A stretch of DNA of 37,575 bases, taken from Lachnospiraceae bacterium (GTDB lineage Bacteria > Bacillota > Clostridia > Lachnospirales > Lachnospiraceae). The stretch spans positions 1 to 37,575 of the forward strand of contig JAFYYN010000126.1 in assembly GCA_017557525.1 (NCBI GenBank), read 5' to 3'. Of the stretch, positions 1 to 37,575 are shown one piece after another. Each line of letters opens with the position of its first letter. Position 1 is the stretch's first letter. Position numbers and translations under genes: made by a program. Below the pieces are notes generated by a model. The model did not search any database, was not told the DNA's origin, and saw only the letters and a list, made by a program, of their open reading frames with translations.

Positions 1-88
1 ACGTTCTATTTCTTATACCCATAAACCACTATTTCTGTACTTGATACATTGAATTATCCATGATCGTGACTCATTCTCTGAGATATAC

Positions 89-104
89 AAGGTTAAAAAA
101 CCTT
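89..104. other. small A-rich hairpin upstream of the first gene
   Basis: AAGGTT and AACCTT pair around AAAA. No real T-run follows, so it is at best a weak terminator of a gene left of the window. Bases 1-152 otherwise hold no gene that I can see. Confidence 0.25.
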
Positions 105-152
105 GAATTTTCAACAAAAAGTACTTGATTATATGAGGAGGGTAATGATAAC

Positions 153-830
153 ATGGCAAATTATGAATTAAAAAGTTTTCTCTGCCCTAGCTGCGGGGGA
201 CAGATCGATCCCGAGAGATTAGGCCAGGCAAAAGAGGGTAACGTTATAGTATGTCCTTACTGCGGGGTTTCCCTGAATATGAAGAAAACCCAGGATGCCC
301 ACGAGATAGGTTATGAGTATCAGCAGGGCGTGATAAAGGCTACAGAGGAATACAACGAGAAGAAGAGGAGAGAGTACGTCGCTGCCGTACGCAAGCAGCA
401 GATGATCGCTGCCGAACAGGAAAGACGAAGGATGGCGGCTGCAGAGGCAAGAAGGAAGAAGTTTGAGAAGAGATCGTGGGTGTCTGCGATAATCATCTAT
501 GTTATCCTGATAGGGCTGGCATACGTGCTTGCGCATGAGAGCATGGCGTGGACTTTCAGTGAAAGCCTTCATCTTCCAAAACCCTGGATTGTTGATGTAG
601 ACGGAGGGATACTGTGTCATATAGCAGGATTCTTTCTCTGGGGTTTTGTAAAGATAGGAGTCCTTCTGTCCCTGGTCAGTGCATTTGCTAATCTGGGGGA
701 AAAGACGATGGTGGCAATGCCGTGGCTTTATCTTTGGGAGCTGTTCTTCATGGTTGTTATTTTCAAGTCAATGAACGGATGCGGGCTTTTTGAGGCGTTT
801 GAGATACTGATAAAAGATTTGTTTGGTTAG
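153..830 (+). CDS. zinc-ribbon membrane protein
   Basis: The protein has 225 residues. A zinc ribbon opens it, with Cys pairs at 11/14 (CPSC) and 34/37 (CPYC). A charged, Arg/Lys/Glu-rich segment at about 60-107 is probably a coiled coil. Three hydrophobic segments follow at about 109-127, 150-177 and 188-206. The start is set by GAGGAGGG about 10 nt upstream. The layout (cytoplasmic zinc ribbon, helical linker, C-terminal membrane anchor) recurs in many uncharacterised Firmicutes proteins and gives no specific function. The next small membrane gene starts 13 nt after the stop, so the two are probably co-transcribed and may form one membrane complex; that last point is inference. Confidence 0.85.
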   Translation: MANYELKSFLCPSCGGQIDPERLGQAKEGNVIVCPYCGVSLNMKKTQDAHEIGYEYQQGVIKATEEYNEKKRREYVAAVRKQQMIAAEQERRRMAAAEARRKKFEKRSWVSAIIIYVILIGLAYVLAHESMAWTFSESLHLPKPWIVDVDGGILCHIAGFFLWGFVKIGVLLSLVSAFANLGEKTMVAMPWLYLWELFFMVVIFKSMNGCGLFEAFEILIKDLFG

Positions 831-843
831 GAAGGAAGGCATT

Positions 844-1086
844 ATGCAGGTCTTTGCAACATTCATCAGCCATATGACAGGAGAGAACGGGCTGCTTAGG
901 GCATTTATAATGCTGGTTTCTGCCTGCTCCATCCTGGCAGGCATGTGGCGCATGAAGGATTTTGCAAAAGAGGAACTGACCGGCTCCGGAGAGGAGATGG
1001 ATAAAAAGCACATACCGGATGTCCTGACGGGCGCGGCCCTTATATTCCTTGCTGTAGCGGCCATAGCGTTCTGCGGCGAGGCCTGA
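844..1086 (+). CDS. small two-helix membrane protein
   Basis: The product has 80 residues. The ATG at 844 is preceded by GGAAGG with good spacing; an in-frame TTG at 823 lies inside the previous gene and has no ribosome site of its own, so 844 is preferred. There are two hydrophobic segments, around residues 15-33 and 60-78, joined by a charged loop with two Glu-Glu pairs. I do not recognise a family. It lies just behind the zinc-ribbon membrane gene and ahead of a strong terminator, so the pair forms a short operon. The arrangement recalls small accessory membrane proteins of conjugative elements, but the sequence does not prove this. Confidence 0.75.
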   Translation: MQVFATFISHMTGENGLLRAFIMLVSACSILAGMWRMKDFAKEELTGSGEEMDKKHIPDVLTGAALIFLAVAAIAFCGEA

Positions 1087-1104
1087 CATGAGCGTGCTTG
1101 CATC

Positions 1105-1139
1105 GTGCAGTAGTACGGATAGGTACTGCTGCACTTTTT
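1105..1139 (+). terminator. Rho-independent terminator
   Basis: A 12-bp stem, GTGCAGTAGTAC with GTACTGCTGCAC (one G-U pair), closes on the loop GGATAG and is followed by TTTTT. It ends the two-gene membrane-protein operon. Confidence 0.85.
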
Positions 1140-1274
1140 ATATACCGGTCCGCCCCCACCAGCTTAACTTATGAATTCTTTTATGTTCTTCTTCCTTTTC
1201 TTCTTCCCGCCAACTTCAGGGGGAACGGGGCATATAACGGGGAGGCAGGACAGCAGGCGTGCCCGAATGCATTA

Positions 1275-1310
1275 ATACAGGGGTACATGTCCGTACTACT
1301 GTATTTTGTT
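1275..1310 (+). other. compound hairpin upstream of the recombinase-like gene
   Basis: ATACAG/CTGTAT forms an outer stem and GTAC/GTAC an inner stem, with TTTTGTT after it. It could be a weak terminator or a leader structure for the gene starting at 1367. Confidence 0.4.
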
Positions 1311-1366
1311 GATAAAGCATATGATACACACAGTTATAGTCACATACTGACAGGAGGGTGATGAGA

Positions 1367-2284
1367 ATGAAGACGGAATGCCTAAGGGAAATATACCCGG
1401 CTGAGACCGTGGAGCTTATGAAGAAATATCTTTCGGGAATGAGGGACTCCAGGGAAATATCCTCAAGGGTGAACACCTATGCGGATTTCTTCGCAGTGAC
1501 GGGAGAGGATCTTATATGTGCCGGGAGAGGGACGCTCCTGCGGTACCTGTCGGATCTTGAGTCACGGGTGGACAGGGGAAGCATGAAGCATTCGACTGCG
1601 CTCAAGAAGAGGAAGTTCATCGCGGCATTCCTTTCCTGGTGCGAGAAGGAGAAGGAGAGCGGGAACAGGCTGGTGCCTGACAGTTTCGCCAATCTGATGC
1701 TCACGATAAAGGCAGGGCCTGAAGATGACATAATTAGGCTGCAGGATATGCCGGACCTTACAGAGCTCGACAGGCTCTTCGGATACCTGAAGGAGAATGA
1801 CAGGCAGGTGCTGTGTGCTGTTGCCCTTGCCATAAAATGCCTGCTGAAGACTGGGGAGATAGCGGCTCTTAGGAATGACCAGATAGTGACCGATATGAAT
1901 GGGAAGATGTTCTTGCTGCCGGAGGGTTTCACCATGCCGGTGTCGGTCCCGGAAGACATATCGGGCATACTGGGCGAGACGGTCGCTGGCTCGGGGCAGA
2001 AAGGGTGGCTTTTCCCTTCGCCGGTTAAGAACGCACCGCTTAACTTGTCCAACATCCAGCGCAGGCTGTCAAAGGCTTGCGCCATGGCAGGCGTAAGGCG
2101 CATGACCCTTAATTCCTTAAGGAACATGGCGGCCGTCATGGCTGTTTCCGGCGGTGCGGATGCCGTTAAGCTGAATGATGACATGGGATACAGGTCGAGG
2201 ACGCACATCAGGCGGCTGACATCCCTGCCCCTGAAGTATTCCGACTCCGGGGAGAAGTATGTGCATCTAGTATATAGGACATGA
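1367..2284 (+). CDS. degenerate tyrosine-recombinase-fold protein
   Basis: The product has 305 residues and the two-domain layout of phage/Xer integrases: an N-terminal SAM-like core-binding region (about 10-100) and a C-terminal catalytic fold. The box I segment CLLKTGEIAALR matches the usual TG-x-R-x-x-E pattern, but the catalytic Arg is Lys (161). The box II HxxRH signature reads NSLRN (249-253), which keeps only the Arg. The later His/Trp position is Tyr275, and no Tyr stands about ten residues beyond it where the nucleophile should be; Tyr291 is further away. It is thus probably not an active recombinase. AGGAGG at 1352-1357 fits the ATG at 1367 best; GTG 1358 and ATG 1361 are too close. 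GC is high (about 62% in a 60-base sample). Confidence 0.8.
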   Translation: MKTECLREIYPAETVELMKKYLSGMRDSREISSRVNTYADFFAVTGEDLICAGRGTLLRYLSDLESRVDRGSMKHSTALKKRKFIAAFLSWCEKEKESGNRLVPDSFANLMLTIKAGPEDDIIRLQDMPDLTELDRLFGYLKENDRQVLCAVALAIKCLLKTGEIAALRNDQIVTDMNGKMFLLPEGFTMPVSVPEDISGILGETVAGSGQKGWLFPSPVKNAPLNLSNIQRRLSKACAMAGVRRMTLNSLRNMAAVMAVSGGADAVKLNDDMGYRSRTHIRRLTSLPLKYSDSGEKYVHLVYRT

Positions 2285-2533
2285 TTTTCCAAAAATGCGA
2301 GACGACCGGATTGGTGTGGTTGCTGTTTTGTGCTGAAATAGCAAGAAAGAAGCGGAATAAGGGTGTAAAACGGATATTTGGGAATGCTTTACCTGACTTT
2401 GGGTTATGGTAATGAAGTATCATATATTATGTTATAATATGTTATACAAAGTATTTGTAACTGTATTGCTTGTTAGCGTGCGTTCAAAAAAGGCTGAGGA
2501 TGCAGGGAAAAAGGAAGATAATTTTACGTAAAA

Positions 2534-2568
2534 AGATACGCCCCTAGTTATAGGAGCGTATCTCTTTT
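2534..2568. terminator. bidirectional Rho-independent terminator
   Basis: AGATACGC and GCGTATCT (2534-2541, 2556-2563) extend to a 13-bp stem with one mismatch and loop GTTA. T-runs flank it on both strands (CTTTTTG on +, TTTTTACG on -). On the - strand it closes the structured RNA candidate. Confidence 0.85.
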
Positions 2569-2575
2569 TGTTTTT

Positions 2576-2607
2576 CTTCAATCCACGCACCTCGTTAGAG
2601 GTGCGAC
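2576..2607 (-). repeat. solitary type I-C CRISPR-repeat-like sequence
   Basis: On the minus strand this 32-nt stretch begins GTCGCACC and ends GTGCGTGGATTGAAG, with a perfect 7-bp stem (GCACCTC/GAGGTGC). The start GTCGC, the short stem and the end GCGTGGATTGAA are the hallmarks of type I-C repeats. No second clear copy at spacer distance and no cas gene are present, so it is a single, possibly terminal or relic repeat. Confidence 0.6.
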
Positions 2608-2689
2608 TAAATCGCCAACGTAAGCGATTTAGACAACATATCAATCTGCACGTGTGCAGAATCGAAAGCAAATAATTTGCTTTCAACTG

Positions 2690-2718
2690 ATTATAACATT
2701 GTTTTTGAGTAAAAGCAA
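2690..2718 (-). promoter_or_regulatory. promoter of the structured RNA candidate
   Basis: Minus-strand -35 TTGCTT (2718-2713), 17-nt spacer, and extended -10 TGTTATAAT (hexamer at 2695-2690). Transcription would start near 2683, right at the first hairpin. Confidence 0.65.
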
Positions 2719-2927
2719 GGGACCAACTTAAAAAAATTTGAAAAAATACAACTTCAATGGGTTGTTTTGAACTTGGTCCTGTCAAAGTGTTTAACTCCCG
2801 CTCATGTACTCTAACGGAAGACAGTTTGTGAGAGGTTAGTTTAAGGTTGGCAAAGAAGTTAAACTGTGCCCTGGATGCGGATTATACGTCGTTATTTAGA
2901 AAGGAATGTGCAGAGCATCGAAAGAAG

Positions 2928-2956
2928 TGGACACTTTTCTCTTTTTGCGATATAAT
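2928..2956 (+). promoter_or_regulatory. sigma-A-type promoter of the Sel1-HEPN/WYL cassette
   Basis: -35 TGGACA (2928-2933), 17-nt spacer, perfect -10 TATAAT (2951-2956). The predicted start near 2963 leaves a leader of about 115 nt before the ATG at 3079. A 26-codon frame (ATG at 3021) lies in that leader and overlaps the start; whether it is translated is unclear. Confidence 0.75.
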
Positions 2957-3078
2957 ATCATATATGAAAGAGACGTTGTAATACTACATTTTAAGGATAC
3001 AGGGGAAAAATTATTTAGACATGCACATGATGTTTGATTTATCAATCAATGCTACATTTATATGGAGATTATACGAAT

Positions 3079-6000
3079 ATGACCAACATAAATATCGATG
3101 AACATTTTCAAGAAAAATTTGCGGAAATGTTCTCCAAAGAGGAATCCCCTCAAAAAGAAGTTTCGCCATTGATGAAAAAATTATTAGATAAGCAAAACCA
3201 AGTTGTATGCGAGGATATTTATAAAGACTATATTAATTCAGAACCTGCACAGAAGCTACAAGATGAAGTTTATGCTAAAGAGCGTTCTATTATTAAATGC
3301 AGAGATTATTACCGAAATCTTAGATGGGCAAAAGAAAGAGGTCTTGTTAACGATATCGAGGGGAAATTTTTTTCAATTAGAAAAAAGGAAAATTGTAAAA
3401 CTGTTATATATAGAATGTATCCGGCAATAGATAGTAAAAACAAAGTATCTTATCTTGAACTTGAGACTATTGTTAATTCTGTAGTAAAAAAAGAGAATGA
3501 GGAATTCCAGATTTTTTATATCGCTTTTCCAGATCCAAAAGAAACCTTAGTGGTTTTACATTTTTATCCGCAAAAGGGAGACATTTTTCTTAATATAGGA
3601 GAGCTATGGTATGATAAGGTGAAATTTAATAAGCGACTCTTTCCTGTATATAATGGAGAAATTGAAGGTCATCAGATTCATCATGAAGCATATTCTGAGG
3701 ACAAGACGAACGATGAAATATGGTATGACGCTTCTTCTGAATCACATACAATGATAGTTGATCCTTCAACAGGCAAACTTGTTAAAAGAGAATTTTATAC
3801 CGATGAAAATGGGAACATAAAGTGCCGTATAAAGTTGAAACTTAAAAAAAATTATTTTGTATTTCAAATAACGATAGGTGGAAATGAGCTTCCATACAGA
3901 GCTCTTACTGACCTAGAACTTGGCAGATTATATCGGAGGGGAATCTTTGGCTTTCCTCAAAATTATATTTTAGCGTTGAAACATTTAGAGAAACTTAATG
4001 ATGCAGACGCATCATATGAGATTGCCCACATATTCAGTGATTCAGAAGAATTCCGTGATGAGACAGAGGCTGATAAATATCTTAGTGATGCTGCACAAAG
4101 AGGGAATAGTGCTGCAAAGGTAGAATTAGCTTTAAAATATTATTTTAACGGTAAGACTGCTAAAGAGGAGATTGCTAGGCTCCTCAATGAAGCTGTGAAT
4201 AATAGATTTGCCCCAGCAATGTTTTTGGCAGGATATGGATATGAATTTGGAATATTTGTTGAACAGGACATAGAGAAGGCATTTGATCTATATTATAGAT
4301 CGGCAGAAAAGGGGTATATGCCTGCTCATCTGAGGTTGGCTCCAGATGATAAAATCGACAGCATTAAAGACCTATGGCAGCATTTCAGTAATAATCATGG
4401 AAAAGAAGCTGACCGGGCAAAATACTGTGTGGCTTGTGCATTGTACTATCGTAACGAGATTGACAGCAAAAGTTGGTCTGATGATATGATTGAAGGTGAT
4501 CAGAAAACAGCTGTAAAGATTTTTAAGGAATTATATGGGAAGGGTTTTGAGGAAACAGCTTATGATCTTTCATATGCATATGCATATGGTATTGGCATAG
4601 AGAAAGACAGAGAGAAGGCCTTAAAATATTATGAGAAGATTTTGTATGAGAACCCTGCATGTTATGAATATATACTTTTACTTGCCGATATCAAGGGTGA
4701 TGAGGAGCTGTGGAAATATTTTGATGTGCTTTTGAGGGCGGAAAAGTTTGATAAAACAGGGAATATATTATTAAATATAGGGAAATGTTATCTTGACAAG
4801 AGAACAGGACATTACGATGTTGACTGTGCAGAGGAATATTTTCTTAAATCAGCGGAAAAGGGAAAGATCAAGGCGTTTTCATATCTGTTAAAACTGTATC
4901 AAGAAGAAAATGTTATAAACGATGAAATAGAGCGTAAAAGAAAGATCCGGAAGGTGTGTGAAAAAGGTGCTGAACTTGGAAACAGTGATTGCAAGCTTTA
5001 TCTGGAAAACGAAAAGATAAATGAAGCAGTTAGTATGGAGTATATTAAAAACAAAGTAGATGAGGGAGTCAGCATTTCTAAAAGAAGTGAAACTACATTA
5101 AATGAAACAAGGACAGCAGTTGAGCAGATCGATAAGAGGCTTGATGTTATTACCAAGTATATCGTTCACGATTTGAAAGAATACATAGATAATGAGCGTT
5201 TAAAGCTCTCTAAAAATGTAGAAACAGACGACGAACCAAGCGTTAGCAAGTTCTCATATAGTGTTTCTGACCAGATTCATAAGAAAATCTCGCTTTCAGG
5301 GGATGAGATTGTAAAAAATGAGGAAGATGAACTAAGCCTGCTATTTGGTGATCTGTGGACATCGCTGTTGCCTGATTCACGTGCTTCACTTGTTTCGGCC
5401 AGTGTCATGCTGAAAAAGTGCATGGACATAACTATACCAAGTTTTGATTTTTCAGGAATCTGCATATGTGCAACATCGGCTCTGGAGATAGAGCTTAAAA
5501 GGGTATTTTTTGATGGCCTGGTATCATACATGAATCGTAATTATGGAGATGAGATCAGAAATAATACTGAAAAAATATATGACTATTGGCCGGAAAAGCT
5601 ACTTACTGTCTCAAGGAAAGACTATCTGAATGGTAACCACAAAGTAAAAATTGAAACATCTTTTACTATGGGCGCACTGCCGTTCTTATTTGGCGAAACA
5701 AGGACATTATCCAAGGAACCGCAGATACGTGAGTATCAACTCGCACAGGCTAAAAAGATGCAGGATATAATGAGAAGCTATTTAGCCGAGATTATTTCTG
5801 AAAGCTACACGGATGATCCTTACGGCAGCTTTTACGAACAGAAAGAGACGGATAAGAGCATAAACTGTAAAAACGGCTGTTTTGTCTGGAAGTGTGAAAA
5901 AATTAGAAACGACTATAGAAACAAAGCAGCACATGTTAATGTCATGTCAGAGGAAGAAGCAACAGGATGTTATCAGGCTATAGTGAACAAGCCTGACATA

Positions 6001-6084
6001 TATATGTTTAATTCTGAAATAACCGGGTTAATGATTGAACTTTTTAGCAAGATAGACAAGGAAAGACTAAAGAAATTTATATAA
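3079..6084 (+). CDS. Sel1-repeat protein with C-terminal HEPN-like domain
   Basis: This is a 1001-residue soluble protein. Residues 1-290 are an unassigned N-terminal region. Residues 296-655 are a helical-repeat solenoid of degenerate Sel1/TPR-like units (Ala-rich pairs, AYGIGIEKDREKALKYYEK, YFLKSAEKG). Residues 653-712 look like a coiled coil. The last 250 residues are helical, with SALEIELKRVFF near 795 and RNKAAH at 947-952. R-x4-H is the catalytic signature of HEPN RNases, and its place near the end of a four-helix region fits; the HEPN call is inference from motif and layout. I choose ATG 3079 (GGAG 11 nt upstream) over ATG 3049 and TTG 3034, which lack ribosome sites. The N-terminal half is very AT-rich. 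It leads a cassette with two WYL genes and has no terminator behind it. Confidence 0.7.
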   Translation: MTNINIDEHFQEKFAEMFSKEESPQKEVSPLMKKLLDKQNQVVCEDIYKDYINSEPAQKLQDEVYAKERSIIKCRDYYRNLRWAKERGLVNDIEGKFFSIRKKENCKTVIYRMYPAIDSKNKVSYLELETIVNSVVKKENEEFQIFYIAFPDPKETLVVLHFYPQKGDIFLNIGELWYDKVKFNKRLFPVYNGEIEGHQIHHEAYSEDKTNDEIWYDASSESHTMIVDPSTGKLVKREFYTDENGNIKCRIKLKLKKNYFVFQITIGGNELPYRALTDLELGRLYRRGIFGFPQNYILALKHLEKLNDADASYEIAHIFSDSEEFRDETEADKYLSDAAQRGNSAAKVELALKYYFNGKTAKEEIARLLNEAVNNRFAPAMFLAGYGYEFGIFVEQDIEKAFDLYYRSAEKGYMPAHLRLAPDDKIDSIKDLWQHFSNNHGKEADRAKYCVACALYYRNEIDSKSWSDDMIEGDQKTAVKIFKELYGKGFEETAYDLSYAYAYGIGIEKDREKALKYYEKILYENPACYEYILLLADIKGDEELWKYFDVLLRAEKFDKTGNILLNIGKCYLDKRTGHYDVDCAEEYFLKSAEKGKIKAFSYLLKLYQEENVINDEIERKRKIRKVCEKGAELGNSDCKLYLENEKINEAVSMEYIKNKVDEGVSISKRSETTLNETRTAVEQIDKRLDVITKYIVHDLKEYIDNERLKLSKNVETDDEPSVSKFSYSVSDQIHKKISLSGDEIVKNEEDELSLLFGDLWTSLLPDSRASLVSASVMLKKCMDITIPSFDFSGICICATSALEIELKRVFFDGLVSYMNRNYGDEIRNNTEKIYDYWPEKLLTVSRKDYLNGNHKVKIETSFTMGALPFLFGETRTLSKEPQIREYQLAQAKKMQDIMRSYLAEIISESYTDDPYGSFYEQKETDKSINCKNGCFVWKCEKIRNDYRNKAAHVNVMSEEEATGCYQAIVNKPDIYMFNSEITGLMIELFSKIDKERLKKFI

Positions 6085-6193
6085 CATGAATGTTTCCATA
6101 GGGCACGTCAAAACTATCGCGAAGATTCCAATACAGGAGATTACAAAAACAGGTACAAAGTCGATGCGGAAATGGAACTAAAAGGGCGCTAAG
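6085..6193 (+). other. gap with a possible protein relic
   Basis: Between the Sel1-HEPN stop and the first WYL gene, the frame ending in TAA at 6190-6192 reads like real protein (NYREDSNTGDYKNRYKVDAE) but has no start codon and begins right after the upstream stop. A second frame (ATG 6086 to TAA 6181) would give 31 residues without a ribosome site. The first could be the tail of a decayed gene. No terminator is present, so transcription probably runs through. Confidence 0.3.
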
Positions 6194-7471
6194 ATGGAAA
6201 AAGTAGAAAAGCGAAGAAGAAGGATCCTTGAAATTTTACGTGATAATCCTGAAAAAACACAGCAACAGGTATGTGATGAAATAGGATGCAGCCTGCGTAC
6301 AATAAAGAGTGATTATGTAGAACTGAAAAAGCAGGGGTACAAATTAAATACACTAAGAGACAGATCATCGCTGGATGATGTATCAGATTTTAAAATGGTA
6401 TCTGCAAATGATAATGCGATCAGGGCAATCTTGCTGCTCTGCGGACTGACAGCCGGAGAGAACAGCATAGATGAGATTTCAGAAGGAAAGTTTGACGAAT
6501 ATATAGCTTCAAGGTCTACAGTATTCCGGTCGATCAAACCTTACCTGGCGGATAACCATCTTATTGAAAAAAGGCACGGATACATTACTCCTTCAAGCAT
6601 ATATATGACAAGCCTTCCAGAAGACTATTCCGATATTCTGAAATTTGCCGCGCACTGCCTTTCACAAAAGGAACACGGAGGGCAGGAAGTATATGAACAG
6701 GCATTAAGGTATCTGTATGGAAGGAACCTTGTTTTCAGATCAAAGCAGGACTATATGCTTACAAAAATTCCATTCTATATGCAGACCCTTGAGAATAACC
6801 TTGCAGATATGAAGCCGGTTTCCTTTATTTACAAGGGAAAGCCCATAAACTTCTTTTTTCTTGGATTCGTAGCGTATTCAATCGACAAGGATATTATATA
6901 CCTTATAGGAAGAACAAAGACTACAAGGACGGATTATAAGGTATTTAAGGCAGACGAGTTAGACTGGGATACTATAAGAATAACAGAAAATAGCCTTTTC
7001 GAGAAAACCATCAAGGACCATGGGAAAAATGATATTAATAAAATGAAGTGTTTTTTCAGAAAACTTCAGGCAGAAATGTTTGATGTGGTAGAAGATTCCT
7101 TGCAGCCGGTCAAGGTGAGGATCCGTTATTCTGCCGAATCAGATGATGATCTAAGACAGTTGTATTTAAGCAGGAAAAGGCAATGGGAATCATTTGATAT
7201 GGATATGGCATTTATTAGGGTTAGCGAAGAGGAAAAGAAACATAATGTTCCGAGAATAAAGTACCTTGACCGAGACAAGAATGAACTCAAAGGAGAAAGC
7301 ATCCATAAGTCTGTGGAATACATAGAATATTCTGATGAAATACGAGGCATATCACATTTTTCTAATTATCTTCGCAGATTTGGAGATGCTGTTGAAGTTA
7401 TCGGGAATGATAAACTAAAGGCTGCCATGGTAAGCGGAGCAGTGCGCGCACTTGAACACTATAAAGAATGA
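6194..7471 (+). CDS. HTH-WYL domain transcriptional regulator
   Basis: The product has 425 residues. The first 60 form a winged-helix/HTH domain (RRRRILEILRDNPEKTQQQV, then a recognition-type helix SLRTIKSDYVELKKQGY). A linker region follows, then a WYL domain around 215-265 (PVSFIYKGKP, IIYLIGRTKTTR, YKVFKADEL). The C-terminal part resembles the WCX extension (HFSNYLRRFGDAVEVIGNDK). WYL proteins bind nucleic-acid or nucleotide ligands and often control defence loci (BrxR and CapW are known examples). AAGGG about 8 nt upstream sets the start. It lies 109 nt after the HEPN gene and 9 nt before a second WYL gene, so it probably regulates or assists this cassette. Confidence 0.85.
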   Translation: MEKVEKRRRRILEILRDNPEKTQQQVCDEIGCSLRTIKSDYVELKKQGYKLNTLRDRSSLDDVSDFKMVSANDNAIRAILLLCGLTAGENSIDEISEGKFDEYIASRSTVFRSIKPYLADNHLIEKRHGYITPSSIYMTSLPEDYSDILKFAAHCLSQKEHGGQEVYEQALRYLYGRNLVFRSKQDYMLTKIPFYMQTLENNLADMKPVSFIYKGKPINFFFLGFVAYSIDKDIIYLIGRTKTTRTDYKVFKADELDWDTIRITENSLFEKTIKDHGKNDINKMKCFFRKLQAEMFDVVEDSLQPVKVRIRYSAESDDDLRQLYLSRKRQWESFDMDMAFIRVSEEEKKHNVPRIKYLDRDKNELKGESIHKSVEYIEYSDEIRGISHFSNYLRRFGDAVEVIGNDKLKAAMVSGAVRALEHYKE

Positions 7472-7480
7472 GGAGAGAAG

Positions 7481-8470
7481 ATGACGGCCAGAGAACGTTT
7501 TAAAGATATCAGGGATTTTTCATTACGAATTACATTTCAATTGTTAGATATCCTAATTACAGAGCCTCATAAATACGACCTGGAAGATCTGTCAATTTAT
7601 TTGGGATGTAATGTCGGTTTGCTATGTACTGCCATAACGGAATGTCTATATCAAAACATCTTTGAATTTTACATAGGAAATACCAGAATAACCCCAGATA
7701 ACTGCATTAGCGTCTTAAAATATGATAACGGTGAAAAACTGGCTGTTGTCTCCAGAATCGCTTTTACTGATAAAACCGGGTTTAAGAAATATAGGGTTAT
7801 GAAGGAAAAATTTGAAGGGACGATATCAGAAAAGAAAAATTTTGAAAAGATAGTAGCTTTCAATTCATACCGGGTAGATAAGAGCCTAAACAGGATTGGG
7901 GTAGATCCATCAGTCATGCAGTCCCTTTCTGAGGGGAAAACATCAGAATATAAATCATCTATAACCGGTTCTCGCTTCTTTCCAATTGCAGTTTATACAA
8001 GCCTGCAATATCGACGTGAATATTTTGTAGCACTGGAAAAAGGGTATCAGTTAAAGTTTTATCCCTGTGAGGATTCTGTAAAGTGTGACAACACAACAAT
8101 GGGAAAGAAGAATGAAAAACCCTTTTCTGAAATATGTGATAACACAGATGTAATACCCGATGCTTTGGAAAAGCTTAAGTATATTTGGGGCCCTCATGAT
8201 ATGTTTCTTGACGAGGAACAGTTTTCAGTATCTGCTGTAATCTATGATAAAAGCTGCCTCGGCAAGATTCTGCATGATATCTCTAATAAACCATACAAAT
8301 TGAAAGATAATAAAGATGGGACTTATAGTCTAAAAATGGAGATTTTAGGCTATGATGCTTTCAGGATATGGGTATTAAGTTATGGGAGCAGTATAGAAAT
8401 AAAAGAACCAGTTAGACTAAGAAAAGAACTTAGAGAAGTTTATGAAAAAATAAAAAATGGAAATGCTTGA
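7481..8470 (+). CDS. second WYL-domain protein
   Basis: The product has 329 residues. Residues 1-65 look like a winged-helix domain (DIRDFSLRITFQLLDILI, then DLEDLSIYLGCNVGLLCTAI). The middle carries a WYL-like core (FPIAVYTSLQYRREYFVALE at about 167-186, with YFVA at the W-Y-L position). The end matches the WCX domain (YSLKMEILGYDAFRIWVLSY, then IEIKEPVRLRKELREVYEKI). GAGGAGAG precedes the ATG, 9 nt after the stop of the first WYL gene, so the two are translated from one transcript. Two different WYL proteins side by side suggest a heteromeric regulator or a sensor/effector pair; this is inference. A terminator follows at 8542. Confidence 0.8.
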   Translation: MTARERFKDIRDFSLRITFQLLDILITEPHKYDLEDLSIYLGCNVGLLCTAITECLYQNIFEFYIGNTRITPDNCISVLKYDNGEKLAVVSRIAFTDKTGFKKYRVMKEKFEGTISEKKNFEKIVAFNSYRVDKSLNRIGVDPSVMQSLSEGKTSEYKSSITGSRFFPIAVYTSLQYRREYFVALEKGYQLKFYPCEDSVKCDNTTMGKKNEKPFSEICDNTDVIPDALEKLKYIWGPHDMFLDEEQFSVSAVIYDKSCLGKILHDISNKPYKLKDNKDGTYSLKMEILGYDAFRIWVLSYGSSIEIKEPVRLRKELREVYEKIKNGNA

Positions 8471-8541
8471 AATCTTTGTTTTGTAAGGTTTCTGAAGCAA
8501 ATGGCAAAACCAATTAGATACCCGCAGTTTTGTATTTTGAT

Positions 8542-8566
8542 AAGACAGCTCATGGCTGTCTTTTTT
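8542..8566 (+). terminator. Rho-independent terminator of the WYL cassette
   Basis: AAGACAGC and GCTGTCTT form an 8-bp stem over TCATG and run into TTTTTT. It ends the HEPN/WYL unit about 70 nt after the last stop. Confidence 0.85.
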
Positions 8567-8634
8567 GCCGAAGTTGGCTTACAGCTTGCCGAATATGTGA
8601 TAAGCATAAATAAATACAGCTATCTGAAGTTTTT

Positions 8635-8682
8635 AAAAGTGCAATTATATGACACTTATAGGTGAACTATAATGGCACTTTT
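8635..8682. promoter_or_regulatory. inverted repeat enclosing a -10-like TATAAT
   Basis: AAAAGTGC (8635-8642) and GCACTTTT (8675-8682) are perfect inverted repeats. TATAAT lies inside at 8668-8673; no good -35 is seen at 17 nt. It may be an operator or promoter for the secreted amidase gene. The rest of 8471-8813 shows no gene. Confidence 0.35.
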
Positions 8683-8885
8683 CTTATTGAAAAAACATTG
8701 ATAAAGTAAACTCATCAAAGGAAATCCTAAAACAAACGGCCGGTCAGGATAATTCCTAAAAGCAGAATAAGGTTATATTACTTATGAGACTTGCATTCAG
8801 AAGGAGGTAGCCAATGATCACCACTAAAAAAACACGCGATAAAGATAACACAATGAATGATAGCTTATATCGAGGAGGATTGATT

Positions 8886-10394
8886 ATGAAGAAGAGAATA
8901 GTAGCAGTATTGATGGTTATTATCATGTCAGCAGGATTCATGCCTTTATTTGTTACATCAGAAAAGGTTCAGGCAGCAACGAACTATAATCGGGATAAGG
9001 CTCTTGAATATGCAGCAGCACATTGGAACGATGGTAAGGGGCTTTGTGCAGAGTATGTCTCTAACTGTATCAAAGCAGGCGGGATAAGCAGTTCTGTAGC
9101 ATGGTCCAAGGGATGCACAACCCTTATAACACAGCTGAAGAAATCAGGGCTTGGAAGCGCACATGAGATTTCATTGAAAAGTGACATGAGCATTAAGGCT
9201 TCAGATTATGAAGGCATACTATCTTCTGGAGATATCATATTCTATTACTGTGATGGCTGTGTTTACCGAGATGGGAAGCCCTATATTCACGCAGTTTTAT
9301 ATGCCGGAACTGACTCTAATGGCTATGCTAGGTGCTATAGCCATAATAACGCAAACAATGCAAGCAAGAGATATTATTATAGCAAGAAATGTTATGACTG
9401 CGGGACTGCAATAAAGAAAGCGTATGTATTTCACTTTAATACAGAGGATAGCCAGCCTGAAAAACCTAAAAGACAGTATGTACGTACAATACAGGATGGG
9501 TGGTACTGGATTGAAACTGCATGTGATCCCAGTGGCAATAGTGTCCTAAACATATGTGGGAACAGCATGGAGAATGGCGGAAATTTAATAATCTATCCAT
9601 TTGAGAAAACGGGGAATGAACTTTTCTATGTGAAATACGAAGGTGATGGATGCTACAGCATAATGAGCTACAGTTCTGGGAAATATATACATATTGCAGA
9701 TAACCACAGTGTGAATGAAAATACCCACCAGTGGCAAGGTCTTCACAAAAATAGTATGTGGTTTATATATGAAACAGGAGACGGATATTATTATCTTGAA
9801 AACAAAAACAACTCTGGATTTCTTGACCTTAGCAATGCAGATACTACCCCCACTAATAACGTATGGACATACGAATTTAATGCTAGCAAGGCTCAAAAAT
9901 GGAAGCTCGTCCCGTATGAAAAAAAGGGTCAGGAGACTACTGCGAATATCCGTCAGCTTATAGCTGATGGATGGTACTGGATTGCGACAGCATGTGATTC
10001 CAGGGGTAACAGTGTTCTTAATATATGTGGAAACAGCATGGAGAATGGCGGTAACTTAATAATTTATCCGTTTGAGAGAACAGGGAATGAACTTTTCTAT
10101 GTGAAATATGAAGGTAATGGCTATTATAGCATGATGAGCTACAGTTCTGGAAAATATATACATATTGCAGATAACCACAGTGTAAATGAAAACACCCATC
10201 AGTGGCAAGGCCTTCATGATAATAGTATGTGGTTCATATATGAAGCGGGAGACGGATATTATTATCTTGAAAACAAAAACAACTCTGGATTTCTTGACCT
10301 TAGCAATGCAGATACTACCCCTACGAATAACGTATGGACATATGAATATAATGCTAGCAAGGCTCAAAAATGGAAGTTCATTCCATATAACTAG
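8886..10394 (+). CDS. secreted amidase/NlpC-like protein with two ricin-type lectin domains
   Basis: The product has 502 residues. A clear signal peptide covers 1-31 (MKKR, hydrophobic core, VQAA). Residues 33-185 resemble the putative amidase (Amidase_6) branch of the NlpC/P60 fold: YNRDKALEYAA, then Cys54 in GLCAEYVSNC, His135 in YIHAVLYAG and His153 in CYSHNN as a likely Cys-His-His set. Two ricin-B-type carbohydrate-binding domains follow (about 200-340 and 357-502), each ending in a QKW motif. It probably acts outside the cell on wall peptide while bound to sugar. The ATG at 8886 has GAGGAGG 7 nt upstream. An in-frame ATG at 8814 also has AAGGAGG, and would add 24 residues before the signal peptide. 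Confidence 0.85.
   Translation: MKKRIVAVLMVIIMSAGFMPLFVTSEKVQAATNYNRDKALEYAAAHWNDGKGLCAEYVSNCIKAGGISSSVAWSKGCTTLITQLKKSGLGSAHEISLKSDMSIKASDYEGILSSGDIIFYYCDGCVYRDGKPYIHAVLYAGTDSNGYARCYSHNNANNASKRYYYSKKCYDCGTAIKKAYVFHFNTEDSQPEKPKRQYVRTIQDGWYWIETACDPSGNSVLNICGNSMENGGNLIIYPFEKTGNELFYVKYEGDGCYSIMSYSSGKYIHIADNHSVNENTHQWQGLHKNSMWFIYETGDGYYYLENKNNSGFLDLSNADTTPTNNVWTYEFNASKAQKWKLVPYEKKGQETTANIRQLIADGWYWIATACDSRGNSVLNICGNSMENGGNLIIYPFERTGNELFYVKYEGNGYYSMMSYSSGKYIHIADNHSVNENTHQWQGLHDNSMWFIYEAGDGYYYLENKNNSGFLDLSNADTTPTNNVWTYEYNASKAQKWKFIPYN
9501..9904 (+). repeat. intragenic tandem duplication, copy 1 (lectin domain)
   Basis: About 404 bases that match 9972-10375 almost base for base at a constant offset of 471 (157 codons). 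The copies differ mainly at scattered, often silent positions, so the duplication looks recent or kept uniform. Confidence 0.9.
9972..10375 (+). repeat. intragenic tandem duplication, copy 2 (lectin domain)
   Basis: Second copy of the lectin-domain repeat, in frame with copy 1 and without insertions or deletions that I can see. Confidence 0.9.
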
Positions 10395-10518
10395 GCATAT
10401 TTTAACATGATCTATTGTATTGATATGTATGAATAATAAAGAATATGATCTATTATTTATCATCAAAAATAAGATAGCATAGAACAAAACATTAACGTTT
10501 TTGACAGAGGAGGAAATT

Positions 10519-11106
10519 ATGGTCAATACCAGCGTACCATTCAAAACAGCTAACGGGACTTCATGGGTCCCGTTAGAATCCTGGCTTATACCTGAAGGAA
10601 GGATATTTATTAAGGGTGACATAACACAGGATGCTGCAAGCGAATTTGTTCAGAAACTTATGTACCTAAAAAATGAAAAACCAGAAAAAAAGATAAGGAT
10701 TTATATTGATTCTAAAGGGGGCGAGGTCAATGCCGGATTGATCATTTATGATGCTATAAAAGCCATAAGAGCAGAAGCAGATATTATCTGCATTGGTATG
10801 GCAGCGTCAATGGCTGCTATACTTCTTGCAGGCGGACAAAAGGGCAGGCGGTTCATTCTTCCTCATTCGAAAGTCATGATACATGAACCGCTTATTGCCG
10901 GGGGAGTGGGAGGAAGCGCTTCAACGATACAGCGGACCGCTGAATCAATTCTTGAAACCAAGAGGGTATCCGTTGATCTTTTAGCCTCAGATACAGGCAG
11001 GAGCTCTAAAGAAATTGAAAAAGCAATCTCATTTGATAATTACATGAATGCCGGGGAGGCAATCGCGTTTGGCATATGCGACGAGATAATCACGAATTTT
11101 GTATAA
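10519..11106 (+). CDS. ClpP-like serine protease
   Basis: The product has 195 residues, the normal ClpP length. The catalytic triad is visible at classical spacing: Ser97 in GMAASMAA, His122 in VMIHEPL, and Asp173 in SFDNYMNAGEA. IDSKGGEVNAG and the AGEAIAFGICDEI end also match ClpP. ClpP forms double heptamers that degrade proteins fed by Clp ATPases. GAGGAGG at 10507-10513 sets ATG 10519; TTG 10501 is less likely. No Clp ATPase gene is close. The neighbours (secreted amidase, VirD4-like ATPase) make this an accessory paralogue of the kind found on phages and integrative elements rather than the housekeeping clpP; that judgement is inference. Confidence 0.92.
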   Translation: MVNTSVPFKTANGTSWVPLESWLIPEGRIFIKGDITQDAASEFVQKLMYLKNEKPEKKIRIYIDSKGGEVNAGLIIYDAIKAIRAEADIICIGMAASMAAILLAGGQKGRRFILPHSKVMIHEPLIAGGVGGSASTIQRTAESILETKRVSVDLLASDTGRSSKEIEKAISFDNYMNAGEAIAFGICDEIITNFV

Positions 11107-11123
11107 AAGGAACGAGGTGGGTT

Positions 11124-11465
11124 ATGAAGGATGAGGAATTAAGCCAGTATATACTGACTGTGGATGAGAATTATTACAGGTTCTGGAATAATGGATCAAA
11201 GAACTTTCATCCTATCGCTGAATATGAAATCCAAAAGGGCCTTGATATCCCAGGTGTTATCAGCTGGCTCAGGATTTGCCGATTGTTGTATTCTTCTGAA
11301 GGAGTGATGAGGGGGATAGTATTGTCCTACAGGGATGGCGAACATAGGAGACGGACAGTAACGGTTTCTGTTAATAATGAGAAGAAACTCAGGGTAACTT
11401 CGGAATGCCGTGAAATCTCAGATTTCATATTCAGGATTGCCATAAAAAAGAATGATGTTAAATAG
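11124..11465 (+). CDS. hypothetical protein
   Basis: The product has 113 residues and no signal peptide or membrane segment. It is rich in charged residues, with a run of short strands toward the end (GIVLSYRDG, RRTVTVSVNNEKKLRVTS) that suggests a small beta fold. AGGTGG directly upstream supports ATG 11124, 17 nt after the ClpP-like stop, so the two are probably co-translated. An earlier in-frame ATG (11076) lies inside the ClpP gene and is less likely. I do not recognise a family. Its place between a ClpP-like protease and a VirD4-like ATPase hints at an element-encoded accessory role. Confidence 0.75.
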   Translation: MKDEELSQYILTVDENYYRFWNNGSKNFHPIAEYEIQKGLDIPGVISWLRICRLLYSSEGVMRGIVLSYRDGEHRRRTVTVSVNNEKKLRVTSECREISDFIFRIAIKKNDVK

Positions 11466-11554
11466 TGATCGGTTTCCATATTAGGTAGTTAACGAGATAT
11501 TCAGGGGAAAGGAGAAAATCCAAACGTCGTACTATATTTGGGTTACACAGTTTT

Positions 11555-12808
11555 ATGAACAGAGTTATTTTAGGCGAGGGCTGTTACCTAGAAGGCGGTA
11601 TAGGCAAAACCAGGCCAAATGATAATGTATTTGTTGTTGGATCCAGCGGGTCTGGAAAATCAACATCAACAGAACTGCCAACCGAACTTGAGAATGACAA
11701 TACCAGCACAATACTTACACAGAGCAAACCCGAGGAAGGTAGAAAACTGGCAAATTATATTAGGAAAAAAGGTAAAAGGGTAGAAATACTTGACTTTGAC
11801 ATCCCATCAAGAAGTACAGTAACATTTGATCCTCTGCAGTATGTCGAATCATACCAGGATGTTGAAAATCTTGCTAGGAATATTGTCATGGCAGATCCAA
11901 ACGCAATGATCACAAAAGACTTTTACTGGAATGATGGCGCGATAAATCTGATATATGCACTGATGCTTGCTACAATGATTATGATTGATAATGCCACTAT
12001 GCGTGATGTTCTTGAGTTGTTTGATTCTTTTACTATAAAAGAAGATGGCAAGGGCATTACAACTTCATTGGATGAACTCTTTGATAATATTGAAATGATA
12101 GAAGGAGCCTGTCCGGCAGTTAATGCCTTTAAGGACTACACCATGCTTCCATACACAACTGCTGGATGCCAAAGAGATTCAATTGCTCGTGCTTTGAGGA
12201 AAGTTTTTCCGGAATCAATACGGCAGATGATGCGTGGTGAAAAGCTTATTGATTTTGAGGCTTTTGCGAATGAAAAGACTTTATTAATGATAATTACCTC
12301 GCCCGTAAAAACATCATCATATTTTTTTGTAAACCTTATGTTTAGCACCGCGATCAAACAGCTCTTGGAGTTTTCCCAGAGATGTGAAGGGCAAAGATTA
12401 CCGCACCCGGTAAGACTTGTGTTTGATGATTTTGCCTGCGGGGCAAGGATAAATGATTTCCCGAAGCATATATCTGTATTTAGGTCAGCCGGGATCAGTG
12501 CCATGATGCTTGTTCAGAGCGAGAGCCAGCTCCGTGAGATGTATACGGAAGCGGAAAGCGAAACCATAATCAATAATTGCTCTGTATATGTGTATTTCCC
12601 GGGAGGCATGGATCTTATTACATGCAAACATATATCACAGCGTCTGGACGTTCCACTTACAGATATCTTATACGCACCGATGGGGGATGTGATCGTCATG
12701 CAGTCCAGCAGGAAACCTGTTTGGACAAAAAGATATGATACATTTAACAGCAGGGAGTACAAGGAATTTATCAGGGCGACAGAAAACCATAAAGCATCTG
12801 AAAGATAA
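11555..12808 (+). CDS. VirD4/TraG-like ATPase lacking membrane segments
   Basis: The product has 417 residues. The Walker A motif is GSSGSGKST (29-37) and the Walker B-like segment is VRLVFDDFACG (FDDF at 290-293). The C-terminal part (INNCSVYVYFPGGMDLITCK, then HISQRLDVPL) matches the TraG/TraD C-terminal region of type IV coupling proteins, which pump relaxase-bound DNA in conjugation. Coupling proteins usually carry two N-terminal transmembrane helices and run to 550-700 residues; here the protein starts right before the nucleotide-binding domain. The start has no convincing ribosome site (AAGGAG lies about 40 nt upstream), which hints at loss of the 5' end. No relaxase or other conjugation gene is visible nearby. 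Confidence 0.8.
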   Translation: MNRVILGEGCYLEGGIGKTRPNDNVFVVGSSGSGKSTSTELPTELENDNTSTILTQSKPEEGRKLANYIRKKGKRVEILDFDIPSRSTVTFDPLQYVESYQDVENLARNIVMADPNAMITKDFYWNDGAINLIYALMLATMIMIDNATMRDVLELFDSFTIKEDGKGITTSLDELFDNIEMIEGACPAVNAFKDYTMLPYTTAGCQRDSIARALRKVFPESIRQMMRGEKLIDFEAFANEKTLLMIITSPVKTSSYFFVNLMFSTAIKQLLEFSQRCEGQRLPHPVRLVFDDFACGARINDFPKHISVFRSAGISAMMLVQSESQLREMYTEAESETIINNCSVYVYFPGGMDLITCKHISQRLDVPLTDILYAPMGDVIVMQSSRKPVWTKRYDTFNSREYKEFIRATENHKASER

Positions 12809-12868
12809 ATGCTGTTATTGTTTGCTATTTTTGAATGAAAATAATTCAAATAGGAGGATAAGGAGAAG

Positions 12869-13033
12869 ATGAACAGACATGAAGAATTTGTCAGGGAATT
12901 AAGGAAATATTATTATAAAATGGAAATGCTGGCAACCCAGGTAAAAAAGAATAAGCCCAAAAAGGAGGACAAGCTTACAGAATCGGAGCTGTTTTCTAAT
13001 TTCGTTGATTTGTTTGATGATGATTCAGAATAG
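12869..13033 (+). CDS. small charged protein
   Basis: The product has 54 residues with a strong ribosome site (AAGGAG, 12860-12865). It opens with a helix rich in Arg, Glu and Tyr, passes through a Lys-rich stretch (KKNKPKKED), and ends in an acidic tail (DLFDDDSE). No family recognised. It lies between the VirD4-like ATPase and a one-helix membrane protein, all closely spaced, so it is probably part of that transcript. Confidence 0.65.
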   Translation: MNRHEEFVRELRKYYYKMEMLATQVKKNKPKKEDKLTESELFSNFVDLFDDDSE

Positions 13034-13068
13034 CAGTTAAACACCTTAAAGGTATGGGAGGAGCGGTT

Positions 13069-13227
13069 ATGAGCAATAATAAAGACCAGAAAACAAGCTT
13101 GTTATGCATAGGTATTGGACTTGGAATGTGTATTGCCGTTATATTATTGTTTTCATTTTGGTATGTATATGTCGATATGGCTGCCAACGAAGAATGGATT
13201 GATTACCACTGCGGAGATTATATTTAA
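13069..13227 (+). CDS. small single-pass membrane protein
   Basis: The product has 52 residues with GGAG upstream of ATG 13069. One hydrophobic segment covers residues 11-37, preceded by a short charged N-terminus and followed by an acidic tail ending HCGDYI. No family recognised. It follows the small charged protein at 35 nt and precedes the SprT-like gene at 20 nt. It could anchor a partner such as the soluble VirD4-like ATPase, but that is speculation. Confidence 0.6.
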   Translation: MSNNKDQKTSLLCIGIGLGMCIAVILLFSFWYVYVDMAANEEWIDYHCGDYI

Positions 13228-13247
13228 TATATCGGAGATGATGTGTA

Positions 13248-13805
13248 ATGAAAAAAGTATGGGATGAAGATGCGATCCGTAAAGAACTGGCAAGGCTAGA
13301 TGGGATCACGGGTTTAAATGGGGCGGAACTGCCCATAAGATTTACTGATGCACAGTGTGTTATTGGGTGTTATCACCTAAATAATGGGGAGCGATTCAGT
13401 TTTTCAAGAATCTATTTCATGGATCCGGAATGGGCAGAAGAATCAGCATTAGATACTATCCGTCACGAATATGCACATTATATGGATTACGCGATATACG
13501 GTAATGTTGGTCATGGCTGGACATGGAAAAAGTGCTGTTCCGTGGTCGCCGCATGCCCGGTCAGGCTATATAATTCCTGGAAAAATGATTATTATAACAA
13601 AAAGCAAACCGAAAAAGAACAAAAGCTGCTGGGGATGCATGATTACAAGGCTGGGGACTACATAATACATCCCAAATATGGCAAAGGTATGATAACGACA
13701 ATTGCAGGTGTGGAAATCATGAAGACCATCCAGGTAGAATTTGAAACCGCAGGTGTAAGGAAGCTTAGTCTGGCATGGGTGAGTGACAACTGCATAAAAT
13801 TGTGA
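13248..13805 (+). CDS. SprT-like zinc metalloprotein
   Basis: The product has 185 residues. The zinc-binding site is clear: HEYAH at 73-77, with a third His (89) in GNVGHGWTW, the spacing seen in SprT/Spartan-like proteins. The C-terminal third (GDYIIHPKYGKGMITTI and beyond) resembles the small beta module at the end of PcrA/UvrD helicases, where GD-x-V-x-H-x-x-(F/Y)G-x-G binds RNA polymerase. The combination suggests a DNA- or transcription-associated peptidase; the protease activity is inferred from the motif. GGAGATG precedes the start. It belongs to the same + strand run as the VirD4-like ATPase. Confidence 0.85.
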   Translation: MKKVWDEDAIRKELARLDGITGLNGAELPIRFTDAQCVIGCYHLNNGERFSFSRIYFMDPEWAEESALDTIRHEYAHYMDYAIYGNVGHGWTWKKCCSVVAACPVRLYNSWKNDYYNKKQTEKEQKLLGMHDYKAGDYIIHPKYGKGMITTIAGVEIMKTIQVEFETAGVRKLSLAWVSDNCIKL

Positions 13806-13883
13806 ATACATGCCGGCATATCGTTTGCTATCTAGGTTATCAGTTTATGGGCTCTGACATCGAGGAAAGGAGACACCACAAGG

Positions 13884-14711
13884 ATGAATATAAAGAACAA
13901 TTTCATAGAATTCAAGGAAGGCCAGCAGGTGTGGGTAATCGGGGATGTGCACGGGTGTTATGGCCAGTTTATGGAAATTCTAAGCTCTCCGTTGATTGCT
14001 GAAGAGGATATTGTAGTTCTTGTTGGCGATATCATTGACCGTGGACCTGACAGTGCTAAGATGCTTAACTGGGCGATCGAGAATGTAAATAACGATGGAA
14101 AATATTTAATGATAAGAGGCAACCATGAGCAGAATATCATAAACGATTTCAGATCTCTCGTAGAGCAGCGGGAGAGGAAAAACAAGTTGAAAATGTACGT
14201 AGGTGAAGAGCCGATAGATTACAGATCTCTTCCTATTTACGACCTCAGATGCAAGTATGGTTTCAGCGAATATATGGAAAAAGCAGGAATATCGAATATC
14301 GGGCAGGCGGAAAAGTATATCCTCTGGATGGAAAGTCTGCCTCTGTATTTAAGGGTATCTTTATCAGGTAATAAAAAATTTGTGATAGCTCATGCATGGT
14401 TTGAGGGAGAACTGAGAGCGGATGGGAGTATTAAGCAGATCATCCCGGACAACGATATCTTATGGTATAGGGATAGCGACTATTATCATGATCTTGCTGA
14501 AACAGATTATCACCCTATGGAGAAAGGAGAGTTCCTAATACACGGACATACTCCGGTACCTATTTTCAGGGGGCATTATGGAGAACCTGCTAGCCCTATA
14601 TTCCGGGAGCACTCGGTCAACATTGATGGGGGCTGCTTTTTGGAAAGAGATTATGGGGGAAGGCTGATTGCTCTTTGCCTTAATGATTTAAGGACTGTCT
14701 ATTCTAGTTGA
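13884..14711 (+). CDS. PPP-family metallophosphoesterase (Ser/Thr phosphatase-like)
   Basis: The product has 275 residues. The PPP metal-binding motifs are in order: GDVHG (20-24), GDIIDRG (48-54), GNHE (79-82), then further His residues in IAHAWF and LIHGHTP. The family includes bacterial PrpA-type protein phosphatases and ApaH-type hydrolases of diadenosine tetraphosphate; the motifs alone do not separate the two. AAGGAGA upstream supports the start. The gene follows the SprT-like gene by about 80 nt in the same direction. Phages and plasmids often carry such phosphatases, which fits the element-like surroundings. Confidence 0.9.
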   Translation: MNIKNNFIEFKEGQQVWVIGDVHGCYGQFMEILSSPLIAEEDIVVLVGDIIDRGPDSAKMLNWAIENVNNDGKYLMIRGNHEQNIINDFRSLVEQRERKNKLKMYVGEEPIDYRSLPIYDLRCKYGFSEYMEKAGISNIGQAEKYILWMESLPLYLRVSLSGNKKFVIAHAWFEGELRADGSIKQIIPDNDILWYRDSDYYHDLAETDYHPMEKGEFLIHGHTPVPIFRGHYGEPASPIFREHSVNIDGGCFLERDYGGRLIALCLNDLRTVYSS

Positions 14712-14982
14712 GGTACTGGTTTGTGTGGAAAGATTTTTTACTGGCATATAAAATATACTGACTTGAAAAACACAATAGAACTGTTGATGCAAAAAGTGTA
14801 AAAAAGTGATACTTGTAAATCACATGAAACGGTGGTTTAATATACTTACAAGATAAATCAAGGGGTACTCAGGTCAGCCAAGTTAATTTTGATTGCAGCA
14901 GGGAAAATAAAGAGTTTGCCGGAACTTTTAACTATATTTTTACTTGAATGCCATCCGATACATGGCATAGGGAGGTAATAAA
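14712..14982 (+). other. intergenic region, possible gene relic
   Basis: No intact gene. CTTGTAA and TTACAAG form an inverted repeat around 14813-14852. One + frame ending at TGA 14945-14947 reads like protein (QVSQVNFDCSRENKEFAGTF) without a start codon, which may be a remnant. GGAGG for the next gene lies at its end. Confidence 0.3.
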
Positions 14983-15321
14983 ATGATAATTATAAAAGCA
15001 TATGCATTTAGTATTATTCTTTCCGAGAAAGACAGTTTTGCCATATATGATGATTTATACGAATGTGACGAGCACGGGAATCGGACCGAAGATGGTACCG
15101 GCGAATATGATGGATTGAATATTATTATAGAAACTAATGGTAGTAAATATATCATGGATTGTTTTAGCCCTTCGAATGATTCGTCAAGAGATATCGTCAA
15201 CTATATAACGGAGCATGCAACGGACGATGTTATTATCGTCGATTTGGATGAAATGGTTAAGAAGCATGATAAGGATTTTGGATACGATGGCACTTTGAAA
15301 ATTGAATCCAAAAAGAATTAA
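14983..15321 (+). CDS. hypothetical protein
   Basis: The product has 112 residues, with GGAGG upstream. It is acidic (many Asp and Glu), soluble, and has alternating short strands and helices (NIIIETNGSKYIMDCF, then VIIVDLDEMVKKHDKDFG). No known domain recognised. It is the last + strand gene before a block of minus-strand genes and stands alone, some 270 nt after the phosphatase. Confidence 0.7.
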   Translation: MIIIKAYAFSIILSEKDSFAIYDDLYECDEHGNRTEDGTGEYDGLNIIIETNGSKYIMDCFSPSNDSSRDIVNYITEHATDDVIIVDLDEMVKKHDKDFGYDGTLKIESKKN

Positions 15322-15733
15322 TTGGTGACTTTAGATTATAACCTGTTGTTAACTTAATCGGATGATTTGGGGGAGCAAGGATATAATTTTCACTATCCCT
15401 TCCGGAATGCATTTACATTATAACTGTAAAAAGGCTAAATGCAACACCTTATCAAGTTTGCTGCATTTAGCCGGATCATTTTTTGGGGGTATTTATACGT
15501 AATACGAGAGTAGAAGCTTCACGGAAACATCCACACTGGAAACAATAATATAACATAATATAGCATAATATATATCATTTCGCTAAATCTGAGTTTAACG
15601 AAATAATAGTCAATTCTACAGGCGTAGAAGAGCGATTTATCCGGTTTTTACCCTTATTTTATCTCTATTTGGACTTTAACAGGTGCTTTTGTCTTCGGTA
15701 AATGCCTTTGCCTGTTCTATTAATAGTCCATAA
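15322..15733. other. intergenic region between convergent units
   Basis: It holds a long hairpin (15433-15472) and a second imperfect one, TTTCGCTAAA/TTTAACGAAA, near 15577-15602, plus an AT-rich run of ATAATATA units near 15545-15575. No gene is seen. Confidence 0.5.
15433..15472 (-). terminator. terminator hairpin between convergent genes
   Basis: GGCTAAATGCA and TGCATTTAGCC form a perfect 11-bp stem. On the minus strand TTTTTAC follows at once, so it fits termination of the LRR lipoprotein gene; on the + strand TTTTTT lies 7 nt behind it. Confidence 0.7.
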
Positions 15734-17410
15734 TCATTCATCGATAAACGCCTCAATATCCTTGACGGATTCAAAAGATGTAGGGTAAAGGAGTGCATCA
15801 TAACCACCACACGTTACATGATTTTCAAAACACTTCTGAAAACCTGAACGGTTTTCTTCAAGCAGATCATGAAGCCATTCTTCACCGTTTCTTTGACGGT
15901 ATGTTCCAAATAATGATATATAATTACGATAAGAATTGATAATGAGCCTGCCAAGGCTTTCGTTTTCAGAACCGACAAGCAGCCAGTCCAGCACGTTATC
16001 GGAGTTTCTATGGGTTATGTCTTCTATATCCAGAGTCCTTAAGCCCTTTTTACCTATAAGTTCCTTAACCCCGTTGAATTGTCCGCTGTGGTGAAGCAGA
16101 TAGATATATTGCAGCTGATCCATATTTGAAAGAGGGGTCAAATCCAGAGCTTCTTCAATCTGCATTGCTGATAGCGAAAAATATTTAAGCTTTTTGCAGT
16201 TTGTGACTCCGTTGATGAGTTTCTGCATAGACTTGCTTTCTCCAAAATATGATAACGGAGAAGAATACCCAAAACTCAATGCCTCAAGTTCGGGGAAATT
16301 TGATAACAATGCAGAGTCTTCAAAGTCATAGGAATCAACATTCAGGAATTTAAGATTACTCATCTTCTTCCCTGCTTTTTTAAGGTTTCCTGCAAAGTCT
16401 TCCGATATGTTCATAAGGAAAGTGATTTCCCTGAGATTGCCCAGATCTGTTATAAAAGATGTATTCTTCACACGGCTGGCAACGATCGTAAGTTCTTTCA
16501 AACCTGCAAGCTCACCTAGTCCGCTAAAGTCTCCCGATGCACCACTCATGCTTATGGAATACAGATTTTCAATATCCTTTAAAGCTCCGATATTTTTTAC
16601 TTTATATAGCGTTTCTTCGGCAAGGGGACTGTCCAGATCAACTACTATATCTGTGTTTATGAGATTCAGTGATTTTAAATTCTTGAAATCCTTAAAATAT
16701 TCAAAATCTATCTCCATTCCGCCGCCATTACATAAAAGCGTCAGATCTTCAATGTCTTTAGGGATTTTATCAAATGAATATGACTGGTAAATTCCATTAT
16801 CGGGGTCCGGAATTGACATTCTTATTGTATTATTAATGCCAGTCTGATTTGTTGTGATCTTTAAATCCTTTTTAGTTCCGGTAAGCCAGCCTCTCAGTTC
16901 TTCAGAAAATATGACCTCATCCAGTGCGATCTCTTCAAGATCCGGCAGTTTTTCTATGATAGAATTATAATCTTTAAAACTGTATTTCCAGTCCCAGCAT
17001 GTGTTGATAGTTGTAGACGGATCATTAAATTCCAAATATTTCAGTTTTTTACAGTTTCCTATTGCATCAAGATTGACTAAAACATCAAAAGTAGGATCAT
17101 TGTCGATTTTTAAAGATGTAAGTCCTGTAAGATATCTTAAATCTGAGAGGTCAACATAATTTCCTCTTTGGAAGGTGAGCCTTAAACTATCCCATGCAAG
17201 GCCTGTACTTTTATTACAATCAATCTTCAGTTCTTTAAGAGATGCACAGTCTTTTTTAGTGAGTACATCTTTAGCGCTTTTACCCAGTGCTTCTCTTACG
17301 CAGCGTTCTACCAGGGGATCCCGGAAGTCTGCTTTGGAATTATCGCATCCTGTACAAAAACATGCAACACATAACGAAAGCAGAACAAATACTAATGCTA
17401 ATTTTTTCAC
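15734..17410 (-). CDS. leucine-rich-repeat lipoprotein
   Basis: The product has 558 residues and starts at GTG with GAGGAGAG upstream; an ATG 10 codons earlier lies ahead of that ribosome site. A lipoprotein signal is present: VKK, hydrophobic core, then FCTGC with Cys22 as the lipidated residue. The rest is built from irregular leucine-rich repeats (DLSDLRYLTGLTSLKI, NLREITFLM, LKFLNVDSYDFED and others) typical of surface LRR proteins of gut clostridia, and ends in an acidic tail. It is likely anchored on the outer face of the membrane and binds a protein or glycan partner. It probably ends at the hairpin 15433-15472. Confidence 0.88.
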   Translation of the reverse strand: MKKLALVFVLLSLCVACFCTGCDNSKADFRDPLVERCVREALGKSAKDVLTKKDCASLKELKIDCNKSTGLAWDSLRLTFQRGNYVDLSDLRYLTGLTSLKIDNDPTFDVLVNLDAIGNCKKLKYLEFNDPSTTINTCWDWKYSFKDYNSIIEKLPDLEEIALDEVIFSEELRGWLTGTKKDLKITTNQTGINNTIRMSIPDPDNGIYQSYSFDKIPKDIEDLTLLCNGGGMEIDFEYFKDFKNLKSLNLINTDIVVDLDSPLAEETLYKVKNIGALKDIENLYSISMSGASGDFSGLGELAGLKELTIVASRVKNTSFITDLGNLREITFLMNISEDFAGNLKKAGKKMSNLKFLNVDSYDFEDSALLSNFPELEALSFGYSSPLSYFGESKSMQKLINGVTNCKKLKYFSLSAMQIEEALDLTPLSNMDQLQYIYLLHHSGQFNGVKELIGKKGLRTLDIEDITHRNSDNVLDWLLVGSENESLGRLIINSYRNYISLFGTYRQRNGEEWLHDLLEENRSGFQKCFENHVTCGGYDALLYPTSFESVKDIEAFIDE

Positions 17411-17475
17411 TTTATTTTCTCTCCTCGATTGATCAATCATCTTATTTCAGCATGAATTACTTATGTATTTGTATT

Positions 17476-18018
17476 TTAACTCAAAATTATATAATTTCTT
17501 TGAAAATAATCTTCATCAACAAAGTTGAAATTTATATCTGTGATTTTCCCTTCGGGATCTTTTGCAACAACGTAAAAAACTATTACGGCATCCATAGCAG
17601 CGGTTTCTTCAGTGCCCCACAAAAAAGCTGAAAAATATCGCTCAGGATTATCCGGATGGATGAACAGTCGGCCCTTATCCAGAAGGAATCTGAGCTCTTC
17701 GCATTCCGGATCGTCTTTTCTCCAAATTTTTAAGGGTTTTGCGTCCTGCAGGTACCAGTCTCCTTCCAGCCTTAAATGATTCCGGAGAAACCAGTTCCTT
17801 TCACTGGGACAGGGAACCCCCTCTTTGTCAACTTTAAAAAAATCACCTTTTTTTGCGATCTCACCCTTGTCTTTTGAGGCTTCTTTGGAGAATATCTCGT
17901 AAGTATCATCAGGGTTAGGACGGATTTTTCCTCGCTCGATCATTTTCTGTTCCATAGCTGATCCGGCTCCCAATTCCCATGCCTGACGTTTTGTGTTTAT
18001 CTTAACCGTATATGCCAT
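17476..18018 (-). CDS. hypothetical protein, PGDYG-like
   Basis: The product has 180 residues, soluble. The first 80 residues (AWELGAGSAMEQKMIERGKI, later KKGDFFKVDKEGVP with a WF pair soon after) resemble proteins that store a substituted-residue pattern around a GD-F/W-x-V core, such as the PGDYG family; this match is weak. The C-terminal part has strands ending in ADVVIVFY-like sequence and an acidic stretch. It lies 39 nt after the STAS-kinase gene in the same direction, so it may be the last gene of that transcript. Function unknown. Confidence 0.75.
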   Translation of the reverse strand: MAYTVKINTKRQAWELGAGSAMEQKMIERGKIRPNPDDTYEIFSKEASKDKGEIAKKGDFFKVDKEGVPCPSERNWFLRNHLRLEGDWYLQDAKPLKIWRKDDPECEELRFLLDKGRLFIHPDNPERYFSAFLWGTEETAAMDAVIVFYVVAKDPEGKITDINFNFVDEDYFQRNYIILS

Positions 18019-18057
18019 ATTTTTTACCGATCCTGTGATATACCTTTATTTCTGCAT

Positions 18058-19233
18058 TTAAAAACATATTGGATCTATACCAGCATCTACGGATGAAATA
18101 ACCCGGTCTTTCATAGCGTTAAACTGCTCAGGGGTAAGAGATCCGGGCAAAGCCACATACATAAATAGACGTCGGGTAACCGAGAACAGAGCTATCTGTT
18201 TTTCGGCTTCCTTAATGAATTCATCATCCTTTCCCTCAAAATATGTATGGATGAATACATTCCACATCTTCTTGATCTCGTCCGAACTGAACAGGCGCAA
18301 CATCGGGCTGGCTGCTCTTGCCTTATCATTATCTGCCCTCTCATATATTGAATACATGCTTACCATATCGAAGATAGGATGCCCCATGCCGCCTGAAGAA
18401 AGATCGATAAACATCAGCTCGCCATCCTGCAGCATGGCATTTCCCATATGGCAGTCACCGTGGATAAATATATCGCTGTCGGGAATATTCTCGTAAACCC
18501 TTTGTACCTTTTGTATCTCTTCATCTGTCATGACAGATTTGAAATATCCGAGAGCCTGTATTGAAGTAGTTTTCAAATCATCGAGTTTCCCGGCTTCGAC
18601 ATGGATACTGTGCATTTGACGTACAGTTTTGGCAAACATCGTCATATATTCTTCAATCTTGCTTTTATCTTCGGACATAACCGTAGCCAGGTCTTTAGAC
18701 TTTATCATCTCATACACGATGCCATAACAGTCACCTACCTTGACAATATCATAAGGTATCGCTGTAGGCACACCGTAAACAAAAGCATTCCTCGCCTTTT
18801 TGTTTTCTTTGCTGATTAAAAGATCGAAGCTGATATTTGGATGGAATACTTTTAATACAGTTTCATCATCCATCCTGTAAACATTACCGGTCATGCCCTG
18901 ACCTAAGAGCTGCAGGCCGTCTATACTTATTTTTCGATAAGCCTTTTTTACATTAAGCAGATCTGTAAAACCGGTTGTTTCAAAGATGTCATAAACATCC
19001 TTTGAAACATTGATTACATCGACAGGTTTGTTTATCTTTTTCCTGACCTTCATCAGGACTCTCAGACCCGCACTGGAAATATAATCCAGATTTTCTGCAT
19101 CAAATACGGGTTCCTTACAATCGTTCGCATCTAATGCACTCATAATCTCCTGTTCAACATCAGGAGCATTGTTTGTATCAATTCTTCCTTCAAGCTTGAT
19201 CTCCAATTTGCTGTCTTTTTTATTGATAATCAT
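18058..19233 (-). CDS. STAS domain fused to an APH-like kinase
   Basis: The product has 391 residues. Residues 1-105 are a STAS domain of the anti-sigma-factor-antagonist type, with the switch motif DYISSAGLR (Ser53/Ser54). Residues 106-391 are an aminoglycoside-phosphotransferase-like kinase: a glycine loop LGQGMTGNVYRM, VLKVF with the ATP-binding Lys, the catalytic HGDCHMGN (258-265) and the metal site FIDLSSGG (Asp277). The APH fold phosphorylates small molecules or proteins. Joined to a STAS domain it suggests a regulatory kinase whose output is sensed through the STAS part; this is inference. GGAGGAT precedes the start. Confidence 0.9.
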   Translation of the reverse strand: MIINKKDSKLEIKLEGRIDTNNAPDVEQEIMSALDANDCKEPVFDAENLDYISSAGLRVLMKVRKKINKPVDVINVSKDVYDIFETTGFTDLLNVKKAYRKISIDGLQLLGQGMTGNVYRMDDETVLKVFHPNISFDLLISKENKKARNAFVYGVPTAIPYDIVKVGDCYGIVYEMIKSKDLATVMSEDKSKIEEYMTMFAKTVRQMHSIHVEAGKLDDLKTTSIQALGYFKSVMTDEEIQKVQRVYENIPDSDIFIHGDCHMGNAMLQDGELMFIDLSSGGMGHPIFDMVSMYSIYERADNDKARAASPMLRLFSSDEIKKMWNVFIHTYFEGKDDEFIKEAEKQIALFSVTRRLFMYVALPGSLTPEQFNAMKDRVISSVDAGIDPICF

Positions 19234-19252
19234 CTGTATATATCCTCCAACT

Positions 19253-19471
19253 TCAGTATTCTGTCTTGATTTCTTCTATTCCATAAATTTCCTTAAAACG
19301 CAGTTCGTCCTCATACGAACGGATAAGCATTACTTCCGTGAAATGACCGTCTTCCTTATTTTTGAAACCGGCAACCTTTTCTCCTGTGCAGATAGAACTG
19401 CGGATCATGGCATACTGTCTGTCAGGATCATACTTTATTTCCGGCTCCCTGCTCTTTCTACCAAAAAGCAT
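19253..19471 (-). CDS. small conserved-looking hypothetical protein
   Basis: The product has 72 residues and a ribosome site AGGTAG at good spacing. Compact composition: MLFGRKSREPEIKYDPDRQY, an Arg-Ser-x-Cys segment, then GFKNKEDGHFTEVMLIRS. There is no membrane segment. It sits 17 nt after the DUF5131 gene and 19 nt before the STAS-kinase gene, so the three form one transcript. I do not know a function for it. Confidence 0.7.
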   Translation of the reverse strand: MLFGRKSREPEIKYDPDRQYAMIRSSICTGEKVAGFKNKEDGHFTEVMLIRSYEDELRFKEIYGIEEIKTEY

Positions 19472-19488
19472 TTTATCTACCTCGTCCT

Positions 19489-20211
19489 TCAGGGAACATA
19501 GTTTATCCCAGCCTTCCTGGCCTGTTCCATCTGAAGCCTCCTTTCTACATGATATGTTTTACCATCTTTGACGAATAATGCGCCTGTCTGCTTAAAGAAA
19601 AATGATACGCCGTACCTTATGCATTCCTCGCGTACGGCGAGTATCCATTCATAGTTGCAGGGCCTGGCGTTAGGCCCGGATTCGCCTCCGCAGGTCACAT
19701 GCTCTATAAGACCGGTTTCCAGATATTTGCCTATATGTATCTCTCCGAGCATGGGCTCAGAGATTATCTCGCGGTGCTTTATCGGAAGCGAGAGAAATAT
19801 TGGGAGCCTGTAGTCGGCCCTGTCCTGGTTCTCACAGGTACTGCATATCGTAACATGATTCCAGCCGTCTCCCCAGTCTTCAGGGATACATTTCTCAAAC
19901 CTGTCTATCCTCTTGGTGATTATACAGAACTCGAGGTCATTCCGTTCCCTGATCATGTCCCAGCACTCCTGCCTCCATGCATCAGCCTCATCCAGGAAGA
20001 AATCTGAAGTCATACAGGTGTATACAGTCCCGTCCAAAGGAGTTAACTTATACTGTCCATTGCGGTCTTTTTTCAGCGGCAGTGAGAAATCGCCTGTCCT
20101 GGTAACTATAGAAGCGTCTTTGCCTATGCTCTCATCCCGCCGGTATACATAACAGTTCTTGCATCCGGGACTTAGCTTTTTACAGCCGTGCCAAGGATTC
20201 CATATAGCCAT
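19489..20211 (-). CDS. DUF5131 (phage Gp37/Gp68-like) protein
   Basis: The product has 240 residues. The opening WNPWHGCKKLSPGCKNCYVY carries a Cys pattern typical of the DUF5131/Gp37-Gp68 family, which has a radical-SAM-like fold. Further conserved pieces are CMTSDFFLDEADAWR, CIITKRIDRFEKCIPEDWG, ICSTCENQ, ISEPMLGEIHIG, CGGESGPNARPC and FFFKQTG. Members occur on phages and in chromosomes; the reaction is not known to me. ATG 20211 has GAGGATT upstream, overlapping the end of the thioesterase gene, and is preferred to TTG 20220. The close packing implies translational coupling. Confidence 0.88.
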   Translation of the reverse strand: MAIWNPWHGCKKLSPGCKNCYVYRRDESIGKDASIVTRTGDFSLPLKKDRNGQYKLTPLDGTVYTCMTSDFFLDEADAWRQECWDMIRERNDLEFCIITKRIDRFEKCIPEDWGDGWNHVTICSTCENQDRADYRLPIFLSLPIKHREIISEPMLGEIHIGKYLETGLIEHVTCGGESGPNARPCNYEWILAVREECIRYGVSFFFKQTGALFVKDGKTYHVERRLQMEQARKAGINYVP

Positions 20212-20216
20212 TTTTA

Positions 20217-20627
20217 TCAATCCTCAATATTATCTGTTATCGCTTTATTGAACTCCGGGAATTCCTTAGCCAAGCGTATCGGCTTGCCTTCTTTGCTGAT
20301 GAAACAGTGTACTGACTCACACTCTGCTACGACAGCTTCTTCGGCATTTCTCATGGAATAATCCAGAATAAGTTTTACACCTTTGAATTCCCGTATTTTA
20401 ACAATTATGAAGACATCATCTGAAAAAGTGGTGCTTCTCTTATATTTACATGAAACTTCCACTGTAGGCGAGATAATGCCTTCTTTTTCAAGCCTGGCAT
20501 AATCCCAGCCCAGCTGTTTCAGGAAATCTATCCTCGCCTCTTCCATCCATCTAACATAATTTGAGTGATGGGTGATCCCCATCTTATCGGTTTCGTAATA
20601 CTGTACTGTATGCTTATATGCCTTCAT
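20217..20627 (-). CDS. acyl-CoA thioesterase, 4HBT/YbgC-type
   Basis: The product has 136 residues, the usual length for a single hot-dog domain. The active-site region YYETDKMGITHHSNYVRWME matches the 4-hydroxybenzoyl-CoA thioesterase/YbgC signature, in which the Asp in TD-x-M-G-x-x-H is catalytic. A typical hot-dog strand pattern follows (VEVSCKYKRSTTFSDDV). It would hydrolyse acyl-CoA thioesters in the cytoplasm; chain length cannot be told. It stands 8 nt behind a PAS gene and just ahead of DUF5131 in one transcript. Confidence 0.92.
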   Translation of the reverse strand: MKAYKHTVQYYETDKMGITHHSNYVRWMEEARIDFLKQLGWDYARLEKEGIISPTVEVSCKYKRSTTFSDDVFIIVKIREFKGVKLILDYSMRNAEEAVVAECESVHCFISKEGKPIRLAKEFPEFNKAITDNIED

Positions 20628-20635
20628 TATTTACC

Positions 20636-21013
20636 TCAATTTAAGTCATAAAAATTCATAGTTTCCCTGTCCCGGTATTCGTGTTTCTCATAGTACCCGA
20701 TCAGATCGCCGTCATCATTTCGAAGTGCTACCATGTAAACATCCTTGTTTTCCTTCTCATTGTGAAATGTATAGACAATGTTATGGTCCTTCGATGCTTT
20801 GAACCAGTCCAGAACTTTATTAATGCTCTCTCTTGATTTTTCATTATGGCAATTGAGGAGGCTCTTCCCCATCAGCTCTTTACCGCCCCATTTCCCATAG
20901 CGGTTTATGGCGACTGGGTTCATGTAAATTATAATGTGTTCAAGATCAGAGATCACTACTGCTGACCTGTCCGCATCCAGAACACTTTTATATATATCTT
21001 CGATCTTTACCAT
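20636..21013 (-). CDS. stand-alone PAS-domain protein
   Basis: The product has 125 residues and consists of one PAS fold: SVLDADRSAVVISDLEHIII, then MNPVAINRYGKWGGKELMGK and LLNCHNEKSRESI. The CH-x-x-KS piece resembles PAS domains of the DUF438 group, in which that region can hold a haem or other ligand; this is inference. There is no output domain, so it would act through a partner protein. It is transcribed with the thioesterase gene 8 nt downstream. Confidence 0.85.
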   Translation of the reverse strand: MVKIEDIYKSVLDADRSAVVISDLEHIIIYMNPVAINRYGKWGGKELMGKSLLNCHNEKSRESINKVLDWFKASKDHNIVYTFHNEKENKDVYMVALRNDDGDLIGYYEKHEYRDRETMNFYDLN

Positions 21014-21054
21014 TTGGCACCTCGCATTTTATTTATGGAAATTATTTATTCTTT

Positions 21055-21495
21055 TTATATAAGATTTTCATAGAAATTAACAGCTCCCGTTATCTCTTCT
21101 TCTGTCGGATGTCCTTTGGCTATACCTCCAACAAGCTTGAACGGACCAAATGTATCATAACCTAGGCAACGGTATTCTCCAAGCTCCTTGCAATGTTTTT
21201 GAGTTGCAATCTCACGCATTGCTTTTAAAAAATTCCCTTTAGGAGCACCATGTGTGTATATGTAGAATATATCTTTTCCTTCAGGCAGATGCATCTCTGC
21301 ATACTCCTTGATTTCTTTCGCAAACGAGGCGAAATATATCCCGGAAGCAAACCCTATCCTATCATATTCTGAAATATCAGCCGAGGGTTGTTTAGTTACA
21401 TCGATAAGTGAAACCTCGTTTTTCTCAGCTATGGCATCCAACAGTTTTTTTGTATTACCGTGATGTGTTGAATAATATACTATTGCAGTCTTCAA
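21055..21495 (-). CDS. flavodoxin-family protein
   Basis: The product has 146 residues, typical of short-chain flavodoxins. The FMN-phosphate loop is YYSTHHGNTKKL (Ser9 to Thr15), directly after the first strand. Later FMN-contact loops appear in SGIYFASFAKE and YTHGAPKGNF. It would carry one or two electrons with FMN in place of a ferredoxin. AGGAGGT precedes the ATG. It is separated from the PAS gene by about 40 nt in the same direction. Confidence 0.92.
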   Translation of the reverse strand: MKTAIVYYSTHHGNTKKLLDAIAEKNEVSLIDVTKQPSADISEYDRIGFASGIYFASFAKEIKEYAEMHLPEGKDIFYIYTHGAPKGNFLKAMREIATQKHCKELGEYRCLGYDTFGPFKLVGGIAKGHPTEEEITGAVNFYENLI

Positions 21496-21540
21496 ATTAC
21501 CTCCTAAATGAATACGGAATAATTATAGAATATAATAAAT

Positions 21541-22017
21541 TTACTGGTGTTTTCTCTGATAAATGCCAATTATTTCGCCAACTGCTAAAATGTGTCCGTC
21601 CATCTTAATTTTTAAATCTTTTTTCTTACTGTTTGTGTTTAACTGAACCATGGCATCAAGAGCGTATACTTGAAATCTGTATCTGTGTTTCCCGTTGAAT
21701 GGCGGTTTGGGACCCCTGTAAACGTGTTTCCCATACCCTATTCCCTGCTCAATATGTATTGGTTTCTCTAATACGGCACCTTTATGCAAGGCACTGGGTA
21801 TGATATCCGTACAAGGAATATTCCAAGCTACCCAGTGATTGAATTCTGAGAAAATAGGATGATCCAAATCATCTACAATAACAGCAAGTGACAGGGTTCC
21901 TGCCGGGATACATTCAATTTTCAATTCTGGTGATAAATCATTCCCGTAACCGGAACATTTATCTGGAATCCAGTCATTATTATTAAACATTGGTGATGAA
22001 ATCTTTAATTCTTGCAT
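21541..22017 (-). CDS. YbhB/YbcL-type PEBP family protein
   Basis: The product has 158 residues, the usual size of bacterial phosphatidylethanolamine-binding-protein homologues (Raf-kinase-inhibitor-like). Recognisable blocks are YGNDLSPELKIE, SLAVIVDDLDHP, FNHWVAWNIP and the ligand-pocket segment YGKHVYRGPKPPFNGKHRYR. The usual DPDAP motif reads DDLDHP here. There is no signal peptide, so it is cytoplasmic. Its biological role in bacteria is not established. Confidence 0.9.
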   Translation of the reverse strand: MQELKISSPMFNNNDWIPDKCSGYGNDLSPELKIECIPAGTLSLAVIVDDLDHPIFSEFNHWVAWNIPCTDIIPSALHKGAVLEKPIHIEQGIGYGKHVYRGPKPPFNGKHRYRFQVYALDAMVQLNTNSKKKDLKIKMDGHILAVGEIIGIYQRKHQ

Positions 22018-22034
22018 AACTAATTATACTCCAT

Positions 22035-22661
22035 TTATTCCTTTATGATCCCTTTGATGGCAACGATGAACAATGGCATGTACATAAAGATCAGATTCAG
22101 TCTCTGCCATAATCCTTCGCTGGCAATGGCTGTATTTGCAAACTCCTCTTTGTCCGACATTACAAACAGTGCAAAGAAAACCAGGGCGGCTACGAAGCAT
22201 ATGATACTGATTGCCCCAATTACTGACTCGCTGTTCTTGAAAGATAGGATTGCTATCAACAGTGGGACAAAAAGGAACAGCATGAACCCGATGACGGAAC
22301 CGGCACCATGTATTTTTGATGCAGTAGTAACTACATCCTTAGTCTCGTTTACACTGAAAAAGCATGTAAATATGCACGCACCGATCGCAAATACCGTAAC
22401 AAAAGCTATCAATGTGTATGTAAGTCCGCCTGATACAGAATGGTAATGCTTATACAATACCGGTAGTGCTATAAGGAACAGAATGCCTTCTGCCAACATC
22501 CAAATGTTGAATGGAGTTCTTACCAGACTCTGCGGATTCCCCAAAGCACTGATAGACATTTTTATGCTGCTGTAATCCTTGTAAAGCAATGCGAGTAGAG
22601 ATGAAACCAATATATCTCCTGCCATTGCTGCAAGCAAAGCTATCCAACCGATCTTAGTCAT
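22035..22661 (-). CDS. DUF998-type integral membrane protein
   Basis: The product has 208 residues and about six hydrophobic segments (residues 5-27, 52-72, 80-103, 115-138, 143-166, 185-203). The pattern of an N-terminal helix followed by SISALGNPQS and HGAGSVIGFMLF fits the DUF998 family of membrane proteins with unknown function. It ends 18 nt before the PEBP gene and starts 15 nt after the M3 peptidase gene, so it lies inside a minus-strand operon. Confidence 0.85.
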   Translation of the reverse strand: MTKIGWIALLAAMAGDILVSSLLALLYKDYSSIKMSISALGNPQSLVRTPFNIWMLAEGILFLIALPVLYKHYHSVSGGLTYTLIAFVTVFAIGACIFTCFFSVNETKDVVTTASKIHGAGSVIGFMLFLFVPLLIAILSFKNSESVIGAISIICFVAALVFFALFVMSDKEEFANTAIASEGLWQRLNLIFMYMPLFIVAIKGIIKE

Positions 22662-22675
22662 ATGTTAGTCCTTAA

Positions 22676-24364
22676 TTAATATAACTTCATTATTTCATTT
22701 ATCACGTGTCGGGTTGCCTTTTCAACAGTTCCCTCTTTGAAGGGATTGAGAAGGTTGCCGATTCCCAATAGCTCAAAATACCCTTTAGTGCCGCCTGCCT
22801 TACAAAGCCTTAAGTAATCTTCCCAAGCAGCACTCCTGTCCTCCTTCATGCGCCCATAATACTGGAATGCACAGATCTGTGCCAGGGCATATTCGATGTA
22901 GTAGAACGGGTACAGGAAGATGTGCTGTTTCTGCATCCAGAAGCCGCCCTCTTCCAAGAAGGCATTTCCGTCATAATCACGCCAGGGCATGTATTTCTGC
23001 TCGATCTCACGCCATACCCTCCTGCGCTCCATAGCATCCATTTTAGGATCTGCATAAACACGGTGCTGGAATTCATCGACACTCACCAGGTACGGAATAG
23101 TACAGGTAGCAGCAACAAGATGAGTGATCCGGTACTTCTCCGCATTAGGTCCGAAGAACGATTCCATCCATGGATAAGCAAAATGCTCCATAGACATGGA
23201 ATGTACCTCGTTTATTTCTGAAGTAGAACCCCATAATTCGGTTATGGGTATGCTTCTCATTGAAATATATCCCTGGAAAGCATGCCCTGCCTCATGGGTA
23301 AGCACGTCCACATCCGCCAGGGTCCCGTTGAAGTTCGAGAATATGAAAGGAGCCTTATACGAAGGTAATCTTGTCATGTATCCGCCCATATGTTTTCCGT
23401 GACGGGTCTCAAGGTCGAACAACTGATATTCCTTCATGAAATCAAAGAACTCACCGGTCTCCATGCTCATTGCCCTGTACATTATCTGGGCCTTATCCAC
23501 GAGTTCCTGCATGGTCCCTATAGGCTTTGCATTCCCTTCGGGGAATTTTAAAGCTTCATCATAGTATTTCAGTTTGTCAACGCCAAGGCGGGCACGTTGC
23601 CTATCACGTATCTTGGTAACGGCTGGAGTTATAATATCAAGGACCTGCTTACGGAACCTTGCTGCATCTTCCTGGGTATAATCAAAACGGTTATTCATTA
23701 TATAGGCCATATCCGTGTACGATTTAAAACCCATTTTCTTGGCAGAGGTATCTCTGAGCCCTACCAGCTTGGAATACTGTTCGTCGAGCTTGGGACTGAT
23801 TTTTTCATACAATGCGGCCCAAGCCTCAAAAGCATTCTTTCTCTCCTGCCTGTCCGTGCTTTCCATATGCTTGAGCAACCCGTAGAAGTTGTTCTTTTCA
23901 CCGTTTAGCTCTGTATTAGCCTGAGCTACGGTTTTAGCATATTCCTGGGTTATTTCGCCATCCTTAATCGTTTCGGGAACAATTCTCTCATCTTCGGTCA
24001 TGAGTGATGCTTCCATTATCTTAAACATCTGGCTGCCGAATTCGTCCTCAAATTCCTTCCGAAAGGCTGATTCCGTAAGAGCCTTATTCCATGCATTTGT
24101 AAAAGGTATCATGCACGCCATCTGCTCTTGAAGCCACAGGACCTCTGCATCGTAATACTCATCTTCCGTATTCATCGTATTTCGGATGCTGGTAATTGTA
24201 TAAAGAGTTTCCCCTTCGTCATACTTATCCTGCACATCAAAAAAGGCCTCTCTCACTTCTGCATAGCTTTGTGCATGTATAACCTTTTCTGTTGCCTCAG
24301 CCATGATTTTTTTCAAGCTTTCGATATCCGGACGTTTGTAGAGCATATCAGCGAATTTTATCAT
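22676..24364 (-). CDS. M3-family oligoendopeptidase (PepF-like)
   Basis: The product has 562 residues, the usual length. The zinc site is HEAGH at 357-361, inside VDVLTHEAGHAFQGY; the third ligand is the Glu in STSEINEVHSMSMEHF about 27 residues later. These are the hallmarks of thimet/PepF-type metallopeptidases, which degrade short peptides in the cytoplasm. No signal peptide. A ribosome site (GAGG) precedes the start, 17 nt after the DUF3592-like gene. Confidence 0.95.
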   Translation of the reverse strand: MIKFADMLYKRPDIESLKKIMAEATEKVIHAQSYAEVREAFFDVQDKYDEGETLYTITSIRNTMNTEDEYYDAEVLWLQEQMACMIPFTNAWNKALTESAFRKEFEDEFGSQMFKIMEASLMTEDERIVPETIKDGEITQEYAKTVAQANTELNGEKNNFYGLLKHMESTDRQERKNAFEAWAALYEKISPKLDEQYSKLVGLRDTSAKKMGFKSYTDMAYIMNNRFDYTQEDAARFRKQVLDIITPAVTKIRDRQRARLGVDKLKYYDEALKFPEGNAKPIGTMQELVDKAQIMYRAMSMETGEFFDFMKEYQLFDLETRHGKHMGGYMTRLPSYKAPFIFSNFNGTLADVDVLTHEAGHAFQGYISMRSIPITELWGSTSEINEVHSMSMEHFAYPWMESFFGPNAEKYRITHLVAATCTIPYLVSVDEFQHRVYADPKMDAMERRRVWREIEQKYMPWRDYDGNAFLEEGGFWMQKQHIFLYPFYYIEYALAQICAFQYYGRMKEDRSAAWEDYLRLCKAGGTKGYFELLGIGNLLNPFKEGTVEKATRHVINEIMKLY

Positions 24365-24380
24365 TATAATTTCCTCTTTC

Positions 24381-24800
24381 TTATGGTCTCCATTTGTAAT
24401 CTGTTGTCAGGTTCTTCCCACCGCTGTTTTTATCATATTCATCCTTGTTATATCTTGAGATGATATGGCCCGGGACATTATTAATAAAGCAATTTTCAGG
24501 CTCCTCGGGGTCATACAGAACTTTTACGGTTTTTGCAAATGTAGACTGATTTTTACTATATTTTTTCAACTGTGCCCAATATGCAATCCCGTTAACTATG
24601 TACTCGTAAATGGGATAATAAATAGCATAATAATGGGATTCAGCCGCGGATCCACCTGTGCCCATAAAACTGTCATCTGTTCCTATCAGTTTCCCTTCGA
24701 TGCTATTCTTGCATTTTGATTTGATAGATATTTGGTTAATTACTTTTTCAAGAACAACAAAGAGCACTATTCCGCATAGTATGATCAAAGGTATCTTCAT
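24381..24800 (-). CDS. DUF3592-like membrane-anchored protein
   Basis: The product has 139 residues. The N-terminus is a hydrophobic anchor (IPLIILCGIVLFVVLEKVI). The rest is extracytoplasmic or cytoplasmic beta-rich sequence with YPIYEYIVNGIAYWAQ and KVLYDPEEPENCFI, the pattern of DUF3592 proteins (P-x-Y-x-Y-x-V-x-G, then V-x-Y-x-P-x-x-P). Function unknown. GGAGGCG precedes the start. It is the first gene upstream of the M3 peptidase in a shared transcript. Confidence 0.8.
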   Translation of the reverse strand: MKIPLIILCGIVLFVVLEKVINQISIKSKCKNSIEGKLIGTDDSFMGTGGSAAESHYYAIYYPIYEYIVNGIAYWAQLKKYSKNQSTFAKTVKVLYDPEEPENCFINNVPGHIISRYNKDEYDKNSGGKNLTTDYKWRP

Positions 24801-24924
24801 ATGTTCACGCCTCCACGATAATAATATTTGGAATCATTATAGCATGAAGAATATTTGATATAAATGTTAATGAACACAAATAATAGGTATATATTTATGT
24901 TTCGGCTGCAAAATAAACTGTAAT

Positions 24925-25356
24925 TCACCGCCTGTTATAATCAGTTTCCACACATTCGGGCTCACAGTTAATATTCACTTTAACATTGAGTTTCAGCGAA
25001 CGAACAGTTTCAATAATGCTTTCCTCGATATTCTTCAATATTTCGGCTTTTTCTTCCCAAACGGATTGTGGAATGGAGATCTTTTGTATATTGTATACAG
25101 ATTGAGCCTTGGATTCGCCTGTTTCAATCGACTCCACGACTGCTATTCTTATAATCCTCATTTTATATGATAGATCATAATAATTTGGACTATCCCCTCG
25201 GTTGTTCCCTATGTTAAGCAAATAGATTTTATTTCTTTTATCTGCACACCAAAGATGATATTTTGAATAAGGGATTATTTCCGATTCCAAATCTCTGAAA
25301 CCGATTTCCTTCCATAAATCTTTTTGGTCGCCTACTTTTTCGAATACGAAACTCAT
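24925..25356 (-). CDS. hypothetical protein
   Basis: The product has 143 residues and is soluble. It starts with MSFVFEKVGDQKDLWKEIGF, has a mixed alpha/beta composition (YHLWCADKRNKIYLLNIG, MRIIRIAVVESIETGES) and ends in a helix and strand (SLKLNVKVNINCEPE). No family recognised. GAGAGGC precedes the ATG. It lies about 30 nt after a GNAT gene in the same direction and may be cotranscribed with it. Confidence 0.7.
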   Translation of the reverse strand: MSFVFEKVGDQKDLWKEIGFRDLESEIIPYSKYHLWCADKRNKIYLLNIGNNRGDSPNYYDLSYKMRIIRIAVVESIETGESKAQSVYNIQKISIPQSVWEEKAEILKNIEESIIETVRSLKLNVKVNINCEPECVETDYNRR

Positions 25357-25385
25357 TCAATGCCTCTCTTAAAAATATCGTATTG

Positions 25386-25853
25386 TTATAGTTTACACAC
25401 CATAATGTATTCTTCTTCATTCGCGTCTACGATTTCAAAACCGACCTTCTTATACATCCGAACTGCATAATTGGCTTTCTGAACAGCCAGCGATGCACGT
25501 TTATATCCCTTTTCTTTGAGTAAATCCAGCATCATCAACATAAGCCGTGTACCAATACCCTGACCACGATATTCCTTAAAAAGGGATATCGCAAATGACG
25601 GTGTTTCGTCATCGACATGACCGTAATCATTCATGATCCGCGTCCAAGCCGCCCCGACCACTTTGCCGTTATAATCTGCGACGATACAGTGATCAGCCCT
25701 ACCTGTCCCGAAACCCTCATAATATATTTTAAGTTCCGGCTGTTTTATGATTTCCCGGGGCGGCGGTTCAACACCCGCAGGGATAAAGATGGCCTCATAC
25801 AGAAAATCCTGCAGCAATCCTGTTTCAGTTTCTCTTAACTCACGAAATTCCAT
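25386..25853 (-). CDS. GNAT acetyltransferase
   Basis: The product has 155 residues. The acetyl-CoA-binding motif A is clear: FAISLFKEYRGQGIGTRLML (strand, then R-G-x-G-x-G/A turn). The typical end follows (ASLAVQKANYAVRMYKKVGF). GNATs move an acetyl group from acetyl-CoA to an amine, but the acceptor cannot be told. Its proline-rich stretch IPAGVEPPPRE near residue 25 is notable. GAGGC precedes the start. Confidence 0.92.
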   Translation of the reverse strand: MEFRELRETETGLLQDFLYEAIFIPAGVEPPPREIIKQPELKIYYEGFGTGRADHCIVADYNGKVVGAAWTRIMNDYGHVDDETPSFAISLFKEYRGQGIGTRLMLMMLDLLKEKGYKRASLAVQKANYAVRMYKKVGFEIVDANEEEYIMVCKL

Positions 25854-25960
25854 AGAAAAATTGCCTCATATTATGATCTGTTTTACAAATCCAAGCTTGT
25901 AATAGTATCTCTATTATAGCAAATCGATATTTTATTAGCAAATAGAAAATAATAAAAATC

Positions 25961-25989
25961 TTGCACTAATGGTGCTTTTGTTGTATCAT
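25961..25989 (+). promoter_or_regulatory. promoter of the EamA transporter gene
   Basis: -35 TTGCAC (25961-25966), 17-nt spacer, -10 TATCAT (25984-25989). The small palindrome GCACTAATGGTGC overlaps the -35 end and could be a regulator site. Confidence 0.5.
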
Positions 25990-26033
25990 ATGGTCCATGA
26001 TTAAGCATTTAGGGAAATGGCAGAGGAACAAAG

Positions 26034-26915
26034 ATGAAACCTTCAGATATAGGAAAACTTAATAATCACGTAAAAGGGATCCTGTGCATCATTGCGGCTG
26101 CTGCAGGTTTTTCTCTTATGACCTTTTTTGTCCGGATATCGGGCGATATACCCACGATGCAGAAGGTGTTTTTCAGAAATGCCGTTGCTTTGGTAATAGC
26201 TGTTACGGTGTTTATTGTAAAGAAAGAAAAGCTATATATAGCAAAAGGGAACCGTTTTGATATACTGATGCGATGCCTGTTTGGGACTTCAGGCCTGATT
26301 GCGAACTTCTATGCCATAGACCGGTTGGATCTTTCAGATGCAAATATGCTCAACAAACTGTCACCTTTCTTTGCGATAATCATGTCTATACCGATCCTTA
26401 AGGAAAAACCGTCCAAAACAGACATAGGGGCGACTGTGATTGCATTTATAGGTGCATTGCTGATTGTCAGGCCGTCCGGTAACAATCTTCAGCTTATACC
26501 TGCACTGGTCGGGCTTTACGGAGGATTCGGAGCCGGACTGGCATATGTATTTGTAAGAAGGCTTGGGAAAAAAGGCGAAAGGACTTCTGTCATAGTCCTG
26601 TGCTTCTCGTTATTCTCCTGCCTGGTAGCATTGCCATATCTCATATTCGATTATCATCATATGGAAGCAACCCAGCTTTTATACCTTATCTTTGCGGGGA
26701 TAGCCGCAGCTGTCGGTCAGTTTGGCATCACGTCGGCATATAAGTTTGCCCCTGCGAAAGATATATCCGTATTTGACTACACACAGGTGATTTTCGCAGC
26801 CACCTGGGGACTCATATTCCTGGGCGAAATTCCTGTCCCGTTAAGCATAGCCGGTTATATCATTATAATTGGCGTAGCCTTTTTCAGATGGTACCTGGCC
26901 AGAAAAAAAGCATGA
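26034..26915 (+). CDS. EamA/DMT-family transporter
   Basis: The product has 293 residues with about ten membrane helices arranged as two EamA halves (for example GILCIIAAAAGFSLMTFFVR and later LSIAGYIIIIGVAFFRWYL). Family marks include the region after helix 3 (DLSDANMLNKLSPFFAIIMS) and VFDYTQVIFAATWGLIFLGE in the second half. DMT carriers export metabolites or amino-acid-like compounds; the substrate cannot be told. It is the only + strand gene in this part of the window, with its own promoter and a terminator overlapping its end. Confidence 0.92.
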   Translation: MKPSDIGKLNNHVKGILCIIAAAAGFSLMTFFVRISGDIPTMQKVFFRNAVALVIAVTVFIVKKEKLYIAKGNRFDILMRCLFGTSGLIANFYAIDRLDLSDANMLNKLSPFFAIIMSIPILKEKPSKTDIGATVIAFIGALLIVRPSGNNLQLIPALVGLYGGFGAGLAYVFVRRLGKKGERTSVIVLCFSLFSCLVALPYLIFDYHHMEATQLLYLIFAGIAAAVGQFGITSAYKFAPAKDISVFDYTQVIFAATWGLIFLGEIPVPLSIAGYIIIIGVAFFRWYLARKKA

Positions 26916-26946
26916 TGCAATTAACACACATCATGCTTTCTTTTTC
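26907..26946 (+). terminator. Rho-independent terminator of the EamA gene
   Basis: AAGCATGATG and CATCATGCTT form a 10-11 bp stem followed by TTTCTTTTT. The left arm overlaps the last codons of the transporter gene. Confidence 0.85.
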
Positions 26947-26974
26947 ATTTGGATTTGTCGAAGGCTAAAATGAT

Positions 26975-27013
26975 AAAGCACAGGCATAAGATTAACTCTT
27001 AAGCCTGTGCTTT
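26975..27013 (-). terminator. terminator of the acidic-protein gene
   Basis: AAAGCACAGGC and GCCTGTGCTTT form a perfect 11-bp stem just beyond the stop at 27022 (minus strand). On that strand ATCATTTTAG follows, a modest T-rich tail. Confidence 0.7.
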
Positions 27014-27021
27014 GGTTATGA

Positions 27022-27627
27022 TTAATCATCATTCAATATACTGTAGAATCCTTCCGCTTCATCCTCTGTGAGATGCGATGCTGCATAAATAGTTCCGTCA
27101 TCCATATCAACTATATATACATCGTCTCCATCATCGATATACCCGATACTGAGACCGCCTACAGTTACCACTTCATATTCAGTGCCGTCATCAAGTTCGG
27201 CATCCTCAACCGTATACTGTGCAATAGCTTCTTCCGTACCGTCATGCACGTATGCATATTCGCCGTCATCTGAGGTATAGAAAAGAATAATGAAATCTCT
27301 GCCATTACCGTCATTAGCATAAACACCGTCAACATAGGCCAATTCGGGGTTGTCGTCTTCATCGTCAGCATATGACATAGAATCCACTATACCTCCCAGC
27401 GCCTCAAGAAGTGTCACCATAGTGTCATTTATTTTTTTCATATCTGCTTCATCATCAAAATCATTTTCATCGAGTTCACCAACCTCTTCGATAACCTCTT
27501 TTGTTTGATTAAGAAGATCTTCAATATCGCCATCCGGCTCTATACCTTCGTTGTTATACAGATCAACTACGGTATTGTACACATCGGTTAATGCTGCAAA
27601 ATTATCCTGCAAAGTTTCCATGTCCAT
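27022..27627 (-). CDS. very acidic hypothetical protein
   Basis: The product has 201 residues and is unusually rich in Asp and Glu (for example NPELAYVDGVYANDGNGRD, IGYIDDGDDVYIVDMDDGT), with few Lys or Arg. The first 90 residues are helical (LTDVYNTVVDLYNNEG, IEEVGELDENDFDDE). The second half consists of short strands, as in a small beta-sheet or repeat domain. No signal peptide or membrane segment. Strong ribosome site GGAGGG. It stands alone between a terminator and an AT-rich gap. No family recognised. Confidence 0.8.
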   Translation of the reverse strand: MDMETLQDNFAALTDVYNTVVDLYNNEGIEPDGDIEDLLNQTKEVIEEVGELDENDFDDEADMKKINDTMVTLLEALGGIVDSMSYADDEDDNPELAYVDGVYANDGNGRDFIILFYTSDDGEYAYVHDGTEEAIAQYTVEDAELDDGTEYEVVTVGGLSIGYIDDGDDVYIVDMDDGTIYAASHLTEDEAEGFYSILNDD

Positions 27628-27730
27628 GTTATTATCCCTCCATAGGTTTAATTATTTGTTTGCCGATTTTAGATAAATCGGCAGTCAAATATATTATATA
27701 CAACATACATGTATTGTGCAACATATATTT

Positions 27731-28006
27731 TCAGTTCACGCGTTTTCCATGTATTTCACAAACAAGGGTATTTGTCCCATCAGCTGAAATCATTACATTT
27801 CTCCAGACAAAACTGTTATCTGTGATATCCGAAAAAATCCAATATGAATTTTCATCATCCAGGACTTTCCCGACCAGCTTCCCATCTTCTTTGGTAAATC
27901 TAAGTCTCTTCATGCAGTGATCGCAAGCATAAACTACATCATAGCAGGTTTCATCTTTTCCTGAAATGAAGAAAAGATAGTACTCCAACTGGAAGAAAGT
28001 ACACAC
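27731..28006 (-). pseudogene. truncated fragment of a lipocalin-like or DUF protein
   Basis: The frame encodes up to 91 residues but overlaps the end of the next gene, and the likely native part is only about residues 17-91 (KDETCYDVVYACDHCMKRLR, then VGKVLDDENSYWIFSDITDN). That second segment recalls the C-terminal end of longer beta-barrel proteins. The only start (GTG) lies inside the neighbour and lacks a ribosome site. I read it as the 3' remnant of a larger gene cut when the membrane-protein gene was placed beside it. Confidence 0.45.
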
Positions 28007-28559
28007 ACCACGCTACAAGAGCGAGTCTTCCACCGAGACCGTCACCACCAGACGACATCCTTGAGAACATTCCGGTCATTGGCATAAATGTGCAGCTGAA
28101 GTAGAACACTCCATGTATCATCATAAATGCTTTGAGCCACTTGTCTGCTTTGCTCTTTGCTTTCATCGAAAGCCCTGTGAAGAAAGTCGAAAGCGCCATG
28201 ATACCGTAGCCGAGCAGGTCGTAATTGAAGATAAGCCCGCACTTACCCATGGTTAACAGCTTTGCTGCCTGTTCAGTCAGCTGTTCGTTGTTTACCGTGG
28301 TCAGCTGTGTAAAGTAGACCAACATAATAAACACACAGTACACCGCTGCAAGAACCATACCGATGTTCGCAGAAACTTTGCGGTCGTTTTCGCATTCGTT
28401 GTGAAGCCCTGCCGTCAGCATAATGAACCCGAGCGGCAGGATAAGGCATACAAAGAAACTCCCCATAGAATAGTTGATTATCAGAAATAAAGCAAACAGA
28501 AAGACTGTCACCGTAACTATCGCTGAGCCTGCTTTTGATATCATTTTGTTCAGATCCAT
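27951..28559 (-). CDS. six-helix integral membrane protein
   Basis: The product has 202 residues. Hydrophobic segments lie at about 12-30, 34-50, 63-85, 110-130, 143-162 and 178-198. The loop VYFTQLTTVNNEQLTEQAAK is polar. GGAG precedes the ATG. It resembles small membrane proteins of unknown function that are common in this group; I cannot name a family. The gene ends inside the frame of the truncated fragment described at 27731. Confidence 0.8.
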   Translation of the reverse strand: MDLNKMISKAGSAIVTVTVFLFALFLIINYSMGSFFVCLILPLGFIMLTAGLHNECENDRKVSANIGMVLAAVYCVFIMLVYFTQLTTVNNEQLTEQAAKLLTMGKCGLIFNYDLLGYGIMALSTFFTGLSMKAKSKADKWLKAFMMIHGVFYFSCTFMPMTGMFSRMSSGGDGLGGRLALVAWCVYFLPVGVLSFLHFRKR

Positions 28560-28858
28560 TTACTCTTTCTCCTTTTAAATTTGTGTCTTAACACGATATC
28601 CTTATAGAATATCCACCTCACATACTGTTTTCCCTACGTAAGCAATTATAATATTTTTCAACTTTGTATTAAAGTGAAAATAGTACTTATTTATCATGAC
28701 GAAAGTCATAAATCGTTTATCGAATCAAAAAAGGCAGAAGCAACTAAGCCTCTACCTTTTGAACCATCAGATATATTAAAAGATAATTTAGTGTACAAAC
28801 TGAAATTTGACGCTCTGGCAAACTGATTTTAAATATCCATTAACAGTAATCATCCACG
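28560..28858. other. intergenic region
   Basis: It holds the terminator at 28729-28760 and a small ATGAC-GAAA-GTCAT hairpin near 28696-28709. The short + reading LVYKLKFDALAN followed by stop near 28787-28826 may be a gene-end relic. No intact gene. Confidence 0.4.
28729..28760 (-). terminator. Rho-independent terminator, minus strand
   Basis: On the minus strand AAAAGGTAGAGGC and GCTTCTGCCTTTT pair over 13 positions with G-U wobbles, followed by TTTTTTG. It fits the end of the GNAT unit that stops at 28859. Confidence 0.7.
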
Positions 28859-29365
28859 TTAGTCCCTTTTCTTAATCATTCTTACTATTGAAACCGGCGT
28901 GCCAAGATTCCATTCCTTTTTGCTTCCATCGAATTCAAAACCATATTTGTGATAAAATTTTATGGCCCGCTCATTCTTTTCGAACACCCACACAAAAAAG
29001 GTGTTGTATTCACTAAGCCGGGAAAGTGCTTCATTCATTAATCTATAGCCTACTTTCTGACCATAGTATTCTGAGAGCACATAGATTGCGTCAACCTCTC
29101 CTGCATCCGGTAAATCTTCATCTCGCGACCGACCATACACCGCAAATCCTACAACTTTATCTCCATCCTTAGCTACAAGAGTATTGTCAGGGAAATTCCT
29201 GGCACGTGCTGTTGTAGCCTCTACAGTCATCGTATCAAGATATCTGTCACATACTATGCCTCTATAGGCTTCCTGCCATGCAGTACAGTGGACGTATCCT
29301 CTTCCGCACAACTCCTCATCAGTTTCAGCTGATTTAATAACTATTGAATCGTTTATTTCTTCCAT
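28859..29365 (-). CDS. GNAT acetyltransferase
   Basis: The product has 168 residues. Motif A is VDAIYVLSEYYGQKVGYRLM, followed by the typical C-terminal segment ERAIKFYHKYGFEFDGSKKE. An opening TAWQEAYRGIVCDRYLD is common in GNATs of the RimI-like branch. Acceptor substrate unknown. GAGGA precedes the start. It forms the left edge of a minus-strand island rich in acetyltransferase genes, and probably ends at the terminator 28729-28760. Confidence 0.93.
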   Translation of the reverse strand: MEEINDSIVIKSAETDEELCGRGYVHCTAWQEAYRGIVCDRYLDTMTVEATTARARNFPDNTLVAKDGDKVVGFAVYGRSRDEDLPDAGEVDAIYVLSEYYGQKVGYRLMNEALSRLSEYNTFFVWVFEKNERAIKFYHKYGFEFDGSKKEWNLGTPVSIVRMIKKRD

Positions 29366-29389
29366 ATAATCCTCAGTTAAAATTTTAAG

Positions 29390-29714
29390 TTAATCATTTT
29401 TTATAAACTTGAATTTTTCTATTACTTTAAGCGCACATTCTAGAGGCTTCCTGTATTCTTCCAGTTCACAATACTTTTCCCAATGCACCAGAACAACATT
29501 TTTCTCCTCAACATAGAAAACATCACAGAACTCTGAAAGATAATATGCACTATCCATATATTTTCCTGCCGTATCATAGTTCGTCATATTCAAAACCTCA
29601 TCACGCACAAATCCCGATTTGTCATCGTTAATAAACCCCAAATTCAAGTTTTCTTCGGAATATTTTTATTCTAAACCATAAATCTTCAATTGTTGGTATT
29701 ACTTCTTTCAGCAT
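29390..29714 (-). pseudogene. small gene broken by a single-base frameshift
   Basis: A frame with a proper ribosome site (AGGAG) starts at ATG 29714 and gives MLKEVIPTIEDLWFRIKIFR plus eight residues, then stops at 29628-29630. The next frame continues from the same place with NDDKSGFVRDEVLNMTNYD and runs to 29390. Skipping one base in GGGGTTT joins both parts into one protein of about 107 residues. I therefore read it as a frameshifted gene, or a sequencing error, rather than two genes. The joined protein is soluble and I do not recognise it. Confidence 0.6.
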
Positions 29715-29730
29715 TATTCAGACTCCTAAT

Positions 29731-29753
29731 TTAGAAAACCCAAAAGTTAATTA
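29731..29753. repeat. short boundary motif, copy A
   Basis: TTAGAAAACCCAAAAGTTAA matches copy B (33345-33367) except for one substitution and a one-base gap. It lies just behind the stop of the HIT gene. Confidence 0.4.
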
Positions 29754-30152
29754 CATTTTTACTTTATCAAATACAGTTTGGATATCTTCCTTTGCCCCTT
29801 CAAATATAGGCCACGCATCAATCCCATCATCCCGTTTCCTCGGAATAATATGAATATGAAAATGAGGCACCGACTGACCGGCACTCTCATCGCTGGCATT
29901 AAGTATATTAACCCCGTCATACCCACAGTTCTTGGTCAAATGGTCAGAGACCATTTTTACAGTATTGGCAACAGCAGAAAGTGTTTCTGAGTCACAATCC
30001 AAAATATTTTTACAATGCTTCTTGGGGATAACAAGAATATGACCGTCAACATCCCCTGCAATATCCATAAATGCAAGTGTTTCGTCATTCTCATATATTC
30101 TTAGCCCCTGTATTTCACCAGAAGCGATCTTACAAAATATACAATCTTCCAT
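29751..30152 (-). CDS. HIT-family nucleotide hydrolase
   Basis: The product has 133 residues. It begins with the HIT-family signature CIFCKIASGEI and GHILVIPKKHC, and carries the histidine triad HFHIHII. Enzymes of this family split nucleoside phosphoramidates or dinucleotides such as AMP conjugates. AGGAGGAAGG precedes the ATG. It sits inside the GNAT-rich island and is unbroken, unlike its left neighbour. Confidence 0.95.
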   Translation of the reverse strand: MEDCIFCKIASGEIQGLRIYENDETLAFMDIAGDVDGHILVIPKKHCKNILDCDSETLSAVANTVKMVSDHLTKNCGYDGVNILNASDESAGQSVPHFHIHIIPRKRDDGIDAWPIFEGAKEDIQTVFDKVKM

Positions 30153-30212
30153 TCCTTCCTCCTAAAACTCTTATTTAGTGCGTAATATCACTGTCCACCG
30201 TGAAAAGACTGC

Positions 30213-30986
30213 TTATTTGGCAAATGTCGTGTCCTTATCTTCGCGTGCCTCCGTCTCCACCCACGCGGGTTCGAAACCGCTCGAAAGCGCCGTCTTCCAG
30301 GACGCGAGATTTGAAAGACTTGTTCCGTAATACGGGATTGCTCCTCTGCGGAATGCCTCGTCACGAAGTAGCGTCACGAGTGTGCGCGCCACACCATGTC
30401 CCCTGTACTCCGGCAAAACGTCGATTCCAATCTGCCACAGGTCCGGTACATCCGCCGAACAGCCTGCCATTCCCATGATCTTCTCTCCGTCAAGCGCAAC
30501 GACCGCGAGCACATCAGGTCGTTCCGGACGAAAACGGTCACAGATCGCGTTCGGGAACTCGTCTTTCCCGTAGAATTTCATGATGTCATCTTGCTCGAGC
30601 CAACGGATATCGAGGTTCGTTATAATGTTCATCAGTTCCGCCTTCGGCAGGAACATATGATGTGTCAGCGACATCTTGTATCCGTGCTTTCTAAGTTCGC
30701 ACTCGAGCTCGTAAAAGTTGTGCTGCTCAAAGAGCCATATTCCTTTTTTCCCGTCGGCCCATTTGCGAAGCCATGGATGAAGCACATCATCCGCCGAGAT
30801 CACCGTGCCGCGACCTAAAGTCGCCATCTGTAGAAAGAACGCTTTGTCAGAGAACTTTCTCCTTCTTTCATCCAAAACTAAGCAAGTGATCGTATTCTCC
30901 TCCCGGTCGAATGCGTCCGGAGCGCAATTGAACTCCCAACCAAGCTGCTGCCGGAACCGTGTCCAAATATCTTCCCTTGTTATCAT
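30213..30986 (-). CDS. GNAT acetyltransferase, GC-rich
   Basis: The product has 257 residues. The C-terminal half is the GNAT fold, with motif A IGIDVLPEYRGHGVARTLVT. The N-terminal part (WTRFRQQLGWEFNCAPDAFD) precedes it as a separate domain. ATG 30986 has GGAGGA upstream; TTG 31001 is less likely. A 60-base sample inside the gene (30241-30300) is about 67% G+C, against 38% for a sample from the HIT gene next door, so the gene probably came from a different source. The acceptor is unknown. Confidence 0.9.
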   Translation of the reverse strand: MITREDIWTRFRQQLGWEFNCAPDAFDREENTITCLVLDERRRKFSDKAFFLQMATLGRGTVISADDVLHPWLRKWADGKKGIWLFEQHNFYELECELRKHGYKMSLTHHMFLPKAELMNIITNLDIRWLEQDDIMKFYGKDEFPNAICDRFRPERPDVLAVVALDGEKIMGMAGCSADVPDLWQIGIDVLPEYRGHGVARTLVTLLRDEAFRRGAIPYYGTSLSNLASWKTALSSGFEPAWVETEAREDKDTTFAK

Positions 30987-31114
30987 AGATATCCTCCGCA
31001 ACCATTACTATGTACTTACGCCGGTTTCTTCGCCAGATGCAATTATTCAATCGACTTCAAGTAAATTTCTATTATTTCCCAAGCTCTTTCTTTAGAAAAG
31101 AAAAAAATTTCAGG

Positions 31115-31558
31115 TTACTCAACCGTCCATTCAGTCCAATCTATGTGATTGTATTGCATAACATCATCTGAGTATTTCATCCCAAGCTTTTTATAAAAAG
31201 GCACCGCATTCTCGTTTGCTATCAGGTATACAGCTATATCCTTTTCGCCCCCGGCAAGTTCATGAGCTGTTTTCATCAGTCTCGTAGCAATGCCCTGTCT
31301 TTCGTAGTTCCTGTCTACTCCGAGATCGGTAACGTATAGCCAATAACAAAAATCTGTCAGTCCAAATAGAACTCCCACTACAAGTTTTTCTTCATTTCTC
31401 GCAACCAGACTAATTGATACATTGCTTACAAGTTTGGGAATTCTTTCGTAAAACCTCTCTTTCGGATATTGTGAGCCAAGATCACTTCTTTTTAAAAAAT
31501 CTATATATTCTTCTGCTGATATCCGTTCTTCACGGATTATAATGTTTTTGTTCTCCAT
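31115..31558 (-). CDS. GNAT acetyltransferase
   Basis: The product has 147 residues. Motif A reads VTDLGVDRNYERQGIATRLM, followed by the usual IANENAVPFYKKLGMKYSD. It is a one-domain GNAT with unknown acceptor. No good ribosome site precedes ATG 31558. The stop is followed closely by a T-rich stretch with TTTAGAAAA, similar to the boundary motif seen at 29731 and 33345. Confidence 0.9.
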   Translation of the reverse strand: MENKNIIIREERISAEEYIDFLKRSDLGSQYPKERFYERIPKLVSNVSISLVARNEEKLVVGVLFGLTDFCYWLYVTDLGVDRNYERQGIATRLMKTAHELAGGEKDIAVYLIANENAVPFYKKLGMKYSDDVMQYNHIDWTEWTVE

Positions 31559-31644
31559 ATTTTGATTTGTCTTCGGCAGTAAAACCGGAATTTCTCCTTC
31601 AAGGCACCTAATCTATACATTAGCGTTATTAAGAAAAGCCGGAA

Positions 31645-31720
31645 TTAAGAACATCTCATAAACCCACAACAGCCTATTTCTGTTAATTCCTTAAAACCTA
31701 GAGATTTATAAAACGCTAGT
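31645..31720 (-). pseudogene. 3' fragment of a GNAT gene
   Basis: The minus strand reads AFYKSLGFKELTEIGCCGFM, then RCS and stop. The intact GNAT at 35099-35503 ends AFYKSLGFRELTELGCCGFM with RCP. The match stops abruptly upstream of the fragment, so only the last 25 or so codons of a paralogue remain. The rest of 31559-31741 holds no gene. Confidence 0.8.
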
Positions 31721-31741
31721 ATTATACTCATGCTTGTGGAT

Positions 31742-32269
31742 TCATCTCAATTTTTTCGACATAAAAAGTATAAGGTCATCGTCATTCACACAAGGTTCAT
31801 ACTGGCCCAGCTGCTTTCCTTGATACCAAACTCCACTTCCGTCAAAGTTGTACCCTCTTTTTACATACATTCTCTGTGCAGGACCGTATCCCGAATGAAC
31901 TCCCACTGCCAGATATACTGTATCTGATATCTTTGATGCTTCCTTTTCTACAGCATCCAACAACTTATTTCCTATTCCCTTTTTATGAACATGAAAGAAG
32001 ACCAGAAGGTCATTAATTTCCGGATATCCAAAGCCATCCCAAGGTCCTCCCGTTGGATTTAAGATCAAAGTACAGTAGCCCACCATTTCCCCTTCATATT
32101 CTGCAATAAATACTAGCCTCTTCTGATTCTCTTGCTCAGAATAGTAAGTTTCATAAGTGTCCATCGAAGGATGCCAGCCATATGATAATTGAGTGTCAAA
32201 AATAGTTTTTGCATCCTCTTGCAACATGCTTCTTATTTTAATTAAGCCGTCATCGTAAAAGACTTTCAT
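31742..32269 (-). CDS. GNAT acetyltransferase
   Basis: The product has 175 residues from ATG 32269 (178 from ATG 32278, which lies only 2 nt behind the GGGG ribosome site; the second is therefore less likely). Motif A is INDLLVFFHVHKKGIGNKLL, later YGPAQRMYVKRGYNFDGS. The end WYQGKQLGQYEPCVNDDDLI is seen in several GNAT branches. Acceptor unknown. Confidence 0.88.
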   Translation of the reverse strand: MKVFYDDGLIKIRSMLQEDAKTIFDTQLSYGWHPSMDTYETYYSEQENQKRLVFIAEYEGEMVGYCTLILNPTGGPWDGFGYPEINDLLVFFHVHKKGIGNKLLDAVEKEASKISDTVYLAVGVHSGYGPAQRMYVKRGYNFDGSGVWYQGKQLGQYEPCVNDDDLILFMSKKLR

Positions 32270-32358
32270 TTCACGCATAGCCCCTTTCCATAAATTCAAA
32301 ATGTCGATGTTTAACAAAACTGGAATTTTCTTGCGATTTAATTAACCAGCTCCTACAT

Positions 32359-33303
32359 CTATTTTTTATATCTGTATATGCAAATATCTTCCTCAATTCC
32401 ATGATACGTGATATTCTCAAATCTTTTCCCATATTTTTCCCGAATGGAAGCTACAACTTTACCAGATACAGCTTTATGGATCTCCGATGGTACGTCCACC
32501 TGATCAGAAAAGCCTCGGCCTTCAAAACGTGGAAGGAATCGGTCAACCAGACGATCTGCATATTGCATACTTCGTTCAATTACCTTAGTTTCGACTTCAC
32601 GAAACATTGTTTTGCAAGCCGACTCTCTATCAAACTTCCAACTGTACCGCTTCGCACTCACATCATAGGCCTTAAGTTCTTCCCAATATGTATCATAGAT
32701 CTCACCAACAGCACGCGAGTATTCTGCATTCTCTTTTTCGTATTCCGAAATGGCTATACTTTTCCGTGCTGGAGCATCGCTCAGACACACAAAGCTTCCA
32801 CCCTTCTTAAGAACACGATATATCTCATCAAGTACTTTTTGTGGGTTTGAAATAAGATGCAGCATACTGTTTGCAACAACACAGTCAATACTTTTGTCTT
32901 CTATCGGAAGAGTCAATGCATTCATCCTGCAAAGTGTGACATTTTCGAGAGAAACATTATTACGTTTTGCACGTTCTTGCAAAATCATCATCATTCCGTT
33001 AGAAATATCTCCGGCTATGATTCTAATTCCGCATTTTGCGCACGGCACAGTAAGAGCGCCATCACCGCATGCAAGATCAAGAAACACACCGTCTCCAACA
33101 ATATCAGAAATGTAGTCTGCCACTATACTGTTTCGTTCCTCTATGATGTATTTACGGTTCCCAGAATAAGCGCCGCCTATATGCTCGTAACCAATATATT
33201 TATCTCCGTCCCCGGTCGTAACAAGATCCGGTGCGTCAGTAAGTTGAAGAATGTTGTTTTCTATGGTAATTGGTTTATTGCCGATTCTTAAAATATACTT
33301 CAT
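32359..33303 (-). CDS. class I SAM-dependent methyltransferase
   Basis: The product has 314 residues from ATG 33303 (GGAGGGAAGG upstream). Motif I is FLDLACGDGALTVP (Gly-rich loop at about 75-82), followed by the acidic residue after the next strand (IIAGDISNGMM), and motif IV-like ANSMLHLISNPQKVLDEIYR with LKKGGSFVC. These place it in the Methyltransf_11/25 group. The substrate cannot be told. The N-terminal 70 residues carry no known domain. It lies between the boundary motif at 33345 and the GNAT gene at 31742. Confidence 0.92.
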   Translation of the reverse strand: MKYILRIGNKPITIENNILQLTDAPDLVTTGDGDKYIGYEHIGGAYSGNRKYIIEERNSIVADYISDIVGDGVFLDLACGDGALTVPCAKCGIRIIAGDISNGMMMILQERAKRNNVSLENVTLCRMNALTLPIEDKSIDCVVANSMLHLISNPQKVLDEIYRVLKKGGSFVCLSDAPARKSIAISEYEKENAEYSRAVGEIYDTYWEELKAYDVSAKRYSWKFDRESACKTMFREVETKVIERSMQYADRLVDRFLPRFEGRGFSDQVDVPSEIHKAVSGKVVASIREKYGKRFENITYHGIEEDICIYRYKK

Positions 33304-33344
33304 TAGCCTTCCCTCCAAACATATAAGCTGTGATTTAGCGATTG

Positions 33345-33367
33345 TTAGAAAATCCAAAAGTAATTTA
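33345..33367. repeat. short boundary motif, copy B
   Basis: TTAGAAAATCCAAAAGTAAT matches copy A (29731-29753). It lies just behind the stop of the frameshifted gene at 33374, the same position relative to a stop codon as copy A. Confidence 0.4.
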
Positions 33368-33373
33368 TCACTT

Positions 33374-33657
33374 CTACGGTTCTATCTTTTTATCAATCAT
33401 AGAGAAAATTGTATCATACTGTTTAGCTTGAATAGGCTTCCTAGGAATCCAAAACTCATAAAGTTTCCTTAACCCCTCAGAATCACCATAAACATTTTTT
33501 ACCTGCTCGTAAGCATAGGTATTAGCATCTACTTCATATGGTTGACCGAGGTACAGGTTCGTAAACACTTCTTCTCCACCATCCAATTTACATTCAAAAT
33601 ATTCCCCATAGTCTGCATATCATCTCTATTTGCTTTTATCAATGAAACTTCTGACAT
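33374..33657 (-). pseudogene. small gene broken by a one-base deletion
   Basis: ATG 33657, with GGGGG upstream, opens MSEVSLIKANRDDMQTMGNI but this frame soon stops. The neighbouring frame carries ADYGEYFECKLDGGEE and runs to 33374 (TNLYLGQPYEVDANTYAYEQ and beyond, ending IDKKIEP). Adding one base after ATG in GATATGCAGAC joins the two into a single protein of about 94 residues. Either a recent frameshift or a sequencing error is possible. The joined protein is acidic and soluble; no family recognised. Confidence 0.6.
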
Positions 33658-33731
33658 GTTTCCCCCATGCACCGGCTAGATATAAAAAAATAGCCTTTTT
33701 CCGACTCATTAGCTCTTCCTAGCTCTCACTT

Positions 33732-34778
33732 CTACTTATTATTTATCACTGACTTTGCAAACCTGATGACCTGCTTATCCGCATCGATAGTCGCATCAAC
33801 ACCGAAAGGAATGATACATCTTGGTGTGGCATGACCGATGTTTACATTAAACAGGATTGGTAGATTCGGGTTATCTATAACGCTCACCAGGAGCTCTTTG
33901 TATTCTTTTGCATAGCATTCATCCATAAGCTTTCCTACCAGCACACCGGATACTGCATCAAATACGCCACGAGCCTTAATGAACTCAAGAGCCTGTCTGT
34001 ATTTCTCCGGAGTCGGTTTCTCTTCACTCGTCTCCAGAAGAATGATACGGCCTTCCCAATCCTTTGCATCAGGAAAAAGATGATACTTTTCGCAGAGCAC
34101 AGGCATATCTTCATAGCGCTCACCATCGAAGAAATCATACATAGAATCGACACAGCCACCTAGAATTTTTCCGGAAAATACAGAAGGTCCCTGTAAAAGC
34201 TCAAAGCCCTGATTGGGATGTGAGGCTGTCATAGTTCCAACCTTTTCAGGCGCAAACTCTGTTCTTCCCTCGCACCACACATCACTTGGAGTAATCTCCC
34301 TGATGGTTCCAGTGGTTATTAGCTCCTCAAAATATTTCTTTGTATAGGGCAACATATCCGGACCAATCTCACATAGATCACATAGAAATGCCTGCCCGTA
34401 GAATGTGGGAAGTCCCACTTTATGAAGCATAAAATGATTTATTGTAGTATCTGAGAACCCAAGAAAAACCTTGTTAGTAACAGCTTTCTTAAGCTCGTTA
34501 TTTTCAAAAAGATATGGAAGCAGACGATAGGTATCATCTCCACCAATGGCGCAAAGGATCATATCGATTTCAGGATCGCGAAAAGCCTCAAGAAGATCCT
34601 GCGCCCTTTTTTCCGGATGTTTTTCCACATAGTCAAGTCCTGAAAGAGCATGGGGCATGAATTTCACATTAAGCCCAAAGTCCTTAAGTCTTTTAATGCC
34701 AATATCTGTCTCAAACTTTACGAATGATTCTCCGATAATTCCTCGGGATAAACTCACAATAGCAACGTTTTTTATCAT
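33732..34778 (-). CDS. S66-family peptidase, MccF/LD-carboxypeptidase-like
   Basis: The product has 348 residues from ATG 34778 (GAGGC upstream); the frame is open further upstream, but without a ribosome site. Conserved blocks: MIKNVAIVSLSRGIIGESFV, HPEKRAQDLLEAFRDPEID, CAIGGDDTYRLLPYL, the catalytic Glu region IILLETSEEKPTPEKYR, and NVNIGHATPRCIIPFG with the catalytic His. Members cut murein tetrapeptides or, like MccF, inactivate microcin C-type toxins. The usual nucleophile Ser in the GG-x-x-S elbow is Thr83 here; I do not know whether this is common in its subfamily. Confidence 0.88.
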   Translation of the reverse strand: MIKNVAIVSLSRGIIGESFVKFETDIGIKRLKDFGLNVKFMPHALSGLDYVEKHPEKRAQDLLEAFRDPEIDMILCAIGGDDTYRLLPYLFENNELKKAVTNKVFLGFSDTTINHFMLHKVGLPTFYGQAFLCDLCEIGPDMLPYTKKYFEELITTGTIREITPSDVWCEGRTEFAPEKVGTMTASHPNQGFELLQGPSVFSGKILGGCVDSMYDFFDGERYEDMPVLCEKYHLFPDAKDWEGRIILLETSEEKPTPEKYRQALEFIKARGVFDAVSGVLVGKLMDECYAKEYKELLVSVIDNPNLPILFNVNIGHATPRCIIPFGVDATIDADKQVIRFAKSVINNK

Positions 34779-35098
34779 AATAGCCTCACAATATTCAAAT
34801 TGACCGAGCTCTTTAGAGCGAGGGATGCTTCTTGACCGCCAGGTCAAGAAGATGTACTCAGCTCCATAAACCTCGAGATTTGTCATACTCATTTATATTA
34901 AAATTCACTTAGCTCACATAACAACATAATTTTCAGGTTTTTATGCAAAACCCTGAAATAACCATCGCCACAGATACTGATGTATCCCACTGGGCAAAGG
35001 GCAAAGGAAAAAGCCCAATTAACTCATAACCTTTTGGAATAAAGGGCGACCTCCACAAATGCCTACAAAAAAATCATCGTGCATTAAAACCAAAATTT
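34779..35098. other. intergenic region with one hairpin
   Basis: TTTCAGGTTTT and AAAACCCTGAAA (34931-34958) form a hairpin with one bulged base. The T-run after it is weak. Otherwise I see no gene; an open frame reaching back from the peptidase gene has no start signal. Confidence 0.45.
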
Positions 35099-35503
35099 TT
35101 AAGGGCAACGCATAAACCCACAACAACCTAATTCTGTTAGCTCCCTAAAACCAAGTGATTTATAAAATGCTATAGTCTTCTCCGTATTATCTGTTACAAG
35201 TTCAATCTGTCTGACATTAGCATATCTTTTGAGCACTGCTTGCAAAAGAGCTGTTCCAACGCCTTGGCGTTGTTTTTCAGGAAATACTAAGATATCCTGA
35301 ACAAAGATTATTGTGGAACCATCCCCAACAACTCTGATGATTCCAACCAGATCTTCATTTTCGTATGCCGCCAATACCAAAAGGGAGTTCTTATACCCAT
35401 TCATCAGAGCCGACATATCTTCAGTGTACGCATACCAACCAACTTCTGAATATAATTTCTTTATATCTTCTTCATTATATTCTGTATATTCTTTGATTTC
35501 CAT
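35099..35503 (-). CDS. GNAT acetyltransferase
   Basis: The product has 134 residues from ATG 35503 (MEIKEYTEYN); ATG 35545 would add 14 residues without a better ribosome site. Motif A is VQDILVFPEKQRQGVGTALL, with the end TIAFYKSLGFRELTELGCCG. It is a one-domain GNAT with unknown acceptor. Its last 25 codons have a decayed copy at 31645-31720. Confidence 0.9.
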   Translation of the reverse strand: MEIKEYTEYNEEDIKKLYSEVGWYAYTEDMSALMNGYKNSLLVLAAYENEDLVGIIRVVGDGSTIIFVQDILVFPEKQRQGVGTALLQAVLKRYANVRQIELVTDNTEKTIAFYKSLGFRELTELGCCGFMRCP

Positions 35504-35560
35504 TGCAGTCTTTCTTTCTGGAGTTACCCCTTTTCCTATCATCATCTAATAAGCTCAGTT

Positions 35561-35980
35561 TTATGTGTATATAACTTTTCTTAATGCCGGGCCAGAGTAT
35601 TCGTTTGGTAAAATCTTAAAACCCTGCTTTACATAGAATCCCTCTTTCCCATGAGCGGCTATAAGTTGTATGCTTGTCCTACAGCCATCAGTCATTTCGT
35701 CTTCAATAGATTCCATGAGTCTATTTACTATGGAGGTACCTATTTTCTTTCCTTGGTACTGTGGCCTGACTATGACATCTACTATCGTATAATACATGCC
35801 ATCACCAACAGCTCTCCCCATTGCAACAGTCTGTTCGCCATCTTTCGCAATAATGCAAAATCTACTATTTTTGAGTGCCTTTTCAGACTGTTCTTTTGAA
35901 AATACCTTCCAATCAACAGATGTTCTCAAATCGTGATATAATTCAACATCCGGTATATTATCTATATATGAAATATTCAT
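35561..35980 (-). CDS. GNAT acetyltransferase
   Basis: The product has 139 residues. Motif A is VDVIVRPQYQGKKIGTSIVN, followed by AAHGKEGFYVKQGFKILPNE. The VAMGRAVGDG strand-turn is typical of small GNATs near the PanZ/YjcF type. AGGAAAGG precedes the ATG. It is adjacent to the GNAT at 35099 in the same direction. Confidence 0.92.
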   Translation of the reverse strand: MNISYIDNIPDVELYHDLRTSVDWKVFSKEQSEKALKNSRFCIIAKDGEQTVAMGRAVGDGMYYTIVDVIVRPQYQGKKIGTSIVNRLMESIEDEMTDGCRTSIQLIAAHGKEGFYVKQGFKILPNEYSGPALRKVIYT

Positions 35981-36074
35981 CTGTAACAGCCTTTCCTATA
36001 CCTTCATTTTATTCCATTTTTGCATAACTTATGACTACCCAATTATAAGTTAACCCAAAATCTCATTGTGATTT

Positions 36075-36587
36075 TCAGTCAAATACATCATCTATCTCAA
36101 CACAATCGGCAAAACGCCCCGGCCAAATATCCTCATTGTAATATCTATAGGTGGTCTCTCCATCCATATAATCATTATCAAAAGTTGAATTGCATCCTTC
36201 CGGTACAATCACATGGTATCCTCTGTCAAATGCTGACTTAATAGAGGCATCAATGCAATAATTAGTCTGCAAACCAGCTATAATAACTTCATTCTCTCCT
36301 TTTTCTTCCAGATATCTGCCAAGATCTTTGTTGCTAAAGCAGCTGTTTACCTTTTTAACAAAAACCTTTTCTCCACTTAGAGGAGCAAGTTCTTCGTATA
36401 TTTCAAAATCCTCATCCCCAGCACTCATACCACTATCTAAGCCGTCATCATGTTGAATATAAATAACCTCAATATTGCGTTTTCTCGCCTCTTCCAGAAG
36501 TCGTTTCATGTTTTTGATAAACTCTTCACAGTTATATAATTCCTCATCGATTAAACCTTTTTGAAGATCAATTGCCAAAAGTATCAT
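36075..36587 (-). CDS. isochorismatase-like cysteine hydrolase
   Basis: The product has 170 residues. The catalytic triad is visible: Asp7 (LAIDLQ), Lys78 (VFVKKVNSCF) and Cys111 (GLQTNYCID). These are family-wide features of isochorismatase-like hydrolases, which act on amides or imidic bonds of small molecules; the substrate cannot be told. GAGAGG precedes the ATG. It is separated from the phosphatase gene by about 45 nt. Confidence 0.93.
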   Translation of the reverse strand: MILLAIDLQKGLIDEELYNCEEFIKNMKRLLEEARKRNIEVIYIQHDDGLDSGMSAGDEDFEIYEELAPLSGEKVFVKKVNSCFSNKDLGRYLEEKGENEVIIAGLQTNYCIDASIKSAFDRGYHVIVPEGCNSTFDNDYMDGETTYRYYNEDIWPGRFADCVEIDDVFD

Positions 36588-36631
36588 AGTTATAACCTCT
36601 CTAACGATATATTGTTTTTTATCTTTTTATG

Positions 36632-37186
36632 CTATTTCTTATTAAATCCAGCACATGTAAAATTTTCATCATATATAAAACTGTCCACATAACAATTTGG
36701 TATATGACCATATGGCTTTATTTGGTGCATTAGCATTCCATGTGTAACAACCAATATTTTATCATAATCCATGTACTTATTCAATACGCCTATGAGTCTC
36801 TTCTCCATCATATCAATGCTTTCCCATCGGCATGTTTCCCCTTCTGGGTATTTCCCTTGATTAGATGCAAATTCCTCGCCATATTTTTTTGCGTCTCCTG
36901 GTTTGTTTTGGAACAGTAAATCAGGAATCCACTCATGCAAATCTATTTCGACTTTCAAGGGAATGTTTCTAATTCTAGATACAATTGCGGCAGTTTGTAA
37001 GCACCTTGTGTACGGTGAAGATACGATAACCGAGCATCCCTCTATTAAAGGATTTTGGGCAGCCTCTTCTGCTTGCTTCACCCCATTATCGGTTAATGGA
37101 GCTAATTCAAGCCCTTGACCAATAAATCCTCTGTCATGACATGGCTGATAGTCTCTTTCGCCATGACGCATAACGATAACTTCCAT
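36632..37186 (-). CDS. histidine-phosphatase-family protein
   Basis: The product has 184 residues from ATG 37186 (GGGGAGAG upstream); an earlier TTG/ATG at 37216 lies before that site. The phosphohistidine motif is MRHGERD (His8), the second catalytic His is in VVTHGMLMHQ, and SSPYTRCLQTAAIV matches the family. It is similar to phosphoglycerate-mutase-like phosphatases. Substrate unknown. Confidence 0.93.
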   Translation of the reverse strand: MEVIVMRHGERDYQPCHDRGFIGQGLELAPLTDNGVKQAEEAAQNPLIEGCSVIVSSPYTRCLQTAAIVSRIRNIPLKVEIDLHEWIPDLLFQNKPGDAKKYGEEFASNQGKYPEGETCRWESIDMMEKRLIGVLNKYMDYDKILVVTHGMLMHQIKPYGHIPNCYVDSFIYDENFTCAGFNKK

Positions 37187-37365
37187 CTTTTTCTCTCCCC
37201 TTGGCAAACAAATCACGAAACATTTTTAATTTCTTTTTACCCCTGATATACCTAAAATACTTTATTAAATAATAGCACTATTCTCAAAAAAAGTACAACT
37301 GAAAATACAGAATATCAGCTTTAAAGGTGTTTTTAGATATTTAAAACCAAAGAAAATCCTTTAAC

Positions 37366-37404
37366 AAAAGCAGAGCAGACCGTCCAGTATGGATCAGCCT
37401 GCTC
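37366..37404 (-). terminator. probable terminator of the gene at the right edge
   Basis: On the minus strand GAGCAG and CTGCTC form an outer stem and TCCA/TGGA an inner one, followed by TGCTTTTGTT. It lies just after the stop of the partial gene. Confidence 0.55.
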
Positions 37405-37440
37405 CGTTTGCTTATTTATTTGGATTAAATGGTTGTCTGA

Positions 37441-37575
37441 TTACTTTACTGCTACTGCATTTACAGGCTGTCCCATCTCATCTATTGTGTTGTCTACCAT
37501 GATCCATCCCTTAAGACCGGATGCTGTCTTGATGTATGCGAATGAAATGAAGTTACCGTTGTACTCAGTGGGGAA
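37441..37575 (-). CDS. 3' end of a gene cut by the window edge
   Basis: The last 44 codons are visible and end at TAA (37441-37443). The translation includes FISFAYIKTASGLKGWIMVD and ends in AVAVK. The sequence is beta-rich and resembles the end of an SH3-like or cell-wall-binding module, but too little is present to name it. The rest lies outside the window. Confidence 0.6.
   Translation of the reverse strand, partial: FPTEYNGNFISFAYIKTASGLKGWIMVDNTIDEMGQPVNAVAVK

Follow-up and report, generated by a model that had tools for sequence, protein, structure and literature searches.

HEPN ribonucleases are able to kill or silence their own host cell, and the locus described here raises the question of how such an enzyme is held in check. 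It is located in a Lachnospiraceae genome (3.93 Mb, 196 contigs, 92.5% complete), on a stretch of 37,575 nucleotides hereafter called the window, and consists of three intact ORFs, all on the + strand: P0001 (1001 aa, 3079..6084), P0002 (425 aa, 6194..7471) and P0003 (329 aa, 7481..8470). P0001 is composed of an N-terminal/middle region, Sel1 repeats, a coiled-coil-like region and a HEPN-like domain, and P0002 and P0003 are the first (long) and second (short) members of a WYL pair. Genes 1 and 2 are separated by 109 nt, and 9 nt lie between the stop of gene 2 (7471) and the start of gene 3 (7481), in agreement with an earlier note on this DNA which had placed the two WYL genes 9 nt apart. Ribosome-site-like sequences are visible by eye ahead of gene 1 (GGAG) and gene 3 (GAGGAGA). 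The longest ORF for P0001 begins at a TTG start at 3034 and is 1016 aa in length.

The same note had enclosed the three genes between one promoter and one terminator. Candidates for both are present: a promoter-like TGGACA-17-TATAAT (2928..2956, +), which agrees with the -35/-10 consensus at 11 of 12 positions, and a terminator-like hairpin with a T-run (8542..8566, +; z -3.2). However, -35/-10-like sites are not in excess between 2250 and 8850 (19 observed against 23.9, sd 5.0, in shuffles), so the site at 2928-2956 is promoter-like by consensus only, and a separate terminator scan omitted the hairpin at 8542-8566, giving instead 2303-2322 and 5670-5685, the latter within P0001. No promoter palindrome stood out as an operator for the WYL proteins. 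No Rfam family reaches its gathering score in the window, a permissive scan of 2300-3200 gave sub-threshold matches only, and nothing was found that connects the upstream RNA to the cassette. A solitary repeat-like hairpin at 2576-2607 (-) occurs once in the window.

The cassette had also been described as compositionally distinct, which our analysis contradicts. The three genes (35.5, 38.5 and 34.9% GC) are slightly AT-richer than the window (39.7%), the outlier being the upstream integrase gene (54.2% GC), and 60-base stretches of 22% GC or less are less frequent within the cassette (0.4%) than across the window as a whole (1.2%). Integrase and VirD4-type genes are indeed located near the cassette, but the coupling protein is not a remnant as proposed; it covers positions 20-372 of a 442-position model and is therefore nearly whole by that model.

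Sel1 is the one Pfam family that matches P0001 above cut-off (PF08238, E 8.8e-18, 64.5 bits against a cut-off of 30.7), confirming the Sel1 repeats reported for the 1001-aa protein. The repeat region extends approximately over residues 279-564 (3913..4770, +), with PF08238 found in three stretches (best 378-413) and phrog_8741 at 279-420. Ahead of it, residues ~58-280 (3250..3918, +) form a module common to a SMEK-domain protein of another genome, G122. Residues 58-300, which lie before and run into the Sel1 repeats, recur there behind the SMEK domain (E 4.9e-33) with 22% identity over 249 aligned positions (pairwise blastp E 5e-11), and the gene beside the SMEK gene matches Mrr below threshold (E 0.0013). 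P0001 matched 28 of 299 family genomes, its own included; G122 is the only other genome with a match before residue 212, the remaining 26 lying within residues 212-664. Residues 640-739 (4996..5295, +) form a long helical, coiled-coil-like region, seen as helices 14-72 and 80-99 of an AlphaFold2 model.

The C-terminal part, residues ~740-1001 (5296..6081, +), is predicted to be a HEPN-like RNase domain from its structure model, fold match and alignment. It contains RNKAAH (residues 947-952, 5917..5934, +), in which R947 and H952, the former followed by a polar residue, form a predicted catalytic R-x4-H. This is the sole R-x4-6-H in P0001, and the HEPN signature read there earlier is thus confirmed; R[NDH]xxxH arises in 53 of 5000 shuffles of residues 740-1001. 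The modelled domain has the all-alpha fold of HEPN proteins. In a second-look alignment the HEPN RNase RnlA ranks first among its fold matches and another HEPN RNase, Csm6, second, although Foldseek itself gave no significant match for the C-terminal model. No named Pfam HEPN family matches P0001 at cut-off, one or two members alone giving weak matches, and profile searches of solved structures with alignments A2 and A5 returned unrelated or coiled-coil chains only. The domain looks like a HEPN family outside all Pfam models at cut-off.

Relatives of this domain were collected by several searches. Residues 640-1001 gave matches at E 0.1 in 17 of 397 family genomes, from which, besides the window's own genome (G000), G326 (motif RNQAAH) and G171 (RNPAAH) were kept, the latter two having N-termini quite different from that of P0001. 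Among 19 loci scanned for the motif, L033 (G326) and L034 (G171) were positive, L036, L038 and L044 had a chance-looking match in some frame, L035, L037, L039, L041, L042, L043, L047 and L048 were other proteins on reading, and L040, L045, L046, L049, L050 and L051 were left out without reading. A profile search of 348 family genomes (8 with matches) added G151 (RRKAAH) and G149 (RNKCCH), while G101, G067 and G014 were left out as unrelated proteins on reading. Extension to 166 genomes of the order (3 with matches) added G526 (RNCSAH) and G544 (RNMTAH), and a plasmid protein search added a relative from Priestia megaterium (RNKVAH). P0001 as sole query found nothing in genome_contigs; a pattern scan of the same set, with the motif as one of two patterns, gave nine HEPN loci, including the G326 and G171 contigs again (L089, L091). 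The best match to P0001 among these is L095 of an uncultured Clostridium (38% identity over residues 681-990).

Conservation of RNKAAH, on which the earlier reading depended, is found in these sets. RN.AAH is retained in all 10 rows of alignment A5 that cover the motif, a count that is partly by construction because the scan had used the motif as one of its two patterns. R and H are also retained in the seven relatives collected without the motif pattern (G326, G171, G151, G149, G526, G544 and Priestia), although this seven-of-seven count was not made blind, as the hits were judged in knowledge of the motif; the matched stretches lie outside the motif in G326, G171, G151, G149 and G526 and reach it in G544 and Priestia.

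Module swapping is evident among the relatives. The HEPN domain lies behind an SF1 helicase region matching Mokosh models in G149, behind a region with a sub-threshold nSTAND match (E 8.3e-4) in L089, behind a type I specificity-like region in L094 and behind a PDC-M09A-like region in L093 of Schwartzia succinivorans. In the last of these the HEPN gene is downstream of ZorA2, ZorB2 and ZorE2, from which a 1505-aa UvrD-like protein and a 226-aa ORF separate it. The HEPN gene of L095 comes after kinase and PP2C genes, and AAA ATPase, UvrD-helicase and HNH genes are annotated near the Priestia relative. Separately, the first ORF of L095 shows a blastp match (E 0.001) over its first 73 residues to the Cas13a of genome G004, described below, and has no PADLOC match.

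Since RnlA, the best fold match, is titled a toxin in its entry, and integrase and VirD4-type genes are nearby, the locus could be regarded as a toxin-antitoxin-like unit, in which P0001 would be the toxin, one or both WYL proteins would neutralise it and the main outcome would be stabilisation of the carrier element. We consider this improbable. P0001 is large and multi-domain, with N-termini exchangeable among its relatives, unlike compact toxins, and WYL proteins are described, in the parts of the literature available to us, as regulators or RNase accessories rather than antitoxins.

Searches of mobile elements gave no P0001 relatives in viral_contigs or phages, and plasmid matches in 11 records, within residues 275-663 only. 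In viral_contigs, HEPN alignment A1 gave no relative that was confirmed. The HEPN domain of G326 was not found in plasmids and that of L093 in neither plasmids nor phages, while that of L094 was found in one Priestia megaterium plasmid. P0002 was absent from the plasmids and viral_contigs searches, P0003 from the plasmids search, and the short WYL protein of G004 was not found in plasmids. Ten window proteins compared with PADLOC-DB 2.0.0 gave a best match of 0.016 to SIR2 for P0001, matches to WYL for P0002 and P0003, and weak matches for others (LmuB 6.8e-5, PDC-S10 4.9e-5, mad8 3.5e-4).

The proteins encoded downstream of P0001 had both been called WYL proteins. P0002 shows HTH_24 (23.0 bits against a cut-off of 21.9), a PADLOC WYL match (E 3.2e-7 over 195-418) and a weak Pfam WCX match (0.053) under cut-off. 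P0003 shows Pfam WCX (E 2.4e-7, 31.4 bits against 23.9), but neither an HTH nor a WYL barrel was matched by Pfam or PADLOC profiles, the barrel being unmatched because the PADLOC WYL match covers profile positions 112-161 of 162, the WCX end. The claim holds for P0002, while P0003 is matched at the WCX end only; both group with members of other WYL pairs when profiles are compared. The structure model of P0003 was too poor for use, and comparison of P0002 and P0003 with solved structures found no WYL structure.

Of 299 family genomes, 10 have a match to P0003 and 6 a match to P0002, the own genome included in both. Four of the nine other P0003 loci have a further WYL ORF overlapping or adjoining, namely G207, G197, G004 and G074 (three WYL ORFs); another of the nine, L058, has no WYL match. 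HTH-only matches in the P0002 search (G038, G120, G133 and G270) were not counted as pairs. We compared five pairs, those of the window, G207, G197, G004 and L093 (found via its HEPN domain), leaving out G074. Leave-one-out profiles placed 9 of the 10 members in the right group. Against first members P0002 scored 30.4 bits and P0003 8.3, and against second members 19.5 and 39.5, respectively. Only the first member of L093 was misplaced, at -2.0 bits against first members and 3.9 against second ones. Therefore, as judged from sequence profiles, the long first and short second members look like two lineages kept in fixed order. Pairwise phmmer is contrary to this, placing P0002 slightly nearer to the second member of G207 (9.5e-9) than to the first (3e-8), and in blastp at E 0.01 neither P0002 nor P0003 matches the L093 pair.

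The neighbourhoods of these pairs are informative. In G004 (L105), Cas13a (PADLOC E 7.6e-161, with the motifs RNDSFH and RNYIEH), an unnamed 746-aa protein, a long WYL protein and a short WYL protein are encoded in this order on one strand, with a 4-nt overlap between successive ORFs when each is read from the first start it could use; a 28-mer is present six times on the contig. In G207 (L083), the pair is convergent with the gene of a HEPN_Swt1 protein (E 7.4e-23) 43 nt away, beyond which lie two C5 methylases and a DUF4420 protein. In L093, the pair is located ~1 kb beyond the HEPN gene and convergent with it, and the ORF between is HNH-like by eye. No HEPN neighbour was recognised in G197 (L104) by reading of ORF starts. 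The contig of G074 (L106) ends ~1 kb beyond its WYL ORFs. Thus four of the five pairs are near a HEPN RNase, one of them having been found through HEPN and one being the window itself; of the pairs found through WYL outside the window, two of three are near a HEPN RNase, G074 being undecidable. The association is a pattern and not a statistic, from a small sample in which pairs alone were screened for HEPN genes. The parallel with Cas13 drawn earlier for WYL and HEPN proteins is borne out by these wider neighbourhoods.

The further claim that the three genes travel together holds in part. Across all sets searched, the window gave the sole instance of the exact triad, and 8 of the 9 same-family HEPN loci have no WYL pair (128 ORFs over the nine loci, searched with small-sample profiles, several loci ending at contig edges). 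L093 is the one locus with a pair in the fetched flanks; its recovery is by construction because the WYL profiles contain that pair, and its WYL nature rests on PADLOC. What does recur is the pair beside other HEPN RNases (L083, L105). A reading without joint function, in which a generic HEPN/Sel1 gene merely precedes a WYL pair that is unrelated to it and serves other promoters, would fit the singularity of the triad, the eight loci lacking a pair, the G197 pair and the 109 nt between genes 1 and 2. We nevertheless regard it as unlikely, as all three genes are on one strand, the terminator scan gave none between genes 1 and 2 (the same scan missed the hairpin at 8542), and pairs adjoin HEPN genes in L083, L093 and L105.

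We give about an even chance to the reading that the cassette is a single-effector RNase system of the abortive-infection type with PafBC-like WYL control of the operon promoter. The ORFs, the Sel1 repeats, the HEPN-like fold in which R and H are conserved, the exchange of modules and the location of WYL pairs next to other HEPN RNases are observed, and to these we add by inference an RNase activity, a trigger, a defence role, a heterodimer, promoter binding and a ligand. P0001 would be a HEPN endoribonuclease that is off at rest. Its N-terminal/Sel1 part, found also on a SMEK protein, may act as a protein-binding scaffold that meets a signal from a phage or rival element, upon which the coiled coil would bring HEPN domains together and a composite site with R947 and H952 would cut RNA, leading to dormancy or death. 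P0002 and P0003 would form a PafBC-like WYL heterodimer on the operon promoter near 2928, setting the dose and responding to single-stranded nucleic acid made during infection.

Alternatively, the pair might act directly on the RNase, binding ssRNA or ssDNA and stimulating or restraining the HEPN domain as WYL1 does with Cas13d. The order of genes is suggestive here, as in both the window and G004 the pair comes after a HEPN RNase gene and shares its strand; RspWYL1 is reported to bind ssRNA and to interact with Cas13d (PMC6547453), and a WYL gene pair is reported near RfxCas13d (PMC9712115). On the other hand, the HTH match of P0002 favours DNA binding, WYL1 is described as a homodimer with ribbon-helix-helix motifs (PMC6547453), and the pair is on the strand opposite to the HEPN gene in L083 and L093. 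We hold direct action to be unlikely.

Beyond the preferred reading of promoter control in this cassette, it is possible, and we propose it tentatively, that the WYL pair, long first and short second, forms a control cassette that can be transferred among collateral HEPN RNases and would sense infection-made single-stranded nucleic acid and gate its partner: Cas13a in G004, the methylase/HEPN_Swt1 island in G207, the RNase next to Zorya II in Schwartzia and the Sel1-HEPN protein in the window. If true, RNase immunity with and without CRISPR would share one regulator. Should one WYL pair control the Cas13a, HEPN_Swt1 and Sel1-HEPN loci, a single regulator family would make it possible to test how such RNases are held in check, and the pair could then serve as bait for further RNase defence systems.

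Among known systems, RnlA (RNase LS) of RnlAB is, like P0001, a HEPN endoribonuclease, with 10-12% identity to P0001 over the aligned part of the C-terminal domain; to our knowledge it has neither a Sel1 region nor WYL genes. P0001 itself was considered as a Cas13 and rejected, as no Cas13 model matched and it has one R-x4-6-H and not two HEPN motifs. No Cas13a was found in its own genome (92.5% complete), and no CRISPR array was found beside the genes between 800 and 13500 among the 20 direct-repeat families listed out of 24. Type VI-D Cas13d with WYL1 resembles the cassette in having WYL gene(s) alongside a HEPN RNase, with the difference between ribbon-helix-helix motifs there and an HTH match in P0002. 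The available part of a type VI review gives no small accessory protein for Cas13a (PMC8209922), and the literature, as far as covered, yielded no account in which a WYL pair accompanies Cas13a or a Sel1-HEPN protein.

PafBC of actinobacteria, described as an ssDNA-activated heterodimer, consists of two different WYL-WCX proteins acting together, comparable to the long/short pair here (PMC11804915). The likeness is at the level of WYL/WCX domains, the heterodimer here being putative, and PafBC runs a DNA damage regulon. BrxR is a single regulator gene. CapW (CBASS) and BrxR (BREX) are WYL regulators of defence loci, as is proposed here (PMC9122588, PMC9122601), and CapW is likewise a single regulator gene, in contrast to the two different WYL genes of the cassette (PMC9122588). 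CnuE of CoCoNuT, a system in which coiled coils also occur, resembles P0001 in its exchangeable HEPN effector domain (PMC11090510). CoCoNuT has a McrB/McrC-type protein, whereas none is present among the window proteins scanned; the HEPN domains are likened by description. The HEPN-Sel1 theme is also already known, since a 2013 HEPN survey includes DUF4145 fused to Sel1, AbiU2 in an operon with a Sel1 gene and LA2681 with TPR, which, like P0001, combine HEPN with repeat scaffolds in conflict loci and, unlike the cassette, come without a WYL pair in the part of that survey available to us (PMC3710099). A HEPN effector together with WYL control is of a known kind, and it is the shared WYL pair that could be of wider importance.

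Upstream of the cassette, on the opposite strand, the region between window positions 2530 and 2705 (minus strand) contains four hairpins together with a terminator-like stem, and it folds much better than shuffled sequences (z -9.1). One of the four hairpins, located at 2576-2607 (minus strand), resembles a single type I-C CRISPR repeat. The 17-base core of this hairpin lacks a second copy in the source genome of the window at fewer than three mismatches, and a search of 179 other genomes of the family at one mismatch returned no copy of the repeat. An exact pattern search of viral_contigs likewise gave no match, and a Csd1 gene, looked for in the source genome, was not found. Solitary repeats acting as RNA anti-CRISPRs have been described in PMC10651486.

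Elsewhere in the window, the gap between P0001 and P0002 is mostly taken up by a putative 31-codon ORF (6086-6181, plus strand), and the gene for a ricin-lectin-type protein (8814-10394) contains two direct copies of 300 bases, 88% alike (9495-10265, plus strand).

Among loci related to P0001, L003 (G122:C97, 820-3781, plus strand) encodes a SMEK-middle-Sel1 protein, which is a sister architecture to P0001, followed by a gene matching the Mrr nuclease below threshold. The HEPN gene of the relative L097 (163-1061, plus strand), close to a contig end, is divided between two frames and is therefore broken or misassembled.

In L107 (G087:C4, 8868-14032, minus strand), a single WYL gene stands next to two proteins, one of TIR-LRR and one of RelA/SpoT-RyR-HD type. 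L105 (G004:C54, 1273-10155, minus strand) is one overlapping array of Cas13a, a 746-aa protein without matches in Pfam or PADLOC and a WYL pair, on a contig which carries one 28-mer six times. In L083 (G207:C8, 5923-16926), a WYL pair is convergent with HEPN_Swt1, which is accompanied by two C5 methylases, DUF4420 and two further proteins without a Pfam match; this locus looks like a methylase-based defence island.
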